Below are positions 1 through 45,535 of a stretch of 45,535 nucleotides of DNA, in pieces. Where the stretch lies: NCBI GenBank assembly GCA_943329925.2, contig CALQFT020000009.1:1-45535 (forward strand), written 5' to 3'. The notes beneath the pieces are model-generated. The model was not told where the DNA came from, did no database searches, and worked only from the letters and a program-made list of their open reading frames with translations. The stretch is from Opitutus sp. GAS368. Its GTDB lineage: Bacteria; Verrucomicrobiota; Verrucomicrobiia; Chthoniobacterales; Chthoniobacteraceae. The position numbers and the translations under genes were made by a program. Position 1 is the stretch's first letter, and every line of letters begins with the position of its first letter.

Positions 1-119
1 GATGTCCCGCTTGCGGCTTCGGCCTCACGGCTTCATTCCGGACATCGCTTTCGGTCGTGAACCGTCTAATTCGACCGGCGGGACTTTCACCCGCGTGGAC
101 TTCAGCTTTCCCAACGCAC
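1..119 (-). mobile_element. Putative group II intron, 5' end only (rest lies left of the window)
   Basis: Read on the minus strand from base 119, the sequence begins with GTGCG, the usual first bases of a group II intron. About 30 bases later comes a short hairpin, GCGGG-TGAAAGT-CCCGC, of the GGTGAAAGTCC kind common in domain I of bacterial group II introns, followed by further short purine-rich helices. The intron-encoded reverse transcriptase would lie beyond base 1 and is not visible. The proposed insertion point falls inside the hairpin of a GC-rich repeat that is uninterrupted at 32868-32887 (GCGGAGC-CCCA-GCTCCGC); here the sequence reads GCGGAGCCCCAGC and then GTGCG. The intron call is inference from motifs; a different structured RNA or plain repeat sequence is possible. 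Confidence 0.5.
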
Positions 120-122
120 GCT

Positions 123-174
123 GGGGCTCCGCGGTCCCGGGAGAGAAGGACCAGTTTTCTTCAAGATTTGATAT
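123..174 (+). repeat. Dispersed composite repeat: GC-rich unit plus right half of the 86-89 bp unit
   Basis: Bases 123-140 match the GC-rich core GGGGCTCCGCGGTCCC seen at 32958 and 44179. Bases 139-174 match, almost base for base, the right half of the elements at 13837-13922 and (reverse strand) 26971-27059, which share GGGAGAGAAGGACCAG and then TTCTTCAAGATTTG. The left half is absent because the putative intron abuts the GC-rich unit. It lies upstream of the beta-helix gene. Confidence 0.75.
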
Positions 175-260
175 AACACCTCAATGATGAACCAACCGCT
201 CATTCCCTCGCGAAGTGATTGCCGGACACCAGACCCATGCGATAGTGGGTGTGCCTCCCA

Positions 261-1706
261 ATGAAAATCCCCCTCCCCCGGTTCGTTTTCCTCGTCCTCT
301 CCGTGCTATTTCCCGTCTGCGCCTTTTCCGAGGAACCGCCGGGCAAAACGGTCCGCGATTTCGGAGCGCTCGGCGATGGCAGGGCGGACGACACCGCTGC
401 TATCCAGAAGGCCGTGGACAGTGGCATTGGCGCGATTGCCTTTCCCAAGGGCAGTTACCGACTGACGAAGACGGTGACCATCAATCTGGATAAGGTGGGG
501 TTTACTGCGCTGATCGCGGATGGGACCGCCAAGATCATCATGGCTGGGAGCGGACCGGCGTTTCACTTCGTCGGCACGCATGAGGGATCCGCCGATCCCG
601 GCACCTTCAAGCCCAATGTCTGGGAAAGGCAGCGTGCCCCGATGGTAAGAGGTTTGGAAATTATCGGCGACAATAAGGAGGCCGACGGAATTGAGGCCAC
701 GGGCACTATGCAACTCACGGTGACCGAGACACTCATTCATGAACTGCGCCACGCAATCCATCTCACGAAGCTCGACCGAAACATCATCATCTCCAACTGT
801 CACCTCTATCACAACAGCGGTTGCGGCGTGTTTTACGATCATGTGAACCTCCATCAGTCGAACATCATCGGCTGCCACATCAGTTACTGCGCCGGCGGAG
901 GCGTCGTCACACGCGGCGGTGCCGTGCGTAACGTACAGATCGGCACCTGTGACATCGAAAGCAACATGGCACCCGATGCCGCACCCAGCGCGAATGTCTT
1001 AATCGACTGCACCGATGGCAGCACCGACGAGGTCACAATCACCGGATGCACTCTACAGCACAATTCTAAGTCCGCCGGCAGCGCGAATATCAGGGTGATT
1101 GGCAAAGGGATCACTTCCACCAAGAACGCCAAGGAGACGCAGGAAGGCCACATCACCATTACCGGCAACGCCATGAGCGACGTCAAAATCAACGTCCATC
1201 TCCAGCACGCCCGCGGCGTCACCATCACGGGGAATACTTTTTGGGAGGGCTTCGAGCACGACATTCTCGTCGAAGACAGCCAGGCCATCATTGTCGGTCC
1301 AAACGACTTCGACAGGAACCCGCGCTACATCGTAAACGGGAATTGGTCCCAAGATTTCAACGGAATTACTTTCCGACGCAGCGCCGACTGCAAGCTCAGC
1401 GGTTTCCTGATAAAGGGCGTCTGGAAAAAAGACGCAGCGCTGGCCATGGAAAAGTGCGACCGCTGCACTCTGAGCGACTTGAGCATCTTCGATAGCGACG
1501 GGATCGGGCTTTGGATGAAGGACTGCACGCGGTGCCAAGTGAGCCAATGCGTGATTCGTGATGACCGCGAAGGGGCGGAAAAAAAGGCCACCCTTTCGCT
1601 CCACGTCGAAGGCGGCAAGGATAACTCGATTCAGAACAACATCTTCGCCAACGGGCAAAAGGCCACGCCTGATTCCGCTGTGCTCCGGGACAATCGGCAC
1701 CAGTAA
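261..1706 (+). CDS. Secreted right-handed beta-helix (pectate-lyase-like) protein
   Basis: The 481-residue product has a signal peptide (MKIPLPRFVFLVLSVLFPV, cleavage near AFS-EE) and then, at about residues 26-52, the hallmark start of the pectate lyase superfamily fold, VRDFGALGDGRADDTAAI. The rest is a series of short strands with TITGN/IIGCHI-type turns, as expected for a parallel beta-helix (Pectate_lyase_3 / right-handed helix repeats). Such proteins usually bind or cleave polysaccharides in the periplasm or outside the cell; the substrate cannot be told from this sequence. ATG at 261 is preferred over the in-frame GTG at 249 because it places the signal peptide at the N-terminus. No close functional partner is adjacent. 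Confidence 0.85.
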   Translation: MKIPLPRFVFLVLSVLFPVCAFSEEPPGKTVRDFGALGDGRADDTAAIQKAVDSGIGAIAFPKGSYRLTKTVTINLDKVGFTALIADGTAKIIMAGSGPAFHFVGTHEGSADPGTFKPNVWERQRAPMVRGLEIIGDNKEADGIEATGTMQLTVTETLIHELRHAIHLTKLDRNIIISNCHLYHNSGCGVFYDHVNLHQSNIIGCHISYCAGGGVVTRGGAVRNVQIGTCDIESNMAPDAAPSANVLIDCTDGSTDEVTITGCTLQHNSKSAGSANIRVIGKGITSTKNAKETQEGHITITGNAMSDVKINVHLQHARGVTITGNTFWEGFEHDILVEDSQAIIVGPNDFDRNPRYIVNGNWSQDFNGITFRRSADCKLSGFLIKGVWKKDAALAMEKCDRCTLSDLSIFDSDGIGLWMKDCTRCQVSQCVIRDDREGAEKKATLSLHVEGGKDNSIQNNIFANGQKATPDSAVLRDNRHQ

Positions 1707-1816
1707 GGGCTTGGTTTGTCTGATAATCGCCGGCGGAGTGAAAGATTAGAAAAAGCAAGCTCTTAGCTATATGCAAGACGCTTAATTAAAACAACTTAAG
1801 CTCACCACAATGAAGG

Positions 1817-1890
1817 CGCGCCCGACTGGATTCGAACCAGTGACCGACGGATTAGAAATCCGTTGCTCTATCCAACTGAGCTACGGGCGC
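1817..1890 (-). tRNA. tRNA-Arg (anticodon TCT)
   Basis: Minus-strand cloverleaf of 74 nt: acceptor GCGCCCG pairs with CGGGCGC, the D arm is GCTC/GAGC, the anticodon stem ACGGA/TCCGT encloses loop TTTCTAA with anticodon TCT, and the T arm is ACTGG-TTCGAAT-CCAGT. The discriminator base is G. The following bases are CCT, so the CCA end is not fully encoded. It occupies the 376-nt gap between the beta-helix gene and the PPIase gene; nothing else was identified in that gap. Confidence 0.97.
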
Positions 1891-2082
1891 CTAGGGAAAT
1901 GGGGGGCGCTAACTCGAGCTTCCCGAACGTTCGCACACTCCGACATTCCTACGACAGCCAGCCAATCATAGTTACCCCCTGCTATAAAGGCCCAATGTTA
2001 GCGCGCTCGGCGAAATCCACGAAACACAAAGCGCTTCAGCGCTGGCATACTTTTAAAAGTCGTGTTAGTTTCCCCGACCTTC

Positions 2083-3333
2083 ATGAAATCGAATCGTTCC
2101 AAGTCCGCCGCTTTTGGAGCAGCACTTCTGGCTGCCCCAGCACTTCTATGCCTTTCCGCTTGCAAACCTGAGGCACCTCAAACACCCGCAGCAACCGCTC
2201 CTGCGACAACGGCTCCCGTAGCGAGCAAAGAATCCGCAACAGCAACTCCTGCAGCAACTCCTGCAGCAACGGCTCCTGCAACGAGCAAAGATTCAACAAC
2301 TGCCGCTCCTGCCGCAGCCAAAGAATCCGCCCCTGCCCCAGCTTCGCCCCAACCCGCAGCAAACGCCCCGGCATCGCCTGCCAGCGCGAGCGTCGATGAG
2401 CTTGCCAAACTTTTGAATCCCACAAAGACCCCTGCAATACCGCTTCCAGACGTGGTTGCAACCGTCGAAGGGCAGGACATCAAGAAAGAAGAGCTTGAGC
2501 AGGCCCTCACCGCAGCCCTCGCCCGCCAAGGCATCCCAGCAGATCAATTGCCTGGAGACCAAAAGAATCAAGGTTATCGCATGTTGCTCAACGATCTGAT
2601 CACCGAAAAACTCGTGTCCAAGCGCTCCGCGAAAGTCGAGGTGAAGGAAGAAGATATCGCGGCACAATTCGAACAGTTTCGCACTCGCTTCGGGACACCC
2701 GAAGCTTTTGAAGAACAGATGAAGCAGTCTGGGCAATCCGTGGAAAAGGTCAAAACCGACATCCGCTCCTATCTCAAACAGCAGAATTGGGTTCAGGATC
2801 AGGTCAAGGACGCTCCAAAAGCCACAGACGCGGACGCGGAAGAGTATTACACAAAGAACCCCAACGACTTCAAAAAGCCGGAACAGGTGCGCGCAAGCCA
2901 CATCCTCATTGCCGTCCCCGCAGACGCTACCGAGGAGCAGGTCGGTGAGAAGAAGAAGCTAGCAGAAGCGATCTCCGTCCGAGTTAAGGGAGGGGAAGCC
3001 TTCGATAAATTAGCGGCTGAATTGTCCGAGGATCCTAGCGCCAAACAAAACTCTGGCGACCTCAACTTCTTCACCCGCGAACAAATGGTGCCGGAATTTG
3101 CAAACGCCGCCTTTGGAATGAAAAAAGGTGAAATTAGCACCCCAGTCAAAAGCCAGTTTGGCTTTCACATCATTCAACTCACTGACCGTAAAGATGCAGA
3201 GACCATGGTGCTGGAATCGGTGAAGCCACGGCTTCTCGCCTTCTTGAACCAACGGATGCGAGACACCCAAATACAGAAAGTCCTCGCGGAACTGCGTGAG
3301 AAAGCTGAGGTGAAGATTCTTCTCCCGCAATAA
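2083..3333 (+). CDS. Parvulin-type peptidyl-prolyl isomerase lipoprotein (SurA/PrsA-like)
   Basis: The 416-residue protein starts at ATG 2083; an in-frame GTG at 2062 would only push the signal peptide inward. A lipobox LSAC places the lipidated Cys at residue 27. Residues about 28-115 are a low-complexity Ala/Pro/Thr/Ser linker. Next comes a SurA_N-like helical region (about 120-260, with EGQDIKKEELEQAL), then a PpiC rotamase domain (about 267-370) with RASHILI, DPSAKQNSGDL and SQFGFHIIQLTDR. The domain order matches periplasmic folding chaperones of the SurA/PrsA/PpiD class, tethered here to a membrane by lipid and linker. A strong terminator follows, so it appears monocistronic. Confidence 0.9.
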   Translation: MKSNRSKSAAFGAALLAAPALLCLSACKPEAPQTPAATAPATTAPVASKESATATPAATPAATAPATSKDSTTAAPAAAKESAPAPASPQPAANAPASPASASVDELAKLLNPTKTPAIPLPDVVATVEGQDIKKEELEQALTAALARQGIPADQLPGDQKNQGYRMLLNDLITEKLVSKRSAKVEVKEEDIAAQFEQFRTRFGTPEAFEEQMKQSGQSVEKVKTDIRSYLKQQNWVQDQVKDAPKATDADAEEYYTKNPNDFKKPEQVRASHILIAVPADATEEQVGEKKKLAEAISVRVKGGEAFDKLAAELSEDPSAKQNSGDLNFFTREQMVPEFANAAFGMKKGEISTPVKSQFGFHIIQLTDRKDAETMVLESVKPRLLAFLNQRMRDTQIQKVLAELREKAEVKILLPQ

Positions 3334-3360
3334 GTTAGCGCGCTTCGAAGCTGAAATTTC

Positions 3361-3395
3361 AAAAGGGGCAGAGCCAGGTGGCCTGCCCCTTTTTC
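3361..3395 (+). terminator. Rho-independent terminator of the PPIase gene
   Basis: Stem GGGGCAG/CTGCCCC closed by a loop and flanked by AAAA before and TTTTT after, 28 nt past the PPIase stop codon. The flanking A and T tracts make it formally usable in both directions. Confidence 0.85.
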
Positions 3396-3504
3396 GCGCA
3401 CAAAGTTTGAGCGGTGGAGAAATGTCCTTTGCTGGCAACTTGCGCGAGAGGTGCTATTTTGGTATTGGATAATTCACAACTTTGACTCGCCTTATTACCA
3501 AACT

Positions 3505-3915
3505 ATGAAAAACGCACGCGACCGGCTGCTTCTCTTTATTTTGGGTAGTCTTGTCCTTGCAAACTTCCCGGCCTGCTCTGTTTTTTTGGCAGCGAATCAA
3601 CCCGACAAAAAAAACTTATCCGTGCTGGTTGCGGGAACGCCACGGGCCCGGATTTTAGCGGAATTTGGCCAACCAGTCTCCAGCCGCTTGGTGGACAACA
3701 GGCGGATTGATCTTTTTTCCGTCACGCAAGGCTACAGCAAGGAGGCCAAAGCCAGCCGGGCCTTCGCGCATGGAGTAGGCGATATCGCCACCGTTGGATT
3801 ATGGGAGTTGGCAGGCACGCCGACGGAAGTCGTTTTCAGCGGTAAAAATCTGTCCTACGAGGTGACCTACGATTCCTTCGACCGAGTGGCGCGGGTCGTA
3901 AAGCTCAGCGAGTAG
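3505..3915 (+). CDS. Small putative lipoprotein, SmpA/BamE-like in layout
   Basis: Product of 136 residues from ATG 3505; an upstream in-frame start at 3451 would add 18 residues before the signal peptide. The N-terminus has two Arg flanking a hydrophobic stretch (LLLFILGSLVLANF) that ends in PAC, a non-ideal lipobox with Cys24. The mature part has the pattern VLVAGTPRARILAEFGQP followed by a hydrophobic Gly-rich segment and ends YEVTYDSFDRVARVVKL. The 'G-x-x-R-x-x-I-L-x-x-F-G-x-P' element resembles the turn of SmpA/OmlA-type outer-membrane lipoproteins, but that is a weak similarity. Function is unknown. Confidence 0.7.
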   Translation: MKNARDRLLLFILGSLVLANFPACSVFLAANQPDKKNLSVLVAGTPRARILAEFGQPVSSRLVDNRRIDLFSVTQGYSKEAKASRAFAHGVGDIATVGLWELAGTPTEVVFSGKNLSYEVTYDSFDRVARVVKLSE

Positions 3916-3939
3916 GCATAAAACAAAACGCAAAAACCT

Positions 3940-5580
3940 CTACGGGAGTGGATTAACCGGACGTAACAGCTTGAAAAGAGCCACGTTTGATTCCCCTTCC
4001 AGCCCCCAATGCGGCCCAAGGTAAGGCTGCCAAAGTCGCTCCGCCAAAGGTTTTTCAGTGGGCACACGCCCCAAAAGCGCAGACGCATTTTCCACGATAC
4101 GAAGACTGTCGCTCGCCACGACAATTTGCACCGAGCGTGCGTCCAGAATTTCACGAGCCTCTTCGGGGTTGGTGCTTAGAAAAAATCGGGCGCTGTCCAT
4201 AATGCCGGAGATCCCCTCATGGCTACTGCCCGCTACGCCTGGTTGTTTGGACCAATAGGCGAGAGCAGGAGACAGCCACCATGCAGCGATGAAGGGCTCC
4301 ACTACGTCGGAGCGCATGCGTTCTGCACAGAAACGGGCAGCGATCCACTCAGAGCGATCCACATGGTGGCGTTGCGCAACGGTTGCGGAAACAAAAACAG
4401 TTTGTTCCCAAGCACGCTCCATCGGCAAAAGCGAGAGCACCAAAGCCGTAAGCTGCGGCCAAAACGCCGGCTTTAGCGCCAAAATCCACGGCAGGCTACC
4501 CACAAATGCCAACACGCAGTACGGGCTCCAGCGAATCTGCCAGATCGTCAGCGTCCCCAATAGCGCCAGCAGCGCCAGCCACCAAAACGCGACGCGCTCC
4601 CCTCTAATCCCTTCCACCACCAACGCCGGCACCGCCAACCATAACAACAACCCGGTTCCCGAGCACAAATCACTCCAGCTTTGCAGATGCTGTAACTCCC
4701 CCACCGTCCCACCCCAACGCCCCAGCGCCGCGCTCCATCCAGCGCCGGGCAACACCACCGCAATCCCGTCCACCCACCAACCCGTCCCAACTAGAAGCAA
4801 CACCGCCACTATCCAGTGCAGCCGCTCCATTTTTGCCCCGCGCCACGAGCCCAACCCCAAAAGCAGACAGGCTCCTCCCAAAACAAGCGGCTCATAGAGA
4901 GACACCCACAGCGCCGCACCCCACGCCAAACCGCCCGCCCATGCCCACCCAATAGTACGTTGCGCACTTTGCAAACGCTGTTCCGCCCCCAGCGCCACAC
5001 CCAGCAACAATAACAGCAACGACTGATGGTCCGGCCGCCCCAACACTGTGGCATGCACCAGCGGAGGACTCACCGCCACTAGCATTGGCACCGCCCACCA
5101 CAAAGCCGCCCGCTCCCCGTCCTTCAGACGCAAACCGTAAGCCCAAAACCCCGCGCCCAACGTTAACAATACCCCGAAGAGCGGTGAAATCAGTGCGCCA
5201 GCCAAGTCCAACGTCTCCCCTCCCAATACCGCCAAACGCCCCCAAGTCGGCCACACCTTGTGTAACACGCGCTCCAAACCCATAATCGCGTAATCCAAAG
5301 GCGCTGTCGCGTGCGAAAAGACGCCCTCAGGCCAGTTCTCGAATCCCTGCCAATGCACCACTGTTCCGGGAGCAGACGCGACCAATTCCACGCGGCTCAT
5401 TCGTGAATAACAATCGGCATCCACAAAGTAAAATTTGCCCCCGATTAAAACGTCTGTGAGATTGTGAAACCGAACCACCACAGCCAGTAACGCCAACAAC
5501 CAAAGCAGAGCCAAAGACCCCGGAGGCATCTTTACCCCAGGTCGCAACCTCGAGGGCCCATCAGTGCGAACAGCACTCAC
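3940..5580 (-). CDS. GT-C membrane glycosyltransferase, STT3/PglB-like
   Basis: The 546-residue polytopic protein has an N-terminal membrane segment followed by a luminal-type loop FVDADCYSRMSRVEL. This loop corresponds to the acidic DxD region of STT3/PglB oligosaccharyltransferases and related GT-C enzymes that use lipid-linked sugar donors. Many Trp/Leu-rich membrane helices follow, then a soluble C-terminal part (about 400-546). The canonical WWDYG motif of true STT3 is not present; the best counterpart is AAWWLSPALAYW near residue 430. It may therefore be a divergent oligosaccharyltransferase or a glycosyltransferase of another kind. The start is GTG, overlapping the stop of the STAS gene as GTGA, so the two are probably translationally coupled. 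Confidence 0.75.
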   Translation of the reverse strand: MSAVRTDGPSRLRPGVKMPPGSLALLWLLALLAVVVRFHNLTDVLIGGKFYFVDADCYSRMSRVELVASAPGTVVHWQGFENWPEGVFSHATAPLDYAIMGLERVLHKVWPTWGRLAVLGGETLDLAGALISPLFGVLLTLGAGFWAYGLRLKDGERAALWWAVPMLVAVSPPLVHATVLGRPDHQSLLLLLLGVALGAEQRLQSAQRTIGWAWAGGLAWGAALWVSLYEPLVLGGACLLLGLGSWRGAKMERLHWIVAVLLLVGTGWWVDGIAVVLPGAGWSAALGRWGGTVGELQHLQSWSDLCSGTGLLLWLAVPALVVEGIRGERVAFWWLALLALLGTLTIWQIRWSPYCVLAFVGSLPWILALKPAFWPQLTALVLSLLPMERAWEQTVFVSATVAQRHHVDRSEWIAARFCAERMRSDVVEPFIAAWWLSPALAYWSKQPGVAGSSHEGISGIMDSARFFLSTNPEEAREILDARSVQIVVASDSLRIVENASALLGRVPTEKPLAERLWQPYLGPHWGLEGESNVALFKLLRPVNPLP

Positions 5581-6086
5581 TGCCGGGCGGCGATGTCGCT
5601 TCTGAGGAATTCAAGGACGTCCTTAAACTTCGCCTCGTTTTCGGGATTCGCCAGCACCACTGCCTCGTGTGCCTCCAGCATAGTCCGAGCATCCTCAAGT
5701 TTATCTACGGGGACTGGCGGCAAAAAGGAGGATGCAAGCAAAGCTTCTGCGCCACTGAAATCCGTACATTCAACTCGAAGCAACTGGTCCAGACCCAGAT
5801 TGCAGAGCAGCCCCTGATTGCGCTCGTTTAAATTGACAATGTGAATGTTCCCATCGTCGCCGCTGCCTTTCAACTTGAGCGCAATTCCCGCAAGCGTCCC
5901 CATAAAAGTGGAGTCCATTAGGGGACACGCGCCCAAATCCACCACAAACTCCCGATGCCCACGCGACAACATTTCCTTGGCAAAATCCTTAAGCGAGGCG
6001 CTGTTCTGAAAACTCCCCTTGCCTTCCACACGAATGCGAACCAACCCGTTGGCGACACCGACCTGAATGGAAGACTGAGTGCTCAC
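5577..6086 (-). CDS. STAS-domain protein (anti-anti-sigma-factor-like)
   Basis: From GTG 6086 the product is 169 residues. An alternative start at 6152 (191 residues) would overlap the upstream gene by 47 nt and add a tail that is not STAS-like. Residues 1-105 form a STAS fold: alternating strands (IQVGVANGLVRIRVEG), then VVDLGACPLMDSTFMGTLAG, where DST is the position of the phosphorylatable Ser/Thr in SpoIIAA-type regulators. The C-terminal 60 residues are a helical extension (FKDVLEFLRSDI). Family members bind anti-sigma kinases or sit in partner-switching or transport complexes. No cognate kinase or phosphatase is in view. Middle gene of a three-gene unit. Confidence 0.82.
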   Translation of the reverse strand: MSTQSSIQVGVANGLVRIRVEGKGSFQNSASLKDFAKEMLSRGHREFVVDLGACPLMDSTFMGTLAGIALKLKGSGDDGNIHIVNLNERNQGLLCNLGLDQLLRVECTDFSGAEALLASSFLPPVPVDKLEDARTMLEAHEAVVLANPENEAKFKDVLEFLRSDIAARQ

Positions 6087-6105
6087 AAAAAATGGGGTGC
6101 CGGGG

Positions 6106-6672
6106 TTACCAGAGAAAACTTTGCTGCAAACCGACCACCCGGCCCTGATCAATCAGTAGTACTCGCCACGCGGTTACCGAACCGTCCTGATGATAATCGT
6201 CCCCCTGAACCGTAAATTCCGTGCGCAGATTACCTGAGGCCTTGGGGTATTTTACCTCGAGAGTTTGCACCTTGGACCCAAGTTTTTGCTGCCGATACTC
6301 GAAACGAACGGCCAGCGGCCCCGCGTGCGCCGGGTCTACTTTCCAATGAATCGTGTATGCATGCCCGTCGCGCTGGCGTCTTTCAAATTCATTGATGGCC
6401 CCAAAATAGCGCCTATCTTCCTCAGCCCTCAGCCAAGGCGAACTTGCTTTCCCGTTCAACGCCGGATCGAGGAGCACAGAAAACACCTTCTCCACCTTGT
6501 AAGCATCATCCAGTGCAAGCGGCAGAACGATCCCAGAAGCCACCGGTTCCATACGCACTTTTTCACCAAATACCGCCACGGGAGTGAACGGAGAAAAAGG
6601 AGAAATCGGGGATGGAACGACTGCGGCCGCAGCTAAACAAATCGCGGCCCATGGCAACGAGGGGCGTCTCAT
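6106..6672 (-). CDS. Hypothetical secreted protein
   Basis: The 188-residue product has an N-terminal signal peptide (MRRPSLPWAAICLAAAAVV). No known domain was recognised. The mature part is beta-rich and hydrophilic, with the segment WKVDPAHAGPLAVRFEYRQQ and a charged LRAEEDRRYFGAINEFERR. It is the first gene of the minus-strand unit that continues into the STAS and STT3-like genes; its stop lies 19 nt before the preferred STAS start. Its function may be linked to the membrane glycosyltransferase, but only by position. Confidence 0.7.
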   Translation of the reverse strand: MRRPSLPWAAICLAAAAVVPSPISPFSPFTPVAVFGEKVRMEPVASGIVLPLALDDAYKVEKVFSVLLDPALNGKASSPWLRAEEDRRYFGAINEFERRQRDGHAYTIHWKVDPAHAGPLAVRFEYRQQKLGSKVQTLEVKYPKASGNLRTEFTVQGDDYHQDGSVTAWRVLLIDQGRVVGLQQSFLW

Positions 6673-6765
6673 TAGGGCAAATACTAGTGCGCCCCAATCA
6701 GAGTGTCAACGCCCCACGCCAAAGCGCAGGGCAGCGGAGCGTAAAATTTTCCGCTTTTAACCCAG

Positions 6766-8085
6766 TTAAACCAGAAACTTAAAAAAGAGTCCCATGAGGC
6801 CAGCCACACAAACCACCGGAATGACTTCCCACTTCCACCGAACCAGCCCCACACAGGCAACGGCGCTAGCGGTTAAGGCAAACCAATCTACCGTTCTGGA
6901 ACTCGGGAATAAAACCTGGATTCCAAACCAGATGCTCAGGTTTAACACGACCCCAACCACCGACGCAGTAACGGCCGATAATGCGGCATTGAGCTTTTCG
7001 TTTCCACGCAGTCGCTCAATGTGCGGGGCACCTAGGAAAATCCAGAGAAAACAGGGAATAAACGTCGTCCAAGTGCTGATAAACGCGCCAAGGGTCGCAC
7101 TCAAGAGCGGCGGCAATGAACCGGGCTGATTCCAGCCACCAAGATAACCCACAAATTGAAGGACGATGATCAACGGGCCGGGAGTCGTCTCGGCCAAACC
7201 CATGCCATCAAGCATTTGAGCGCCATTCAACCATCCATAAGTCTCAACAGCCTGCTGGGATACATACGGCAAAACCGCGTAAGCGCCCCCAAAGGTCACC
7301 ATCGCGGCCTTACTAAAAAAGACAGCCTCCCGAACCAAGGTGTGCTCCGAGCCCAACCAAAGCACCAGAAGCAACACCGGTCCCCACCACAAACTGAGCC
7401 ATACGACGCACACCCGCAAAGCCCGCCCCCAAGACGGAAGCGTGTGAAGTGGACTCGCCTCGTTATCGTCTATCACGGCGCCCGCAGAAGTGCCATGCTC
7501 TTTGATAATTACGAACATATCACGGTTGAGTCGCCCCCCGACTAAGCCAATTAGGGCAGCCGCACAGATGACGTAGGGAAACGGTGTTCGCAGGAAAAAA
7601 AGGGCCAGAAAAGCCAGCCCTGCCAGCGCCCACATAACCTTATTTTTGAGCGCCTTTTTCCCAATACGAACAACAGCGGCGGCCACAATGGCGAGAACGG
7701 CCGGTTTGAGACCGTAAAAAATTGCGGCTATCCAGGGAAGCGTCCCAAAAGTTACATAGATCCAGCTCAACCCCCAGAGGATGAACATAGAAGGGATGAC
7801 AAACAGCGCCCCAGCCGCGATCCCTCCCCGAGTTCCGTGCAACAACCAGCCCACGTACGTAGCCAACTGCTGGGCTTCCGGCCCTGGCAGAAGCATGCAG
7901 TAATTTAGCGCGTGGAGAAACCGCGCCTCGCTGATCCACCGCTTCCGCTCCACAAGCTCGCTCTGCATGATGGCGATTTGCCCGGTGGGCCCCCCAAAGC
8001 TGATAAAACCAAGCTTGAGCCAAAACCGAAGGGCTTCAGAAAAAGTGGGCTTTGAGGGCGTAGCGGGAGAAAAACTGCCTTTCAT
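6766..8085 (-). CDS. chrA: Chromate transporter family protein (ChrA, two-domain form)
   Basis: The 439-residue membrane protein contains two homologous CHR halves. The first begins LRFWLKLGFISFGGPTGQIA and includes LLPGPEAQQLATYVG; the second begins AVFFSKAAMVTFGGAYAVLP and includes the matching MLDGMGLAETTPGPLI. This is the long, duplicated ChrA architecture of about 400 residues. Known members export chromate using the proton gradient; many chromosomal homologues have no proven substrate. ATG 8085 is preferred over 8145 because the family starts shortly before the first FGG motif. No chrB-type regulator is adjacent, and it stands alone, divergent from kdsB. Confidence 0.92.
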   Translation of the reverse strand: MKGSFSPATPSKPTFSEALRFWLKLGFISFGGPTGQIAIMQSELVERKRWISEARFLHALNYCMLLPGPEAQQLATYVGWLLHGTRGGIAAGALFVIPSMFILWGLSWIYVTFGTLPWIAAIFYGLKPAVLAIVAAAVVRIGKKALKNKVMWALAGLAFLALFFLRTPFPYVICAAALIGLVGGRLNRDMFVIIKEHGTSAGAVIDDNEASPLHTLPSWGRALRVCVVWLSLWWGPVLLLVLWLGSEHTLVREAVFFSKAAMVTFGGAYAVLPYVSQQAVETYGWLNGAQMLDGMGLAETTPGPLIIVLQFVGYLGGWNQPGSLPPLLSATLGAFISTWTTFIPCFLWIFLGAPHIERLRGNEKLNAALSAVTASVVGVVLNLSIWFGIQVLFPSSRTVDWFALTASAVACVGLVRWKWEVIPVVCVAGLMGLFFKFLV

Positions 8086-8324
8086 GTTTTGGTGTTCAGT
8101 GAGAAAGAACCTCAGCGTTTCACAAAAACAGATGAGATGCGCCATTTTGGTTGCGACGCCTTAAAGAACAGCGAAGGAGCTCTTTTCCTAGCGACCATGC
8201 CGCTCTTGTCCAAAAATGCGGGCGGGCCTGCAACCCAGCCCCAAGCAAGCAAAGGCGCACGCACGAGTCGAAGCTGGAGTTCTGCCGGCATTTCCGCTAA
8301 AAATCGCCACCAACATTCACCCCA

Positions 8325-9086
8325 ATGTCCAAAATCGCCGTCATCATTCCCGCACGCTGGGCATCCACTCGCTTTCCAGGCAAACCCCTTCATCTGCTAG
8401 CGGGTAAACCCTTGGTGCAACACGTCTGGGAACGCGCCCGCCTCGCGCGCGGCATCGCTTCGGTGATCCTCGCCACTGATGACATGCGTATCGCGGAGGC
8501 CGCTTTCCTGTTCGGCGCTGAAGTCGCCCTCACCTCGCCGCGTTGCGTCTCAGGCACGGACCGTTGTGCGGAAGTGGCCAAGCGACTCACCAAGGACGGC
8601 ATCACTCATGTGGTTAATGTTCAAGGCGATGAACCCCTCATCTCGCCACTCCTCATCACCCAACTCGCCCGCGCTCTGGCCAAAGACGCCACGCTGCAAA
8701 TGGTCACCGCGGCCACTCCCTTTTTGCCCGACGAAAATCCCGCCAACCCCAACGCAGTCAAAGTCGTCCTCTCCCGCGCCTCAACCGCACTTTATTTTTC
8801 TCGCAGTCTCATCCCCTTCCCTCGCGACGGAGCCGCCTTTCCTTATCTGCGCCACTTGGGAATATACGGATATTCGGTGCCGTTTTTGGGACGATTTGTG
8901 AAATGGAAACCCGGCGCCCTAGAAGCAGCGGAGTCCTTGGAGCAGTTACGCGCCCTGGAACATGGCGTGGTCATCAAGGTGCTTCACACCGACCACACCT
9001 CCATCGGAGTGGACACCCCCGAGGACGCCCGGGCGGCGGAGACTCTTATTGTGGGCGCTTCTCGCTTGCAGAGCCCCCCCCGGTAG
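8325..9086 (+). CDS. kdsB: 3-deoxy-manno-octulosonate cytidylyltransferase (CMP-Kdo synthetase)
   Basis: The 253-residue protein matches KdsB throughout: the N-terminal nucleotide-binding signature IPARWASTRFPGKPL, then ATDD, SGTDR, VNVQGDEPLI and a C-terminal LRALEHG followed by DTPEDA. It transfers CMP from CTP to Kdo in the cytoplasm, activating it for lipid A-core assembly, so the host makes Kdo-containing LPS. The CTP synthase gene follows 111 nt downstream, a sensible pairing because KdsB consumes CTP. The coding sequence ends in a run of eight C residues just before the stop codon. Confidence 0.97.
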   Translation: MSKIAVIIPARWASTRFPGKPLHLLAGKPLVQHVWERARLARGIASVILATDDMRIAEAAFLFGAEVALTSPRCVSGTDRCAEVAKRLTKDGITHVVNVQGDEPLISPLLITQLARALAKDATLQMVTAATPFLPDENPANPNAVKVVLSRASTALYFSRSLIPFPRDGAAFPYLRHLGIYGYSVPFLGRFVKWKPGALEAAESLEQLRALEHGVVIKVLHTDHTSIGVDTPEDARAAETLIVGASRLQSPPR

Positions 9087-9155
9087 CCGTTCTTATAGAA
9101 GCAGCTTACGGCGCCACCCCCTCGCCACCCTTTTTTGACCCGAGTTCCTCATCCT

Positions 9156-9182
9156 CCCATGCCGCCCATGCCGCCCATATCG
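9156..9182 (+). repeat. Three tandem 9-nt units upstream of pyrG
   Basis: CCCATGCCG occurs at 9156-9164 and 9165-9173, with a degenerate third unit CCCATATCG at 9174-9182. It lies 15 nt upstream of the preferred pyrG start and carries extra in-frame ATG codons, which would encode a Pro/Met-rich extension. A role in translation control is conceivable but unsupported. Confidence 0.6.
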
Positions 9183-9197
9183 AAACCAAATCACCCC

Positions 9198-10796
9198 ATG
9201 AAATACATCTTTGTCACTGGGGGCGTTGTATCTTCCCTTGGCAAAGGGCTCGCGGCTGCCTCTTTAGGCACGCTACTTGAACACCGCGGACTGAAAGTCG
9301 TGCTGCAAAAGTTCGACCCTTATTTGAACGTCGATCCAGGGACGATGAACCCCTTCCAGCACGGCGAAGTCTACGTGCTCAACGACGGGGCGGAAACGGA
9401 TCTAGATCTGGGGCATTACGAGCGTTTCACGAGCTCCACCCTAAGTCGCTCTAACAGTACGACTTCCGGTCAGATTTACGAGACGGTCCTCGCCCGCGAG
9501 CGCCGCGGCGATTATCTCGGCAACACCGTCCAGGTCATCCCACACGTCACCGACGAAATCAAAAGCCGGCTGCGTTCGCTCTCCAAGGAACAACCGTGTG
9601 ACATTCTTATTACGGAAATCGGCGGCACAACCGGCGACATCGAAGGACTGCCGTTTCTGGAAGCCATCCGACAGTTTGTATTGGAAGTGGGCCAACAAAA
9701 CGTGGTGATCATGCACGTCACCTTGGTGCCGTTTATCAAGGCCGCTGGGGAGTTGAAAACCAAGCCCTCCCAGCAATCCATCGCCAAACTGCGCGAGATC
9801 GGGCTGCATCCCCAAGTGCTCGTTTGCCGTTCGGAACATCCGCTGGACGAGGATGTTCGCCAGAAGCTTTCGATGTTCTGCAACGTGCCCTTGGACGCGG
9901 TCATCGAGGCCAGGGACGTGGATCACTCCATTTATCAGATGCCGCTGATGTTACAGCGGGAAGGCTTGGATGAAATCGTGTGCGACCTGCTGCACATCTC
10001 CGCCCCGCCTGCCAACATGATGGAATGGCACAAGTTTGTGGACCGAGTGATTTATCCCAAAAAGCGGGTGAAAATCGCCGTCGTGGGCAAGTACATCGAG
10101 CTGCAGGACGCCTACAAGTCTATCTACGAATCACTAACACACGCCGCTGCCGCCAATGATTGCGGCATCGACCTGATCCGCGTGGACGCCGAAACCCTCG
10201 AGGACTGGAACCCGGAAACCGTCCTCAAAGACGTCGCCGGGGTGCTGGTGCCCGGCGGGTTTGGGGAACGGGGCGTGGAGGGCAAGATCAACGCCACTCG
10301 GTTTGCCCGGGAGCAAAACGTGCCGTTTTTGGGGCTATGCCTTGGCATGCAGGTGGCTACGATTGAGTTCGCGAGAAACGTGTGCCTTTTGGAAGGGGCC
10401 AACTCGGCGGAGTTCGACGAAAATGCAGCGCATCCGGTCATTCATTTGCTGGAGGAACAAAAAGAGGTGACAGGCAAAGGAGCGAGCATGCGACTGGGAA
10501 CCTGGCCCACCTTGTTGAAGGAAGGGACCAAAGCGCGCAAGGTCTACGGCACCAGTGAGATCCTCGAACGCCACAGGCACCGCTACGAGTTCAACCTGGC
10601 TTACCGGGAGCAGATGGAGGCCAAGGGCTTCATTATCTCGGGCACTTCCCCGGACGGCACCTTGGTGGAATTAATTGAGTTGAAGGGGCATCCGTATTTT
10701 CTGGCCTGCCAGTTCCATCCGGAGTTCCAGTCCAAGCCCAACAAGCCGCATCCCTTGTTTACTGGGTTCATCCAAGCGAGTCTGGCGAACTGCTAG
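9198..10796 (+). CDS. pyrG: CTP synthase
   Basis: From ATG 9198 the protein is 532 residues, the usual PyrG length, and begins directly with the family start [17 protein letters not shown]. Starts further upstream (9135) would add a Pro/Met-rich tail unlike the family. Residues 1-265 are the amidoligase domain with the P-loop-like SSLGKG and [19 protein letters not shown]. Residues about 285-530 are the class I glutamine amidotransferase domain with nucleophile Cys381 in FLGLCLGMQ and the His/Glu pair in [10 protein letters not shown]. It makes CTP from UTP, ATP and glutamine. It lies between kdsB and aroK on the same strand. Confidence 0.98.
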
Positions 10797-10843
10797 AACT
10801 CGCGCGGTGCCTTGCGTAAATTTCCCCACCCATTTTCGCCGTT

Positions 10844-11389
10844 GTGCCAGCATCCTTTCCACAGAATGTCGTCCTTATTGGACTCATGGGCAGCGGGAAA
10901 TCATCAGTGGGCCGGGCCGCGGCAAAGGTCCTGCGGTTTCAGTTTTTAGACACCGACCAACTTCTGGTGGAACGCGCAGGACAATCCATCAGCGAAATCT
11001 TTGCCAACGAAGGGGAGGAGTCCTTCCGTGCGCGCGAAACCGAGATACTCGAGTCGCTCAAGGCGCAGACGCGCTGCGTCATTTCCACTGGAGGCGGCGC
11101 TGTGTTGACGGAACGCAACCGCAACTTATTGAGGGAGTTGGGATTCACCGTGTGGCTTACGGCCTCGGAAGGCGCTCTTTTTGAACGCGTGAGCCGCGCC
11201 ACACATCGCCCCCTGCTGCAGACAGCCAATCCCAGAGAGACGCTTTCGCGCCTGATGCAGGACCGCGCCCCGCTGTACGAAGAGACAGCGCGCGCAGTGA
11301 TTGACACCACTTCCCTTGCGCAACCCTCAGTAGTTCAGGCAGTCGTCGCGGCCACTCGGGAGGCTTTCGCATGGACGTCGCCACTTTAA
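10844..11389 (+). CDS. aroK: Shikimate kinase
   Basis: The 181-residue product starts at GTG 10844. It has the Walker A motif GLMGSGKSS at residues 13-21, the shikimate-binding DTD and the RARETEIL region, the STGGGAV glycine-rich loop (about residue 84) and the lid Arg in THRPLL. It phosphorylates shikimate with ATP in the aromatic amino acid pathway. Its last 19 nt overlap the start of queG, pointing to a shared transcript, probably with pyrG 47 nt upstream. Confidence 0.96.
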   Translation: MPASFPQNVVLIGLMGSGKSSVGRAAAKVLRFQFLDTDQLLVERAGQSISEIFANEGEESFRARETEILESLKAQTRCVISTGGGAVLTERNRNLLRELGFTVWLTASEGALFERVSRATHRPLLQTANPRETLSRLMQDRAPLYEETARAVIDTTSLAQPSVVQAVVAATREAFAWTSPL

Positions 11390-12483
11390 AGGCAGCCGTT
11401 CAAGAAGAGGCGGCCCGCTTGGGATTCGACGCCTGCCGCTTCGCCCCGGCGGTGCCGCCCCCGCACGCCGCGGCCTTTGAGGACTGGCTGGAACAAGGAC
11501 GCGCTGGGGAAATGGCCTGGATGGCAAAAAATGCAGATCGTCGTACCGATCCGCAACTGGTTCTTCCCGGGGTAAAAACGGTTATCGTCGTGGCCCGCAA
11601 TTACGCCCCCAGCGGGCCCATTTTGAGCGAAGCGGCCCCAGATTACGCCATTGCCCGGTACGCCTGGGGGGAGGACTACCACGAGGTGCTCACCCCGCGC
11701 ATCCGCCAACTCGAGGCCGTACTCGAAGCGCAGGGAGGACGCCAGCGCAGCTACGTCGACACCGGGCCCATGCTAGAGCGCGACTACGCCGCACTTTCCG
11801 GACTGGGCTGGCATGGCAAAAGCACGATGCTCATTTCGCGTGAACTCGGCGCCTTCTTTTTTCTAGGAACGCTGCTAACCACGCTCGAGCTGCCGCCGGA
11901 TCCCCCGGCAGTGGACCGCTGCGGGCGCTGCACCCGCTGCATCGATGTTTGTCCCACCAAGGCCATCACCGCTCCGTACCAACTCGACGCGCGCCTCTGC
12001 GTCTCCTACCTCACCATCGAGCTCAAAGGCAGCATTCCCGAAGCCTTGCGCCCCCTCATCGGCAACCGCATTTACGGCTGCGATGATTGCGCGGCGGTTT
12101 GTCCGTGGAACCGCTTTGCCCAAGCATCCACCGAAGCGCGCTTTGCCGCCCGCTCCTTTGCCACGCAAGCGCGGCTGCGAGATTTTCTTTCACTGGATGC
12201 CGTCGACTTTCGCGCCCTTTTCCGCGGTTCGCCCATCCTGCGGATCAAACGCAAAGGCTTTCTGCGCAACGTCTGTGTTGCCCTCGGCAATACGGGCGAG
12301 AAGGAAGACCTTCAAGCTCTGGAACTCGCCGCAAAGGATCCCGAACCCCTCATCGCAGAACACGCCCTCTGGGCCCTTGAACGGTTGCGAGCAAAGCTCA
12401 CCGCCGCCCCCCTCACAGCTTCCGATCGCTTGCGGCACTGCGAAGGTGGATCGTCTTGTACTCCAAGTCGTGAATCGCCTTGA
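11371..12483 (+). CDS. queG: Epoxyqueuosine reductase
   Basis: The 370-residue protein has the QueG order: an N-terminal cobalamin-binding DUF1730-like region with VDTGPMLERDYAALSG (the Asp in VDTGP corresponds to the catalytic acid), GLGWHGKST, then two [4Fe-4S] motifs, CGRCTRCIDVCP and CDDCAAVCPWN, and a C-terminal HEAT-like helical repeat (about 285-350). It reduces epoxyqueuosine to queuosine at the wobble base of GUN tRNAs, using cobalamin. The last 71 nt overlap the 3' end of glpX on the opposite strand, and the tail after about residue 352 is not family-like. Confidence 0.96.
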   Translation: MDVATLKAAVQEEAARLGFDACRFAPAVPPPHAAAFEDWLEQGRAGEMAWMAKNADRRTDPQLVLPGVKTVIVVARNYAPSGPILSEAAPDYAIARYAWGEDYHEVLTPRIRQLEAVLEAQGGRQRSYVDTGPMLERDYAALSGLGWHGKSTMLISRELGAFFFLGTLLTTLELPPDPPAVDRCGRCTRCIDVCPTKAITAPYQLDARLCVSYLTIELKGSIPEALRPLIGNRIYGCDDCAAVCPWNRFAQASTEARFAARSFATQARLRDFLSLDAVDFRALFRGSPILRIKRKGFLRNVCVALGNTGEKEDLQALELAAKDPEPLIAEHALWALERLRAKLTAAPLTASDRLRHCEGGSSCTPSRESP

Positions 12484-13477
12484 TGTAACGCACCGTACGA
12501 CTGCGGGCGCGCATCAAAATGGAGGTCGTCGTCGCCTTCTTTCCTGTGACTTTTACTCCGGGAAGCAGCGGACTGTCAGAGATGCCCGTAGCGCAAAAAA
12601 TTGAACTATCCCCCTGCACCAAGTCGTCCACCCCATAGACCCGGTCTAATTCCCCAGCCCCCACCTCCGCGGCGATGCTTTCGCGCTCCGCTTGATCTTT
12701 GGGCCACATCTGCAACAACATCCCACCACCCATCGCCTTGAGAGCCGCCGCCGTGAGAATTCCCTCAGGGGATCCACCGATCCCGAAGTAGAGATCCACG
12801 CCGGAATCCAACAACGAGGGCGAAACCGCCGCGGTAATATCGCCATCGGAAATCAGGCGCAACGCCGCGCCGGAACGCCTGACTTGCCGGATGATTTCAT
12901 CGTGCCGAGGCCGGTTCATTGTCATTACCACCAATTCGGGCACCCGTTTTCCAAGAGCCTCAGCGACCAATGCAAGTGTGTGCTCCAAAGGCGCATGCAG
13001 ATTCAACTGCTCCATTCCGCCGTGCATCGCAGCCACCACTGCCGGACCGTAGGCGAGCTTCGTCGAATAAAAAGCGGGCAGGTTTCGCATGGCTCGCTCG
13101 TTACCGGCGTGGGTTTGACTGGCGGCCATCACGGAGATGGAATTTGGCAACCCATTGGCGATATTCGCAGTGCCGTCAATGGGATCCAAGGCGATGTCAA
13201 AGCTTGGGGCGCCCGGCTTCCATGTGCCGAGGTGCTCTCCAAGAAAAATGCCCGGCGCATTATCCTTTATCCCCTCGCCTATAACGACTTCACCACAAAG
13301 GTCCACCAAGTCAAACACCCCGTATATAGCGTCGCAGGCCGCCGCATCCGCCAACTCCTTTTCCCCGCGCCCCAACCACGCCAGCGAGTTAAGTGCCGCG
13401 TTTTCAGTGGCTCGCACAAACTCAAATTCAATGGTGCGCTCGGCATCGCTAACGGAAAGAGAGACGGGATGTTGCAT
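12413..13477 (-). CDS. glpX: Fructose-1,6-bisphosphatase class II
   Basis: The 354-residue product matches GlpX: FEFVRATENAALNSLAWLGR near the start, GEGIKDNAPG, the metal-binding LDPIDGTANIANGLPNSIS, and the C-terminal half with DSGVDLYFGIGGSPEGILTAAALKAMGG. It hydrolyses fructose-1,6-bisphosphate in gluconeogenesis; a class II aldolase acting on the same compound lies at 33614. It is convergent with queG and overlaps its 3' end by 71 nt. Its promoter should lie in the AT-richer gap 13478-13836. Confidence 0.96.
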   Translation of the reverse strand: MQHPVSLSVSDAERTIEFEFVRATENAALNSLAWLGRGEKELADAAACDAIYGVFDLVDLCGEVVIGEGIKDNAPGIFLGEHLGTWKPGAPSFDIALDPIDGTANIANGLPNSISVMAASQTHAGNERAMRNLPAFYSTKLAYGPAVVAAMHGGMEQLNLHAPLEHTLALVAEALGKRVPELVVMTMNRPRHDEIIRQVRRSGAALRLISDGDITAAVSPSLLDSGVDLYFGIGGSPEGILTAAALKAMGGGMLLQMWPKDQAERESIAAEVGAGELDRVYGVDDLVQGDSSIFCATGISDSPLLPGVKVTGKKATTTSILMRARSRTVRYIKAIHDLEYKTIHLRSAASDRKL

Positions 13478-13836
13478 AAAAAGAGGAGTTTGAAAACGAG
13501 AGCTACCTACCGATCAAGAAAGACCGAACGTTAAATGAGGACCGTTGAAATTACCCATCCACCGACATCACAGCCAAGCGCGAAAGCGGCTCACCACGCT
13601 TAAAACCAACGGACAGCTCCAGTGGACTGAGCCAACGCGCGTCAACCGGAATTGGAGACATTCTTAATCGTAGACAGCCGGCTTTTCGGATGTGTTTTCG
13701 GCTGAAGAAAACAGTCTGGAAAATGGATGAGCTTCTCCGAAAAAATGGCAATTTCTTGGATGCAACATACATACGCAGATTGTTAATTTGTTTATAAATC
13801 TATCGACGACCCCTTGCGCGGCTCATTTTTTGAGTC
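13478..13836. other. Intergenic region upstream of glpX, no clear gene
   Basis: AT-richer sequence between glpX and the dispersed repeat. A 73-residue minus-strand reading frame (13551-13772) is open but matches nothing recognised and has no convincing start signal. A short AT-rich tract (TTAATTTGTTTATAAATC near 13785) could be promoter sequence, but no properly spaced -35 box is evident. Confidence 0.4.
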
Positions 13837-13922
13837 ATGCCATTTCTTTTAGGTTTATGGATGATTAAAAGACCTCAGCACTTGGGAGAGAAGGACCAGT
13901 TTTCTTCAAGATTTGGTATCAG
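13837..13922 (+). repeat. Dispersed element with inverted ends, full copy
   Basis: This copy is nearly identical, across its length, to the reverse complement of 26971-27059. Shared stretches include TTTATGGATGATTAAAAGAC, CTCAGC, GGGAGAGAAGGACCAG and TTCTTCAAGATTTGGTAT. The ends are inverted (in the 26971 copy CTGATACCA against TGGTATGAG; here the left end is degraded to ATGCCA). Its halves recur separately at 139-174 and 44198-44239. Size, ends and scattered location fit a MITE or REP-like element; it lies about 80 nt upstream of ychF. Confidence 0.8.
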
Positions 13923-14000
13923 TCTCACCCCAAATCACTCCCTCCAATGCTTTGCCGCTTGTGAAGCGGCCTCTCCCTTGCCCATCCTCTCTCCTTTGCC

Positions 14001-15146
14001 ATGCTATCAGCCGGAATCGTCGGTCTCCCTAACGTCGGAAAATCCACTTTGTTCAATGCGGTCACTCGAACTCGCAAAGCGCAGGCGGCCAATTATCCCT
14101 TTTGTACCATAGATCCCAATGTGGGCATCGTGACGGTGCCGGATGCACGCTTGGAGGTGCTCTCCAAAATTTCGGGATCCAAAAAGCTCGTCCCTGCCGC
14201 CATCGAGTTCGTGGATATTGCCGGACTGGTGAAAGGCGCAAGCGCCGGAGAAGGATTGGGCAACCAGTTCCTGAGCCATATTAGGGAGGTCAACGCCATC
14301 GTACAGGTGGTGCGCTGCTTTGAAGATGACGACATTCATCACGTGAGCGGCTCTGTGGATCCGGTGCGCGACATCGAAGTGATCAACACCGAACTCGTAC
14401 TCTGCGACCTTGCTTCCCTAGGCAAAAGACTGGAGCGCCTCAACAAGGCGATTCGCGTAGGGGACAAAGTTGCGAAAGCCGAGGCCGCTGTAATTGAAAA
14501 ATTACTGCCCCACCTAGACCAAGGCCGCCCCGCGCTGACTCTCGATCTTTCAGATGAAGAAAAGCGGGTCGCCAAAGAATTTTTTCTGCTGACTAACAAG
14601 CCCACCATTTTTGCGTGCAACGTGGCGGAATCCGACTTGGCGACTGTCTCCAACATGGTCCAAAGTGGCTCCACAGAACCGGCTACGTTGCCAGCGGCCA
14701 TCCACGTGCAGGCGGTGCAAAAGTACGCTGCCGCCCACTTTGCAACCAGCGCGGTGGTCATCAGCGCTCAAATCGAGAGCGAACTGGTCGATTTGCCCGA
14801 AGCCGAGGCTCAGGAGTACCTCACCGGACTCGGAGTCCAAAGCAGCGGAGTTGGCCTGCTTATTCGCGGCGTCTACCATCTTCTGGGCCTGCGCACTTAT
14901 CTCACCACCGGCGAACAGGAAACGCGGGCCTGGACGATCCGCTCCGGGGACAAGGCACCTGCTGCTGCGGGCGTCATCCACTCGGATTTTGAACGCGGGT
15001 TCATCGCTGCGGAAATCACCGCATACGACGACCTTGTTTCGCTTGGATCCTTCGCTAAAGCCCGGGAAGCCGGAAAGTTGCGCATCGAGGGCAAGGAGTA
15101 CGTCGTGCAGGACGGCGACGTGGTGGAGTTCCGCTTCAACGTGTAA
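14001..15146 (+). CDS. ychF: Redox-regulated ribosome-binding ATPase YchF (Obg family)
   Basis: The 381-residue protein begins [20 protein letters not shown] with the P-loop at residues 8-16, then FCTIDPNVG (G2 region), [10 protein letters not shown] (G3) and the atypical NVAE in place of NKxD, which marks YchF as ATP- rather than GTP-preferring. The C-terminal TGS domain is present (about 295-381: FLGLRT-like [24 protein letters not shown], and the ending [13 protein letters not shown]). It binds ribosomes and is tied to translation and oxidative-stress responses. Confidence 0.98.
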
Positions 15147-15254
15147 GCCGAGGCCAGCGGGTGCATTCGCCGATTGGCAACCGGCACTCTCTTGTAGCGA
15201 ATCCCTTAGCGTCCCTTTACACCGGCGCTTCTGTACGCCATCTTATCACTCTGC

Positions 15255-16784
15255 ATGCAACCCCGCTGCCTTCTTTCCCTCAAGTCGCTTTCCACGCTAA
15301 CCCTTTTTCTAGGGGTCGCAACCGTCACCCCGCTCGGGCCGCTCTCCCAGTTTTCGCTGCTCCCAGAGCGGGCCAGCGCCGCCGAGCCCTCGCCGATTCG
15401 CAAGAGTTTGGCGCGTATCGGCAATACGTCTCAGGATCCCAATTATCGCCAACCATGGCTTCCCGGCGTGACCATGCGCAGCTCGGGCACCGGTTGGGTA
15501 GTCACTAAAGACCGGATCTTGACCAACGCCCACGTGGTGTCTAACGCGCGTTTTCTGACCTTAGAAAAGGAAAACGACCCCAAGAAGTACATCGCCACAG
15601 TCGAGCACATCGCTCACGACTGCGATTTAGCCATTCTCAAAGTCCAGGATCCCACCTTTTTCAACGGCACCATTCCCCTGGAATTGGGTGACATTCCAGA
15701 AATTGAATCCGAGGTTTCTGTCTTCGGCTATCCCATCGGGGGTGAACGACTTTCCGTCACGCGCGGAGTGGTTTCGCGCATCGACTTCCGTCCTTATGCC
15801 CACTCAGGAATAGACTCCCATTTAACCATCCAGATCGACGCCGCCATCAACCCGGGAAACAGCGGCGGGCCTGTGCTGCAAAAGGGTAAAGTCGTCGGCG
15901 TCGCCTTCCAGGGCTTCAGCGGGGATGTCGCCCAGAACGTCGGGTACATGATCCCCACGCCAGTGATTCGGCGCTTTTTGGAGGACATTAAAGACGGCAA
16001 TTATGACAGATACATGGACCTGTCCATGACGCCCTTCAACACCCTTAACCCGGCGATGCGCAAGGGACTGGGCCTCGCCAACGACGACAAGGGCGTGCTA
16101 ATTTCCAGCGTCGCCTCCGCCGGTGTGTGCAGCGGCTATGTCAAACCGGGCGACGTGGTGCTGGCCATCGATGGACTACCCGTAGCCAGCGACGGCACCG
16201 TAGAACTCGAGGGCGAGCGCGTCCAGATGGCGGAAGTCGCTGAACGCAAATTCCGTGGTGATTCCGTGCGCCTGACCCTGTTACGGGCCCGCGCCAAAAT
16301 GGACGTAACGGTGCCATTAAGCCAAGCTTGGCCCTTCGCCATGCAGGCCAACCAATTCGACGTACAGCCCTCCTACGTCCTGTTTGGCGGCCTTCTTTTC
16401 CAGCCACTCTCCCGCAACCTGTTGAATTCCGTACAGTTCCAGAATCCGCGTTTGACCTACTTCTTTGAGGCATTTGTCCCGCGCGAGCTTTACATGGAGC
16501 ATCCGGAAGTTGTCATTCTTAGCGGAATTCTCGCCGACCCGATCAACACTTACCTGGGTGAATTCAAGGAAGGCATCGTGGAAGAAATCAACGGCACTGC
16601 GGTTCGCACACTCAAGGATCTCGCTGACGCCTTCGCAAAACCGGCCGAATTTTATGTGCTGCGTTTTATAGGCAATGGCCGCCCGTTGGTTCTTGAACGC
16701 AGCGCAGTGGAGGCCGCCAGAGAGCGAATCCGCTCCCGTTATGGCGTTCAAAAGGAACAATTTTTAGACGCGTCGATTCGCTAA
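15255..16784 (+). CDS. HtrA/Deg-like periplasmic serine protease with PDZ domain
   Basis: The 509-residue protein has a long signal peptide (cleavage near ASA-AE, residue 42). A trypsin-like domain follows with an intact triad: His93 in TNAHVV, Asp124 in DCDLAIL and Ser203 in GNSGGP. A PDZ domain (about 255-350, with GVLISSVASAGVCSGYVKPGDVV split across it) follows, then a C-terminal region of about 150 residues ending in a second PDZ-like EFKEGIVEEINGTAVRTLKD. The layout resembles the DegP-like proteases of plants and PVC bacteria with a distinctive C-terminal extension. Its inactive-looking paralogue begins 9 nt after its stop, so the two are almost certainly co-transcribed. Confidence 0.93.
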   Translation: MQPRCLLSLKSLSTLTLFLGVATVTPLGPLSQFSLLPERASAAEPSPIRKSLARIGNTSQDPNYRQPWLPGVTMRSSGTGWVVTKDRILTNAHVVSNARFLTLEKENDPKKYIATVEHIAHDCDLAILKVQDPTFFNGTIPLELGDIPEIESEVSVFGYPIGGERLSVTRGVVSRIDFRPYAHSGIDSHLTIQIDAAINPGNSGGPVLQKGKVVGVAFQGFSGDVAQNVGYMIPTPVIRRFLEDIKDGNYDRYMDLSMTPFNTLNPAMRKGLGLANDDKGVLISSVASAGVCSGYVKPGDVVLAIDGLPVASDGTVELEGERVQMAEVAERKFRGDSVRLTLLRARAKMDVTVPLSQAWPFAMQANQFDVQPSYVLFGGLLFQPLSRNLLNSVQFQNPRLTYFFEAFVPRELYMEHPEVVILSGILADPINTYLGEFKEGIVEEINGTAVRTLKDLADAFAKPAEFYVLRFIGNGRPLVLERSAVEAARERIRSRYGVQKEQFLDASIR

Positions 16785-16792
16785 TATCCGCC

Positions 16793-18397
16793 ATGAAGCT
16801 TCCCTTCCCCATCCGCCCCGCACTTTCCCTGCTCGCCATCGGATCGTCCTGGCTGGCAGCGTCTTCTCTCGCCGCATCGGAAACTGCCATAGCCACTGCA
16901 ACAGCAACGGCAACAGCAACGGCGAGAACCACAGCGCCAGCAACCTCTGCTGCTAGTTCAATTTTGCCAGGCTCCAACGAGCCCAACGGCCCAGGAGCAC
17001 TCCTCTCCCAAAATCTGGTGCGCGTCACTTCCACAACGCAACCCTACGACTTCACCCGCCCATGGTCCAAACGCGCGCCGCTCAGCCGCCGGGCTTTGGG
17101 CGCAGTGCTTAAGGGCAATCGCGTTTTGGTCACCGCCGAATGTGTCGCAAACGCCACCTACATCGAACTGGAAACTCCTGATGGAGAGCGCAAACAGCCA
17201 GCCCGCGTAGTTTGCGTCGACTACGAAGCCGATCTCGCCCTCTTGCAGCCCGAGTCCGACGACTTTCTTAAAGATCAGCCAGGCCTCGCATTCGCCACCC
17301 CACATGTGGGCGACTCGCTCGCCGTTCTCCAATTGGAGGCCAACGGAAACCTGCTCTCCTCCAAAGGCCAGATGACCACCGCTGAGGTCGTGCGCTACCC
17401 CATCGATGACACCTCCCTTCTAGTCGGACGCCTCAACGTCTCGCTGCAAGTGCGCGAAACCGTGCTCTCGCTTCCTCTGCTTAAAGATGGAAGCCTCGCC
17501 GGACTCATGTTGCGCTACGACTCCCAGTCCGGCCTCCTTGATTTCATTCCCGCAACCGTGGTGGAACATTTTATAAATGATTCCATTAAAATGCCCTACG
17601 AAGGATTTCCACGCATGGGTTGCAGCTTCGCCGTAACTCGCGACCCCCAATTGCGCCGTTTCCTCGACCTCAACGGCAGCAAGGGCGGCGTCCTCATCAC
17701 CCAAATTTTAAAGGATGGTCCTGCAGAAAAAGCAGGCGTTCAAAAGGGCGACGTTCTTCTGGAAATTGCAGGTAACCCGATTGATTCCGACGGCAATTAT
17801 CGGGATACAGATTACGGACGTATTTCCTTGGGACACCTCGTGAGCACAAAACATTTCGAGGGGCAGTTGGTCAAAATTCGCGTCTCCCGGGCGGGGAAAT
17901 CCCTGAATCTCGAAGTGCCCGTCGCGCACCGCCACAGCGAAAAGTACCTGAGCGAGCCGTACATCATAGACCGTGCGCCACGTTATTACGTATTGGGCGG
18001 CTTGGTATTGGAAGAACTCTCCCGGCAATATTTAAAAGAGTTTGGCGGTGATTGGATTCACAAGGCCCCATTGGAACTGGTGAACATCGACCGCACCCAA
18101 GGAGAGGGCCCAGAAGAGAAGCGCAAACGCGTCGTGGTGCTCACACGCGTGCTGCCCTCGGACTTGACCGTCGGGTACGAGGATCTGCGCCACATCTTGG
18201 TTACCGCAATCAACGGCAAGCCGTTAAACAGCTTGGACGACATACAAGGTGCATTGGAGAATCCCGTGGATGGCCTCCATAAAATCGAGTTGCTCGGTGA
18301 TCCTTCCATCCTTTTCCTCGACGCCAAGGGAGTCCAAGCCATCGGCCCAGACTTGCAACGCAGCTACGGCCTGCCGGCGCTCAGTCGTCTGGAGTAA
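16793..18397 (+). CDS. HtrA-like pseudoprotease with PDZ domain, tandem paralogue
   Basis: The 534-residue product has the same domain order as the gene before it: signal peptide, protease-like domain, PDZ (KGGVLITQILKDGPAEKAGV, about residue 295-345) and a C-terminal region with YYVLGGLVLEELSR, which corresponds to the neighbour's YVLFGGLLFQPLSR. The catalytic residues are gone: the His position is Glu116 (LVTAECVAN against LTNAHVVSN) and the Ser position is Leu225 (TVLSLP against GNSGGP); Asp147 in DYEADLAL remains. It therefore probably binds but does not cleave. A Thr/Ala tract (residues 31-50) follows the signal peptide, coded by a hexanucleotide-like repeat at 16898-16922. Likely partner or regulator of the active protease. 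Confidence 0.85.
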   Translation: MKLPFPIRPALSLLAIGSSWLAASSLAASETAIATATATATATARTTAPATSAASSILPGSNEPNGPGALLSQNLVRVTSTTQPYDFTRPWSKRAPLSRRALGAVLKGNRVLVTAECVANATYIELETPDGERKQPARVVCVDYEADLALLQPESDDFLKDQPGLAFATPHVGDSLAVLQLEANGNLLSSKGQMTTAEVVRYPIDDTSLLVGRLNVSLQVRETVLSLPLLKDGSLAGLMLRYDSQSGLLDFIPATVVEHFINDSIKMPYEGFPRMGCSFAVTRDPQLRRFLDLNGSKGGVLITQILKDGPAEKAGVQKGDVLLEIAGNPIDSDGNYRDTDYGRISLGHLVSTKHFEGQLVKIRVSRAGKSLNLEVPVAHRHSEKYLSEPYIIDRAPRYYVLGGLVLEELSRQYLKEFGGDWIHKAPLELVNIDRTQGEGPEEKRKRVVVLTRVLPSDLTVGYEDLRHILVTAINGKPLNSLDDIQGALENPVDGLHKIELLGDPSILFLDAKGVQAIGPDLQRSYGLPALSRLE

Positions 18398-18403
18398 AGC
18401 CGG

Positions 18404-19303
18404 TTATCCAAAAAGGTCCGGCGTAAGACCGGCTTCCTTTTCCATCTCGGCGTGCAGTGTGCGAAACTCGGCCTTTTCAAGGGCAGGCAAAAGTTCGGTA
18501 AATTGAGGCGCAATGCGCAACTGTTCCGGAGCAATGGGCAGGGGCAGATCGAGATCCAATCGCACCATTTCCTGATTTTGCTCCAACTGAGCACGAGCGG
18601 CCTGGAGCTTCTCCCGCAATTTGACGGGCTCCACTCGCTCCAAATCGGACATGGCGGCGGCCAAGGACCCATGGGCGTTAAGTAACGCCGTTGCGCCTTT
18701 GGGGCCGACCCCCGAGACGCCGGGAATGTTATCGGCGGAATCCCCCACAATACTCAGCCAGTCCCCCAACTGGGCGGGTTCCACGCCCCATTTGCGACGA
18801 ACGGTTTCGGCGTCCAGTAATGCATGCGTGTCTTTCGGGGAGGCGAGCTCCGTTTTTTGCGTGGTGTAAATCCGGGTGGTAGAGCCGAGGATTTGAAAAA
18901 GATCCTTATCCGCCGTCGCAAGAACAGCTTCCCATCCAAGTTTTTGCGCAGCTACTGCATAAGAGGCCATGAGATCATCGGCCTCCGTGTTCGGCAACGA
19001 AACCGACGGAAAGCCCATCAGAGCGATCAACTCGCGCAGAGGCTGCAATTGGGCCTCGAGAGCCTCCGGCATTTCCGCTCGCTGCGCCTTGTATTCAGGT
19101 TGGAGGCTGGAACGACGCTCCGGCACCCCCAGATCCCACACCACCGCAGCACGGTCGGGACGAAGATCTCGCTGCATCCGTCGCAACGCCTTAAGGAATC
19201 CGTAGATGGCCCCGTTGGGCTCACCCCTTGAATTTTTCAGACCGATTAGCGCGTGGTAGGAGCGGTAGGCGTAGTAGTAACCGTCAACGAGAAGCAGTTT
19301 CAT
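18404..19303 (-). CDS. Stand-alone 5'-3' exonuclease (FEN family, Pol I N-terminal domain type)
   Basis: The 299-residue product corresponds to the 5'-3' exonuclease domain of DNA polymerase I without the polymerase. Visible metal-binding and active-site features are LLVDGYYYAYRS at the N-terminus, NTEADDLMASYA, TADKDLFQIL and the helix-hairpin-helix GDSADNIPGVSGVGPKGA (about residues 185-205). Such enzymes remove RNA primers and flaps. The stop is 6 nt from that of the pseudoprotease gene (convergent), and the start faces the glycosyltransferase gene across about 70 nt. Confidence 0.93.
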   Translation of the reverse strand: MKLLLVDGYYYAYRSYHALIGLKNSRGEPNGAIYGFLKALRRMQRDLRPDRAAVVWDLGVPERRSSLQPEYKAQRAEMPEALEAQLQPLRELIALMGFPSVSLPNTEADDLMASYAVAAQKLGWEAVLATADKDLFQILGSTTRIYTTQKTELASPKDTHALLDAETVRRKWGVEPAQLGDWLSIVGDSADNIPGVSGVGPKGATALLNAHGSLAAAMSDLERVEPVKLREKLQAARAQLEQNQEMVRLDLDLPLPIAPEQLRIAPQFTELLPALEKAEFRTLHAEMEKEAGLTPDLFG

Positions 19304-19375
19304 GGGGCGTGGAAAAACGCCTAAGCATGGATCAGACCGCGCGCAGAAGCCAGAGGGACGCTCAAGAGAATAGAG

Positions 19376-20569
19376 TTGGAGCTTGAGCTTCAGTCTTGGG
19401 GCGGGCTTTTTAGCCTAGTGCGTTCTGCTCTAATATTAACGGCGAGTTTCGGGGAGGGCCACAATGCGGCGGCACGTGGCCTAACAGAAGGATTTGCAGC
19501 TCTTGGGGATATGCACCCCGAAGCGCTGGATCTATTCGCCCCCGCCTTCGGATCCCTCTACCAGAGGATGCGCCAGGATTACATCAATGTCGTCAACGAG
19601 CGCCCCGGCATTTGGGCGGCGGTTTATTCGGCAGCCGAACAGTTGCCATTTATCAGCTTCATTTTAAGCAACCTATGGCCCCTGAAACGCGAACTGGTAA
19701 AGGCCCTGCGCAAGTGGCAGCCCGCCGCAGTTATCGCCGTCTACCCCGCCTACGGCTATCTCTTGAAGGCCGCCGCCCAAGAAGCTGGGCTCCATGATTT
19801 TAAACGCTACATTCTCATCACGGATTCCATCACCGTGCATTCCATGTGGCACCGGTGCGACGCGGACGCATTTTTGGTGCCCAACGAGGATACGGCCAAC
19901 ATTCTTTACCAGAGGGGAATAGACCGCGCACGCGTGGTAGTGAGCGGCTTCCCGGTTTCACCACGCTACGCCCTCCCGGGACCTATCCGGGGCGCCCCCG
20001 CCCAGCGACCCAAAGTATTGTACATGATCAACGGCCAGCCGGGACGGGCGTTGTCGTTGGTGGAACGCCTGCTTCGCGAGGATCGAGTCGAACTGACCGT
20101 CACCACCGGACGCGACGAGGCACTGAAAAAAGAGCTCGAAGCGCTGGGGCAACGGTTGCACAAACCGATGCGGGTTCTGGGTTGGATAGAAAACATGCCA
20201 GACCTTTTGCGCAGCAACCATTTACTTATTGGAAAAGCCGGAGGCGCCACCGTTCAGGAAACGCTGGCGGCAGGCACCCCGATGCTTATCACCCAGATTT
20301 TGCCCGGTCAGGAGGAAGGCAACGCCCGCTTGCTGCTCCAAAACGGGTGCGGCGCATCCTGCCCAACCAACGAAGCGGTCTTGGAGGTTCTCTCCAGTTT
20401 GTTCGCCGGCGAGGCTGAAGGCTGGCACCAGATGCACCGTCACGCCTGTGCTCTGGGTCGACCTGATGCGGCCACTTCCATTGCACGATGGGTATGGGAA
20501 GATGTTCAATATAGTGAAGATGCGCACGGACCTGGCTTTGGCCTGCGGCCGGACTTTCCGCTAGGCTAA
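19376..20569 (+). CDS. MGDG-synthase-like glycosyltransferase (GT28/UgtP type)
   Basis: The product is 397 residues from a TTG at 19376; GTG at 19418, giving 383 residues, is equally plausible because the family starts just before ILTASFGEGHNAAARGL. That N-terminal motif and the C-terminal donor-binding LLIGKAGGATVQETLAAGTPM with QEEGNARLL are typical of monogalactosyldiacylglycerol synthases and diglucosyldiacylglycerol synthase UgtP. Family members transfer a hexose from a UDP-sugar to diacylglycerol at the membrane, which suggests glycolipid formation. The acceptor is not determinable from sequence. Confidence 0.85.
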   Translation: MELELQSWGGLFSLVRSALILTASFGEGHNAAARGLTEGFAALGDMHPEALDLFAPAFGSLYQRMRQDYINVVNERPGIWAAVYSAAEQLPFISFILSNLWPLKRELVKALRKWQPAAVIAVYPAYGYLLKAAAQEAGLHDFKRYILITDSITVHSMWHRCDADAFLVPNEDTANILYQRGIDRARVVVSGFPVSPRYALPGPIRGAPAQRPKVLYMINGQPGRALSLVERLLREDRVELTVTTGRDEALKKELEALGQRLHKPMRVLGWIENMPDLLRSNHLLIGKAGGATVQETLAAGTPMLITQILPGQEEGNARLLLQNGCGASCPTNEAVLEVLSSLFAGEAEGWHQMHRHACALGRPDAATSIARWVWEDVQYSEDAHGPGFGLRPDFPLG

Positions 20570-20577
20570 CAGACTCT

Positions 20578-20610
20578 CGGGAACGCTTCTCCCGCCAGCA
20601 GGCGCTCCCG
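20578..20610. other. Stem-loop after the glycosyltransferase gene
   Basis: CGGGAACGC (20578-20586) pairs with GCGCTCCCG (20602-20610) with one mismatch, 8 nt after the stop codon. There is no T tract, so it is not a standard intrinsic terminator; it may act as a 3'-end stabiliser. The remaining sequence up to sdhC shows nothing else recognisable. Confidence 0.45.
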
Positions 20611-20774
20611 AAGAATTATCACGCAAGCAGTGTGCTTCCCTCCGTGCTCAAAGTTTTTAATGATGAATGTTGGCAAGCACTTCGCTGCTCCACTACAACA
20701 GGAGCCCTATTTGCTGATTTTGCCGTTATTCGGCGCTTCGCAAGCTCTCTTTTAAATCAATCCATCACTCTTTC

Positions 20775-21461
20775 GTGAACCTTCTGACCAAACTCTGGAG
20801 ATCTTCCATCGGGAAAAAGTGGCTCGTAGCTTTCACCGGCTTGGCGCTCCTTGGCTTTGTCTTGGCGCATTTGCTGGGCAACCTCCAGATGTTCTCCGGC
20901 GCCGAAAAGATCAACGCCTACGCGGAGTTTCTCAAAGCCAATGAAAAGCCACTCTGGCTCGCTCGCATTGGTTTAATTGTTTGTTTTGTCACGCACATCG
21001 TCGCAACGCTTTCCCTGGTTCGAATGAACCGCGCCGCCCGGCCCGACGCCTACGCACTTAAGCGCAGCGTCCAAGCCAAGATCTCCACCCGCTCCATGGC
21101 GCTGAGCGGCCTCACCGTTCTCTGCTTCGTGGTGTTCCACCTCGCCCACTACACCCTGCGCCTCACCGATTCCCGCTTCAAAGTCGAAGCGGAGGGCGGA
21201 CTACTCAAGTCGGCCCACGATGTTTACAACATGGTGATCATGGGGTTCCAAAACCCGCTCATCTCCAGTTTCTACATCTTGAGTGTTGGGTTACTCTCGC
21301 TTCACCTCAGCCACGGAATTTCCTCCGTCTTCCAAACCCTCGGATTGGAGACAAAAAGAAGCTCCATCTGGATGCCCAAGGCCGCCGCGCTCATTGCTCT
21401 TTTGCTTTTTGCGGGTTACGCCTCCATTCCGGCCGCCGTTCTGAGTGGCCTCCTTAAGTAA
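20775..21461 (+). CDS. sdhC: Succinate dehydrogenase/fumarate reductase cytochrome b subunit
   Basis: The 228-residue membrane protein from GTG 20775 has about five membrane helices with the conserved His ligands expected for two haems in the single-subunit (b558-type) anchor: LAHLLGNLQMF, THIVATLSL, FHLAHYTLR and SLHLSHGISSVFQTLG. It anchors SdhA and SdhB and passes electrons to the quinone pool. This anchor type, found in Bacillus, Bacteroidetes and PVC bacteria among others, needs no SdhD, and none is present. First gene of sdhCAB, with 54 nt before sdhA. Confidence 0.95.
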   Translation: MNLLTKLWRSSIGKKWLVAFTGLALLGFVLAHLLGNLQMFSGAEKINAYAEFLKANEKPLWLARIGLIVCFVTHIVATLSLVRMNRAARPDAYALKRSVQAKISTRSMALSGLTVLCFVVFHLAHYTLRLTDSRFKVEAEGGLLKSAHDVYNMVIMGFQNPLISSFYILSVGLLSLHLSHGISSVFQTLGLETKRSSIWMPKAAALIALLLFAGYASIPAAVLSGLLK

Positions 21462-21515
21462 TTTGTCCCAACCAACCGGTTACCACGCATCCTGCAGAGC
21501 CTCGACCAGCGCCCT

Positions 21516-23435
21516 ATGAGCCTCAACCTTGATTCCAAAACTCCTTCCGGCCCTCTTGAGAAAAAATGGGAGCAGCACAAGTTTGAGTCCAAGCTGATCA
21601 ATCCAGCCAACCGTCGCAAGTTCGAGGTGATCGTCGTCGGCACCGGCCTCGCAGGCGCCTCGGCTGCAGCGACCCTCGGGGAACTCGGCTACAAGGTGAA
21701 AGCCTTCTGCTTCCAGGACTCCCCGCGCCGCGCCCACTCCATTGCCGCTCAGGGCGGAATCAACGCCGCCAAAAACTACCAGAACGACGGCGACTCCGTT
21801 CACCGCCTCTTTTACGATACGATTAAAGGCGGCGACTTCCGTTCCCGCGAAAGCAACGTGCATCGCTTGGCGGAAGTCAGTGTCTCCATCATCGACCATT
21901 GCGTCGCTCTGGGGGTTCCCTTTGCACGCGAATACGGCGGCTTACTGGACAATCGCTCCTTCGGTGGCGCCCAAGTCTCTCGCACCTTCTACGCCCGCGG
22001 ACAGACCGGCCAGCAGCTCCTTCTCGGTGCCTATTCGGCGCTCAACCGGCAAATCGCCGCTGGTTCAGTCGAAATGTTCCCCCGCACAGAGCTCATGGAT
22101 GTCGTTCTGGTGGACGGTCATGCCAAGGGCATTGTCACCCGCGACCTGACCACCGGCGCGATCCAGACATGGGCCGCCGACTGCGTCATCATGGCCACAG
22201 GCGGCTACGGCAACGTCTTCTACCTCTCCACCAACGCCAAAGGCTCTAACGTCACGGCCACCTACCGAGCACATCGCCGGGGAGCTGCTTTCGCCAATCC
22301 CTGCTACACGCAAATCCACCCAACTTGCATCCCCGTCGCCGGTGACCACCAGTCCAAGCTCACCCTCATGAGCGAATCCCTGCGCAACGATGGCCGCGTC
22401 TGGGTGCCGAAAAAAAAGGGCGACACTCGCGCCTCCAGCCAGATCCCCGAAGACGAGCGCGACTATTATCTGGAACGCAAATATCCGAGTTTCGGCAATC
22501 TCGCACCGCGGGACATCTCTTCCCGCTCGGCGAAGGAAGTCTGTGACGAAGGACGCGGCGTAGGTCCCGGCGGTCTGGGTGTCTACCTAGATTTCGCGGA
22601 TTCCATCAAGCGCTTGGGGGAGGACAAAATCCGGGAGCGCTACGGCAATCTGTTCGACATGTACCACCAGATCACTGGGGAAAACGCCTACCACGGCCCC
22701 ATGCGCATCTTCCCCGCTGTCCACTACACCATGGGCGGCCTCTGGGTGGACTACAACTTGATGTCCAACGTTCCCGGTCTTTTCGTGCTCGGCGAAGCCA
22801 ACTTCTCCGACCATGGCGCCAACCGTCTCGGAGCCAGCGCCCTGATGCAGGGTCTCGCCGACGGCTACTTCGTAATCCCTTACACTATAGGAAATTACCT
22901 TGCCCCACAAGTCGGCAAGCGCCCGACCACCGACCATCCAGCCTTCAAACAGACAGAGGCTGAAGTCCGCGCCAACATTCACAAGCTTCTTTCCATTAAG
23001 GGGAAACGCTCCGTAGATTCCTTTCACCGAGAACTCGGTCTCATCATGTGGGATCACTGCGGCATGGCGCGCACGGAAAAGAGCCTCACTCGGGCGCTCA
23101 AACGGTTGCCGGAGCTGCGCCAAGAATTCTGGCAGAACGTAAACGTCCCCGGAGAAAACGAGTCGCTCAACACCTCCCTAGAGCGTGCAGGGCGCGTCGC
23201 GGACTTTTTGGAATTCGGCGAACTGATGTGCCTGGACGCCTTGACTCGCAAGGAATCCTGCGGTGGCCATTTCCGCGAAGAATACCAGACACCCGATGGA
23301 GAAGCGCTGCGCAATGACGAGGAATACTCGCACGTGGCCGCTTGGGAATATCAGGGTGAGGGCAACGCCCCGATTCGACACGTGGAACCTTTGACTTTCG
23401 ATAACGTGAAACTCGCCACCCGGAGCTACAAATGA
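21516..23435 (+). CDS. sdhA: Succinate dehydrogenase flavoprotein subunit
   Basis: The 639-residue product shows the dinucleotide-binding [20 protein letters not shown] near residue 38 and the FAD-attachment region with [16 protein letters not shown], whose His is the usual site of covalent FAD. It also has [26 protein letters not shown] and [16 protein letters not shown], and the C-terminal domain. It oxidises succinate to fumarate in the citric acid cycle, or the reverse. The stop codon overlaps the sdhB start by four bases (ATGA). Confidence 0.98.
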
Positions 23436-24178
23436 ACCTGCACCTCAAAGTTTGGCGCCAGAAAAACCCAGCAACCAAAGGCGCGCTGGTCAGCTATGAG
23501 GCTCGCAACATTCCCGAGGATTGCTCCTTTTTGGAAATGCTCGACCTCGTCAACGAGGACCTTCTTTCGCGTGGAGAAGAGCCTATTGCTTTTGATCACG
23601 ACTGCCGTGAAGGCATTTGCGGCATGTGTTCGCTCACCATCAACGGCATCCCCCACGGCCCGAGCGAGACGACCACTTGCCAGCTTTACATGCGCAAGTT
23701 CAAGGACGGTCAGACCATCTACATCGAGCCCTTCCGCGCCAGCGCCTTCCCGCTCCTGCGCGATCTGGCGGTCAACCGATCGGCCTTCGACCGCATCCAA
23801 CAAGCCGGCGGCTTCATTAGCGCCCACGTCGGTGCCGCCCCGGATGGCAACGCAATCCTTGTCCCCAAAACCGATGCCGACCACGCCATGGAAGCCGCCG
23901 CCTGCATCGGCTGCGGAGCCTGCGCAGCGGCATGCCCCAACGCCAGCGCAATGCTGTTCGTCGGCGCAAAGGTCACCCACCTCGCCGCCCTCCCCCAAGG
24001 CCAGCCCGAACGCGAACGCCGTGTCTTGGCCATGGTGCGACGCATGGACGCCGAGGGCTTCGGAAACTGCTCAAACTATCTTGAGTGCGAAGCGGTTTGC
24101 CCCGCGGAAATCTCCACTACCGTCATCGGCCAACTCAACCGCGACTACGCACACGCCCTAGCCAAGGAAAGCCTGTAG
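23432..24178 (+). CDS. sdhB: Succinate dehydrogenase iron-sulfur subunit
   Basis: The 248-residue protein carries all three cluster motifs: the [2Fe-2S] [15 protein letters not shown] with a later TTCQL, the [4Fe-4S] [13 protein letters not shown], and the [3Fe-4S]/second ferredoxin [16 protein letters not shown]. It shuttles electrons from SdhA to the haem anchor. It is translationally coupled to sdhA by a four-base overlap and closes the operon, which converges on hflC. Confidence 0.97.
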
Positions 24179-24205
24179 CACTCGGTAAACGGACGCGCCT
24201 CTGAT

Positions 24206-24280
24206 CGCCAAGTAACACTTGGTGGGACGCTCCTTTTTCCGAAGCCGAGTGGCCCGTTTTGATCGGACCAAAGCCACTCG
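24206..24280. terminator. Two hairpins between convergent sdhB and hflC
   Basis: CGCCAAGT-AAC-ACTTGGTG (24206-24224) forms an 8-bp stem with a T run at 24233-24237. A second perfect inverted repeat, CGAGTGGC (24246-24253) with GCCACTCG (24273-24280), follows. Either or both could end transcription from the two sides. Neither has a T tract immediately against the stem, so the call is tentative. Confidence 0.45.
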
Positions 24281-24310
24281 CCTTCCAGAGCGCGCTTCTG
24301 TAAGCCCGCT

Positions 24311-25288
24311 CTACTTCACAGGCGGCTTCCCCAATCCGGGGTACTTCAGCCATCGGAAAAACTCCGAATCCGTGGATAATAACAGCGTCGTATCCCGCGA
24401 CATCGAACTGCGGTAGGTCTCCATCGTCTTTACGAAATTGTAGAACTCAGCAGCCTGCGGGTTCTGGTTGAATGCCTTGGCATAAATCTCCGAGGCTTTC
24501 GCATCCGCTTCCCCGTGAATCTCCTGCGCCTTCAAATATGCGCCGGATTGAATCTCGCTAAGATCCCGCTCACGTTGGCCGGCGATCTTGGCCGCCTCGC
24601 CCTCCCCTTCCGAACGGAAGCGTTGCGCTATCTGCTGGCGTTCGCTGATCATGCGCAAATAGATGCGGTCCAAGACGTCCGGATTGTAATTGACCCGTTT
24701 CAAACGGAAATCCAGCAGGTCGATTCCAAATTCAGACAGCTTTTTGGTCGCCTCCTGCACGATCTCCGACTCGATGCGCTGGCGCCCCACCTTAATTGGC
24801 GGCAAAACCCCAACCGCCCCCGGTCCGTCGGTTTTGAGCGTCTCGTCTTTGGCCGCCTTGCGGCTCGGATCAGTCCGCACAATTTCAATCAACTCATTGC
24901 GGGCAACCGCATTGCGCGTCTCACTCCCCAGAATATCCTCAAGTCGCGACTGCGCACTGCGCTCATCTCGCATACGCACAAAATACGTTTTCGGGTCCGA
25001 AATCCGCCAGCGAGCAAAGGCCTCCACCCGGATATAAGTTTTGTCCTTGGTGGGAATAGCCACCGGCGCTCCGTCCCACTCTAAAAACCGCTTATCCAAA
25101 CGGTGCACCTCCTGCACAAAGGGCAGCTTTGTGTGCAGACCCGGTTCGCTCACGGGCTCGCCCACGGGCCGCCCAAACTGAGTGAGAATCACCTGCTCGG
25201 CCTGATTAACCGTGTAAAAGGCTCCGCTTCCGACCATGAACCCCACCACGGCCAGCCCCATCAACAATGTCGTTACTACTCGATTCAT
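24311..25288 (-). CDS. hflC: HflC, prohibitin-like modulator of FtsH
   Basis: The 325-residue protein from ATG 25288 has one N-terminal membrane helix (VVTTLLMGLAVVGFMVGSGAF) and an SPFH/band-7 domain beginning VNQAEQVILTQFGRP. It also contains KTYIRVEAFARWRISDPKTYF, an insertion of about 25 residues around KAAKDETLKTDG, and the coiled-coil RSEGEGEAAKIAGQRERD with the C-terminal LLLSTDSEFFRWLK typical of HflC. With HflK it forms a large membrane cage around the FtsH protease. The start at 25324 is rejected because it would place charged residues ahead of the membrane anchor. It lies 4 nt downstream of hflK. Confidence 0.94.
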   Translation of the reverse strand: MNRVVTTLLMGLAVVGFMVGSGAFYTVNQAEQVILTQFGRPVGEPVSEPGLHTKLPFVQEVHRLDKRFLEWDGAPVAIPTKDKTYIRVEAFARWRISDPKTYFVRMRDERSAQSRLEDILGSETRNAVARNELIEIVRTDPSRKAAKDETLKTDGPGAVGVLPPIKVGRQRIESEIVQEATKKLSEFGIDLLDFRLKRVNYNPDVLDRIYLRMISERQQIAQRFRSEGEGEAAKIAGQRERDLSEIQSGAYLKAQEIHGEADAKASEIYAKAFNQNPQAAEFYNFVKTMETYRSSMSRDTTLLLSTDSEFFRWLKYPGLGKPPVK

Positions 25289-25292
25289 AAAA

Positions 25293-26330
25293 TCAACGCC
25301 CCTCCAAGTTTTTGGTCGCCGCATTCTGCGAGGACTGCTGCCCGGAAAGCCCCGGCAACGCCTGCAATGGCAGCACCGGCAATAGCCGCTGCAGTCCTTC
25401 GTCCACGATCACCTTCTGCCCTGCCTTCGGCAGCACCTCCCCCAGCATTTCTAGGTACATCCGGGTGCGCGTGGCCTCAGGAGCCAGTAAAAACTGCACA
25501 AACAACTGCTTAAACGACGCCACGTCCCCTTCCGCCTCGTTCACCCGCTTGAAGCGGTAGCCTTCCGCCGCACTCAAAGTCTGCTCCGCCTGCCCGCGCG
25601 CCCGAGGCACCGCCTTGTTATATTCCCCCACCGCCACGTTGATCGCATTCGCACGGTCCTGTTGCGCTTTGTTGACCTCATTAAACGACGCCTCCACCTG
25701 CCGCGGCGGATTAACGTCTTTTAACTGCACGCTGTCCACTTTCAGCCCAAGTTGGTACCGCCGAGCCAATTCCTGAATACGGGCCAGTCCCGCCACCTCG
25801 ATCTCCTGCCGCCCAACCGTCAACAATTCGTCCACCGTCCTATCCCCCACCACCTCCCGCATCGCCGCCTCAGAGAGGTCACGCAGCGACATATCGGGGT
25901 TGCGCACGTCAAAAAGATACTCCCTTGGATTTTCAATGCGGTACTGCACCACCCACTCCACCAGCGCCGCATTCAAATCCCCCGTGACCATCGACTTTTC
26001 TTCCATCTGCTGCTTGCCCGGCTGAAACGGGTTGGTGTAGCCAGGCGTTGCAAACCCGAACTCCAGCTTCAACTGACGCCGGGTTGGCAAGATAATCGCA
26101 TCATCAATTCCCAGCGGCAGCTTGAAATGCAGCCCGGGCTCAACGATCCCCAGAAACCGCCCGAATCGTAACACCACGCCCTCACACTCCGCCTCCACTG
26201 TGTACGCCGAACTGGATACCATAACCACCACCCCCACCAGAAGAAGCAATATCCAGCGCATCTTGGAGCCTAGAAGTTGTCCAAAATCCGGTCCTCCCGC
26301 CCCTCTTGAACTGCCAAACAAATCAGCCAT
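25293..26330 (-). CDS. hflK: HflK, prohibitin-like modulator of FtsH
   Basis: From ATG 26330 the protein is 345 residues: a short Gly-rich N-terminus (ADLFGSSRGAGGPDFG), a membrane helix (MRWILLLLVGVVVMVSS) and an SPFH domain with VEAECEGVVLRFGRFLGIVE. It continues with VQYRIENPREYLFDVRNPD, REVVGDRTVDELLT and VKDVNPP-like LKDVNPPRQVEASF, as in HflK. Frames open further upstream to 26513, but that Lys/Arg-rich extension is unlike the family. HflK and HflC are membrane partners of FtsH; no ftsH is in the window. First gene of a two-gene operon. Confidence 0.94.
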   Translation of the reverse strand: MADLFGSSRGAGGPDFGQLLGSKMRWILLLLVGVVVMVSSSAYTVEAECEGVVLRFGRFLGIVEPGLHFKLPLGIDDAIILPTRRQLKLEFGFATPGYTNPFQPGKQQMEEKSMVTGDLNAALVEWVVQYRIENPREYLFDVRNPDMSLRDLSEAAMREVVGDRTVDELLTVGRQEIEVAGLARIQELARRYQLGLKVDSVQLKDVNPPRQVEASFNEVNKAQQDRANAINVAVGEYNKAVPRARGQAEQTLSAAEGYRFKRVNEAEGDVASFKQLFVQFLLAPEATRTRMYLEMLGEVLPKAGQKVIVDEGLQRLLPVLPLQALPGLSGQQSSQNAATKNLEGR

Positions 26331-26509
26331 GCTGTAATTATAGCGCCCTATCTCAAAGCGGCAACTGTTTACAATTCGGGTTTGCTTCAGTGCTCTTTTT
26401 TCGGCTTTTCCTCTTTTCCTCTTTTCTTCTCTTCCTCTCTTCCTCAAAAGACTCTTTGAATTTCCTCCGGCGGCCAACGGAAGATCCTCTCGCATCCAAT
26501 TGACATCTA

Positions 26510-26547
26510 GCACTTCAACCCCGCTTTTCGCGGGGATTGAGAAGTGC
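26510..26547 (-). other. Long hairpin directly 3' of tRNA-Leu
   Basis: On the minus strand the sequence GCACTTCTCAATCCCCGC-GAAAA-GCGGGGTTGAAGTGC folds into a long stem with one small internal loop, starting at the last bases of the tRNA. No T tract follows, so it may be a processing or protective structure rather than a classical terminator. Confidence 0.6.
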
Positions 26548-26626
26548 CGAGGAGGGGACTTGAACCCCTATACCTTGCGGTGCCAGATCCTAAGTCTGGT
26601 GCGTCTGCCAATTTCGCCACCTCGGC
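26545..26626 (-). tRNA. tRNA-Leu (anticodon TAG)
   Basis: Minus-strand class II tRNA of 82 nt: acceptor GCCGAGG pairs with CCTCGGC, the discriminator is A, the anticodon stem CCAGA/TCTGG encloses loop CTTAGGA with anticodon TAG, there is a variable arm CACCGCAAGGT, and the T arm is AGGGG-TTCAAGT-CCCCT. CCA is not encoded. It is followed immediately by a strong hairpin and then by hflK on the same strand. Confidence 0.96.
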
Positions 26627-26970
26627 TCGTCATTCAAAAACGAAGGATCACACTGCCACTTCGGGTTGCCGCAGGCAAATGTTCATTCATGATTAACCCA
26701 AGTTTTTTCGTCAAGGCTTGGAATAAGTGCCTGTGGAATAACGCCAAAACGGTCTGTGCTGATGCAGAAATTAGGTGCCGTGAGTTTAGTTCACTAAAAG
26801 GGCAGCAAAAATTCACTTTTTACCCAAAACCGGAGTTTTTGAGCTTAGGCGCTGGAGGTCAATCCTCTGCCACAAATTCGCACGCCTGCTGAAAGTGGAC
26901 GAGGAAGTCGGAACTTATTGTTAGAACTCCTTGCTCCACATTTTAAGCAGGACAATCAGGTCGCGGACTT
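26627..26970. other. Intergenic region upstream of tRNA-Leu, no gene recognised
   Basis: No convincing reading frame on either strand. A TTGACG (minus strand, 26709-26714) could be a -35 box for tRNA-Leu, but no good -10 box follows at standard spacing. The dispersed element begins at 26971. Confidence 0.35.
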
Positions 26971-27059
26971 CTCATACCAAATCTTGAAGAAAACTGGTCC
27001 TTCTCTCCCAGGGGCTGAGGTCTTTTAATCATCCATAAATCTAAAAGAGATGGTATCAG
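26971..27059 (-). repeat. Dispersed element with inverted ends, best-preserved copy
   Basis: Reverse-strand copy of the element at 13837-13922. Its ends read CTGATACCATC on one side and GATTTGGTATGAG on the other, so the terminal CTGATACCA/TGGTATGAG pair is inverted; just inside, TCTT and AAGA also pair. It ends 13 nt beyond the stop codon of the DUF1501 gene, so its transcript would form a hairpin at that gene's 3' end. Confidence 0.82.
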
Positions 27060-27072
27060 TTAAAATGCAGTC

Positions 27073-28491
27073 TCAAATCTTGGCGTAGGCGTGGCCCTCG
27101 TTCTGGTCGATGCGCTCGGGGCGGCCCTTGTGAGGGTAAATGAGCTTGGTGTGGTCTATGCCGAGCAGGTGCAGGATGGTGGCGTGCAAGTCGTGCACGT
27201 GCAGCTTGTCCTCCACCGCGTAGAGCCCCAGATCGTCGGTGGCTCCTACGGTACGGCCGCCCTGAAGGCCGCCGCCGGCCATCCACATGGTAAAGCCGGT
27301 GGGATTGTGGTCGCGTCCATCACCGGCCTCACTCATGGGAGTGCGGCCGAATTCGCCGCCCCAAATCACCAGCGTGTCATCCAGCATACCGCGCGCCTTT
27401 AGGTCACTCAGCAGGCCCGCTATGGGCTGGTCCACAGAGCGGCACAGTTTCGAGTGCGCCTTTTCAATGCCCTTGTGACTGTCCCACTTGCTTCCTGCCC
27501 CGCTGTAAAGCTGCACGAAGCGCACCCCGTTTTCTACCAGCCGCCGCGCCAGTAAACAGTTGCGCCCGAACACCGCCGTTTCCTCGCGATCCATGCCGTA
27601 GAGCTTGCGGGTCGCCTCGGATTCCTTGCTTAAATCAACGGCCTGTGGAGCCTCCGCCTGCATACGATACGCCAGTTCGTAACCCCGGATGCGTGCCTCC
27701 AACTCGGTGTTATCCGAGCGGGTCTCGCCAAACTGCCGGTTAAGAGCCGCTAGAAAATCGAGCTTGTCGCGCTGACGATCGTTGGAGACGCCTTTCGGAT
27801 TGTCGAGGTACTTGATGGGCACGCCCTCCGCGTTGAACTCCACGCCCTGATAAACCGCCGGCATAAAACCGGTGCCCCAGTTGCGTACCCCATTGACTAC
27901 GGTTGATTCGCTATCCTTGATGACGACAAAGCCCGGCAAATTCTCGTTCTCCGTGCCCAAGCCGTAGCTCACCCATGCGCCAAGGGAAGGACGTCCGCCA
28001 AAAACTGAACCCGTGTTCATGGAACATACCCCGCCAGCGTGGTTGATTCCGCTGGAAACACAGGAGCGAATCACCGTCAGCTCGTCGGCGTGTAGCGCCA
28101 CATTTTCAAACCAGTCAGAGATCCAAAGGCCGCTTTGTCCCCGTTGTTTCCATTCACGCTTGCACTCCAGAAGCGGCGCATTGCCCTCCCCCATTGCTGT
28201 GAGCGGAGGCTTAAAACTGTTGGGGAGGCGCTGGCCCGCCAACTCGTTCAGCAACGGCTTGTAATCAAAGGTGTCAAGGTGACTGGGACCGCCCTCCATA
28301 AAGAGGAAAATCACGTTCTTTGCACGCGCCCGGTGGTGCGGAATTTTCGCCGCTACCGGATTAAGGGCGGTCGTGGAGGCAAGTAACGGCTGCTGGGAAA
28401 GCGCGGCAAGAGCCACGGCCCCAAAACCACACCCGGCACTCTGGAGAAACTCTCGGCGGGAAGTGGGCTGTTGAATACGTTCGCAGGACAT
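27073..28491 (-). CDS. DUF1501 family protein, Tat-exported
   Basis: The 472-residue product begins with a twin-arginine-type leader (TSRREFLQSAGCGFGAVALAA) and continues as a DUF1501 (sulfatase-fold-like) domain: NVIFLFMEGGPSHLDTFDYK, CVSSGINHAGGVCSMNTG, DDTLVIWGGEFGRTPMSE and GRDHNPTGFTMWMAGGG. DUF1501 proteins are abundant in PVC bacteria and nearly always sit beside a PSCyt1/DUF1549/DUF1553 gene, as here (6 nt downstream of it). They are proposed to take part in polysaccharide or sulfated-glycan handling, without a proven reaction. Confidence 0.93.
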   Translation of the reverse strand: MSCERIQQPTSRREFLQSAGCGFGAVALAALSQQPLLASTTALNPVAAKIPHHRARAKNVIFLFMEGGPSHLDTFDYKPLLNELAGQRLPNSFKPPLTAMGEGNAPLLECKREWKQRGQSGLWISDWFENVALHADELTVIRSCVSSGINHAGGVCSMNTGSVFGGRPSLGAWVSYGLGTENENLPGFVVIKDSESTVVNGVRNWGTGFMPAVYQGVEFNAEGVPIKYLDNPKGVSNDRQRDKLDFLAALNRQFGETRSDNTELEARIRGYELAYRMQAEAPQAVDLSKESEATRKLYGMDREETAVFGRNCLLARRLVENGVRFVQLYSGAGSKWDSHKGIEKAHSKLCRSVDQPIAGLLSDLKARGMLDDTLVIWGGEFGRTPMSEAGDGRDHNPTGFTMWMAGGGLQGGRTVGATDDLGLYAVEDKLHVHDLHATILHLLGIDHTKLIYPHKGRPERIDQNEGHAYAKI

Positions 28492-28497
28492 AAAAAT

Positions 28498-31400
28498 TTA
28501 GTGAAGGTAGAGAAATTCGTTACTATTGAGCAGCACTTGGCAGAGATCGGCAAAAGCCTGCCTGCGGGGGTCGGCGCTCTCCGTGGATTTGCCATCACCG
28601 CTCCAAGCCCAGAATTCACCGACTCCACCCTTAGCATTCCAAGTGGCAAGCGCGTTGTTCCAGCGGGAGGCATCTTCGGTCAATTCAGCCTCGGACAAAC
28701 GCCCGCTCGCCAAGCGTAGCGCCTCGATCGCGCCGTCCCACAGGTGCTGTGGCGAGCGTTTACTTAACCCGCCAACCACGAAAGAAGACGCGCCATAACC
28801 CAGCTTGCCCTTCAACGCGTGCGCCACCACGGCCGTTTGCACGGCGGCTTCTGGATGGTCGAGATCCTTCAAACGAAACGACACCGAATGCTCTGCACAA
28901 GAAACCGTAATCGCCACGTGGTAACGATGCCCCAATTCCACGCGTAAATTAGAGGCTACCACCTCATATCCGATATTCGCGTTTTCATCCTCGCCCACCA
29001 GTTGAACAATCAGGTTGCGGGGCTTGAACCCCGATTTTTCTCCGGTGACCCCAAGGCTCCATCCGTAAGCCTCGATGCTATCCTTGCCCCCAGTCCAGCG
29101 GGACGCAATGGTGCGCACTGCGGCACTACTATCCACCGAGTCCAGACGAACGAGTGCTTCAACACTAAAGTCGTCACCTTCCCACACGTTACCTTGATCC
29201 AAAAGTCGCTCGTGCTCCGTTTTTTCGCGGAAAAGCTCCGGCCCTTCCTCTGTGCGCAAACGAACCGTCGGAGGCTTGTCTGGACCGCCTAGGCGCTTGC
29301 TCAAAAAGGCGTCCGCCGTTTCGCGCTCACGCATGGTGGGGGGCCGGCCCAAAACCAACTCCCAAGCTTCATCCACCGTCTCGACGCGACTGGAAACCTT
29401 GCGCGCCCGGGCCAGCGGCCAGTCTCCGTTGAGCAGCAGCAACGCCTGTGTCGGGGTGGTTGTACTCTGTCGCTCGGCGGTGCTGGAAAAACCCGAAGGC
29501 GCGTCAAGACTGCGCAAAAGCTCATTCTGGCTGTTGCGCTTTTTAATGGTGTAAATGGAGCGCCGCGTCGCGGTGGCATCTTCAGGGGCCCCGCCCGCCT
29601 TAAGATCCAATTCTCCGCTGGCCACCATCATGGCATCCCGCACTTGCTCGGCATCAAGACGACGGGGATTAAAGCGCCAGAGGTACTTGTTAGAGGGATC
29701 AATGTTGAGCGCCACGCCCGAGACCTCGCGCCGGGCGGTTTGTGCGTAGGTGGCCGAAAGCATGATCTCTCTGTGTAGTTGTTTCAAACTCCACCCCTGC
29801 TCCACGAAGCGGCGGGCCAGCCAGTCGAGCAGTTCGGGGTGAGACGGTTTTTCACCCAGTTTTCCGAAGTCGCTGGAGGAAGCCACCAAACCTCGGCCGA
29901 AATGGTATTGCCACACCCGGTTGACGATCACCCGGGTGGCCAGTTGGTTATCCGGCCGAGTGATCCAATCGGCCAGCGCCGTGCGCCTCCCTGTGGAGGA
30001 GCCCATGGGCGCGATCTTGGGTTCACCCGGCTCAAGCAAAGTCAAAAATCCAGGGGCCACCTCTTGCTCTCCCTTGCGGGTCTTGAACGAGGTTGAAGGA
30101 GCCACCGAGCCGACATCAGTAGCCACAAAGGCGTCCATCAACGGCTTGGGCTTGAGCGTGTCAAACGTCTTGAGCTCAACCTCCAGTTGTTTGTACTTCG
30201 CCTTGTCCTCTTCGCTCTTAATGCTTTTGAGCGCGTCAAAAGTGCGCCGTGCCCGCGACAATTGCCGATCGCACAAATTCACCAATTGCCGCTCCATCGG
30301 CGCCCTTTCCGCATCGAGTTTTTGTACCATGGCCTGCAACTCGTCGTTAAAACGCTTGAGCGCCCGCGTTACGCTTTTTTCAATATGCGGCTCAACCATC
30401 GCCGCCATCTTTCCACGAACCTCCGCAGTCGCCTTTTCCCAAGCCACCTGCTGCACCTGGTGAGCCCCCTTCTGCTCATTCGTCGCCAGCTTCATATCGT
30501 CGCGCCATTGTACCGGAGCGAAAAACGCACGCAGTCGGAAGTAATCCTTCTGGAGAATGGGATCAAACTTGTGGTTGTGGCAGCGGGCGCAGCCGAAGCT
30601 CAGGCCAAGAAACAATTCCCCGGTGGTATCCGTAATGTCGGTTAGGATAATGTCCCATTGGCCCCGCACATCGGCCTGGTTCCATTCATAAACGGGATTT
30701 CGAAGGTAGGAGGTGGCAATGAGGACCTCTGGGTTTTCGGGCGCGATTTCATCGCCGGCAAGCTGTTCGCGCACGAACTGGTTGTAAGGCTTGTCCTCGT
30801 TTAGACTTTTGATGACCCAGTCACGGTAGGGCCACACTGCGGGGCGGAATTCGTCGGCGTTGTAGCCATCGCTTTCCGCGTAACGCACCAGATCCAGCCA
30901 GTGCTGTCCCCAACGCTCGCCGTAATGCGGGCTGGCGAGAAGTCCGTCGATGAAACGCGCGCGGGCCTGCGGGGAGGAGTCGCTGAGAAAACTTGCCAAC
31001 TGCTCTGTTGTGGGCGGAAGTCCGTGTAAATCCATGGTCGCACGACGGACAAACTCCCTCGCGTCGGCCTCGGGCGCCGGGGTGAGTTGAAGCTCCGCGT
31101 GTTTTTGAGCGATAAAACGGTCGATTTCCGTGCGGGCCCAATTCCCGGAAAGTTGCGGGGGCTTTGGGTTTGCGAGGGGTTGAAAGCACCAGAACTTCCG
31201 TTGTTCTTCGGTAAAACCGCCTTCGGTGACCACGACGCCTCCGCCGACCGCTTCCGGCCAAGGCGCTCCGAGTTGAATCCACTTTTCCAGAATGGCAACT
31301 TCGGCATCGGGAAGCTTTTCCTTGGGCGGCATCTGAAAGTCGGACTTTTTGTAACGAATCGCCTCGATGAGCGGCGACTCCTCCGGCTTACCGGGAACCA

Positions 31401-31662
31401 ACGCCGGCCCGGTGTCGCCGCCGGTTTTGAGGTAACCGATGTGATCCGCGCGAAGGCCACCCTTTTGCTTTTTCTCTCCGTGGCACTCAAAGCAACGGTT
31501 TGAGAGAATAGGGCGCACTTCGTTCTCAAAAAACTTGTCCAAAGCGCGCCGCGTTTCGTCTTCCGCCGCGAAAGCGGGGATGACCAGAAAGAGGGAGCAC
31601 AAAAGCGTTAACCTTTTTATGACAGTCGGGAGGATGTCGAATGCAGGGAAAGTGGAGGCCAT
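28498..31662 (-). CDS. PSCyt1 / DUF1549 / DUF1553 secreted cytochrome-like protein with LamG-like insert
   Basis: The 1054-residue protein has a signal peptide (to about FAAED, residue 33). The PSCyt1 domain carries one haem c motif, CFECH (57-61), and a distal MPPKEKLP Met. DUF1549 starts near FIAQKHAELQLTPAPEADAR. DUF1553 contains RTALADWITRPDNQLATRVI and YHFGRGLVASSSDFGKLG. A concanavalin/LamG-like region (about 840-1000, EALVRLDS to IEALRLASGRLSEAEL) is inserted before the last DUF1553 strand ADLCQVLLNSNEFLYLH. The family is typical of Planctomycetes and Verrucomicrobia and is probably periplasmic. It is followed at 6 nt by its usual DUF1501 partner. Confidence 0.95.
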   Translation of the reverse strand: MASTFPAFDILPTVIKRLTLLCSLFLVIPAFAAEDETRRALDKFFENEVRPILSNRCFECHGEKKQKGGLRADHIGYLKTGGDTGPALVPGKPEESPLIEAIRYKKSDFQMPPKEKLPDAEVAILEKWIQLGAPWPEAVGGGVVVTEGGFTEEQRKFWCFQPLANPKPPQLSGNWARTEIDRFIAQKHAELQLTPAPEADAREFVRRATMDLHGLPPTTEQLASFLSDSSPQARARFIDGLLASPHYGERWGQHWLDLVRYAESDGYNADEFRPAVWPYRDWVIKSLNEDKPYNQFVREQLAGDEIAPENPEVLIATSYLRNPVYEWNQADVRGQWDIILTDITDTTGELFLGLSFGCARCHNHKFDPILQKDYFRLRAFFAPVQWRDDMKLATNEQKGAHQVQQVAWEKATAEVRGKMAAMVEPHIEKSVTRALKRFNDELQAMVQKLDAERAPMERQLVNLCDRQLSRARRTFDALKSIKSEEDKAKYKQLEVELKTFDTLKPKPLMDAFVATDVGSVAPSTSFKTRKGEQEVAPGFLTLLEPGEPKIAPMGSSTGRRTALADWITRPDNQLATRVIVNRVWQYHFGRGLVASSSDFGKLGEKPSHPELLDWLARRFVEQGWSLKQLHREIMLSATYAQTARREVSGVALNIDPSNKYLWRFNPRRLDAEQVRDAMMVASGELDLKAGGAPEDATATRRSIYTIKKRNSQNELLRSLDAPSGFSSTAERQSTTTPTQALLLLNGDWPLARARKVSSRVETVDEAWELVLGRPPTMRERETADAFLSKRLGGPDKPPTVRLRTEEGPELFREKTEHERLLDQGNVWEGDDFSVEALVRLDSVDSSAAVRTIASRWTGGKDSIEAYGWSLGVTGEKSGFKPRNLIVQLVGEDENANIGYEVVASNLRVELGHRYHVAITVSCAEHSVSFRLKDLDHPEAAVQTAVVAHALKGKLGYGASSFVVGGLSKRSPQHLWDGAIEALRLASGRLSEAELTEDASRWNNALATWNAKGGVGEFWAWSGDGKSTESADPRRQAFADLCQVLLNSNEFLYLH

Positions 31663-31689
31663 CTTTTGAACACGCTTTCTACCAATTTT

Positions 31690-32526
31690 TCAGTTTGCCC
31701 GATGTTCCACAGAGAACACCTGTGACTGGAGATTAGCTATCCACTGTTTACCTTCATAAGTGACATGCAAGTATTTGAGCGCCTCCGTGAGGTATGGGCG
31801 CACGACTTTCCAGAAAAATGAAGCGTACCCCTTACGCATATCCTCGGGATGCTTGTAGCCCAACTTGCCATTGAGCCCTAGCTGTTCAAATTCGTAAAAA
31901 AGTGCGGGAACCTTGCGCAAATAATCAGGGTCGCCCAACTGGCCTATGAAGTCTGCGGCCCGAGCCAAGCCGGCATAGGAGCCGGTGACTTGGTATTCCT
32001 TGTCCGCCGGAGGGGGAAACCGAGTCAACTCGATGAAAGAACAGATCGCATCGACATCCAAGTCCTTCATCATGTCGCTCCTGAAGCGCTCGCGAACAAA
32101 CAATTGACTGCGACTGACATGAAGAGGAGTGAGAGCTGCGTCAGTGGATCCTTCTGGAAGAAGGGCCGTCTCTTCATTTTGGCCGGTTGCGTAATTGGGA
32201 TGGGCATCGGCCCGACAGACGCCGCGGACGTAGCCGATGTCGTGAAAAAGGAGCGCCAAAATGAAGTTGAGCCAGTCGCTCGGATCAACCCCTCCCTCGC
32301 TTAAATGTTTCCCAATAAGTATTTCCTGCCCCACTGAGGTCACCAGCATCGTGTGCTCCACATTGTGGTAGAGCATATCAGAATTGCCGATATTTTCCAA
32401 AGCAAGGCGCCCAGCCCAGGCGATCAAGGTGCCAATCTCAGGTTTGACTTGGCCGTAGTTGCGGTGATACGCGCTTTCCAGATTTGCTGTAAAACTTTCG
32501 ATAACCAAGTGCTGGGTGTTGAGCAT
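31690..32526 (-). CDS. HD-domain metal-dependent phosphohydrolase
   Basis: The 278-residue cytoplasmic protein has the metal-binding His/Asp set of the HD superfamily: YHNVEHT at about residue 53-59 and FHDIGY at about 94-99, with a later DAHPNY and FIELTRFPPP. The fold is a helical HD domain; substrates in this superfamily range from nucleotides to cyclic dinucleotides. There is no GYP motif, so c-di-GMP hydrolysis is not indicated. It precedes the PSCyt1 gene by 27 nt on the same strand and may be co-transcribed with it; a functional link is not evident. Confidence 0.85.
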   Translation of the reverse strand: MLNTQHLVIESFTANLESAYHRNYGQVKPEIGTLIAWAGRLALENIGNSDMLYHNVEHTMLVTSVGQEILIGKHLSEGGVDPSDWLNFILALLFHDIGYVRGVCRADAHPNYATGQNEETALLPEGSTDAALTPLHVSRSQLFVRERFRSDMMKDLDVDAICSFIELTRFPPPADKEYQVTGSYAGLARAADFIGQLGDPDYLRKVPALFYEFEQLGLNGKLGYKHPEDMRKGYASFFWKVVRPYLTEALKYLHVTYEGKQWIANLQSQVFSVEHRAN

Positions 32527-32639
32527 ATAACTTACTTATAAAAGTGGATCCAAAGTGCAACCTTAGGGAAAAGCATTGAGATTCCCACCTTAAACGCTTG
32601 GCCCATTCAGACGCCTGAGGAGGAAGGCGATGTCGCGGA

Positions 32640-32840
32640 CCCAATACCGCGTGACTGGTTGGAGATGAGCTGCCGGATGCCGTCCCGGATCGAGACGCGC
32701 CCGTTTTTGAGTTCGATAACCGCAATGGCGATTGCCGTTCACGTACATCAGCAAATCCGGGCGTCTTTGCAGCGGCCATTTGAGCCTGACCTCTTCTGTG
32801 ATGGCAACGTCGTTCTTTTCTGGGTGTTGCGTTCGGCGGT
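32640..32840 (-). pseudogene. hsdR remnant (type I restriction enzyme R subunit, N-terminal piece)
   Basis: The minus strand encodes DVAITEEVRLKWPLQRRPDL and then LMYVNG in one frame, and IAIAVIELKNGRVSIRDG followed by IRQLISNQ in the next frame. This is the recognisable N-terminal nuclease region of HsdR (RPDLL.YVNGI.I.VIELKN). A one-base frameshift near 32732 breaks it, and the match stops at the SNQ, so only about 65 residues of a protein of about 1000 residues remain. It lies close to an hsdS remnant, in the usual hsd gene order on the minus strand. Confidence 0.75.
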
Positions 32841-32860
32841 AGTGGTCACGGCAACTTCTC

Positions 32861-32976
32861 CCTAGGCCCGCGGAGCCCCAGCTCCGCTTGGACTCCCGCT
32901 TCACGCTCGTCGTTTTCTCGGGCAAGCGCTTCCTTGCTTGGTGCGTCTTAGGTGTTAGGGGCTCCGCGGTCCCAGG
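32861..32976. repeat. GC-rich inverted-repeat element
   Basis: CCTAGGCCCGCGGAGCCCC at 32861-32879 is the inverted complement (17 of 19) of GGGGCTCCGCGGTCCCAGG at 32958-32976. Inside the left arm is a perfect small hairpin, GCGGAGC-CCCA-GCTCCGC. The same arm occurs at 123-140 and 44165-44197. The 116-bp unit lies between the hsdR and hsdS remnants. It looks like a short non-autonomous element or a structured repeat. Confidence 0.75.
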
Positions 32977-33062
32977 GGTGCTGTTTTGAAGCCTAATTAT
33001 TTTAATGGAGGGCCCCCGATGGGCGCGCCACGATTGTTTCCACTCTGTTTGCTGGCTCTCTT

Positions 33063-33500
33063 TCATACGAGTCGGATTCTGCCGGTGAGGAGTTCCTGCA
33101 TCAGGCCCTGTTTGAGGGTGCGGGTCTTGTCCCGCTGCGCTTCCTGAGAGGCGATCTCCGCGTCCATGTCCGAAAGCACCGCGGCGATGGCGGCTTTTGA
33201 GAGTGAGGGACGCCTTATGGCCGTACCAATCCATCTGCCGCTGCCTTGCACGTAGCATCTCCATTTTGGCCCATTTTTCGGATCAGAAAAGAATTCCACC
33301 CCGTCGTATCCGACGCTTCCAGCGTATTCCTTCGGATTCTCGCTGAATCCTTTGATAGTCGAAATGCCTTTCTCAAGGCGTCTAACATCTCCCCCTAACT
33401 CAGTGATCGCGTCGCAGAAGGCTGTTGCTCGTTGTATGAGGCTTTTTGGCGTTCCTGAAACCGCCCAAGGGACTATCTCTCCAGCGTATCGCAGCTCACG
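33063..33500 (-). pseudogene. Chimeric fragment ending in the HsdS C-terminus
   Basis: The last 42 codons encode AIAAVLSDMDAEIASQEAQR followed by DKTRTLKQGLMQELLTGRI and RLV, the conserved C-terminal coiled-coil end of type I restriction specificity subunits. Upstream in the same frame (about 33200-33480) lies a different, protein-like sequence (ELGGDVRRLEKGISTIKG, EYAGSVGYDGVEFFSDP) that is not a target-recognition domain and was not recognised. The junction is near 33195. A frame open to 33614 runs into the aldolase start and is not credible as a whole. Most likely two gene fragments joined by deletion. Confidence 0.65.
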
Positions 33501-33613
33501 ACGAAGGCTTCGCCGTCTAGCACCTCGAAGATGGCGTTGGAAAACAGGCCCGCGAAGGCAAAAAGGTAAATCTATCCATTGTCCACTCCCTTGAGTCTGG
33601 TAAAAACGATGCA

Positions 33614-34690
33614 ATGAGTTCTAATAAAAAATTCCGGTCCGGCGTGCTCTTTGGGGATGAAGTCAAAGAACTGCTGGATTATGCTAAGGCCCACGAATTC
33701 GCGCTGCCTGCGGTAAACTGCATCGGTACGGATTCCGTCAACGCCACGCTTGCAGCAGCCCGCGAGGCGAATTCGCCCACCATGATTCAGTTTTCCAACG
33801 GAGGAGCCCACTTTTTCATCGGCAAATCCGTGAGTAAGGAAAACCAGTTCGGTGCGATCCAAGGCGGCATTGCAGGCGCTCATTACGTCGACATTGCGGC
33901 GAAGGCTTACGGAGTCCCAGTCATTCTCAACACGGATCATTGCGCCAAAAAACTCCTCCCTTGGGTGGATGGATTGCTTGCGGAGAGCGAGGCGCAATTT
34001 GCCCGCACGGGTAAGCCGCTTTACAGCTCGCACATGTTGGATCTCTCGGAGGAACCGCTCCACGAAAACCTTGAAATCTGCGCCCAATACTTCGCCCGCA
34101 TGGCAAAAATGGGCATGACCCTCGAAATCGAGCTTGGCGTTACAGGCGGGGAAGAAGACGGCGTTGACAACTCGAGCGTCGAAGAATCCAAACTTTACAC
34201 GCAACCCGAGGAAGTCGCCGAAGCCTACAAAGTCCTCAGCGCCATCAGCCCCAATTTCACCGTCGCCGCCGCCTTCGGCAATGTCCACGGCGTCTACAAA
34301 CCCGGCAACGTGAAGCTCAAACCCGCCATCCTTTCGCACTCGCAAGAATACATCCAAAAGGCGCTCGGAACAGGAGCCAAACCCGTGAACTTTGTTTTCC
34401 ACGGCGGCTCCGGTTCAACACGCGAAGAAATCCGGGAAGCCATCGGCTACGGCGTAATCAAAATGAACTTGGACACTGACGTCCAATGGGCTTTTTGGGA
34501 CGGCGTCCGCGCGTATGAAGCCAAGAACCACGAGTACCTCCAAGGGCAGATCGGTAACCCAAAGGGCCCCGATGCGCCGAACAAAAAATACTACGATCCG
34601 CGCATTTGGCTTGGCGCGGCAGGCGACTCGGTCACCAAACGGCTCGCGGCCTCCTTTGAAGACCTTAATTGCATCAATCGCAACGCTTAA
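33614..34690 (+). CDS. fbaA: Class II fructose-bisphosphate aldolase
   Basis: The 358-residue product is a class IIA FBA. It has the zinc-binding and catalytic segment LNTDHCAKKLLPWVDGLL, EIELGVTGGEEDGVDNS, the zinc ligand His in FGNVHGVYKPGNV, VFHGGSGSTREEI, and the C-terminal MNLDTDVQWAFWDGV with the phosphate-binding NLDTD. It interconverts fructose-1,6-bisphosphate with DHAP and glyceraldehyde-3-phosphate. It stands alone between the restriction remnants and the catabolic cluster, whose regulator begins 100 nt downstream. Confidence 0.97.
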   Translation: MSSNKKFRSGVLFGDEVKELLDYAKAHEFALPAVNCIGTDSVNATLAAAREANSPTMIQFSNGGAHFFIGKSVSKENQFGAIQGGIAGAHYVDIAAKAYGVPVILNTDHCAKKLLPWVDGLLAESEAQFARTGKPLYSSHMLDLSEEPLHENLEICAQYFARMAKMGMTLEIELGVTGGEEDGVDNSSVEESKLYTQPEEVAEAYKVLSAISPNFTVAAAFGNVHGVYKPGNVKLKPAILSHSQEYIQKALGTGAKPVNFVFHGGSGSTREEIREAIGYGVIKMNLDTDVQWAFWDGVRAYEAKNHEYLQGQIGNPKGPDAPNKKYYDPRIWLGAAGDSVTKRLAASFEDLNCINRNA

Positions 34691-34739
34691 TTCAGAGACA
34701 GACAACCTGAGATAGTACGCCCTAAGCGCGCCCCACAAA

Positions 34740-34777
34740 CTGTCGACACTTTCAGCTTGCCTGAACTGTCGACACTT
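34740..34777 (+). promoter_or_regulatory. Two direct copies of a TGTCGACA palindrome, probable GntR operators
   Basis: CTGTCGACACTT occurs at 34740-34751 and again at 34766-34777, 26 bp apart, ending 13 bp before the start codon of the GntR gene. The core TGTCGACA is a perfect palindrome, the symmetry expected for a dimeric GntR-type regulator. The position suggests autoregulation; control of the downstream cluster is inferred. Confidence 0.65.
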
Positions 34778-34790
34778 GTAGGGTGGCGCC

Positions 34791-35510
34791 ATGTCCACCG
34801 GCTCCCTTTCTGTCCCATCGCTCCCCCGCCGCAATCTTGCCTTGGAGACGGTTCAGTCTCTGCGGGACCAGATTATCTCCGGCGATCTTCCCCCGGGGAG
34901 CGCCCTGGCAGAACCGGTCCTCGCCAGACAATTTGGAGTCAGCCGAGCCCCCGTGCGCGAGGCGCTTATTGAGTTGGAGCGCGAGGGGCTCGTTCAATTT
35001 GAAAAGACTGGCCGCACCAAGGTCCGAACGCTTACAGAAACCGACTTCCGTGAAATCATGGAAGCCCGGGTAGCGTTAGAAAGTACGGCGGCAAAGCGGG
35101 CGGCGCAGCATTGGAGCCCGGACGACTCCGCCGTGCTCGAGGCCAACATTGAGGCCCAATCGAAGACATCAAGCCTCTCCGAGCTCAGCCGCCTAGATGT
35201 GGAACTGCACGCCTACATCATGGAGCGCAGCGGCAACCGGCGGCTGCTCAGCCTTTGGCAAAGCATCCGGTGGCAGTTTGAGATGTGCCTCGCCTCCACG
35301 CATCGCATCCAGAAGTCTCTGGAGTGCACTCCGCGCGACATTACCGTAAACTCCCACCGCCGCCTCCTCTGCGCGCTGGAATCGGGCAAGCCTGAATTCG
35401 CCGCCCAAACCATGGCCTCCCATATTGAAAACAGTATGGAATGGTCGCCCATCTACCCGTTTGAGGAAACGGATTCCTCCGCTAAACGGGAAGCTCTTCA
35501 GGATGCGTGA
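34791..35510 (+). CDS. GntR-family regulator, FadR/FCD subfamily
   Basis: The 239-residue protein has an N-terminal winged helix (residues about 15-80: LALETVQSLRDQIISGDLPP, VLARQFGVSRAPVREALIEL, EREGLVQ) and a helical FCD effector domain. FCD metal/ligand residues are visible in RLDVELHAYIMERSGNRRLL, the later NSHRRLLCALESG and ASHIENSM. FCD regulators commonly sense organic acids such as sugar acids, lactate or pyruvate derivatives, which fits the downstream 2-hydroxyacid and 2-oxoacid enzymes. It is the first gene of the cluster, 152 nt before the beta-propeller gene. Confidence 0.93.
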   Translation: MSTGSLSVPSLPRRNLALETVQSLRDQIISGDLPPGSALAEPVLARQFGVSRAPVREALIELEREGLVQFEKTGRTKVRTLTETDFREIMEARVALESTAAKRAAQHWSPDDSAVLEANIEAQSKTSSLSELSRLDVELHAYIMERSGNRRLLSLWQSIRWQFEMCLASTHRIQKSLECTPRDITVNSHRRLLCALESGKPEFAAQTMASHIENSMEWSPIYPFEETDSSAKREALQDA

Positions 35511-35662
35511 GCTTGAAACGAAGACTCCTACGCAGTCTGCAAAAGTGCGTCCTTTCGTAAATATTCGATCCGACTTTTCCCGTATGACACTGCCCCCAAG
35601 GTGCTGAAAATTCCGCTCCTCCCACCTGGAGCGCCTGCCGCAACCCTCACCCCACCCTCCCC

Positions 35663-36565
35663 ATGAAACTCTGCCTTAACCGCATCCTGATCAGCGCCGT
35701 CGCGTTGGTTTTCAGCCTTCATTGCAATTCTTCTGCCGCAGAAATACCGATTAAACACCGGCTTCTTTTTACCGAGTACGGCAAAGGTCCAAACCGGTTT
35801 ATCGAACTGGATGCCGACGGCAAAATGGTTTGGGAACTCAAAACACCCAGTACCACCGTTATCTTTCAGTGCTTGCCGAACCAAAATATTCTATTTGGGT
35901 ACGGTGGCAGTCCCACGGGGGTGCGCGAAATCACAGCTCGTGGTGAGATGGTGTTTGATTACGTCAGCAAATCCCATCAGGTATTCGGTTGCGAGAGACT
36001 GGCAAACGGAAACACGTTGGTGGCGGAACAAGGCCCGTGTCAGGCCGTAGAAGTAAACCCGAAAGGGGAGATTGTGCACATCACGCCACTGCACACGAAC
36101 GTGGAAGGCCATCATCTCCAGGTCCGCAACATTCACAAGCTGGCCAACGGAAACATCCTCTCTGCACACGAGGGTGAGGGCGCGGTACGCGAAGTGGACC
36201 CGAGTGGCAAAGTTGTGTGGGAATACACAGGTGTTACTAACACAGGCGACGCGCAACGACTCCCCAATGGCAATACTCTGATCTGCTGCGGGACGCAAAA
36301 GCGCCTCATCGAGGTGACTCCGGAGAAACAAATCGTCTGGGATTTCAGCGACAAGGATGCTCCAGATCTCAATATCACCTGGATCTCCAGCCTCCAGCAA
36401 CTCGCCAATGGAAACTTGCTGTTGGGAAATTTCATCCGAGGAAAAGAAGGCAGTGGCGCTCATGCCATTGAGATCACTCATGACAAGGAAAAGAAGATCG
36501 TCTGGAAATGGGGAGACCACACCCTCATCAAATCACTCACAACGGTACGCGTGATCGGCGAATAG
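35663..36565 (+). CDS. Secreted beta-propeller protein (PQQ/ASST-like repeats)
   Basis: The 300-residue product has a signal peptide (MKLCLNRILISAVALVFSLH, cleavage near SSA-AE). Its repeated blade pattern is FIELDADGKMVWEL, AVEVNPKGEIVHI, VREVDPSGKVVWEYTG and LIEVTPEKQIVWDFS, each followed by a 'L-A/P-N-G-N-x-L' strand (LANGNTLV, LANGNILS, LPNGNTLI, LANGNLLL). This gives about five to six blades with PQQ-like Trp positions. Such periplasmic propellers may bind a carbohydrate or act as scaffolds; no catalytic motif was seen. It stands 25 nt before the dehydrogenase gene. Confidence 0.8.
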   Translation: MKLCLNRILISAVALVFSLHCNSSAAEIPIKHRLLFTEYGKGPNRFIELDADGKMVWELKTPSTTVIFQCLPNQNILFGYGGSPTGVREITARGEMVFDYVSKSHQVFGCERLANGNTLVAEQGPCQAVEVNPKGEIVHITPLHTNVEGHHLQVRNIHKLANGNILSAHEGEGAVREVDPSGKVVWEYTGVTNTGDAQRLPNGNTLICCGTQKRLIEVTPEKQIVWDFSDKDAPDLNITWISSLQQLANGNLLLGNFIRGKEGSGAHAIEITHDKEKKIVWKWGDHTLIKSLTTVRVIGE

Positions 36566-36590
36566 CAGCAAACTCCCCCAAAAAAAGTTT

Positions 36591-37571
36591 ATGCCCAAAG
36601 TTATCATCACCGATTACACGTTTCCCGACCTCGAAATCGAAGCGGCGATATTGGAGCCGCACACAGAATTGGTTTCCGTAAAAGAGAAGCTCCCCCCTGC
36701 GGAACTGGCGGAACTCGTGCACGACGCAGACGCCGTCATTGTGCAGTTTGCCTCGATAAACCCGGAAGTCATCAGTGCGATGCAGAAGGCAAAAGTAATC
36801 GTGCGTTATGGAATCGGTGTCGACAACGTCGACTTGGCGGCGGCAAAGCAACGGGGTATCCCGGTCTGTAACATCCCAGATTACTGCGTTGATGAAGTCG
36901 CAGATCACGCCTTGGCCTTCATCTTGGCGAGCACCCGGCAGGTTCTTCCAAATGCGCTCCACGTCCGAGCCGGGCACTGGGGATTAGCCCTCCCAGTAGG
37001 TTCCATGCAAGCCCTTAAGTATTTGACCGTCGGCGTTGTGGGTTTCGGCCGCATTGGACGGGAGGTGGTAACTCGCCTGCTTGCATTCAAGGCCAAAGTC
37101 CTCGTCTTTGATCCTCTCGTGAGCGCAGCGCAGATCACCCAATTCGGTGCAGAACCCTGTGACCTTGACGCTCTGCTAGCGCGCAGCGACATCGTAACGC
37201 CCCACTGCCCCTCCACGGCTGCGACCAAACGCATGTTTAATGCGGAAACCTTTGCCAAGATGAAGCCTGACGCGGTCTTCATCAACGTGAGCCGGGGCGA
37301 CCTGACCGATAGCGGAGCTCTGCTGGAGGCACTTCAGAGTGGAAAATTGGGCGCGGCGGCGCTCGACGTTTTCGACCCCGAGCCCATCCCGGCAAACCAC
37401 CCCCTTTTGACAATGCCCAATGTGATCCTAGCCGCGCACGTTGCCTCCGTTAGCCCCCGGGCGGTGAAAACCTTGCGGGAAACCGCTGCAAAGATTGCGC
37501 TGAGTGCCGTGCGCGGCGAAGCGCTGTCCAATATTGTAAACGGAGTTGTCCCAAACCCTGGAGCCTTATGA
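36591..37571 (+). CDS. D-isomer-specific 2-hydroxyacid dehydrogenase (SerA/CtBP-like)
   Basis: The 326-residue protein has the split catalytic and NAD-binding domains of the family: VRYGIGVDNVDLAAAKQRGI, the Rossmann motif VGVVGFGRIGREV (about 148-160) with acidic Asp at the end of the second strand (VLVFDP), and the catalytic Arg in INVSRGDLTDSGAL. It also has the Glu in DVFDPEPIPANHPL and the His in AAHVASVSP. It oxidises a D-2-hydroxyacid to the 2-oxo acid with NAD(P), or the reverse. The short C-terminus lacks an ACT domain, so it is not a classical regulatory SerA. In this cluster it is the obvious producer of a 2-oxo acid for the E1/E2 complex. Confidence 0.92.
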   Translation: MPKVIITDYTFPDLEIEAAILEPHTELVSVKEKLPPAELAELVHDADAVIVQFASINPEVISAMQKAKVIVRYGIGVDNVDLAAAKQRGIPVCNIPDYCVDEVADHALAFILASTRQVLPNALHVRAGHWGLALPVGSMQALKYLTVGVVGFGRIGREVVTRLLAFKAKVLVFDPLVSAAQITQFGAEPCDLDALLARSDIVTPHCPSTAATKRMFNAETFAKMKPDAVFINVSRGDLTDSGALLEALQSGKLGAAALDVFDPEPIPANHPLLTMPNVILAAHVASVSPRAVKTLRETAAKIALSAVRGEALSNIVNGVVPNPGAL

Positions 37572-37700
37572 AGGCAACTTCCGGCCACTTATTAAATGTG
37601 AGATTTTTGCTCACTTCACAGTCCCAACCTTCTCGGTAGATGCACAAACGGCGTCGCCGGTAGCCAGCCAAAGGGCAGCGCAAAACAACCCAGGCAACCC

Positions 37701-39005
37701 ATGAACAAACAAAATACGCCAGTCGATCCCGCCGCCCTCCGACGAAAGGTTGCGGTGCGGGTGCTGCCCTTGGTTTTCGTCCTCTACATTGTCTCCTATT
37801 TGGATCGGGCAAACGTTGCCTTCGCAAAGCTGCGGATGGCGGGAGACCTGCAGTTTTCGGAGGCCGTTTTTGGTTTTGGAATCGGCGTTTTCTTTATTGG
37901 TTACCTCTTCTTAGAAATCCCGGGCGCCCTTCTCGTGGAGCGATGGAGTGCCAGAAAGTGGTTTGCTCGCATTTTAATCACGTGGGGAATCATTTCCGCG
38001 GCAACGGCTTTCGTTAAGACGCCCAACCAGTTTTATGTCGTCAGGTTTTTCTTGGGTGTAGCAGAGGCGGGATTTTTCCCAGGGATAATCGTCTATTTTA
38101 CGCATTGGTTTGCGCAGGGCGATCGAACGCGGGCCTTGTCGGGATTACTGGTGGCCGTGCCCTTTAGCCTTGCTCTGGGCGCTCCGGTCTCCTCGCTACT
38201 TCTGGATGTACACTGGCTTGGGTTGATGGGCTGGCAATGGCTTTTCCTTGTCGAGAGCGCCCCCGCAATTGTTCTTGGATTTGTGGTCCTGCGCTGGCTG
38301 GCAGATCGTCCCCGGAGCGCCCGCTGGCTCACCCAAGATGAGCGAGACTACCTAGAGGGAGTGCTTGCTCTGGAAGCCAGCGCCAAAGAGGCGGCGGGAA
38401 AAATCAGCATCGGCCAAGCCCTCCAACTGCGAAACGTCTGGCTGCTGGTTCTCGGTGTGCTCATTGCAAACAGCGGCGGCTACGCCCTCACCTTCTGGCT
38501 GCCGACAACGGTAAAGAATCTCTCAGGCGGCTCCGACCAACAGACCCTGCTTTATAGCGGACTCTACTATGCGTGCGGCATCGTGAGTGTGATTCTCTCG
38601 GGGCAATCGGCGGACCGCACTGGCGACCGCAAATGGCACGCAGTCGGAGGAATGCTCGCCACCGGACTGTTCCTGTGCTGCAGCGTAATTCCGGGACAGT
38701 CTTTCGCTCTCACGATGATGTGGCTGTGTCTGACGGCGTTCGGTGCGTTTTTTTGGATCTCTCCATTTTGGACGCTTCCGACGCTGACGCTCAACGCATC
38801 GGCGGCGGCTGTCGCCATTGGCTTGATTAATATGGCGGCGAATCTCGCCGGCTATCTGGGCAATCATGCGACGGGATGGTTGCGCTCCCACGGCTATGGA
38901 GAAACCGCCTGCCTGCTGTTTCTAGCAACCTGTTTTATTGTCGGCGCAGGCTTTGTGAGCCTGGTTCGCGTCGCGGCACGGCGGCCGGCCCAAGTTTTAT
39001 CATGA
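37701..39005 (+). CDS. MFS importer, anion:cation symporter (ACS) type
   Basis: The 434-residue, 12-helix transporter has the ACS family signature after the first helix (VSYLDRANVAFAKLRM), the inter-helix GFGIGVFFIGYLFLEIPGAL and RFFLGVAEAGFFPGI, and the second-half motif ILSGQSADRTGDRKWH. ACS members carry organic anions such as tartrate, glucarate, galactonate, phthalate or pantothenate. The position between dehydrogenases suggests it imports the cluster's substrate. Its stop overlaps the start of the E1 gene as ATGA. It is separated from the preceding dehydrogenase by 129 nt, long enough for an internal promoter. Confidence 0.93.
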   Translation: MNKQNTPVDPAALRRKVAVRVLPLVFVLYIVSYLDRANVAFAKLRMAGDLQFSEAVFGFGIGVFFIGYLFLEIPGALLVERWSARKWFARILITWGIISAATAFVKTPNQFYVVRFFLGVAEAGFFPGIIVYFTHWFAQGDRTRALSGLLVAVPFSLALGAPVSSLLLDVHWLGLMGWQWLFLVESAPAIVLGFVVLRWLADRPRSARWLTQDERDYLEGVLALEASAKEAAGKISIGQALQLRNVWLLVLGVLIANSGGYALTFWLPTTVKNLSGGSDQQTLLYSGLYYACGIVSVILSGQSADRTGDRKWHAVGGMLATGLFLCCSVIPGQSFALTMMWLCLTAFGAFFWISPFWTLPTLTLNASAAAVAIGLINMAANLAGYLGNHATGWLRSHGYGETACLLFLATCFIVGAGFVSLVRVAARRPAQVLS

Positions 39006-40993
39006 AGTCAAAACCTCAACCCCTTAACGAGCTAGAACTCTATCGGAAGATGCTGGTCATTCGCATCGTCGAAGAGCGTCTCGCCAAGTCCCACCAGCGC
39101 GGCCTCATTCACGGCGCGTGTCACACTTATGTGGGGCAGGAAGCCATCGCAACCGGCGTATGCGCCCATCTGCGCTCGGAAGACGCTATTTTCAGCACCC
39201 ACCGCGGCCACGGTCACGCACTAGCCAAAGGCCTTGAGCCAGGATCCCTTATAGCAGAGTTGTACGGCCGCGAGACGGGCTGCTCCAGAGGTCGAGGCGG
39301 CTCCATGCACCTTTTCGCTCCCGAAATCGGAATGCTCGGCACAAGCGGGATCGTAGGGCCGTGTATTCTTCAAGCCGCTGGGGCTGGCTACAGCTTCAAG
39401 CTGATGAAAACCGACAACGTCGGCGTCGCATTTTTTGGCGATGGCGCGGCCAATAACGGCGCCTTCCACGAGGGGCTGAATATGGCCAGCATCTGGAATC
39501 TACCCGTTTTGTTCGTGTGCGAGAACAACCAGTTTGCGACGGAGGTGCCCTTCGCTTCGGTTGCGGGCAACCCAAGTGTTGCCGCGCGCGGCGCCGCCTA
39601 TGGAATGCATTCCGTCGAACTCGATGGCAACGACGTGTTAGCGGTGGAGGCTGCCGCACGCGAGGCTGTGCAAAGGGCCCGCTCAGGAGGCGGGCCGACG
39701 TTACTAGAGTGTAAAACCTACAGAACGCGGCCCCATGCCGAAGGGATGGGAGATTTCACCTACCGAACCAAGGACGATGTGGAGCAGTGGAAAACGCGCT
39801 GCCCAATCAAAAGACTGCGAGAGCATCTGCTTACTGGGAAAAAAGCCACTGCGGCCCAGCTTGAATCCATTGAACAAGAAGTGCATGACCTCACCGAAGT
39901 GGCGCATCTATTTGCCGAGAACAGCCCCTACCCCAGCGCGGAATCCGCCACCTCTCACGTTTACGCCGCCACCTCTCTTGTTGCAGCGCGGGATGTACCC
40001 GCTCCCACGGCATCGGAGCGGGAGTTATCTTTCATGAAAGCCACGCTCGAGGCTTTGAGCGAAGAAATGGCCAGAAACCCTAAGATATTTGTTCTTGGCG
40101 AGGGCATCGGAGCCCGCGGCGGAAACTTTGCCACAACAAACGGACTCTTTGCCTTATACGGTCCGGAGCGACTGCGAGACACGCCGATCTGCGAAAGGGG
40201 GTTCGTCGGTCTGGCCGGGGGCGCGGCGATGAGCGGAACCAGGCCAGTTGTCGACTTTATGTTCGCAGATTTCGTCCTGGATGCCGCCGGCGAAATCATC
40301 AACCAAATTGCCAAGATCCAGTACATGAGCAGCGGTCGCCTCGAGATGCCCGTTCTTTTACGAGGGTGCATCGGCATTGGTCACGCCGCGGCCACCCATC
40401 ACTCGGGAAGTTACTACGCCATGTACGCAAACTTCCCGGGCTTGCGGGTTGTTGTGCCCTCGTCTCCGCGGGATGCAAAGGGTCTCCTCAAAACCGCTCT
40501 AACCTGCGGCGACCCCGTGCTTTTTCTGGAACATCGAGAGCTTATGGCGACAAAAGGACCGGTGCCCGAAGGCGAGTATTACATCGATTTTGGACAGGCT
40601 GCCGTTGTGCGCCAAGGATCGGATGTTACGGTGGTGGCGCTTGCGCTGATGGTGCATAAGACGCTTGCCGCGTCCGAGTTGCTTGAAGTCGACGGCATCT
40701 CGGTAGAGCTCATCGATCCCCGCACCGTGGCGCCGCTGGATATTGAAACCATCTTGAAATCGGTAAAGAAAACCGGGCGCTTGTTGATTGTAGACGAGGC
40801 TTTTGGCCCCTTCGGCATCGGGGCTGAGATTGCCGCACAGTTGGCCGATATCGGGTTTGATGAACTGGACGCACCGATACGTCGCCTCAATGGAAAAGCA
40901 TCCCCTACTCCCTATAGTCCCACCCTCGAAGCGGCGGTTGTGCCCAGTATCGACTTAATCGCTCAAACCATCCGCGATCTTTACGCAGAATAA
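39002..40993 (+). CDS. Fused E1 alpha-beta subunit of a 2-oxoacid (pyruvate/acetoin-type) dehydrogenase
   Basis: The 663-residue protein joins two normally separate subunits. Residues about 1-325 are E1 alpha, with MLVIRIVEERLAKSHQRG, RGGSMHLF and the thiamine-diphosphate motif GDGAANNGAFHEG ending at the NN of CENNQFA. Residues about 340-663 are E1 beta, with EGIGARGGNFATTNGL, CERGFVGLAGGAAMSG, GHAAATHHSG and VVVPSSPRDAKGLL. It decarboxylates a 2-oxo acid and passes the acyl group to a lipoyl arm of E2. An upstream in-frame extension to 38876 is antisense-like and overlaps the MFS gene. E2 follows 14 nt later; no E3 is in the cluster. Confidence 0.93.
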   Translation: MKSKPQPLNELELYRKMLVIRIVEERLAKSHQRGLIHGACHTYVGQEAIATGVCAHLRSEDAIFSTHRGHGHALAKGLEPGSLIAELYGRETGCSRGRGGSMHLFAPEIGMLGTSGIVGPCILQAAGAGYSFKLMKTDNVGVAFFGDGAANNGAFHEGLNMASIWNLPVLFVCENNQFATEVPFASVAGNPSVAARGAAYGMHSVELDGNDVLAVEAAAREAVQRARSGGGPTLLECKTYRTRPHAEGMGDFTYRTKDDVEQWKTRCPIKRLREHLLTGKKATAAQLESIEQEVHDLTEVAHLFAENSPYPSAESATSHVYAATSLVAARDVPAPTASERELSFMKATLEALSEEMARNPKIFVLGEGIGARGGNFATTNGLFALYGPERLRDTPICERGFVGLAGGAAMSGTRPVVDFMFADFVLDAAGEIINQIAKIQYMSSGRLEMPVLLRGCIGIGHAAATHHSGSYYAMYANFPGLRVVVPSSPRDAKGLLKTALTCGDPVLFLEHRELMATKGPVPEGEYYIDFGQAAVVRQGSDVTVVALALMVHKTLAASELLEVDGISVELIDPRTVAPLDIETILKSVKKTGRLLIVDEAFGPFGIGAEIAAQLADIGFDELDAPIRRLNGKASPTPYSPTLEAAVVPSIDLIAQTIRDLYAE

Positions 40994-41007
40994 ACGACTA
41001 CCCCACC

Positions 41008-42219
41008 ATGCCCATTCACATCACATTGCCGAGGCTTGGCTGGTCCATGGAGGAAGGCATCTTCCTAGAATGGCTCAAAAAGAGCGGGGACTATGTCAAA
41101 GACGGGGAGCCCCTTTTCACACTGGAAAGCGACAAAGCCGCTCAGGAAGTCGAATCAACAGACTCGGGCATTTTGCATATCCCCTCCTATGGAGCGGCCC
41201 CAGGCGCGAAAGTGAAAGTGGGCGCGGTTTTAGGGTACCTCCTTGCCTCAGGTGAACTCCCTCCGGACGAGCAAACCTCTTCTCCTCCCCTCCCCAGCAG
41301 CCCCGCGCCCGTTCCTCACCATTTGCCCCTCGGGGAAGGCGCCGCTGCAGACACTGGAAGCCTCAAACACAAACTCCAAAGCGACACGCCTGCAAGCCCC
41401 CGTGCGAGGCGCGCAGCCAAGGCGACTGGGGTTGATTTAGCAGCGCTCCAACCCACCGGTAAAGGCGGACGCATTCGCGAATGTGATGTCCTCGCGGCCT
41501 CTCTAGAGCTTGGTGGAACCGGCATGAAATGGCGGACAACTCCCACCAGTCCCCTTCGCCGCACTATTGCCGAGCGTATGGAGCACAGCAAGCGCAACAC
41601 CGTTCCCGTCACCATAACAACTCGCTGTGATGCAACAGGTATGGTGTCCCTGCGCACCCAACTCAAAGCGGCTGCCGAATTTAGGGTTCCGAGCTTCATC
41701 GATATCATTACCAAGCTTGCCGCAGGCGCACTTAAGAGCCATCCGCACCTGAGTGGACGCTGGGCAGACGGCGCCATTCAACTTCCCGAGGCAATTCATA
41801 TCGGTGTCGCCGTGGATACCGAACTGGGTCTTATGGTGCCGGTTTTGCGCGACGTGGCGGGACTGGCATTGTCGCAGGTGTCGCAAAAATCACAGGAACT
41901 TTTCGAGCGCGCCCGCCGCGGCGGGCTCAAAGCCACGGAGATGCGCGACGCATGTTTTACGATCACAAATTTGGGAGGCTTGGGTGTTGAGGCCTTCACC
42001 CCAGTGATTAATTACCCCGAGACCGCGATTCTAGGCGTGGGTGCAATTGTTCGAGAAGCTGTTTCCCTTGAAGACGGCACCCTTGTAAGTCGGCAACAAT
42101 TGACGCTGAGTCTCACGTTTGACCATCGTGCGATTGATGGCGCTCCCGCGGCCCGCTTCCTTCAAACTTTGCGGCAGCGACTTGAACACCCTCTTGTGTG
42201 GTTGCTGAACGAGCGCTAG
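41008..42219 (+). CDS. Dihydrolipoamide acyltransferase (E2) of the 2-oxoacid dehydrogenase complex
   Basis: The 403-residue product has a single lipoyl domain (residues 1-80) with the lipoylated Lys43 in LESDKAAQEVES and the WSMEEG lead-in. A Pro/Ser-rich linker (about 85-125) follows, then a peripheral subunit-binding domain (about 130-165: SPRARRAAKATGVDLAALQP, GKGGRIRECDV) and the catalytic domain with FTITNLGGLGVEAFTPVINY and the active-site DHRAIDGAP (His373, Asp377). It moves the acyl group from lipoamide to CoA. It pairs with the fused E1 upstream; the E3 dihydrolipoamide dehydrogenase must be supplied from elsewhere. Confidence 0.95.
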   Translation: MPIHITLPRLGWSMEEGIFLEWLKKSGDYVKDGEPLFTLESDKAAQEVESTDSGILHIPSYGAAPGAKVKVGAVLGYLLASGELPPDEQTSSPPLPSSPAPVPHHLPLGEGAAADTGSLKHKLQSDTPASPRARRAAKATGVDLAALQPTGKGGRIRECDVLAASLELGGTGMKWRTTPTSPLRRTIAERMEHSKRNTVPVTITTRCDATGMVSLRTQLKAAAEFRVPSFIDIITKLAAGALKSHPHLSGRWADGAIQLPEAIHIGVAVDTELGLMVPVLRDVAGLALSQVSQKSQELFERARRGGLKATEMRDACFTITNLGGLGVEAFTPVINYPETAILGVGAIVREAVSLEDGTLVSRQQLTLSLTFDHRAIDGAPAARFLQTLRQRLEHPLVWLLNER

Positions 42220-42244
42220 GGGCCCATTTTCTAGCCTTCTTATC

Positions 42245-43024
42245 ATGCAAATAAACCTCAAAGACCAAGTCGCCCTTGTAACCGGCGCGGCAAATGGCAT
42301 CGGAAAAGCCATCGCAGACCGCCTCGCCGCCAATGGAGCGACCGTCTTTTACACCGACATCGACAAAACCGCGGTGGAACACGCAGCACAAGAAGGAGGA
42401 GGCTACCCGCTCGAATTAAATGTCACGGATAGCGCCCAGATTGAGTCCGCCATGAGCGCCGTACTGGAGCGCTTTCAGCGACTCGACATTCTTGTAAACA
42501 ATGCGGGAATTAACACGATGGCGCACCGCGTCAGTATCGATGAATTTCCCCGGGCTGAATGGGACAGAATCATCGCGGTAGATTTGACTGCCGCCTACGA
42601 AATGAGCCGCGCCGCCTCTAGAATCATGAAAAAGCAGCGCCATGGGAGGATTATTAACATTTCCTCGATTGCCGGCGTGGTGCCGCTCCGGTTGCAATGC
42701 GCCTTCACTGCGGCCAAAGCCGGCCTCAACAACCTCACCCGTGCGATGGCAATAGAGCTCGGAAGCGACGGGATACTTGTAAACGCGATTGCTCCCGGCT
42801 CGATTATGACCGATGGGACCCGCAAACTGTTCTACGGAAAAGACGGCCTTTTCCACGAAAATGTTCAGCGCCTCATTGACCACATCCCCCTAGGGCGCCC
42901 TGGAACAACCGAAGAAATAGCGCACGCCGCGCTTTTTCTGGCTGCCCCGGAAAACACCTACCTCACCGGCCACATCCTTGTGGTTGATGGCGGTTGGACG
43001 GCCGGCTACCACCGCGATTTCTAA
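42245..43024 (+). CDS. Short-chain dehydrogenase/reductase-like protein with Tyr-to-Phe active site
   Basis: The 259-residue protein is a classical SDR by length and layout: TGAANGIGKAIADRLAANGA cofactor loop at residue 14-20, LVNNAGIN (about 88), the catalytic-Ser strand IINISSIAG, and C-terminal LTGHILVVDGGWTAGYH. In the YxxxK signature the Tyr is replaced: the sequence is CAFTAAKAG, coded TTC. Lys is kept. Loss of the Tyr normally abolishes hydride-transfer chemistry, so the protein may be inactive, use another acid, or belong to an unusual subfamily. It is 25 nt after E2 and 47 nt before the lactonase. Confidence 0.9.
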   Translation: MQINLKDQVALVTGAANGIGKAIADRLAANGATVFYTDIDKTAVEHAAQEGGGYPLELNVTDSAQIESAMSAVLERFQRLDILVNNAGINTMAHRVSIDEFPRAEWDRIIAVDLTAAYEMSRAASRIMKKQRHGRIINISSIAGVVPLRLQCAFTAAKAGLNNLTRAMAIELGSDGILVNAIAPGSIMTDGTRKLFYGKDGLFHENVQRLIDHIPLGRPGTTEEIAHAALFLAAPENTYLTGHILVVDGGWTAGYHRDF

Positions 43025-43071
43025 GAAACTCGCCCTTGTAAAACATCCACACCCCGCAACCATACAGAACC

Positions 43072-44118
43072 ATGATCCCCCAACTCAATGTAACTCGGCG
43101 CAACTTCCTAGCTGCTGCGGCAACCGCTGTCTCTGCCACAACGTCATGTTTTGCACGCGATTGGAGCGGCAAAGAACCCATACGCTATCCGGATCCTGAC
43201 ATCCGCTCGCTTGATCCGCGCTTTGATAAATACAAGATCGGGAATACGCAGATCAAAAGGTTATGGACCGGTGCGCTGTGGGCCGAAGGCGTGGCATGGA
43301 GCGGTGTCGGTCGATTTTTGCTCTGGAGCGACATTCCCAACAACCGTCAAATGCGTTGGCTGGAGGAAGATTCCCATGTGAGCGTCTTTCGGTCCCCGTC
43401 TGGAAACAGCAATGGGAACACGTTCGACTGGCAGGGGCGGCAAATCTCCTGTGAACACGGTGGCCGCCGGGTGGTGCGTTACGAGTTGAACGGCAGCACA
43501 ACGGTTCTGGCTGAGAACTGGGAGGGGAAACCGTTTAACGCGCCGAATGACGTCGTCGTGCATCCAGATGGTGGCATTTGGTTTACAGATCCTGGTTACG
43601 GCAGCATGGGGAACTACGAAGGCAACAAGGGCGAGCTACAAATCAAAGAGGCGGTTTACCGCATCGACCCCGCCACAGCAAAAATTCAACTCGTCACTGA
43701 TGACAATCATAAGCCGAACGGAATCTGTTTTTCGCCCGATTACAAAAAACTCTACATCAGCGACACAGGAGGTCCGGATCCAAAGGGAATAAAGATATAC
43801 GATGTTGTCGAGGGCACTAAATTAAAAGGCGGCCGCCTCTTTACAAACATGCCGCTACAGGGAAGCAAGGACGGCCTTGCCGACGGGATCCGCACAGATG
43901 TGGACGGCAATCTTTGGGCGAGCGCAGGCTGGGGCGGCGAAGGCTTTGACGGGGTCCATATCTTCTCCCCGGACGGCACGCGCATCGGGCAGATTTTACT
44001 CCCTGAACCTGGCTCCAACCTCTGCTTTGGCGGGGCGCGAAGGAACCGACTATTTGTGAGTGCCGGCCAGTCCGTGTACTCCATACACGTTGAAGCTCAG
44101 GGCTCCCACGTAAGTTGA
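43072..44118 (+). CDS. SMP-30/gluconolactonase-like protein with Tat-type signal
   Basis: The 348-residue protein has a leader with twin Arg (NVTRRNFLAAAATAVSATTS) and a six-bladed SMP-30/LRE-like propeller. Metal-ligand candidates are Glu in LWAEGVAWS, Asn in NAPNDVVVHPDGG, Asn in KPNGICFSPD and Asp in LADGIRTDVDG. Relatives hydrolyse sugar lactones such as gluconolactone in the periplasm. Its place at the end of the cluster suggests that the imported compound may arise from an aldonolactone outside the membrane. The substrate is not known. Confidence 0.9.
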   Translation: MIPQLNVTRRNFLAAAATAVSATTSCFARDWSGKEPIRYPDPDIRSLDPRFDKYKIGNTQIKRLWTGALWAEGVAWSGVGRFLLWSDIPNNRQMRWLEEDSHVSVFRSPSGNSNGNTFDWQGRQISCEHGGRRVVRYELNGSTTVLAENWEGKPFNAPNDVVVHPDGGIWFTDPGYGSMGNYEGNKGELQIKEAVYRIDPATAKIQLVTDDNHKPNGICFSPDYKKLYISDTGGPDPKGIKIYDVVEGTKLKGGRLFTNMPLQGSKDGLADGIRTDVDGNLWASAGWGGEGFDGVHIFSPDGTRIGQILLPEPGSNLCFGGARRNRLFVSAGQSVYSIHVEAQGSHVS

Positions 44119-44164
44119 ACCGCTCAGGTTTTAGACAAACTTTGACGCTCCAAAAACTCAGACA

Positions 44165-44239
44165 GTCCTTGCGGAGGTGGGGCTCCGCGTTCCCAGGTGC
44201 TGAGGTCTTTTTATCATCCATAAATCTAAAAGAGATGGC
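44165..44239 (-). repeat. Dispersed composite repeat: GC-rich unit plus left half of the 86-89 bp unit
   Basis: Bases 44179-44197 match the GC-rich core (GGGGCTCCGCGTTCCCAGG), continuing on the minus strand as ACCTCCGC-AAGGACT, which resembles AGCTCCGC-TTGGACT of the 32861 copy. Bases 44198-44239 match the left half of the 13837 and 26971 copies (GCTGAGGTCTTTTTATCATC, then CATAAATCTAAAAGAGATGG). It overlaps the start codon and Shine-Dalgarno-like region of the next gene. Confidence 0.75.
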
Positions 44240-45074
44240 ATTAAATCCTTTATTCCAAAAGACTGCTACGGTGCGACTTCTGGCGGCTTGCTTCCTGATT
44301 GTTTATTCGAGCATCCAAACACGGGCGGATGAAATTCCACCGGGGATTCAAAGCTCCCTCGCCATACTCAAGCAGGATCCGGCTTCGGTAAGCGTTAATC
44401 CCTTGGTCTTTCTTGGTGAACCGCTTTTCCTTGCAGCAATCTCCGCGGGCCCAAAAGTTAGGGAGTGGACTTTTGATGCGGCGGGAGTGCCCCTTAGCGT
44501 TGAACTATTTAATGAAGAGCTTCCGCAGCCTGTTCAAGTCGCTTTATCAAAGTTACTTACAGGAGGCAATACGCTGGGCGGTTTGGTAAGGACCTTTGAG
44601 GGAGGGGCGTTAATTTTTGAAATCGACCTTGAGACGCCCAAGGGCCCGAAATCCATATCTTATTTCGCTGATGGGAAGCTATTCAGCAAAGAGATTTCAG
44701 AAGCAGAAGTTCCTGCGCCTGTGCTTAAAACGCTCAAGCGCCGCCTCAACGGTGAACCTCTCGAAAAGTGCTATCGCACCGAGGAAAACGGACAAGTTTA
44801 TTTCACGGCGGGCATCGCCCATCCCACCGGCACAGTGTGGCTCACTTTTGATGCTGATGGTGCTGTTGCTGAACGAGAAGAGCGCATCGAATGGGATGCC
44901 GCACCACCCGCGCTCCAGACCGCGCTACTTAACCGGTTGAACACAAAGGAACGTGTCCGGATTATTCGGAAAACGGAGGATCGTGAAGTAAGCTTTGAGG
45001 TTTGGGCCTTCACCCCCGAGAAGCTGGATATTTATTCGGCTTCCTCGGAGGGGGCGCTTGAAAAACTTCGTTAA
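44235..45074 (+). CDS. Secreted protein with three PepSY-like repeats
   Basis: From ATG 44235 the product is 279 residues with a signal peptide (LLAACFLIVYSSIQTRA-DE). An earlier in-frame start at 44115 would run through the repeat and lacks a leader. Three repeats of roughly 70-80 residues are visible: FDAAGVPLSVELFNEELPQP, YFADGKLFSKEISEAEVPAP and FDADGAVAEREERIEWDAAP, each followed by a 'V/L-x-x-A/T-L-x-x-x-L' helix and strands. This resembles PepSY-like/BLIP-fold inhibitory domains. Function is unknown. The start codon lies in a dispersed repeat. Confidence 0.7.
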   Translation: MALNPLFQKTATVRLLAACFLIVYSSIQTRADEIPPGIQSSLAILKQDPASVSVNPLVFLGEPLFLAAISAGPKVREWTFDAAGVPLSVELFNEELPQPVQVALSKLLTGGNTLGGLVRTFEGGALIFEIDLETPKGPKSISYFADGKLFSKEISEAEVPAPVLKTLKRRLNGEPLEKCYRTEENGQVYFTAGIAHPTGTVWLTFDADGAVAEREERIEWDAAPPALQTALLNRLNTKERVRIIRKTEDREVSFEVWAFTPEKLDIYSASSEGALEKLR

Positions 45075-45240
45075 GAGGGGTTTAAGACAGGCTCGAGTGC
45101 GATTTGAATAAGGAAGGAAGGCGCCCTGGGTGTGATTATTCTCCCGCGAGGGGCAATTTTTCGGGGCGAGCAAACATTTTTCGCGAGCGTTAACCGCCAA
45201 AGTGCTTTCCTCCCGGCCCTAACCTCGGTTTGCTCTTTTT

Positions 45241-45535
45241 ATGGATTGGACCACATGGATTCCCTCGGAGCGTGCAAACCTCTGTTTCATTATCAAGGAG
45301 GGGCGAGTGCTGCTCATCCACAAGAAGCGGGGCTTGGGGGCTGGTAAAATCAATGCACCGGGAGGCAAGTTGGAGGCGGGTGAGACTGGGCTGGAGGCCG
45401 CCATCAGGGAGACGCAGGAGGAGGTGGGCGTCACGCCGTTGCATCTGGAAGAGCGCGGTTTACTGCGATTCCAATTTACGGATGGTTACGCATTAAGTTG
45501 CCTCGTTTTCGTCGCGCACGATCTGGTGGGGGAGC
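45241..45535 (+). CDS. NUDIX hydrolase (MutT-like), 3' part beyond the window
   Basis: The frame starts at ATG 45241 (MDWTTWIPSERANLCFII) and is still open at the last base. It contains the full Nudix box in GGKLEAGETGLEAAIRETQE followed by EVGV, with the RExxEE core intact (RETQEEVG), and the substrate-side KRGLGAGKINAPG. Such enzymes hydrolyse nucleoside diphosphates linked to another moiety, for instance oxidised dGTP. Specificity cannot be told, and about one third of a usual 130-160 residue protein is missing. The 166-nt gap before it shows no clear promoter. Confidence 0.9.
   Translation, partial: MDWTTWIPSERANLCFIIKEGRVLLIHKKRGLGAGKINAPGGKLEAGETGLEAAIRETQEEVGVTPLHLEERGLLRFQFTDGYALSCLVFVAHDLVGE

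Follow-up and report, generated by a model that had tools for sequence, protein, structure and literature searches.

The stretch from 34791 to 44118 of the window (the whole 45,535 nucleotides of DNA that were analysed) carries eight collinear genes that form a conserved, probably regulated catabolic unit. We read it as a GntR/FCD-controlled cluster built around a dedicated, acetoin-type E1α-β/E2 pair that would act as an acyloin (α-hydroxyketone) dehydrogenase, a reading that we favor at close to an even chance. The reaction, its substrate, and the order of the steps set out below are those that we infer.

Layout and probable control of the cluster

Open reading frames and Pfam/NCBIfam matches place all eight genes on the forward strand, preceded by two exact 12-bp repeats.

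34739..34776, no strand: two exact ACTGTCGACACT copies (starts 34739 and 34765, 26 bp apart) with core palindrome TGTCGACA, immediately ahead of the GntR gene; possible operator
34791..35510, +: GntR-family regulator with FCD domain (PF00392 and PF07729)
35663..36565, +: β-propeller, Mala_s_1-like/ASST-like, probably secreted (Pfam/NCBIfam; signal peptide by eye)
36591..37571, +: D-isomer-specific 2-hydroxyacid dehydrogenase, HADH (PF02826 and PF00389 above cut-off)
37701..39005, +: MFS transporter of the anion:cation symporter (ACS) type (Pfam/NCBIfam)
39002..40993, +: fused E1α-β thiamine enzyme with the acetoin-type THRGHGH motif, His67 (ORF, Pfam, motif)
41008..42219, +: E2 with one lipoyl, one E3-binding, and one acyltransferase (HRAIDG) domain (PF00364, PF02817, and PF00198 above cut-off)
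42245..43024, +: SDR-like protein with Phe154 at the catalytic Tyr position, FTAAK (Pfam, alignment)
43072..44118, +: SMP-30/gluconolactonase-like protein, twin-arginine-type N terminus by eye (Pfam; nearest solved structures)

The genes are separated by gaps of 14–152 bp apart from a single overlap, where the fused E1, most likely starting at ATG 39002, shares 4 bp with the MFS stop; the same 4-bp overlap is present in three relatives (L040, L041, and L042). An earlier note on this DNA had counted eight genes from 35663 on; eight is correct with the GntR gene included, but only seven lie from 35663, and the β-propeller gene at 35663–36565 was missing from its title. The aldolase gene before the GntR gene and the ORF at 44115–45074 had no match in the 16 relative stretches compared.

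The two Pfam domains of the regulator and the exact ACTGTCGACACT copies agree with the earlier description of an FCD-type GntR protein with palindromic direct repeats. At up to two mismatches ACTGTCGACACT has four matches (both sites on both strands), whereas shuffled sequences average 2.0 and equal that count in 14 of 100 cases; because the pattern was drawn from the window, this control is neither independent nor strong. One relative (L060) has a 65%-identical regulator with two TGTATACA-type sites just upstream, and among 161 loci searched for the operator core, 13 had a match, in each case only an isolated single or palindromic one. The ACTGTCGACACT pair is a possible operator to which the regulator may bind, and the cluster is probably under GntR control.

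The E2 has the lipoyl, E3-binding, and catalytic domains that define a lipoyl E2, and HRxxDG is found in 65 of 73 relatives. No E3 gene lies inside the cluster, as had been noted earlier; three Pyr_redox_dim proteins are encoded elsewhere in the genome, and E3 is possibly one of them. A classical SDR dehydrogenase has a catalytic Ser-Tyr-Lys set, with the Tyr and Lys in a YxxxK motif. The E2-adjacent SDR falls outside this class, Phe154 replacing the catalytic Tyr (FTAAK), and is doubtful as an ordinary dehydrogenase. Its alternative in relatives, the f6 SDR, has Met for Lys (YSMAM) in 21 of 21 sequences and no match to solved structures at 1e-40. This type (10) and the E2-type f2 SDR (21) never occur together in the 38 well flanked loci among the matches listed, an exclusion confounded by phylum. 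The lack of a catalytic Tyr in a possible hydroxyketone maker counts against an acyloin substrate. Since the SDR is conserved, its exchange of Tyr for Phe offers a natural test of the tyrosine's necessity.

Recurrence across genomes

A scan with E1 found at least 80 loci at 68–85% identity, mainly in Verrucomicrobiota and Planctomycetota, where the neighbors seen in the window recur in at least two phyla. Gene maps of the relatives were drawn from the longest or best-supported ORFs rather than by a gene caller, and neighbor counts refer to the 38 of the 80 listed loci with enough flank. Among the matches listed, HADH lies near E1 in 31, the MFS carrier in 35, and the β-propeller in 15 of the 80 loci, and lactonase, importer, and HADH accompany E1 in many relatives, as the earlier note had it. 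Of the 38 well flanked loci (again among the matches listed), 36 have E2 near E1 and 31 have an SDR of the E2 type or of f6, E1-E2-SDR being the tightest core. In a separate set of 97 genomes, sharing at least nine contigs with the 80-locus set, an HADH orthologue occurs in 12, all within the 14 that have the fused E1 (Fisher p 1.3e-13, ignoring relatedness). This recurrence in both phyla, with 12 of 12 HADH genomes carrying the fused E1, upholds the proposal of a conserved catabolic unit. A literature search, with most subscription journals outside it, found no paper on this gene cluster.

The E1 component and its possible reaction

At the position that we take to be the diphosphate-site motif of E1α, the window protein has His67-Arg68 rather than the Tyr/Phe-Arg marker of PDH and BCKDH E1s. 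The surrounding THRGHGH is found in the window E1 and in 80/80 E1s of the genome-wide set (among the matches listed). Within a motif panel of 53 rows, those identified as PDH or BCKDH by name or assignment have Tyr or Phe-Arg, whereas His-Arg (THRGHGH) is found in an Enterococcus faecalis E1 whose gene has a sigma-54 regulator and a butanediol dehydrogenase as neighbors. His-Arg is also present in five E1s encoded immediately downstream of an NAD(P)H/homoserine-dehydrogenase-like gene. Another, unassigned E1 of the window genome (L006), on the PDH side of the tree, has Ile-Arg. We take THRGHGH to be a marker of acetoin dehydrogenase E1, supported here by one operon anchor, the E. faecalis protein, which was assigned by its neighborhood alone. 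Any link from the His motif to acyloin cleavage is putative. As candidates for further acetoin anchors, three annotated butanediol-dehydrogenase neighborhoods (of 128 records with a match) had no adjoining E1, and tblastn found none in an unannotated fourth (L169).

Against the PDH E1α equivalog TIGR03182 (cut-off 393.85) the window E1α scored 347.7 bits and the E. faecalis protein 343, both below the genome's own PDH, which passes at 401.1. The E1β, at 338.5 bits, exceeds the cut-off of 321 for the PDH E1β subfamily NF006667, which counts against the acyloin reading; this profile is not discriminating, because E. faecalis AcoB (337.7) and the β subunit of a DRL-linked system (409.4) pass too. 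Many fused E1s have HSGSYY in E1β, as in E. faecalis AcoB, and others HSGNYY or near variants. His245 of E1α is kept and aligns with a PDH residue, presumably the active-site-loop His. In an E1 tree, 11 rows, ten of them PDH/BCKDH, split from the acetoin-side rows with support 93/88, on a short branch below the tree program's strong-support mark. The fused E1s, which formed their own clade in a first E1 tree (17 of the 80 listed loci plus the window), fall on the acetoin side here, and the motif requires two changes rather than one because a Streptomyces protein with Tyr (L145) also sits there. The α and β parts are fused in 77 of 80 ORF maps (among the matches listed) and split in L071, L075, and L113.

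Tree and motif rule out a branched-chain E1. The housekeeping PDH is ruled out as well: the genome's own PDH is on contig C2, and the window E1/E2 is therefore a dedicated paralogue, distinct from the housekeeping complex as first proposed. By contrast, the assignment of E1 as a 2-oxoacid dehydrogenase is doubtful, because its motif, its score against the NCBIfam cut-off, and its tree position group it with E1s of the acetoin type. An acetoin complex annotated as PDH is reported to be required for growth on acetoin (PMC10185769).

In the acyloin dehydrogenase pathway that we favor, the SMP-30 protein, whose closest solved relative is an exported gluconolactonase, would probably open a lactone outside the cell, and the ACS carrier (best NCBIfam match D-galactonate transporter, below cut-off) would probably import the resulting acid. 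By analogy with acetoin dehydrogenase, the thiamine diphosphate of E1 would attack the ketone of an α-hydroxyketone, the C–C bond to the carbinol carbon would break with release of an aldehyde, and the acyl group would be handed to CoA by the lipoate of E2, which a shared E3 would then re-oxidize. HADH, with MQO or LDH2 in relatives, may oxidize a 2-hydroxyacid before or after the E1 step. More specifically, and rather doubtfully, this may be an undescribed pathway in which a hydroxyketone from a lactone-derived sugar acid (for example, 5-oxo-6-deoxyhexonate) gives acyl-CoA and an aldehyde (here acetyl-CoA and an aldehyde acid of four carbons). The SDR-fold proteins serving it, each short of a catalytic residue, may perform non-redox chemistry. 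Such a cut would make a dehydratase unnecessary. Acetoin-type complexes act on a small acyloin; if sugar-derived hydroxyketones are cleaved too, Verrucomicrobia and Planctomycetes would have an added route from sugar acids to CoA thioesters, and "pyruvate dehydrogenase" names on such genes could mislead.

It is less probable, yet a serious alternative, that HADH oxidizes C2 of the acid once imported, giving a 2-oxo acid, perhaps 3-hydroxylated, which E1/E2 decarboxylates to acyl-CoA. HADH has the NAD-binding and catalytic domains of a D-2-hydroxyacid dehydrogenase, with no NCBIfam cut-off reached. In different genomes E1 is adjoined by HADH, MQO, or LDH2 genes and, in a single locus, by GlcD/GlcF-like ones, up to four unrelated families of 2-hydroxyacid-oxidizing enzymes. 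Such neighbors would be expected for an E1 supplied with a 2-oxo acid. This pattern fits that substrate better than an acyloin and joins the kept His245 and the HADH/fused-E1 co-occurrence in favor of C2 oxidation. Against it stand the E1 motif, the failed PDH cut-off, and the tree position, together with 12 of the 38 well flanked loci (among the matches listed) that have no HADH, MQO, or LDH2 nearby. In the same 38 loci MQO (15) and LDH2 (5) never occur together (p 0.07) and SMP-30 (13) and Cyclase (8) do so once (p 0.15), both confounded by phylum; as neither association is significant, these pairs were rejected as stand-ins. The nearest solved structures of E1, HADH, FAH, LDH2, DHDPS, SDR, and SMP-30 gave family-level matches only and were set aside as guides to substrate.

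An improbable third reading is a second, pathway-linked PDH, in which sugar acids would be cleaved by SDR plus FAH, by DHDPS, or by kinase plus KDPG aldolase to pyruvate and lactate or an aldehyde, lactate would be oxidized to pyruvate by HADH, MQO, or LDH2, and E1/E2 would yield acetyl-CoA. Relatives do have, in their clusters, genes of the FAH or DHDPS family or genes for an FGGY kinase or a KDPG aldolase. Lactate and malate enzymes are among the members of the Mqo and Ldh_2 families, and a RhaT-like symporter adjoins E1 in L076. The cleavage genes, however, are present in only 15 of the 38 well flanked loci (among the matches listed), the window genome (G000, 93.5% complete) has no Mqo or Ldh_2 match, a housekeeping PDH is already present, and motif and cut-off oppose PDH function. 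The FAH, DHDPS, FGGY-kinase, and KDPG-aldolase genes of relatives confine to the window the absence of kinase and aldolase once proposed as a mark of the pathway. The claimed absence of a dehydratase survives in part, no sugar-acid dehydratase of the enolase type being found among the neighbors scanned (a part of the total); it is weakened by the FAH and DHDPS genes, families that we take to include dehydratases. The best NCBIfam match for FAH, a diketo-deoxyrhamnonate hydrolase, was below cut-off, as was a dehydratase among the NCBIfam matches for DHDPS. That unrelated genes merely lie side by side, as the variable gene order and the loci without HADH or SDR nearby might suggest, is most improbable given their co-occurrence and recurrence in at least two phyla.

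Comparison with known systems

The cluster resembles the acetoin dehydrogenase complex (AcoA/AcoB/AcoC) in THRGHGH of E1α and HSGSYY of E1β, as in E. faecalis, and in having an E2 alongside and an alcohol-dehydrogenase-type gene near. It differs in its α-β fusion, in lacking E3 and a sigma-54 activator, and in its lactonase, HADH, and acid importer; the fused E1s form their own clade at 43% identity to the E. faecalis proteins. The housekeeping PDH on contig C2 shares the E1_dh and transketolase-type domains, whereas it has Tyr-Arg, separate subunits, and a separate clade, and passes the E1α equivalog. Diketo-hydrolase routes of 6-deoxy sugar acids combine an SDR with an FAH. An ordinary YxxxK SDR adjoins FAH in several relatives' clusters, whereas the pair is absent from the window; two FAH homologues of the window genome lie outside it, and in both cases an SDR-like ORF directly precedes the FAH gene. 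Alphaproteobacterial plasmid E1/E2 genes adjoining a DRL-type oxidoreductase are 45–48% identical and have the same His-Arg. Their subunits, in contrast, are separate, a DRL_cat protein (Pfam-confirmed in L134, the one scanned of five) replaces HADH and SDR, and sugar PTS genes lie near in three of the five and ABC importers in two.

Organization and borders of the cluster

ORFs together with Pfam and NCBIfam profile matches bear out the eight collinear genes of the earlier note, all on the forward strand, in the order GntR/FCD regulator, propeller protein, D-2-hydroxyacid dehydrogenase (HADH), ACS-type MFS transporter, fused E1 alpha-beta thiamine enzyme, E2, SDR-like protein and SMP-30 lactonase. 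Three of these lie at:

36591-37571 (+), HADH
39002-40993 (+), fused E1
42245-43024 (+), SDR-like protein adjacent to E2

The fused E1 most likely begins with the ATG at 39002, so that its first 4 bp overlap the end of the MFS gene, as is also the case in L040, L041, and L042, loci from other records. A class II fructose-bisphosphate aldolase, above its NCBIfam cut-off, is encoded upstream of the cluster. Neither this gene nor the ORF beyond 44118 had a match in the 16 relative stretches compared, and both are probably separate from the cluster. The ORF itself (44115-45074), 3′ of the lactonase gene, is without a Pfam or NCBIfam match. Two exact copies of ACTGTCGACACT lie upstream of the GntR gene, with a weak shuffle control, in which 14 of 100 shuffles reached the window's count of inexact matches; a related regulator, 65% identical, is likewise preceded by a pair of TGTATACA-type sites.

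Conservation and variation among relatives

Of 97 genomes from the order, 14 (including the window's own) have a fused-E1 orthologue (≥70% identity), and 12, all within those 14, an HADH orthologue (E ≤1e-75; Fisher p = 1.3e-13, uncorrected for relatedness). The two genomes in which a fused E1 was found and HADH was not are G001 (93% complete) and G033 (73% complete). A scan of named genomes gave at least 80 E1 loci at 68–85% identity, at least nine of the 80 being contigs already in the 97-genome set. E2 was found by ORF clustering in 72 of the 80 loci listed, MFS in 35, SDR family f2 (that of the window's SDR) in 33, HADH in 31, FAH and the alternative SDR family f6 in 21 each, MQO in 19, SMP-30 in 16, the propeller in 15, a double-Cyclase protein in 14, a Nramp-like (by eye) transporter without a Pfam match in 11, LDH2 in 9, DHDPS in 7, an epimerase in 6, and FGGY kinase in 5. 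Among the 38 loci with enough flank, the counts were E2 36, E2-type f2 or f6 SDR 31, HADH 25, MQO or LDH2 20, lactonase or Cyclase 20, and FAH, DHDPS, or FGGY 15, with 12 loci lacking all of HADH, MQO, and LDH2. The double-Cyclase protein is possibly a stand-in for the SMP-30 lactonase. In one cluster protein (L062:5941-7665), Cyclase (PF04199) matches twice, and the N terminus looks like a signal sequence by eye. Three MAG records (L055, L069, and L075), with cluster E1s 76–82% identical to the window's, carry Klebsiella pneumoniae or Akkermansia muciniphila titles that look wrong.

Relatives encode a Mqo-family enzyme, a DHDPS-family enzyme, and a FAH-family hydrolase between lactonase and MFS, where L040 has an FGGY kinase, a KDPG-aldolase-family protein, and a second SDR. 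The lack of aldolase and kinase, held earlier to set the pathway apart, is correct for this window's cluster; since the clusters of relatives hold FGGY kinase, KDPG-aldolase-family, and DHDPS genes, it marks the window and not the pathway. In the window's genome (93.5% complete), Mqo and Ldh_2 had no match, two FAH homologues lie on other contigs, each directly downstream of an SDR-like ORF, and four MR_MLE_C proteins are above cut-off.

The Tyr and Lys of the YxxxK motif act as the acid/base pair of SDR catalysis. In the window's SDR, Phe154 (codon 42704-42706) replaces the Tyr and Lys158 is retained. Family f2 (n = 41) comprises 18 Phe and 23 Tyr forms; ten of the latter, of ordinary YxxxK type, form their own clade (100/100), seven of them sharing a locus with a FAH gene. 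The E2-type f2 SDRs (n = 31) divide into 18 Phe and 13 Tyr, and the matches in relatives L038–L053 have Phe in 9 of 11, some being the same contigs. On the SDR tree including the window, the Phe label needs four changes, of which at least two fall on branches with strong support; both phyla contain Phe forms. In f6, which is mostly, not exclusively, planctomycete by record titles, all 21 members have Met in place of the catalytic Lys, and none of the 80 listed loci combines f6 with an E2-type f2 SDR. Either the reaction does without the Tyr/Lys pair, or these SDRs are not dehydrogenases.

The E1/E2 complex and its reaction

The genome has separate PDH E1 alpha and beta genes on contig C2, 89–91% identical to a relative's PDH, and a further E1 pair on C34 (L006). 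In a first tree, 18 fused E1s group together (100/100), while the PDHs of 12 relatives and Sphingomonas make up a distinct clade (100/99); a Streptomyces fused E1 is placed outside. In an alignment with anchor sequences, the fused E1s have Ser-Thr-His-Arg-Gly-His-Gly-His (THRGHGH in all 80 listed), where the residue before Arg is Tyr or Phe in rows named or assigned as PDH/BCKDH. At this position, human PDH E1 alpha reads AYRAHG and L006 Ile-Arg. The genome's own PDH passes the NCBIfam PDH E1-alpha equivalog cut-off of 394 (score 401), below which fall the fused E1 (348), the Enterococcus faecalis E1 (343), and an E1 linked to a DXP-reductoisomerase-like (DRL) gene (383). In a second tree (31 rows, three long-branched), ten PDH/BCKDH rows and L006 are on one side (93/88); the Streptomyces L145 E1, with Tyr, sits opposite, so that the motif label needs two changes.

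From its sequence, the window's E1/E2 is read as an acetoin-type complex. The motif, the equivalog cut-off, and the tree favor an acyloin route, in which E1/E2 would cleave an alpha-hydroxyketone, and we give this close to an even chance. The earlier note's route, HADH oxidation at C2 followed by oxidative decarboxylation through E1/E2, appears less likely against that evidence; in its favor, D-HADH, MQO, and LDH2 genes adjoin E1, as do GlcD/GlcF-like genes in L115. A hydroxylated 2-oxo acid as substrate would fit parts of both the acyloin and the 2-oxoacid readings. Set beside the same motif and cut-off, a pathway-linked pyruvate dehydrogenase is improbable.

Comparison with known systems

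A literature search of partial coverage found no published description of this cluster. A Streptomyces plasmid (L145:5971-7947) encodes another fused E1 (motif TYRGHG), which is long-branched but groups with the acetoin-side rows of the tree; genes for FAH-family, SDR, amidohydrolase, and scyllo-inosose dehydrogenase proteins lie close by. Alphaproteobacterial plasmids (L134:7586-12250; L135, L136, L137, and L139) have acetoin-type E1/E2 directly 3′ of an NAD(P)H/homoserine-dehydrogenase-like gene, which in L134, the one scanned, is DRL by Pfam. Sugar PTS genes are nearby in L135, L137, and L139 and sugar ABC genes in L134. This setting hints that the DRL-linked E1/E2 may thiolytically cleave 1-deoxy-xylulose phosphate or kin. 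One report resolves three clades of DXR-II-like sequences, one being DXR-II and the others two oxidoreductase families that had not been characterized before (PMC3847144). Our acetoin anchor was an Enterococcus operon of sigma-54 regulator, E3, E1 alpha, E1 beta, E2, and butanediol dehydrogenase. According to another report, acetoin complexes are members of the 2-oxoacid dehydrogenase family, names assigned by annotation pipelines can be misleading, and growth on acetoin was lost when AcoB1 was deleted (PMC10185769).
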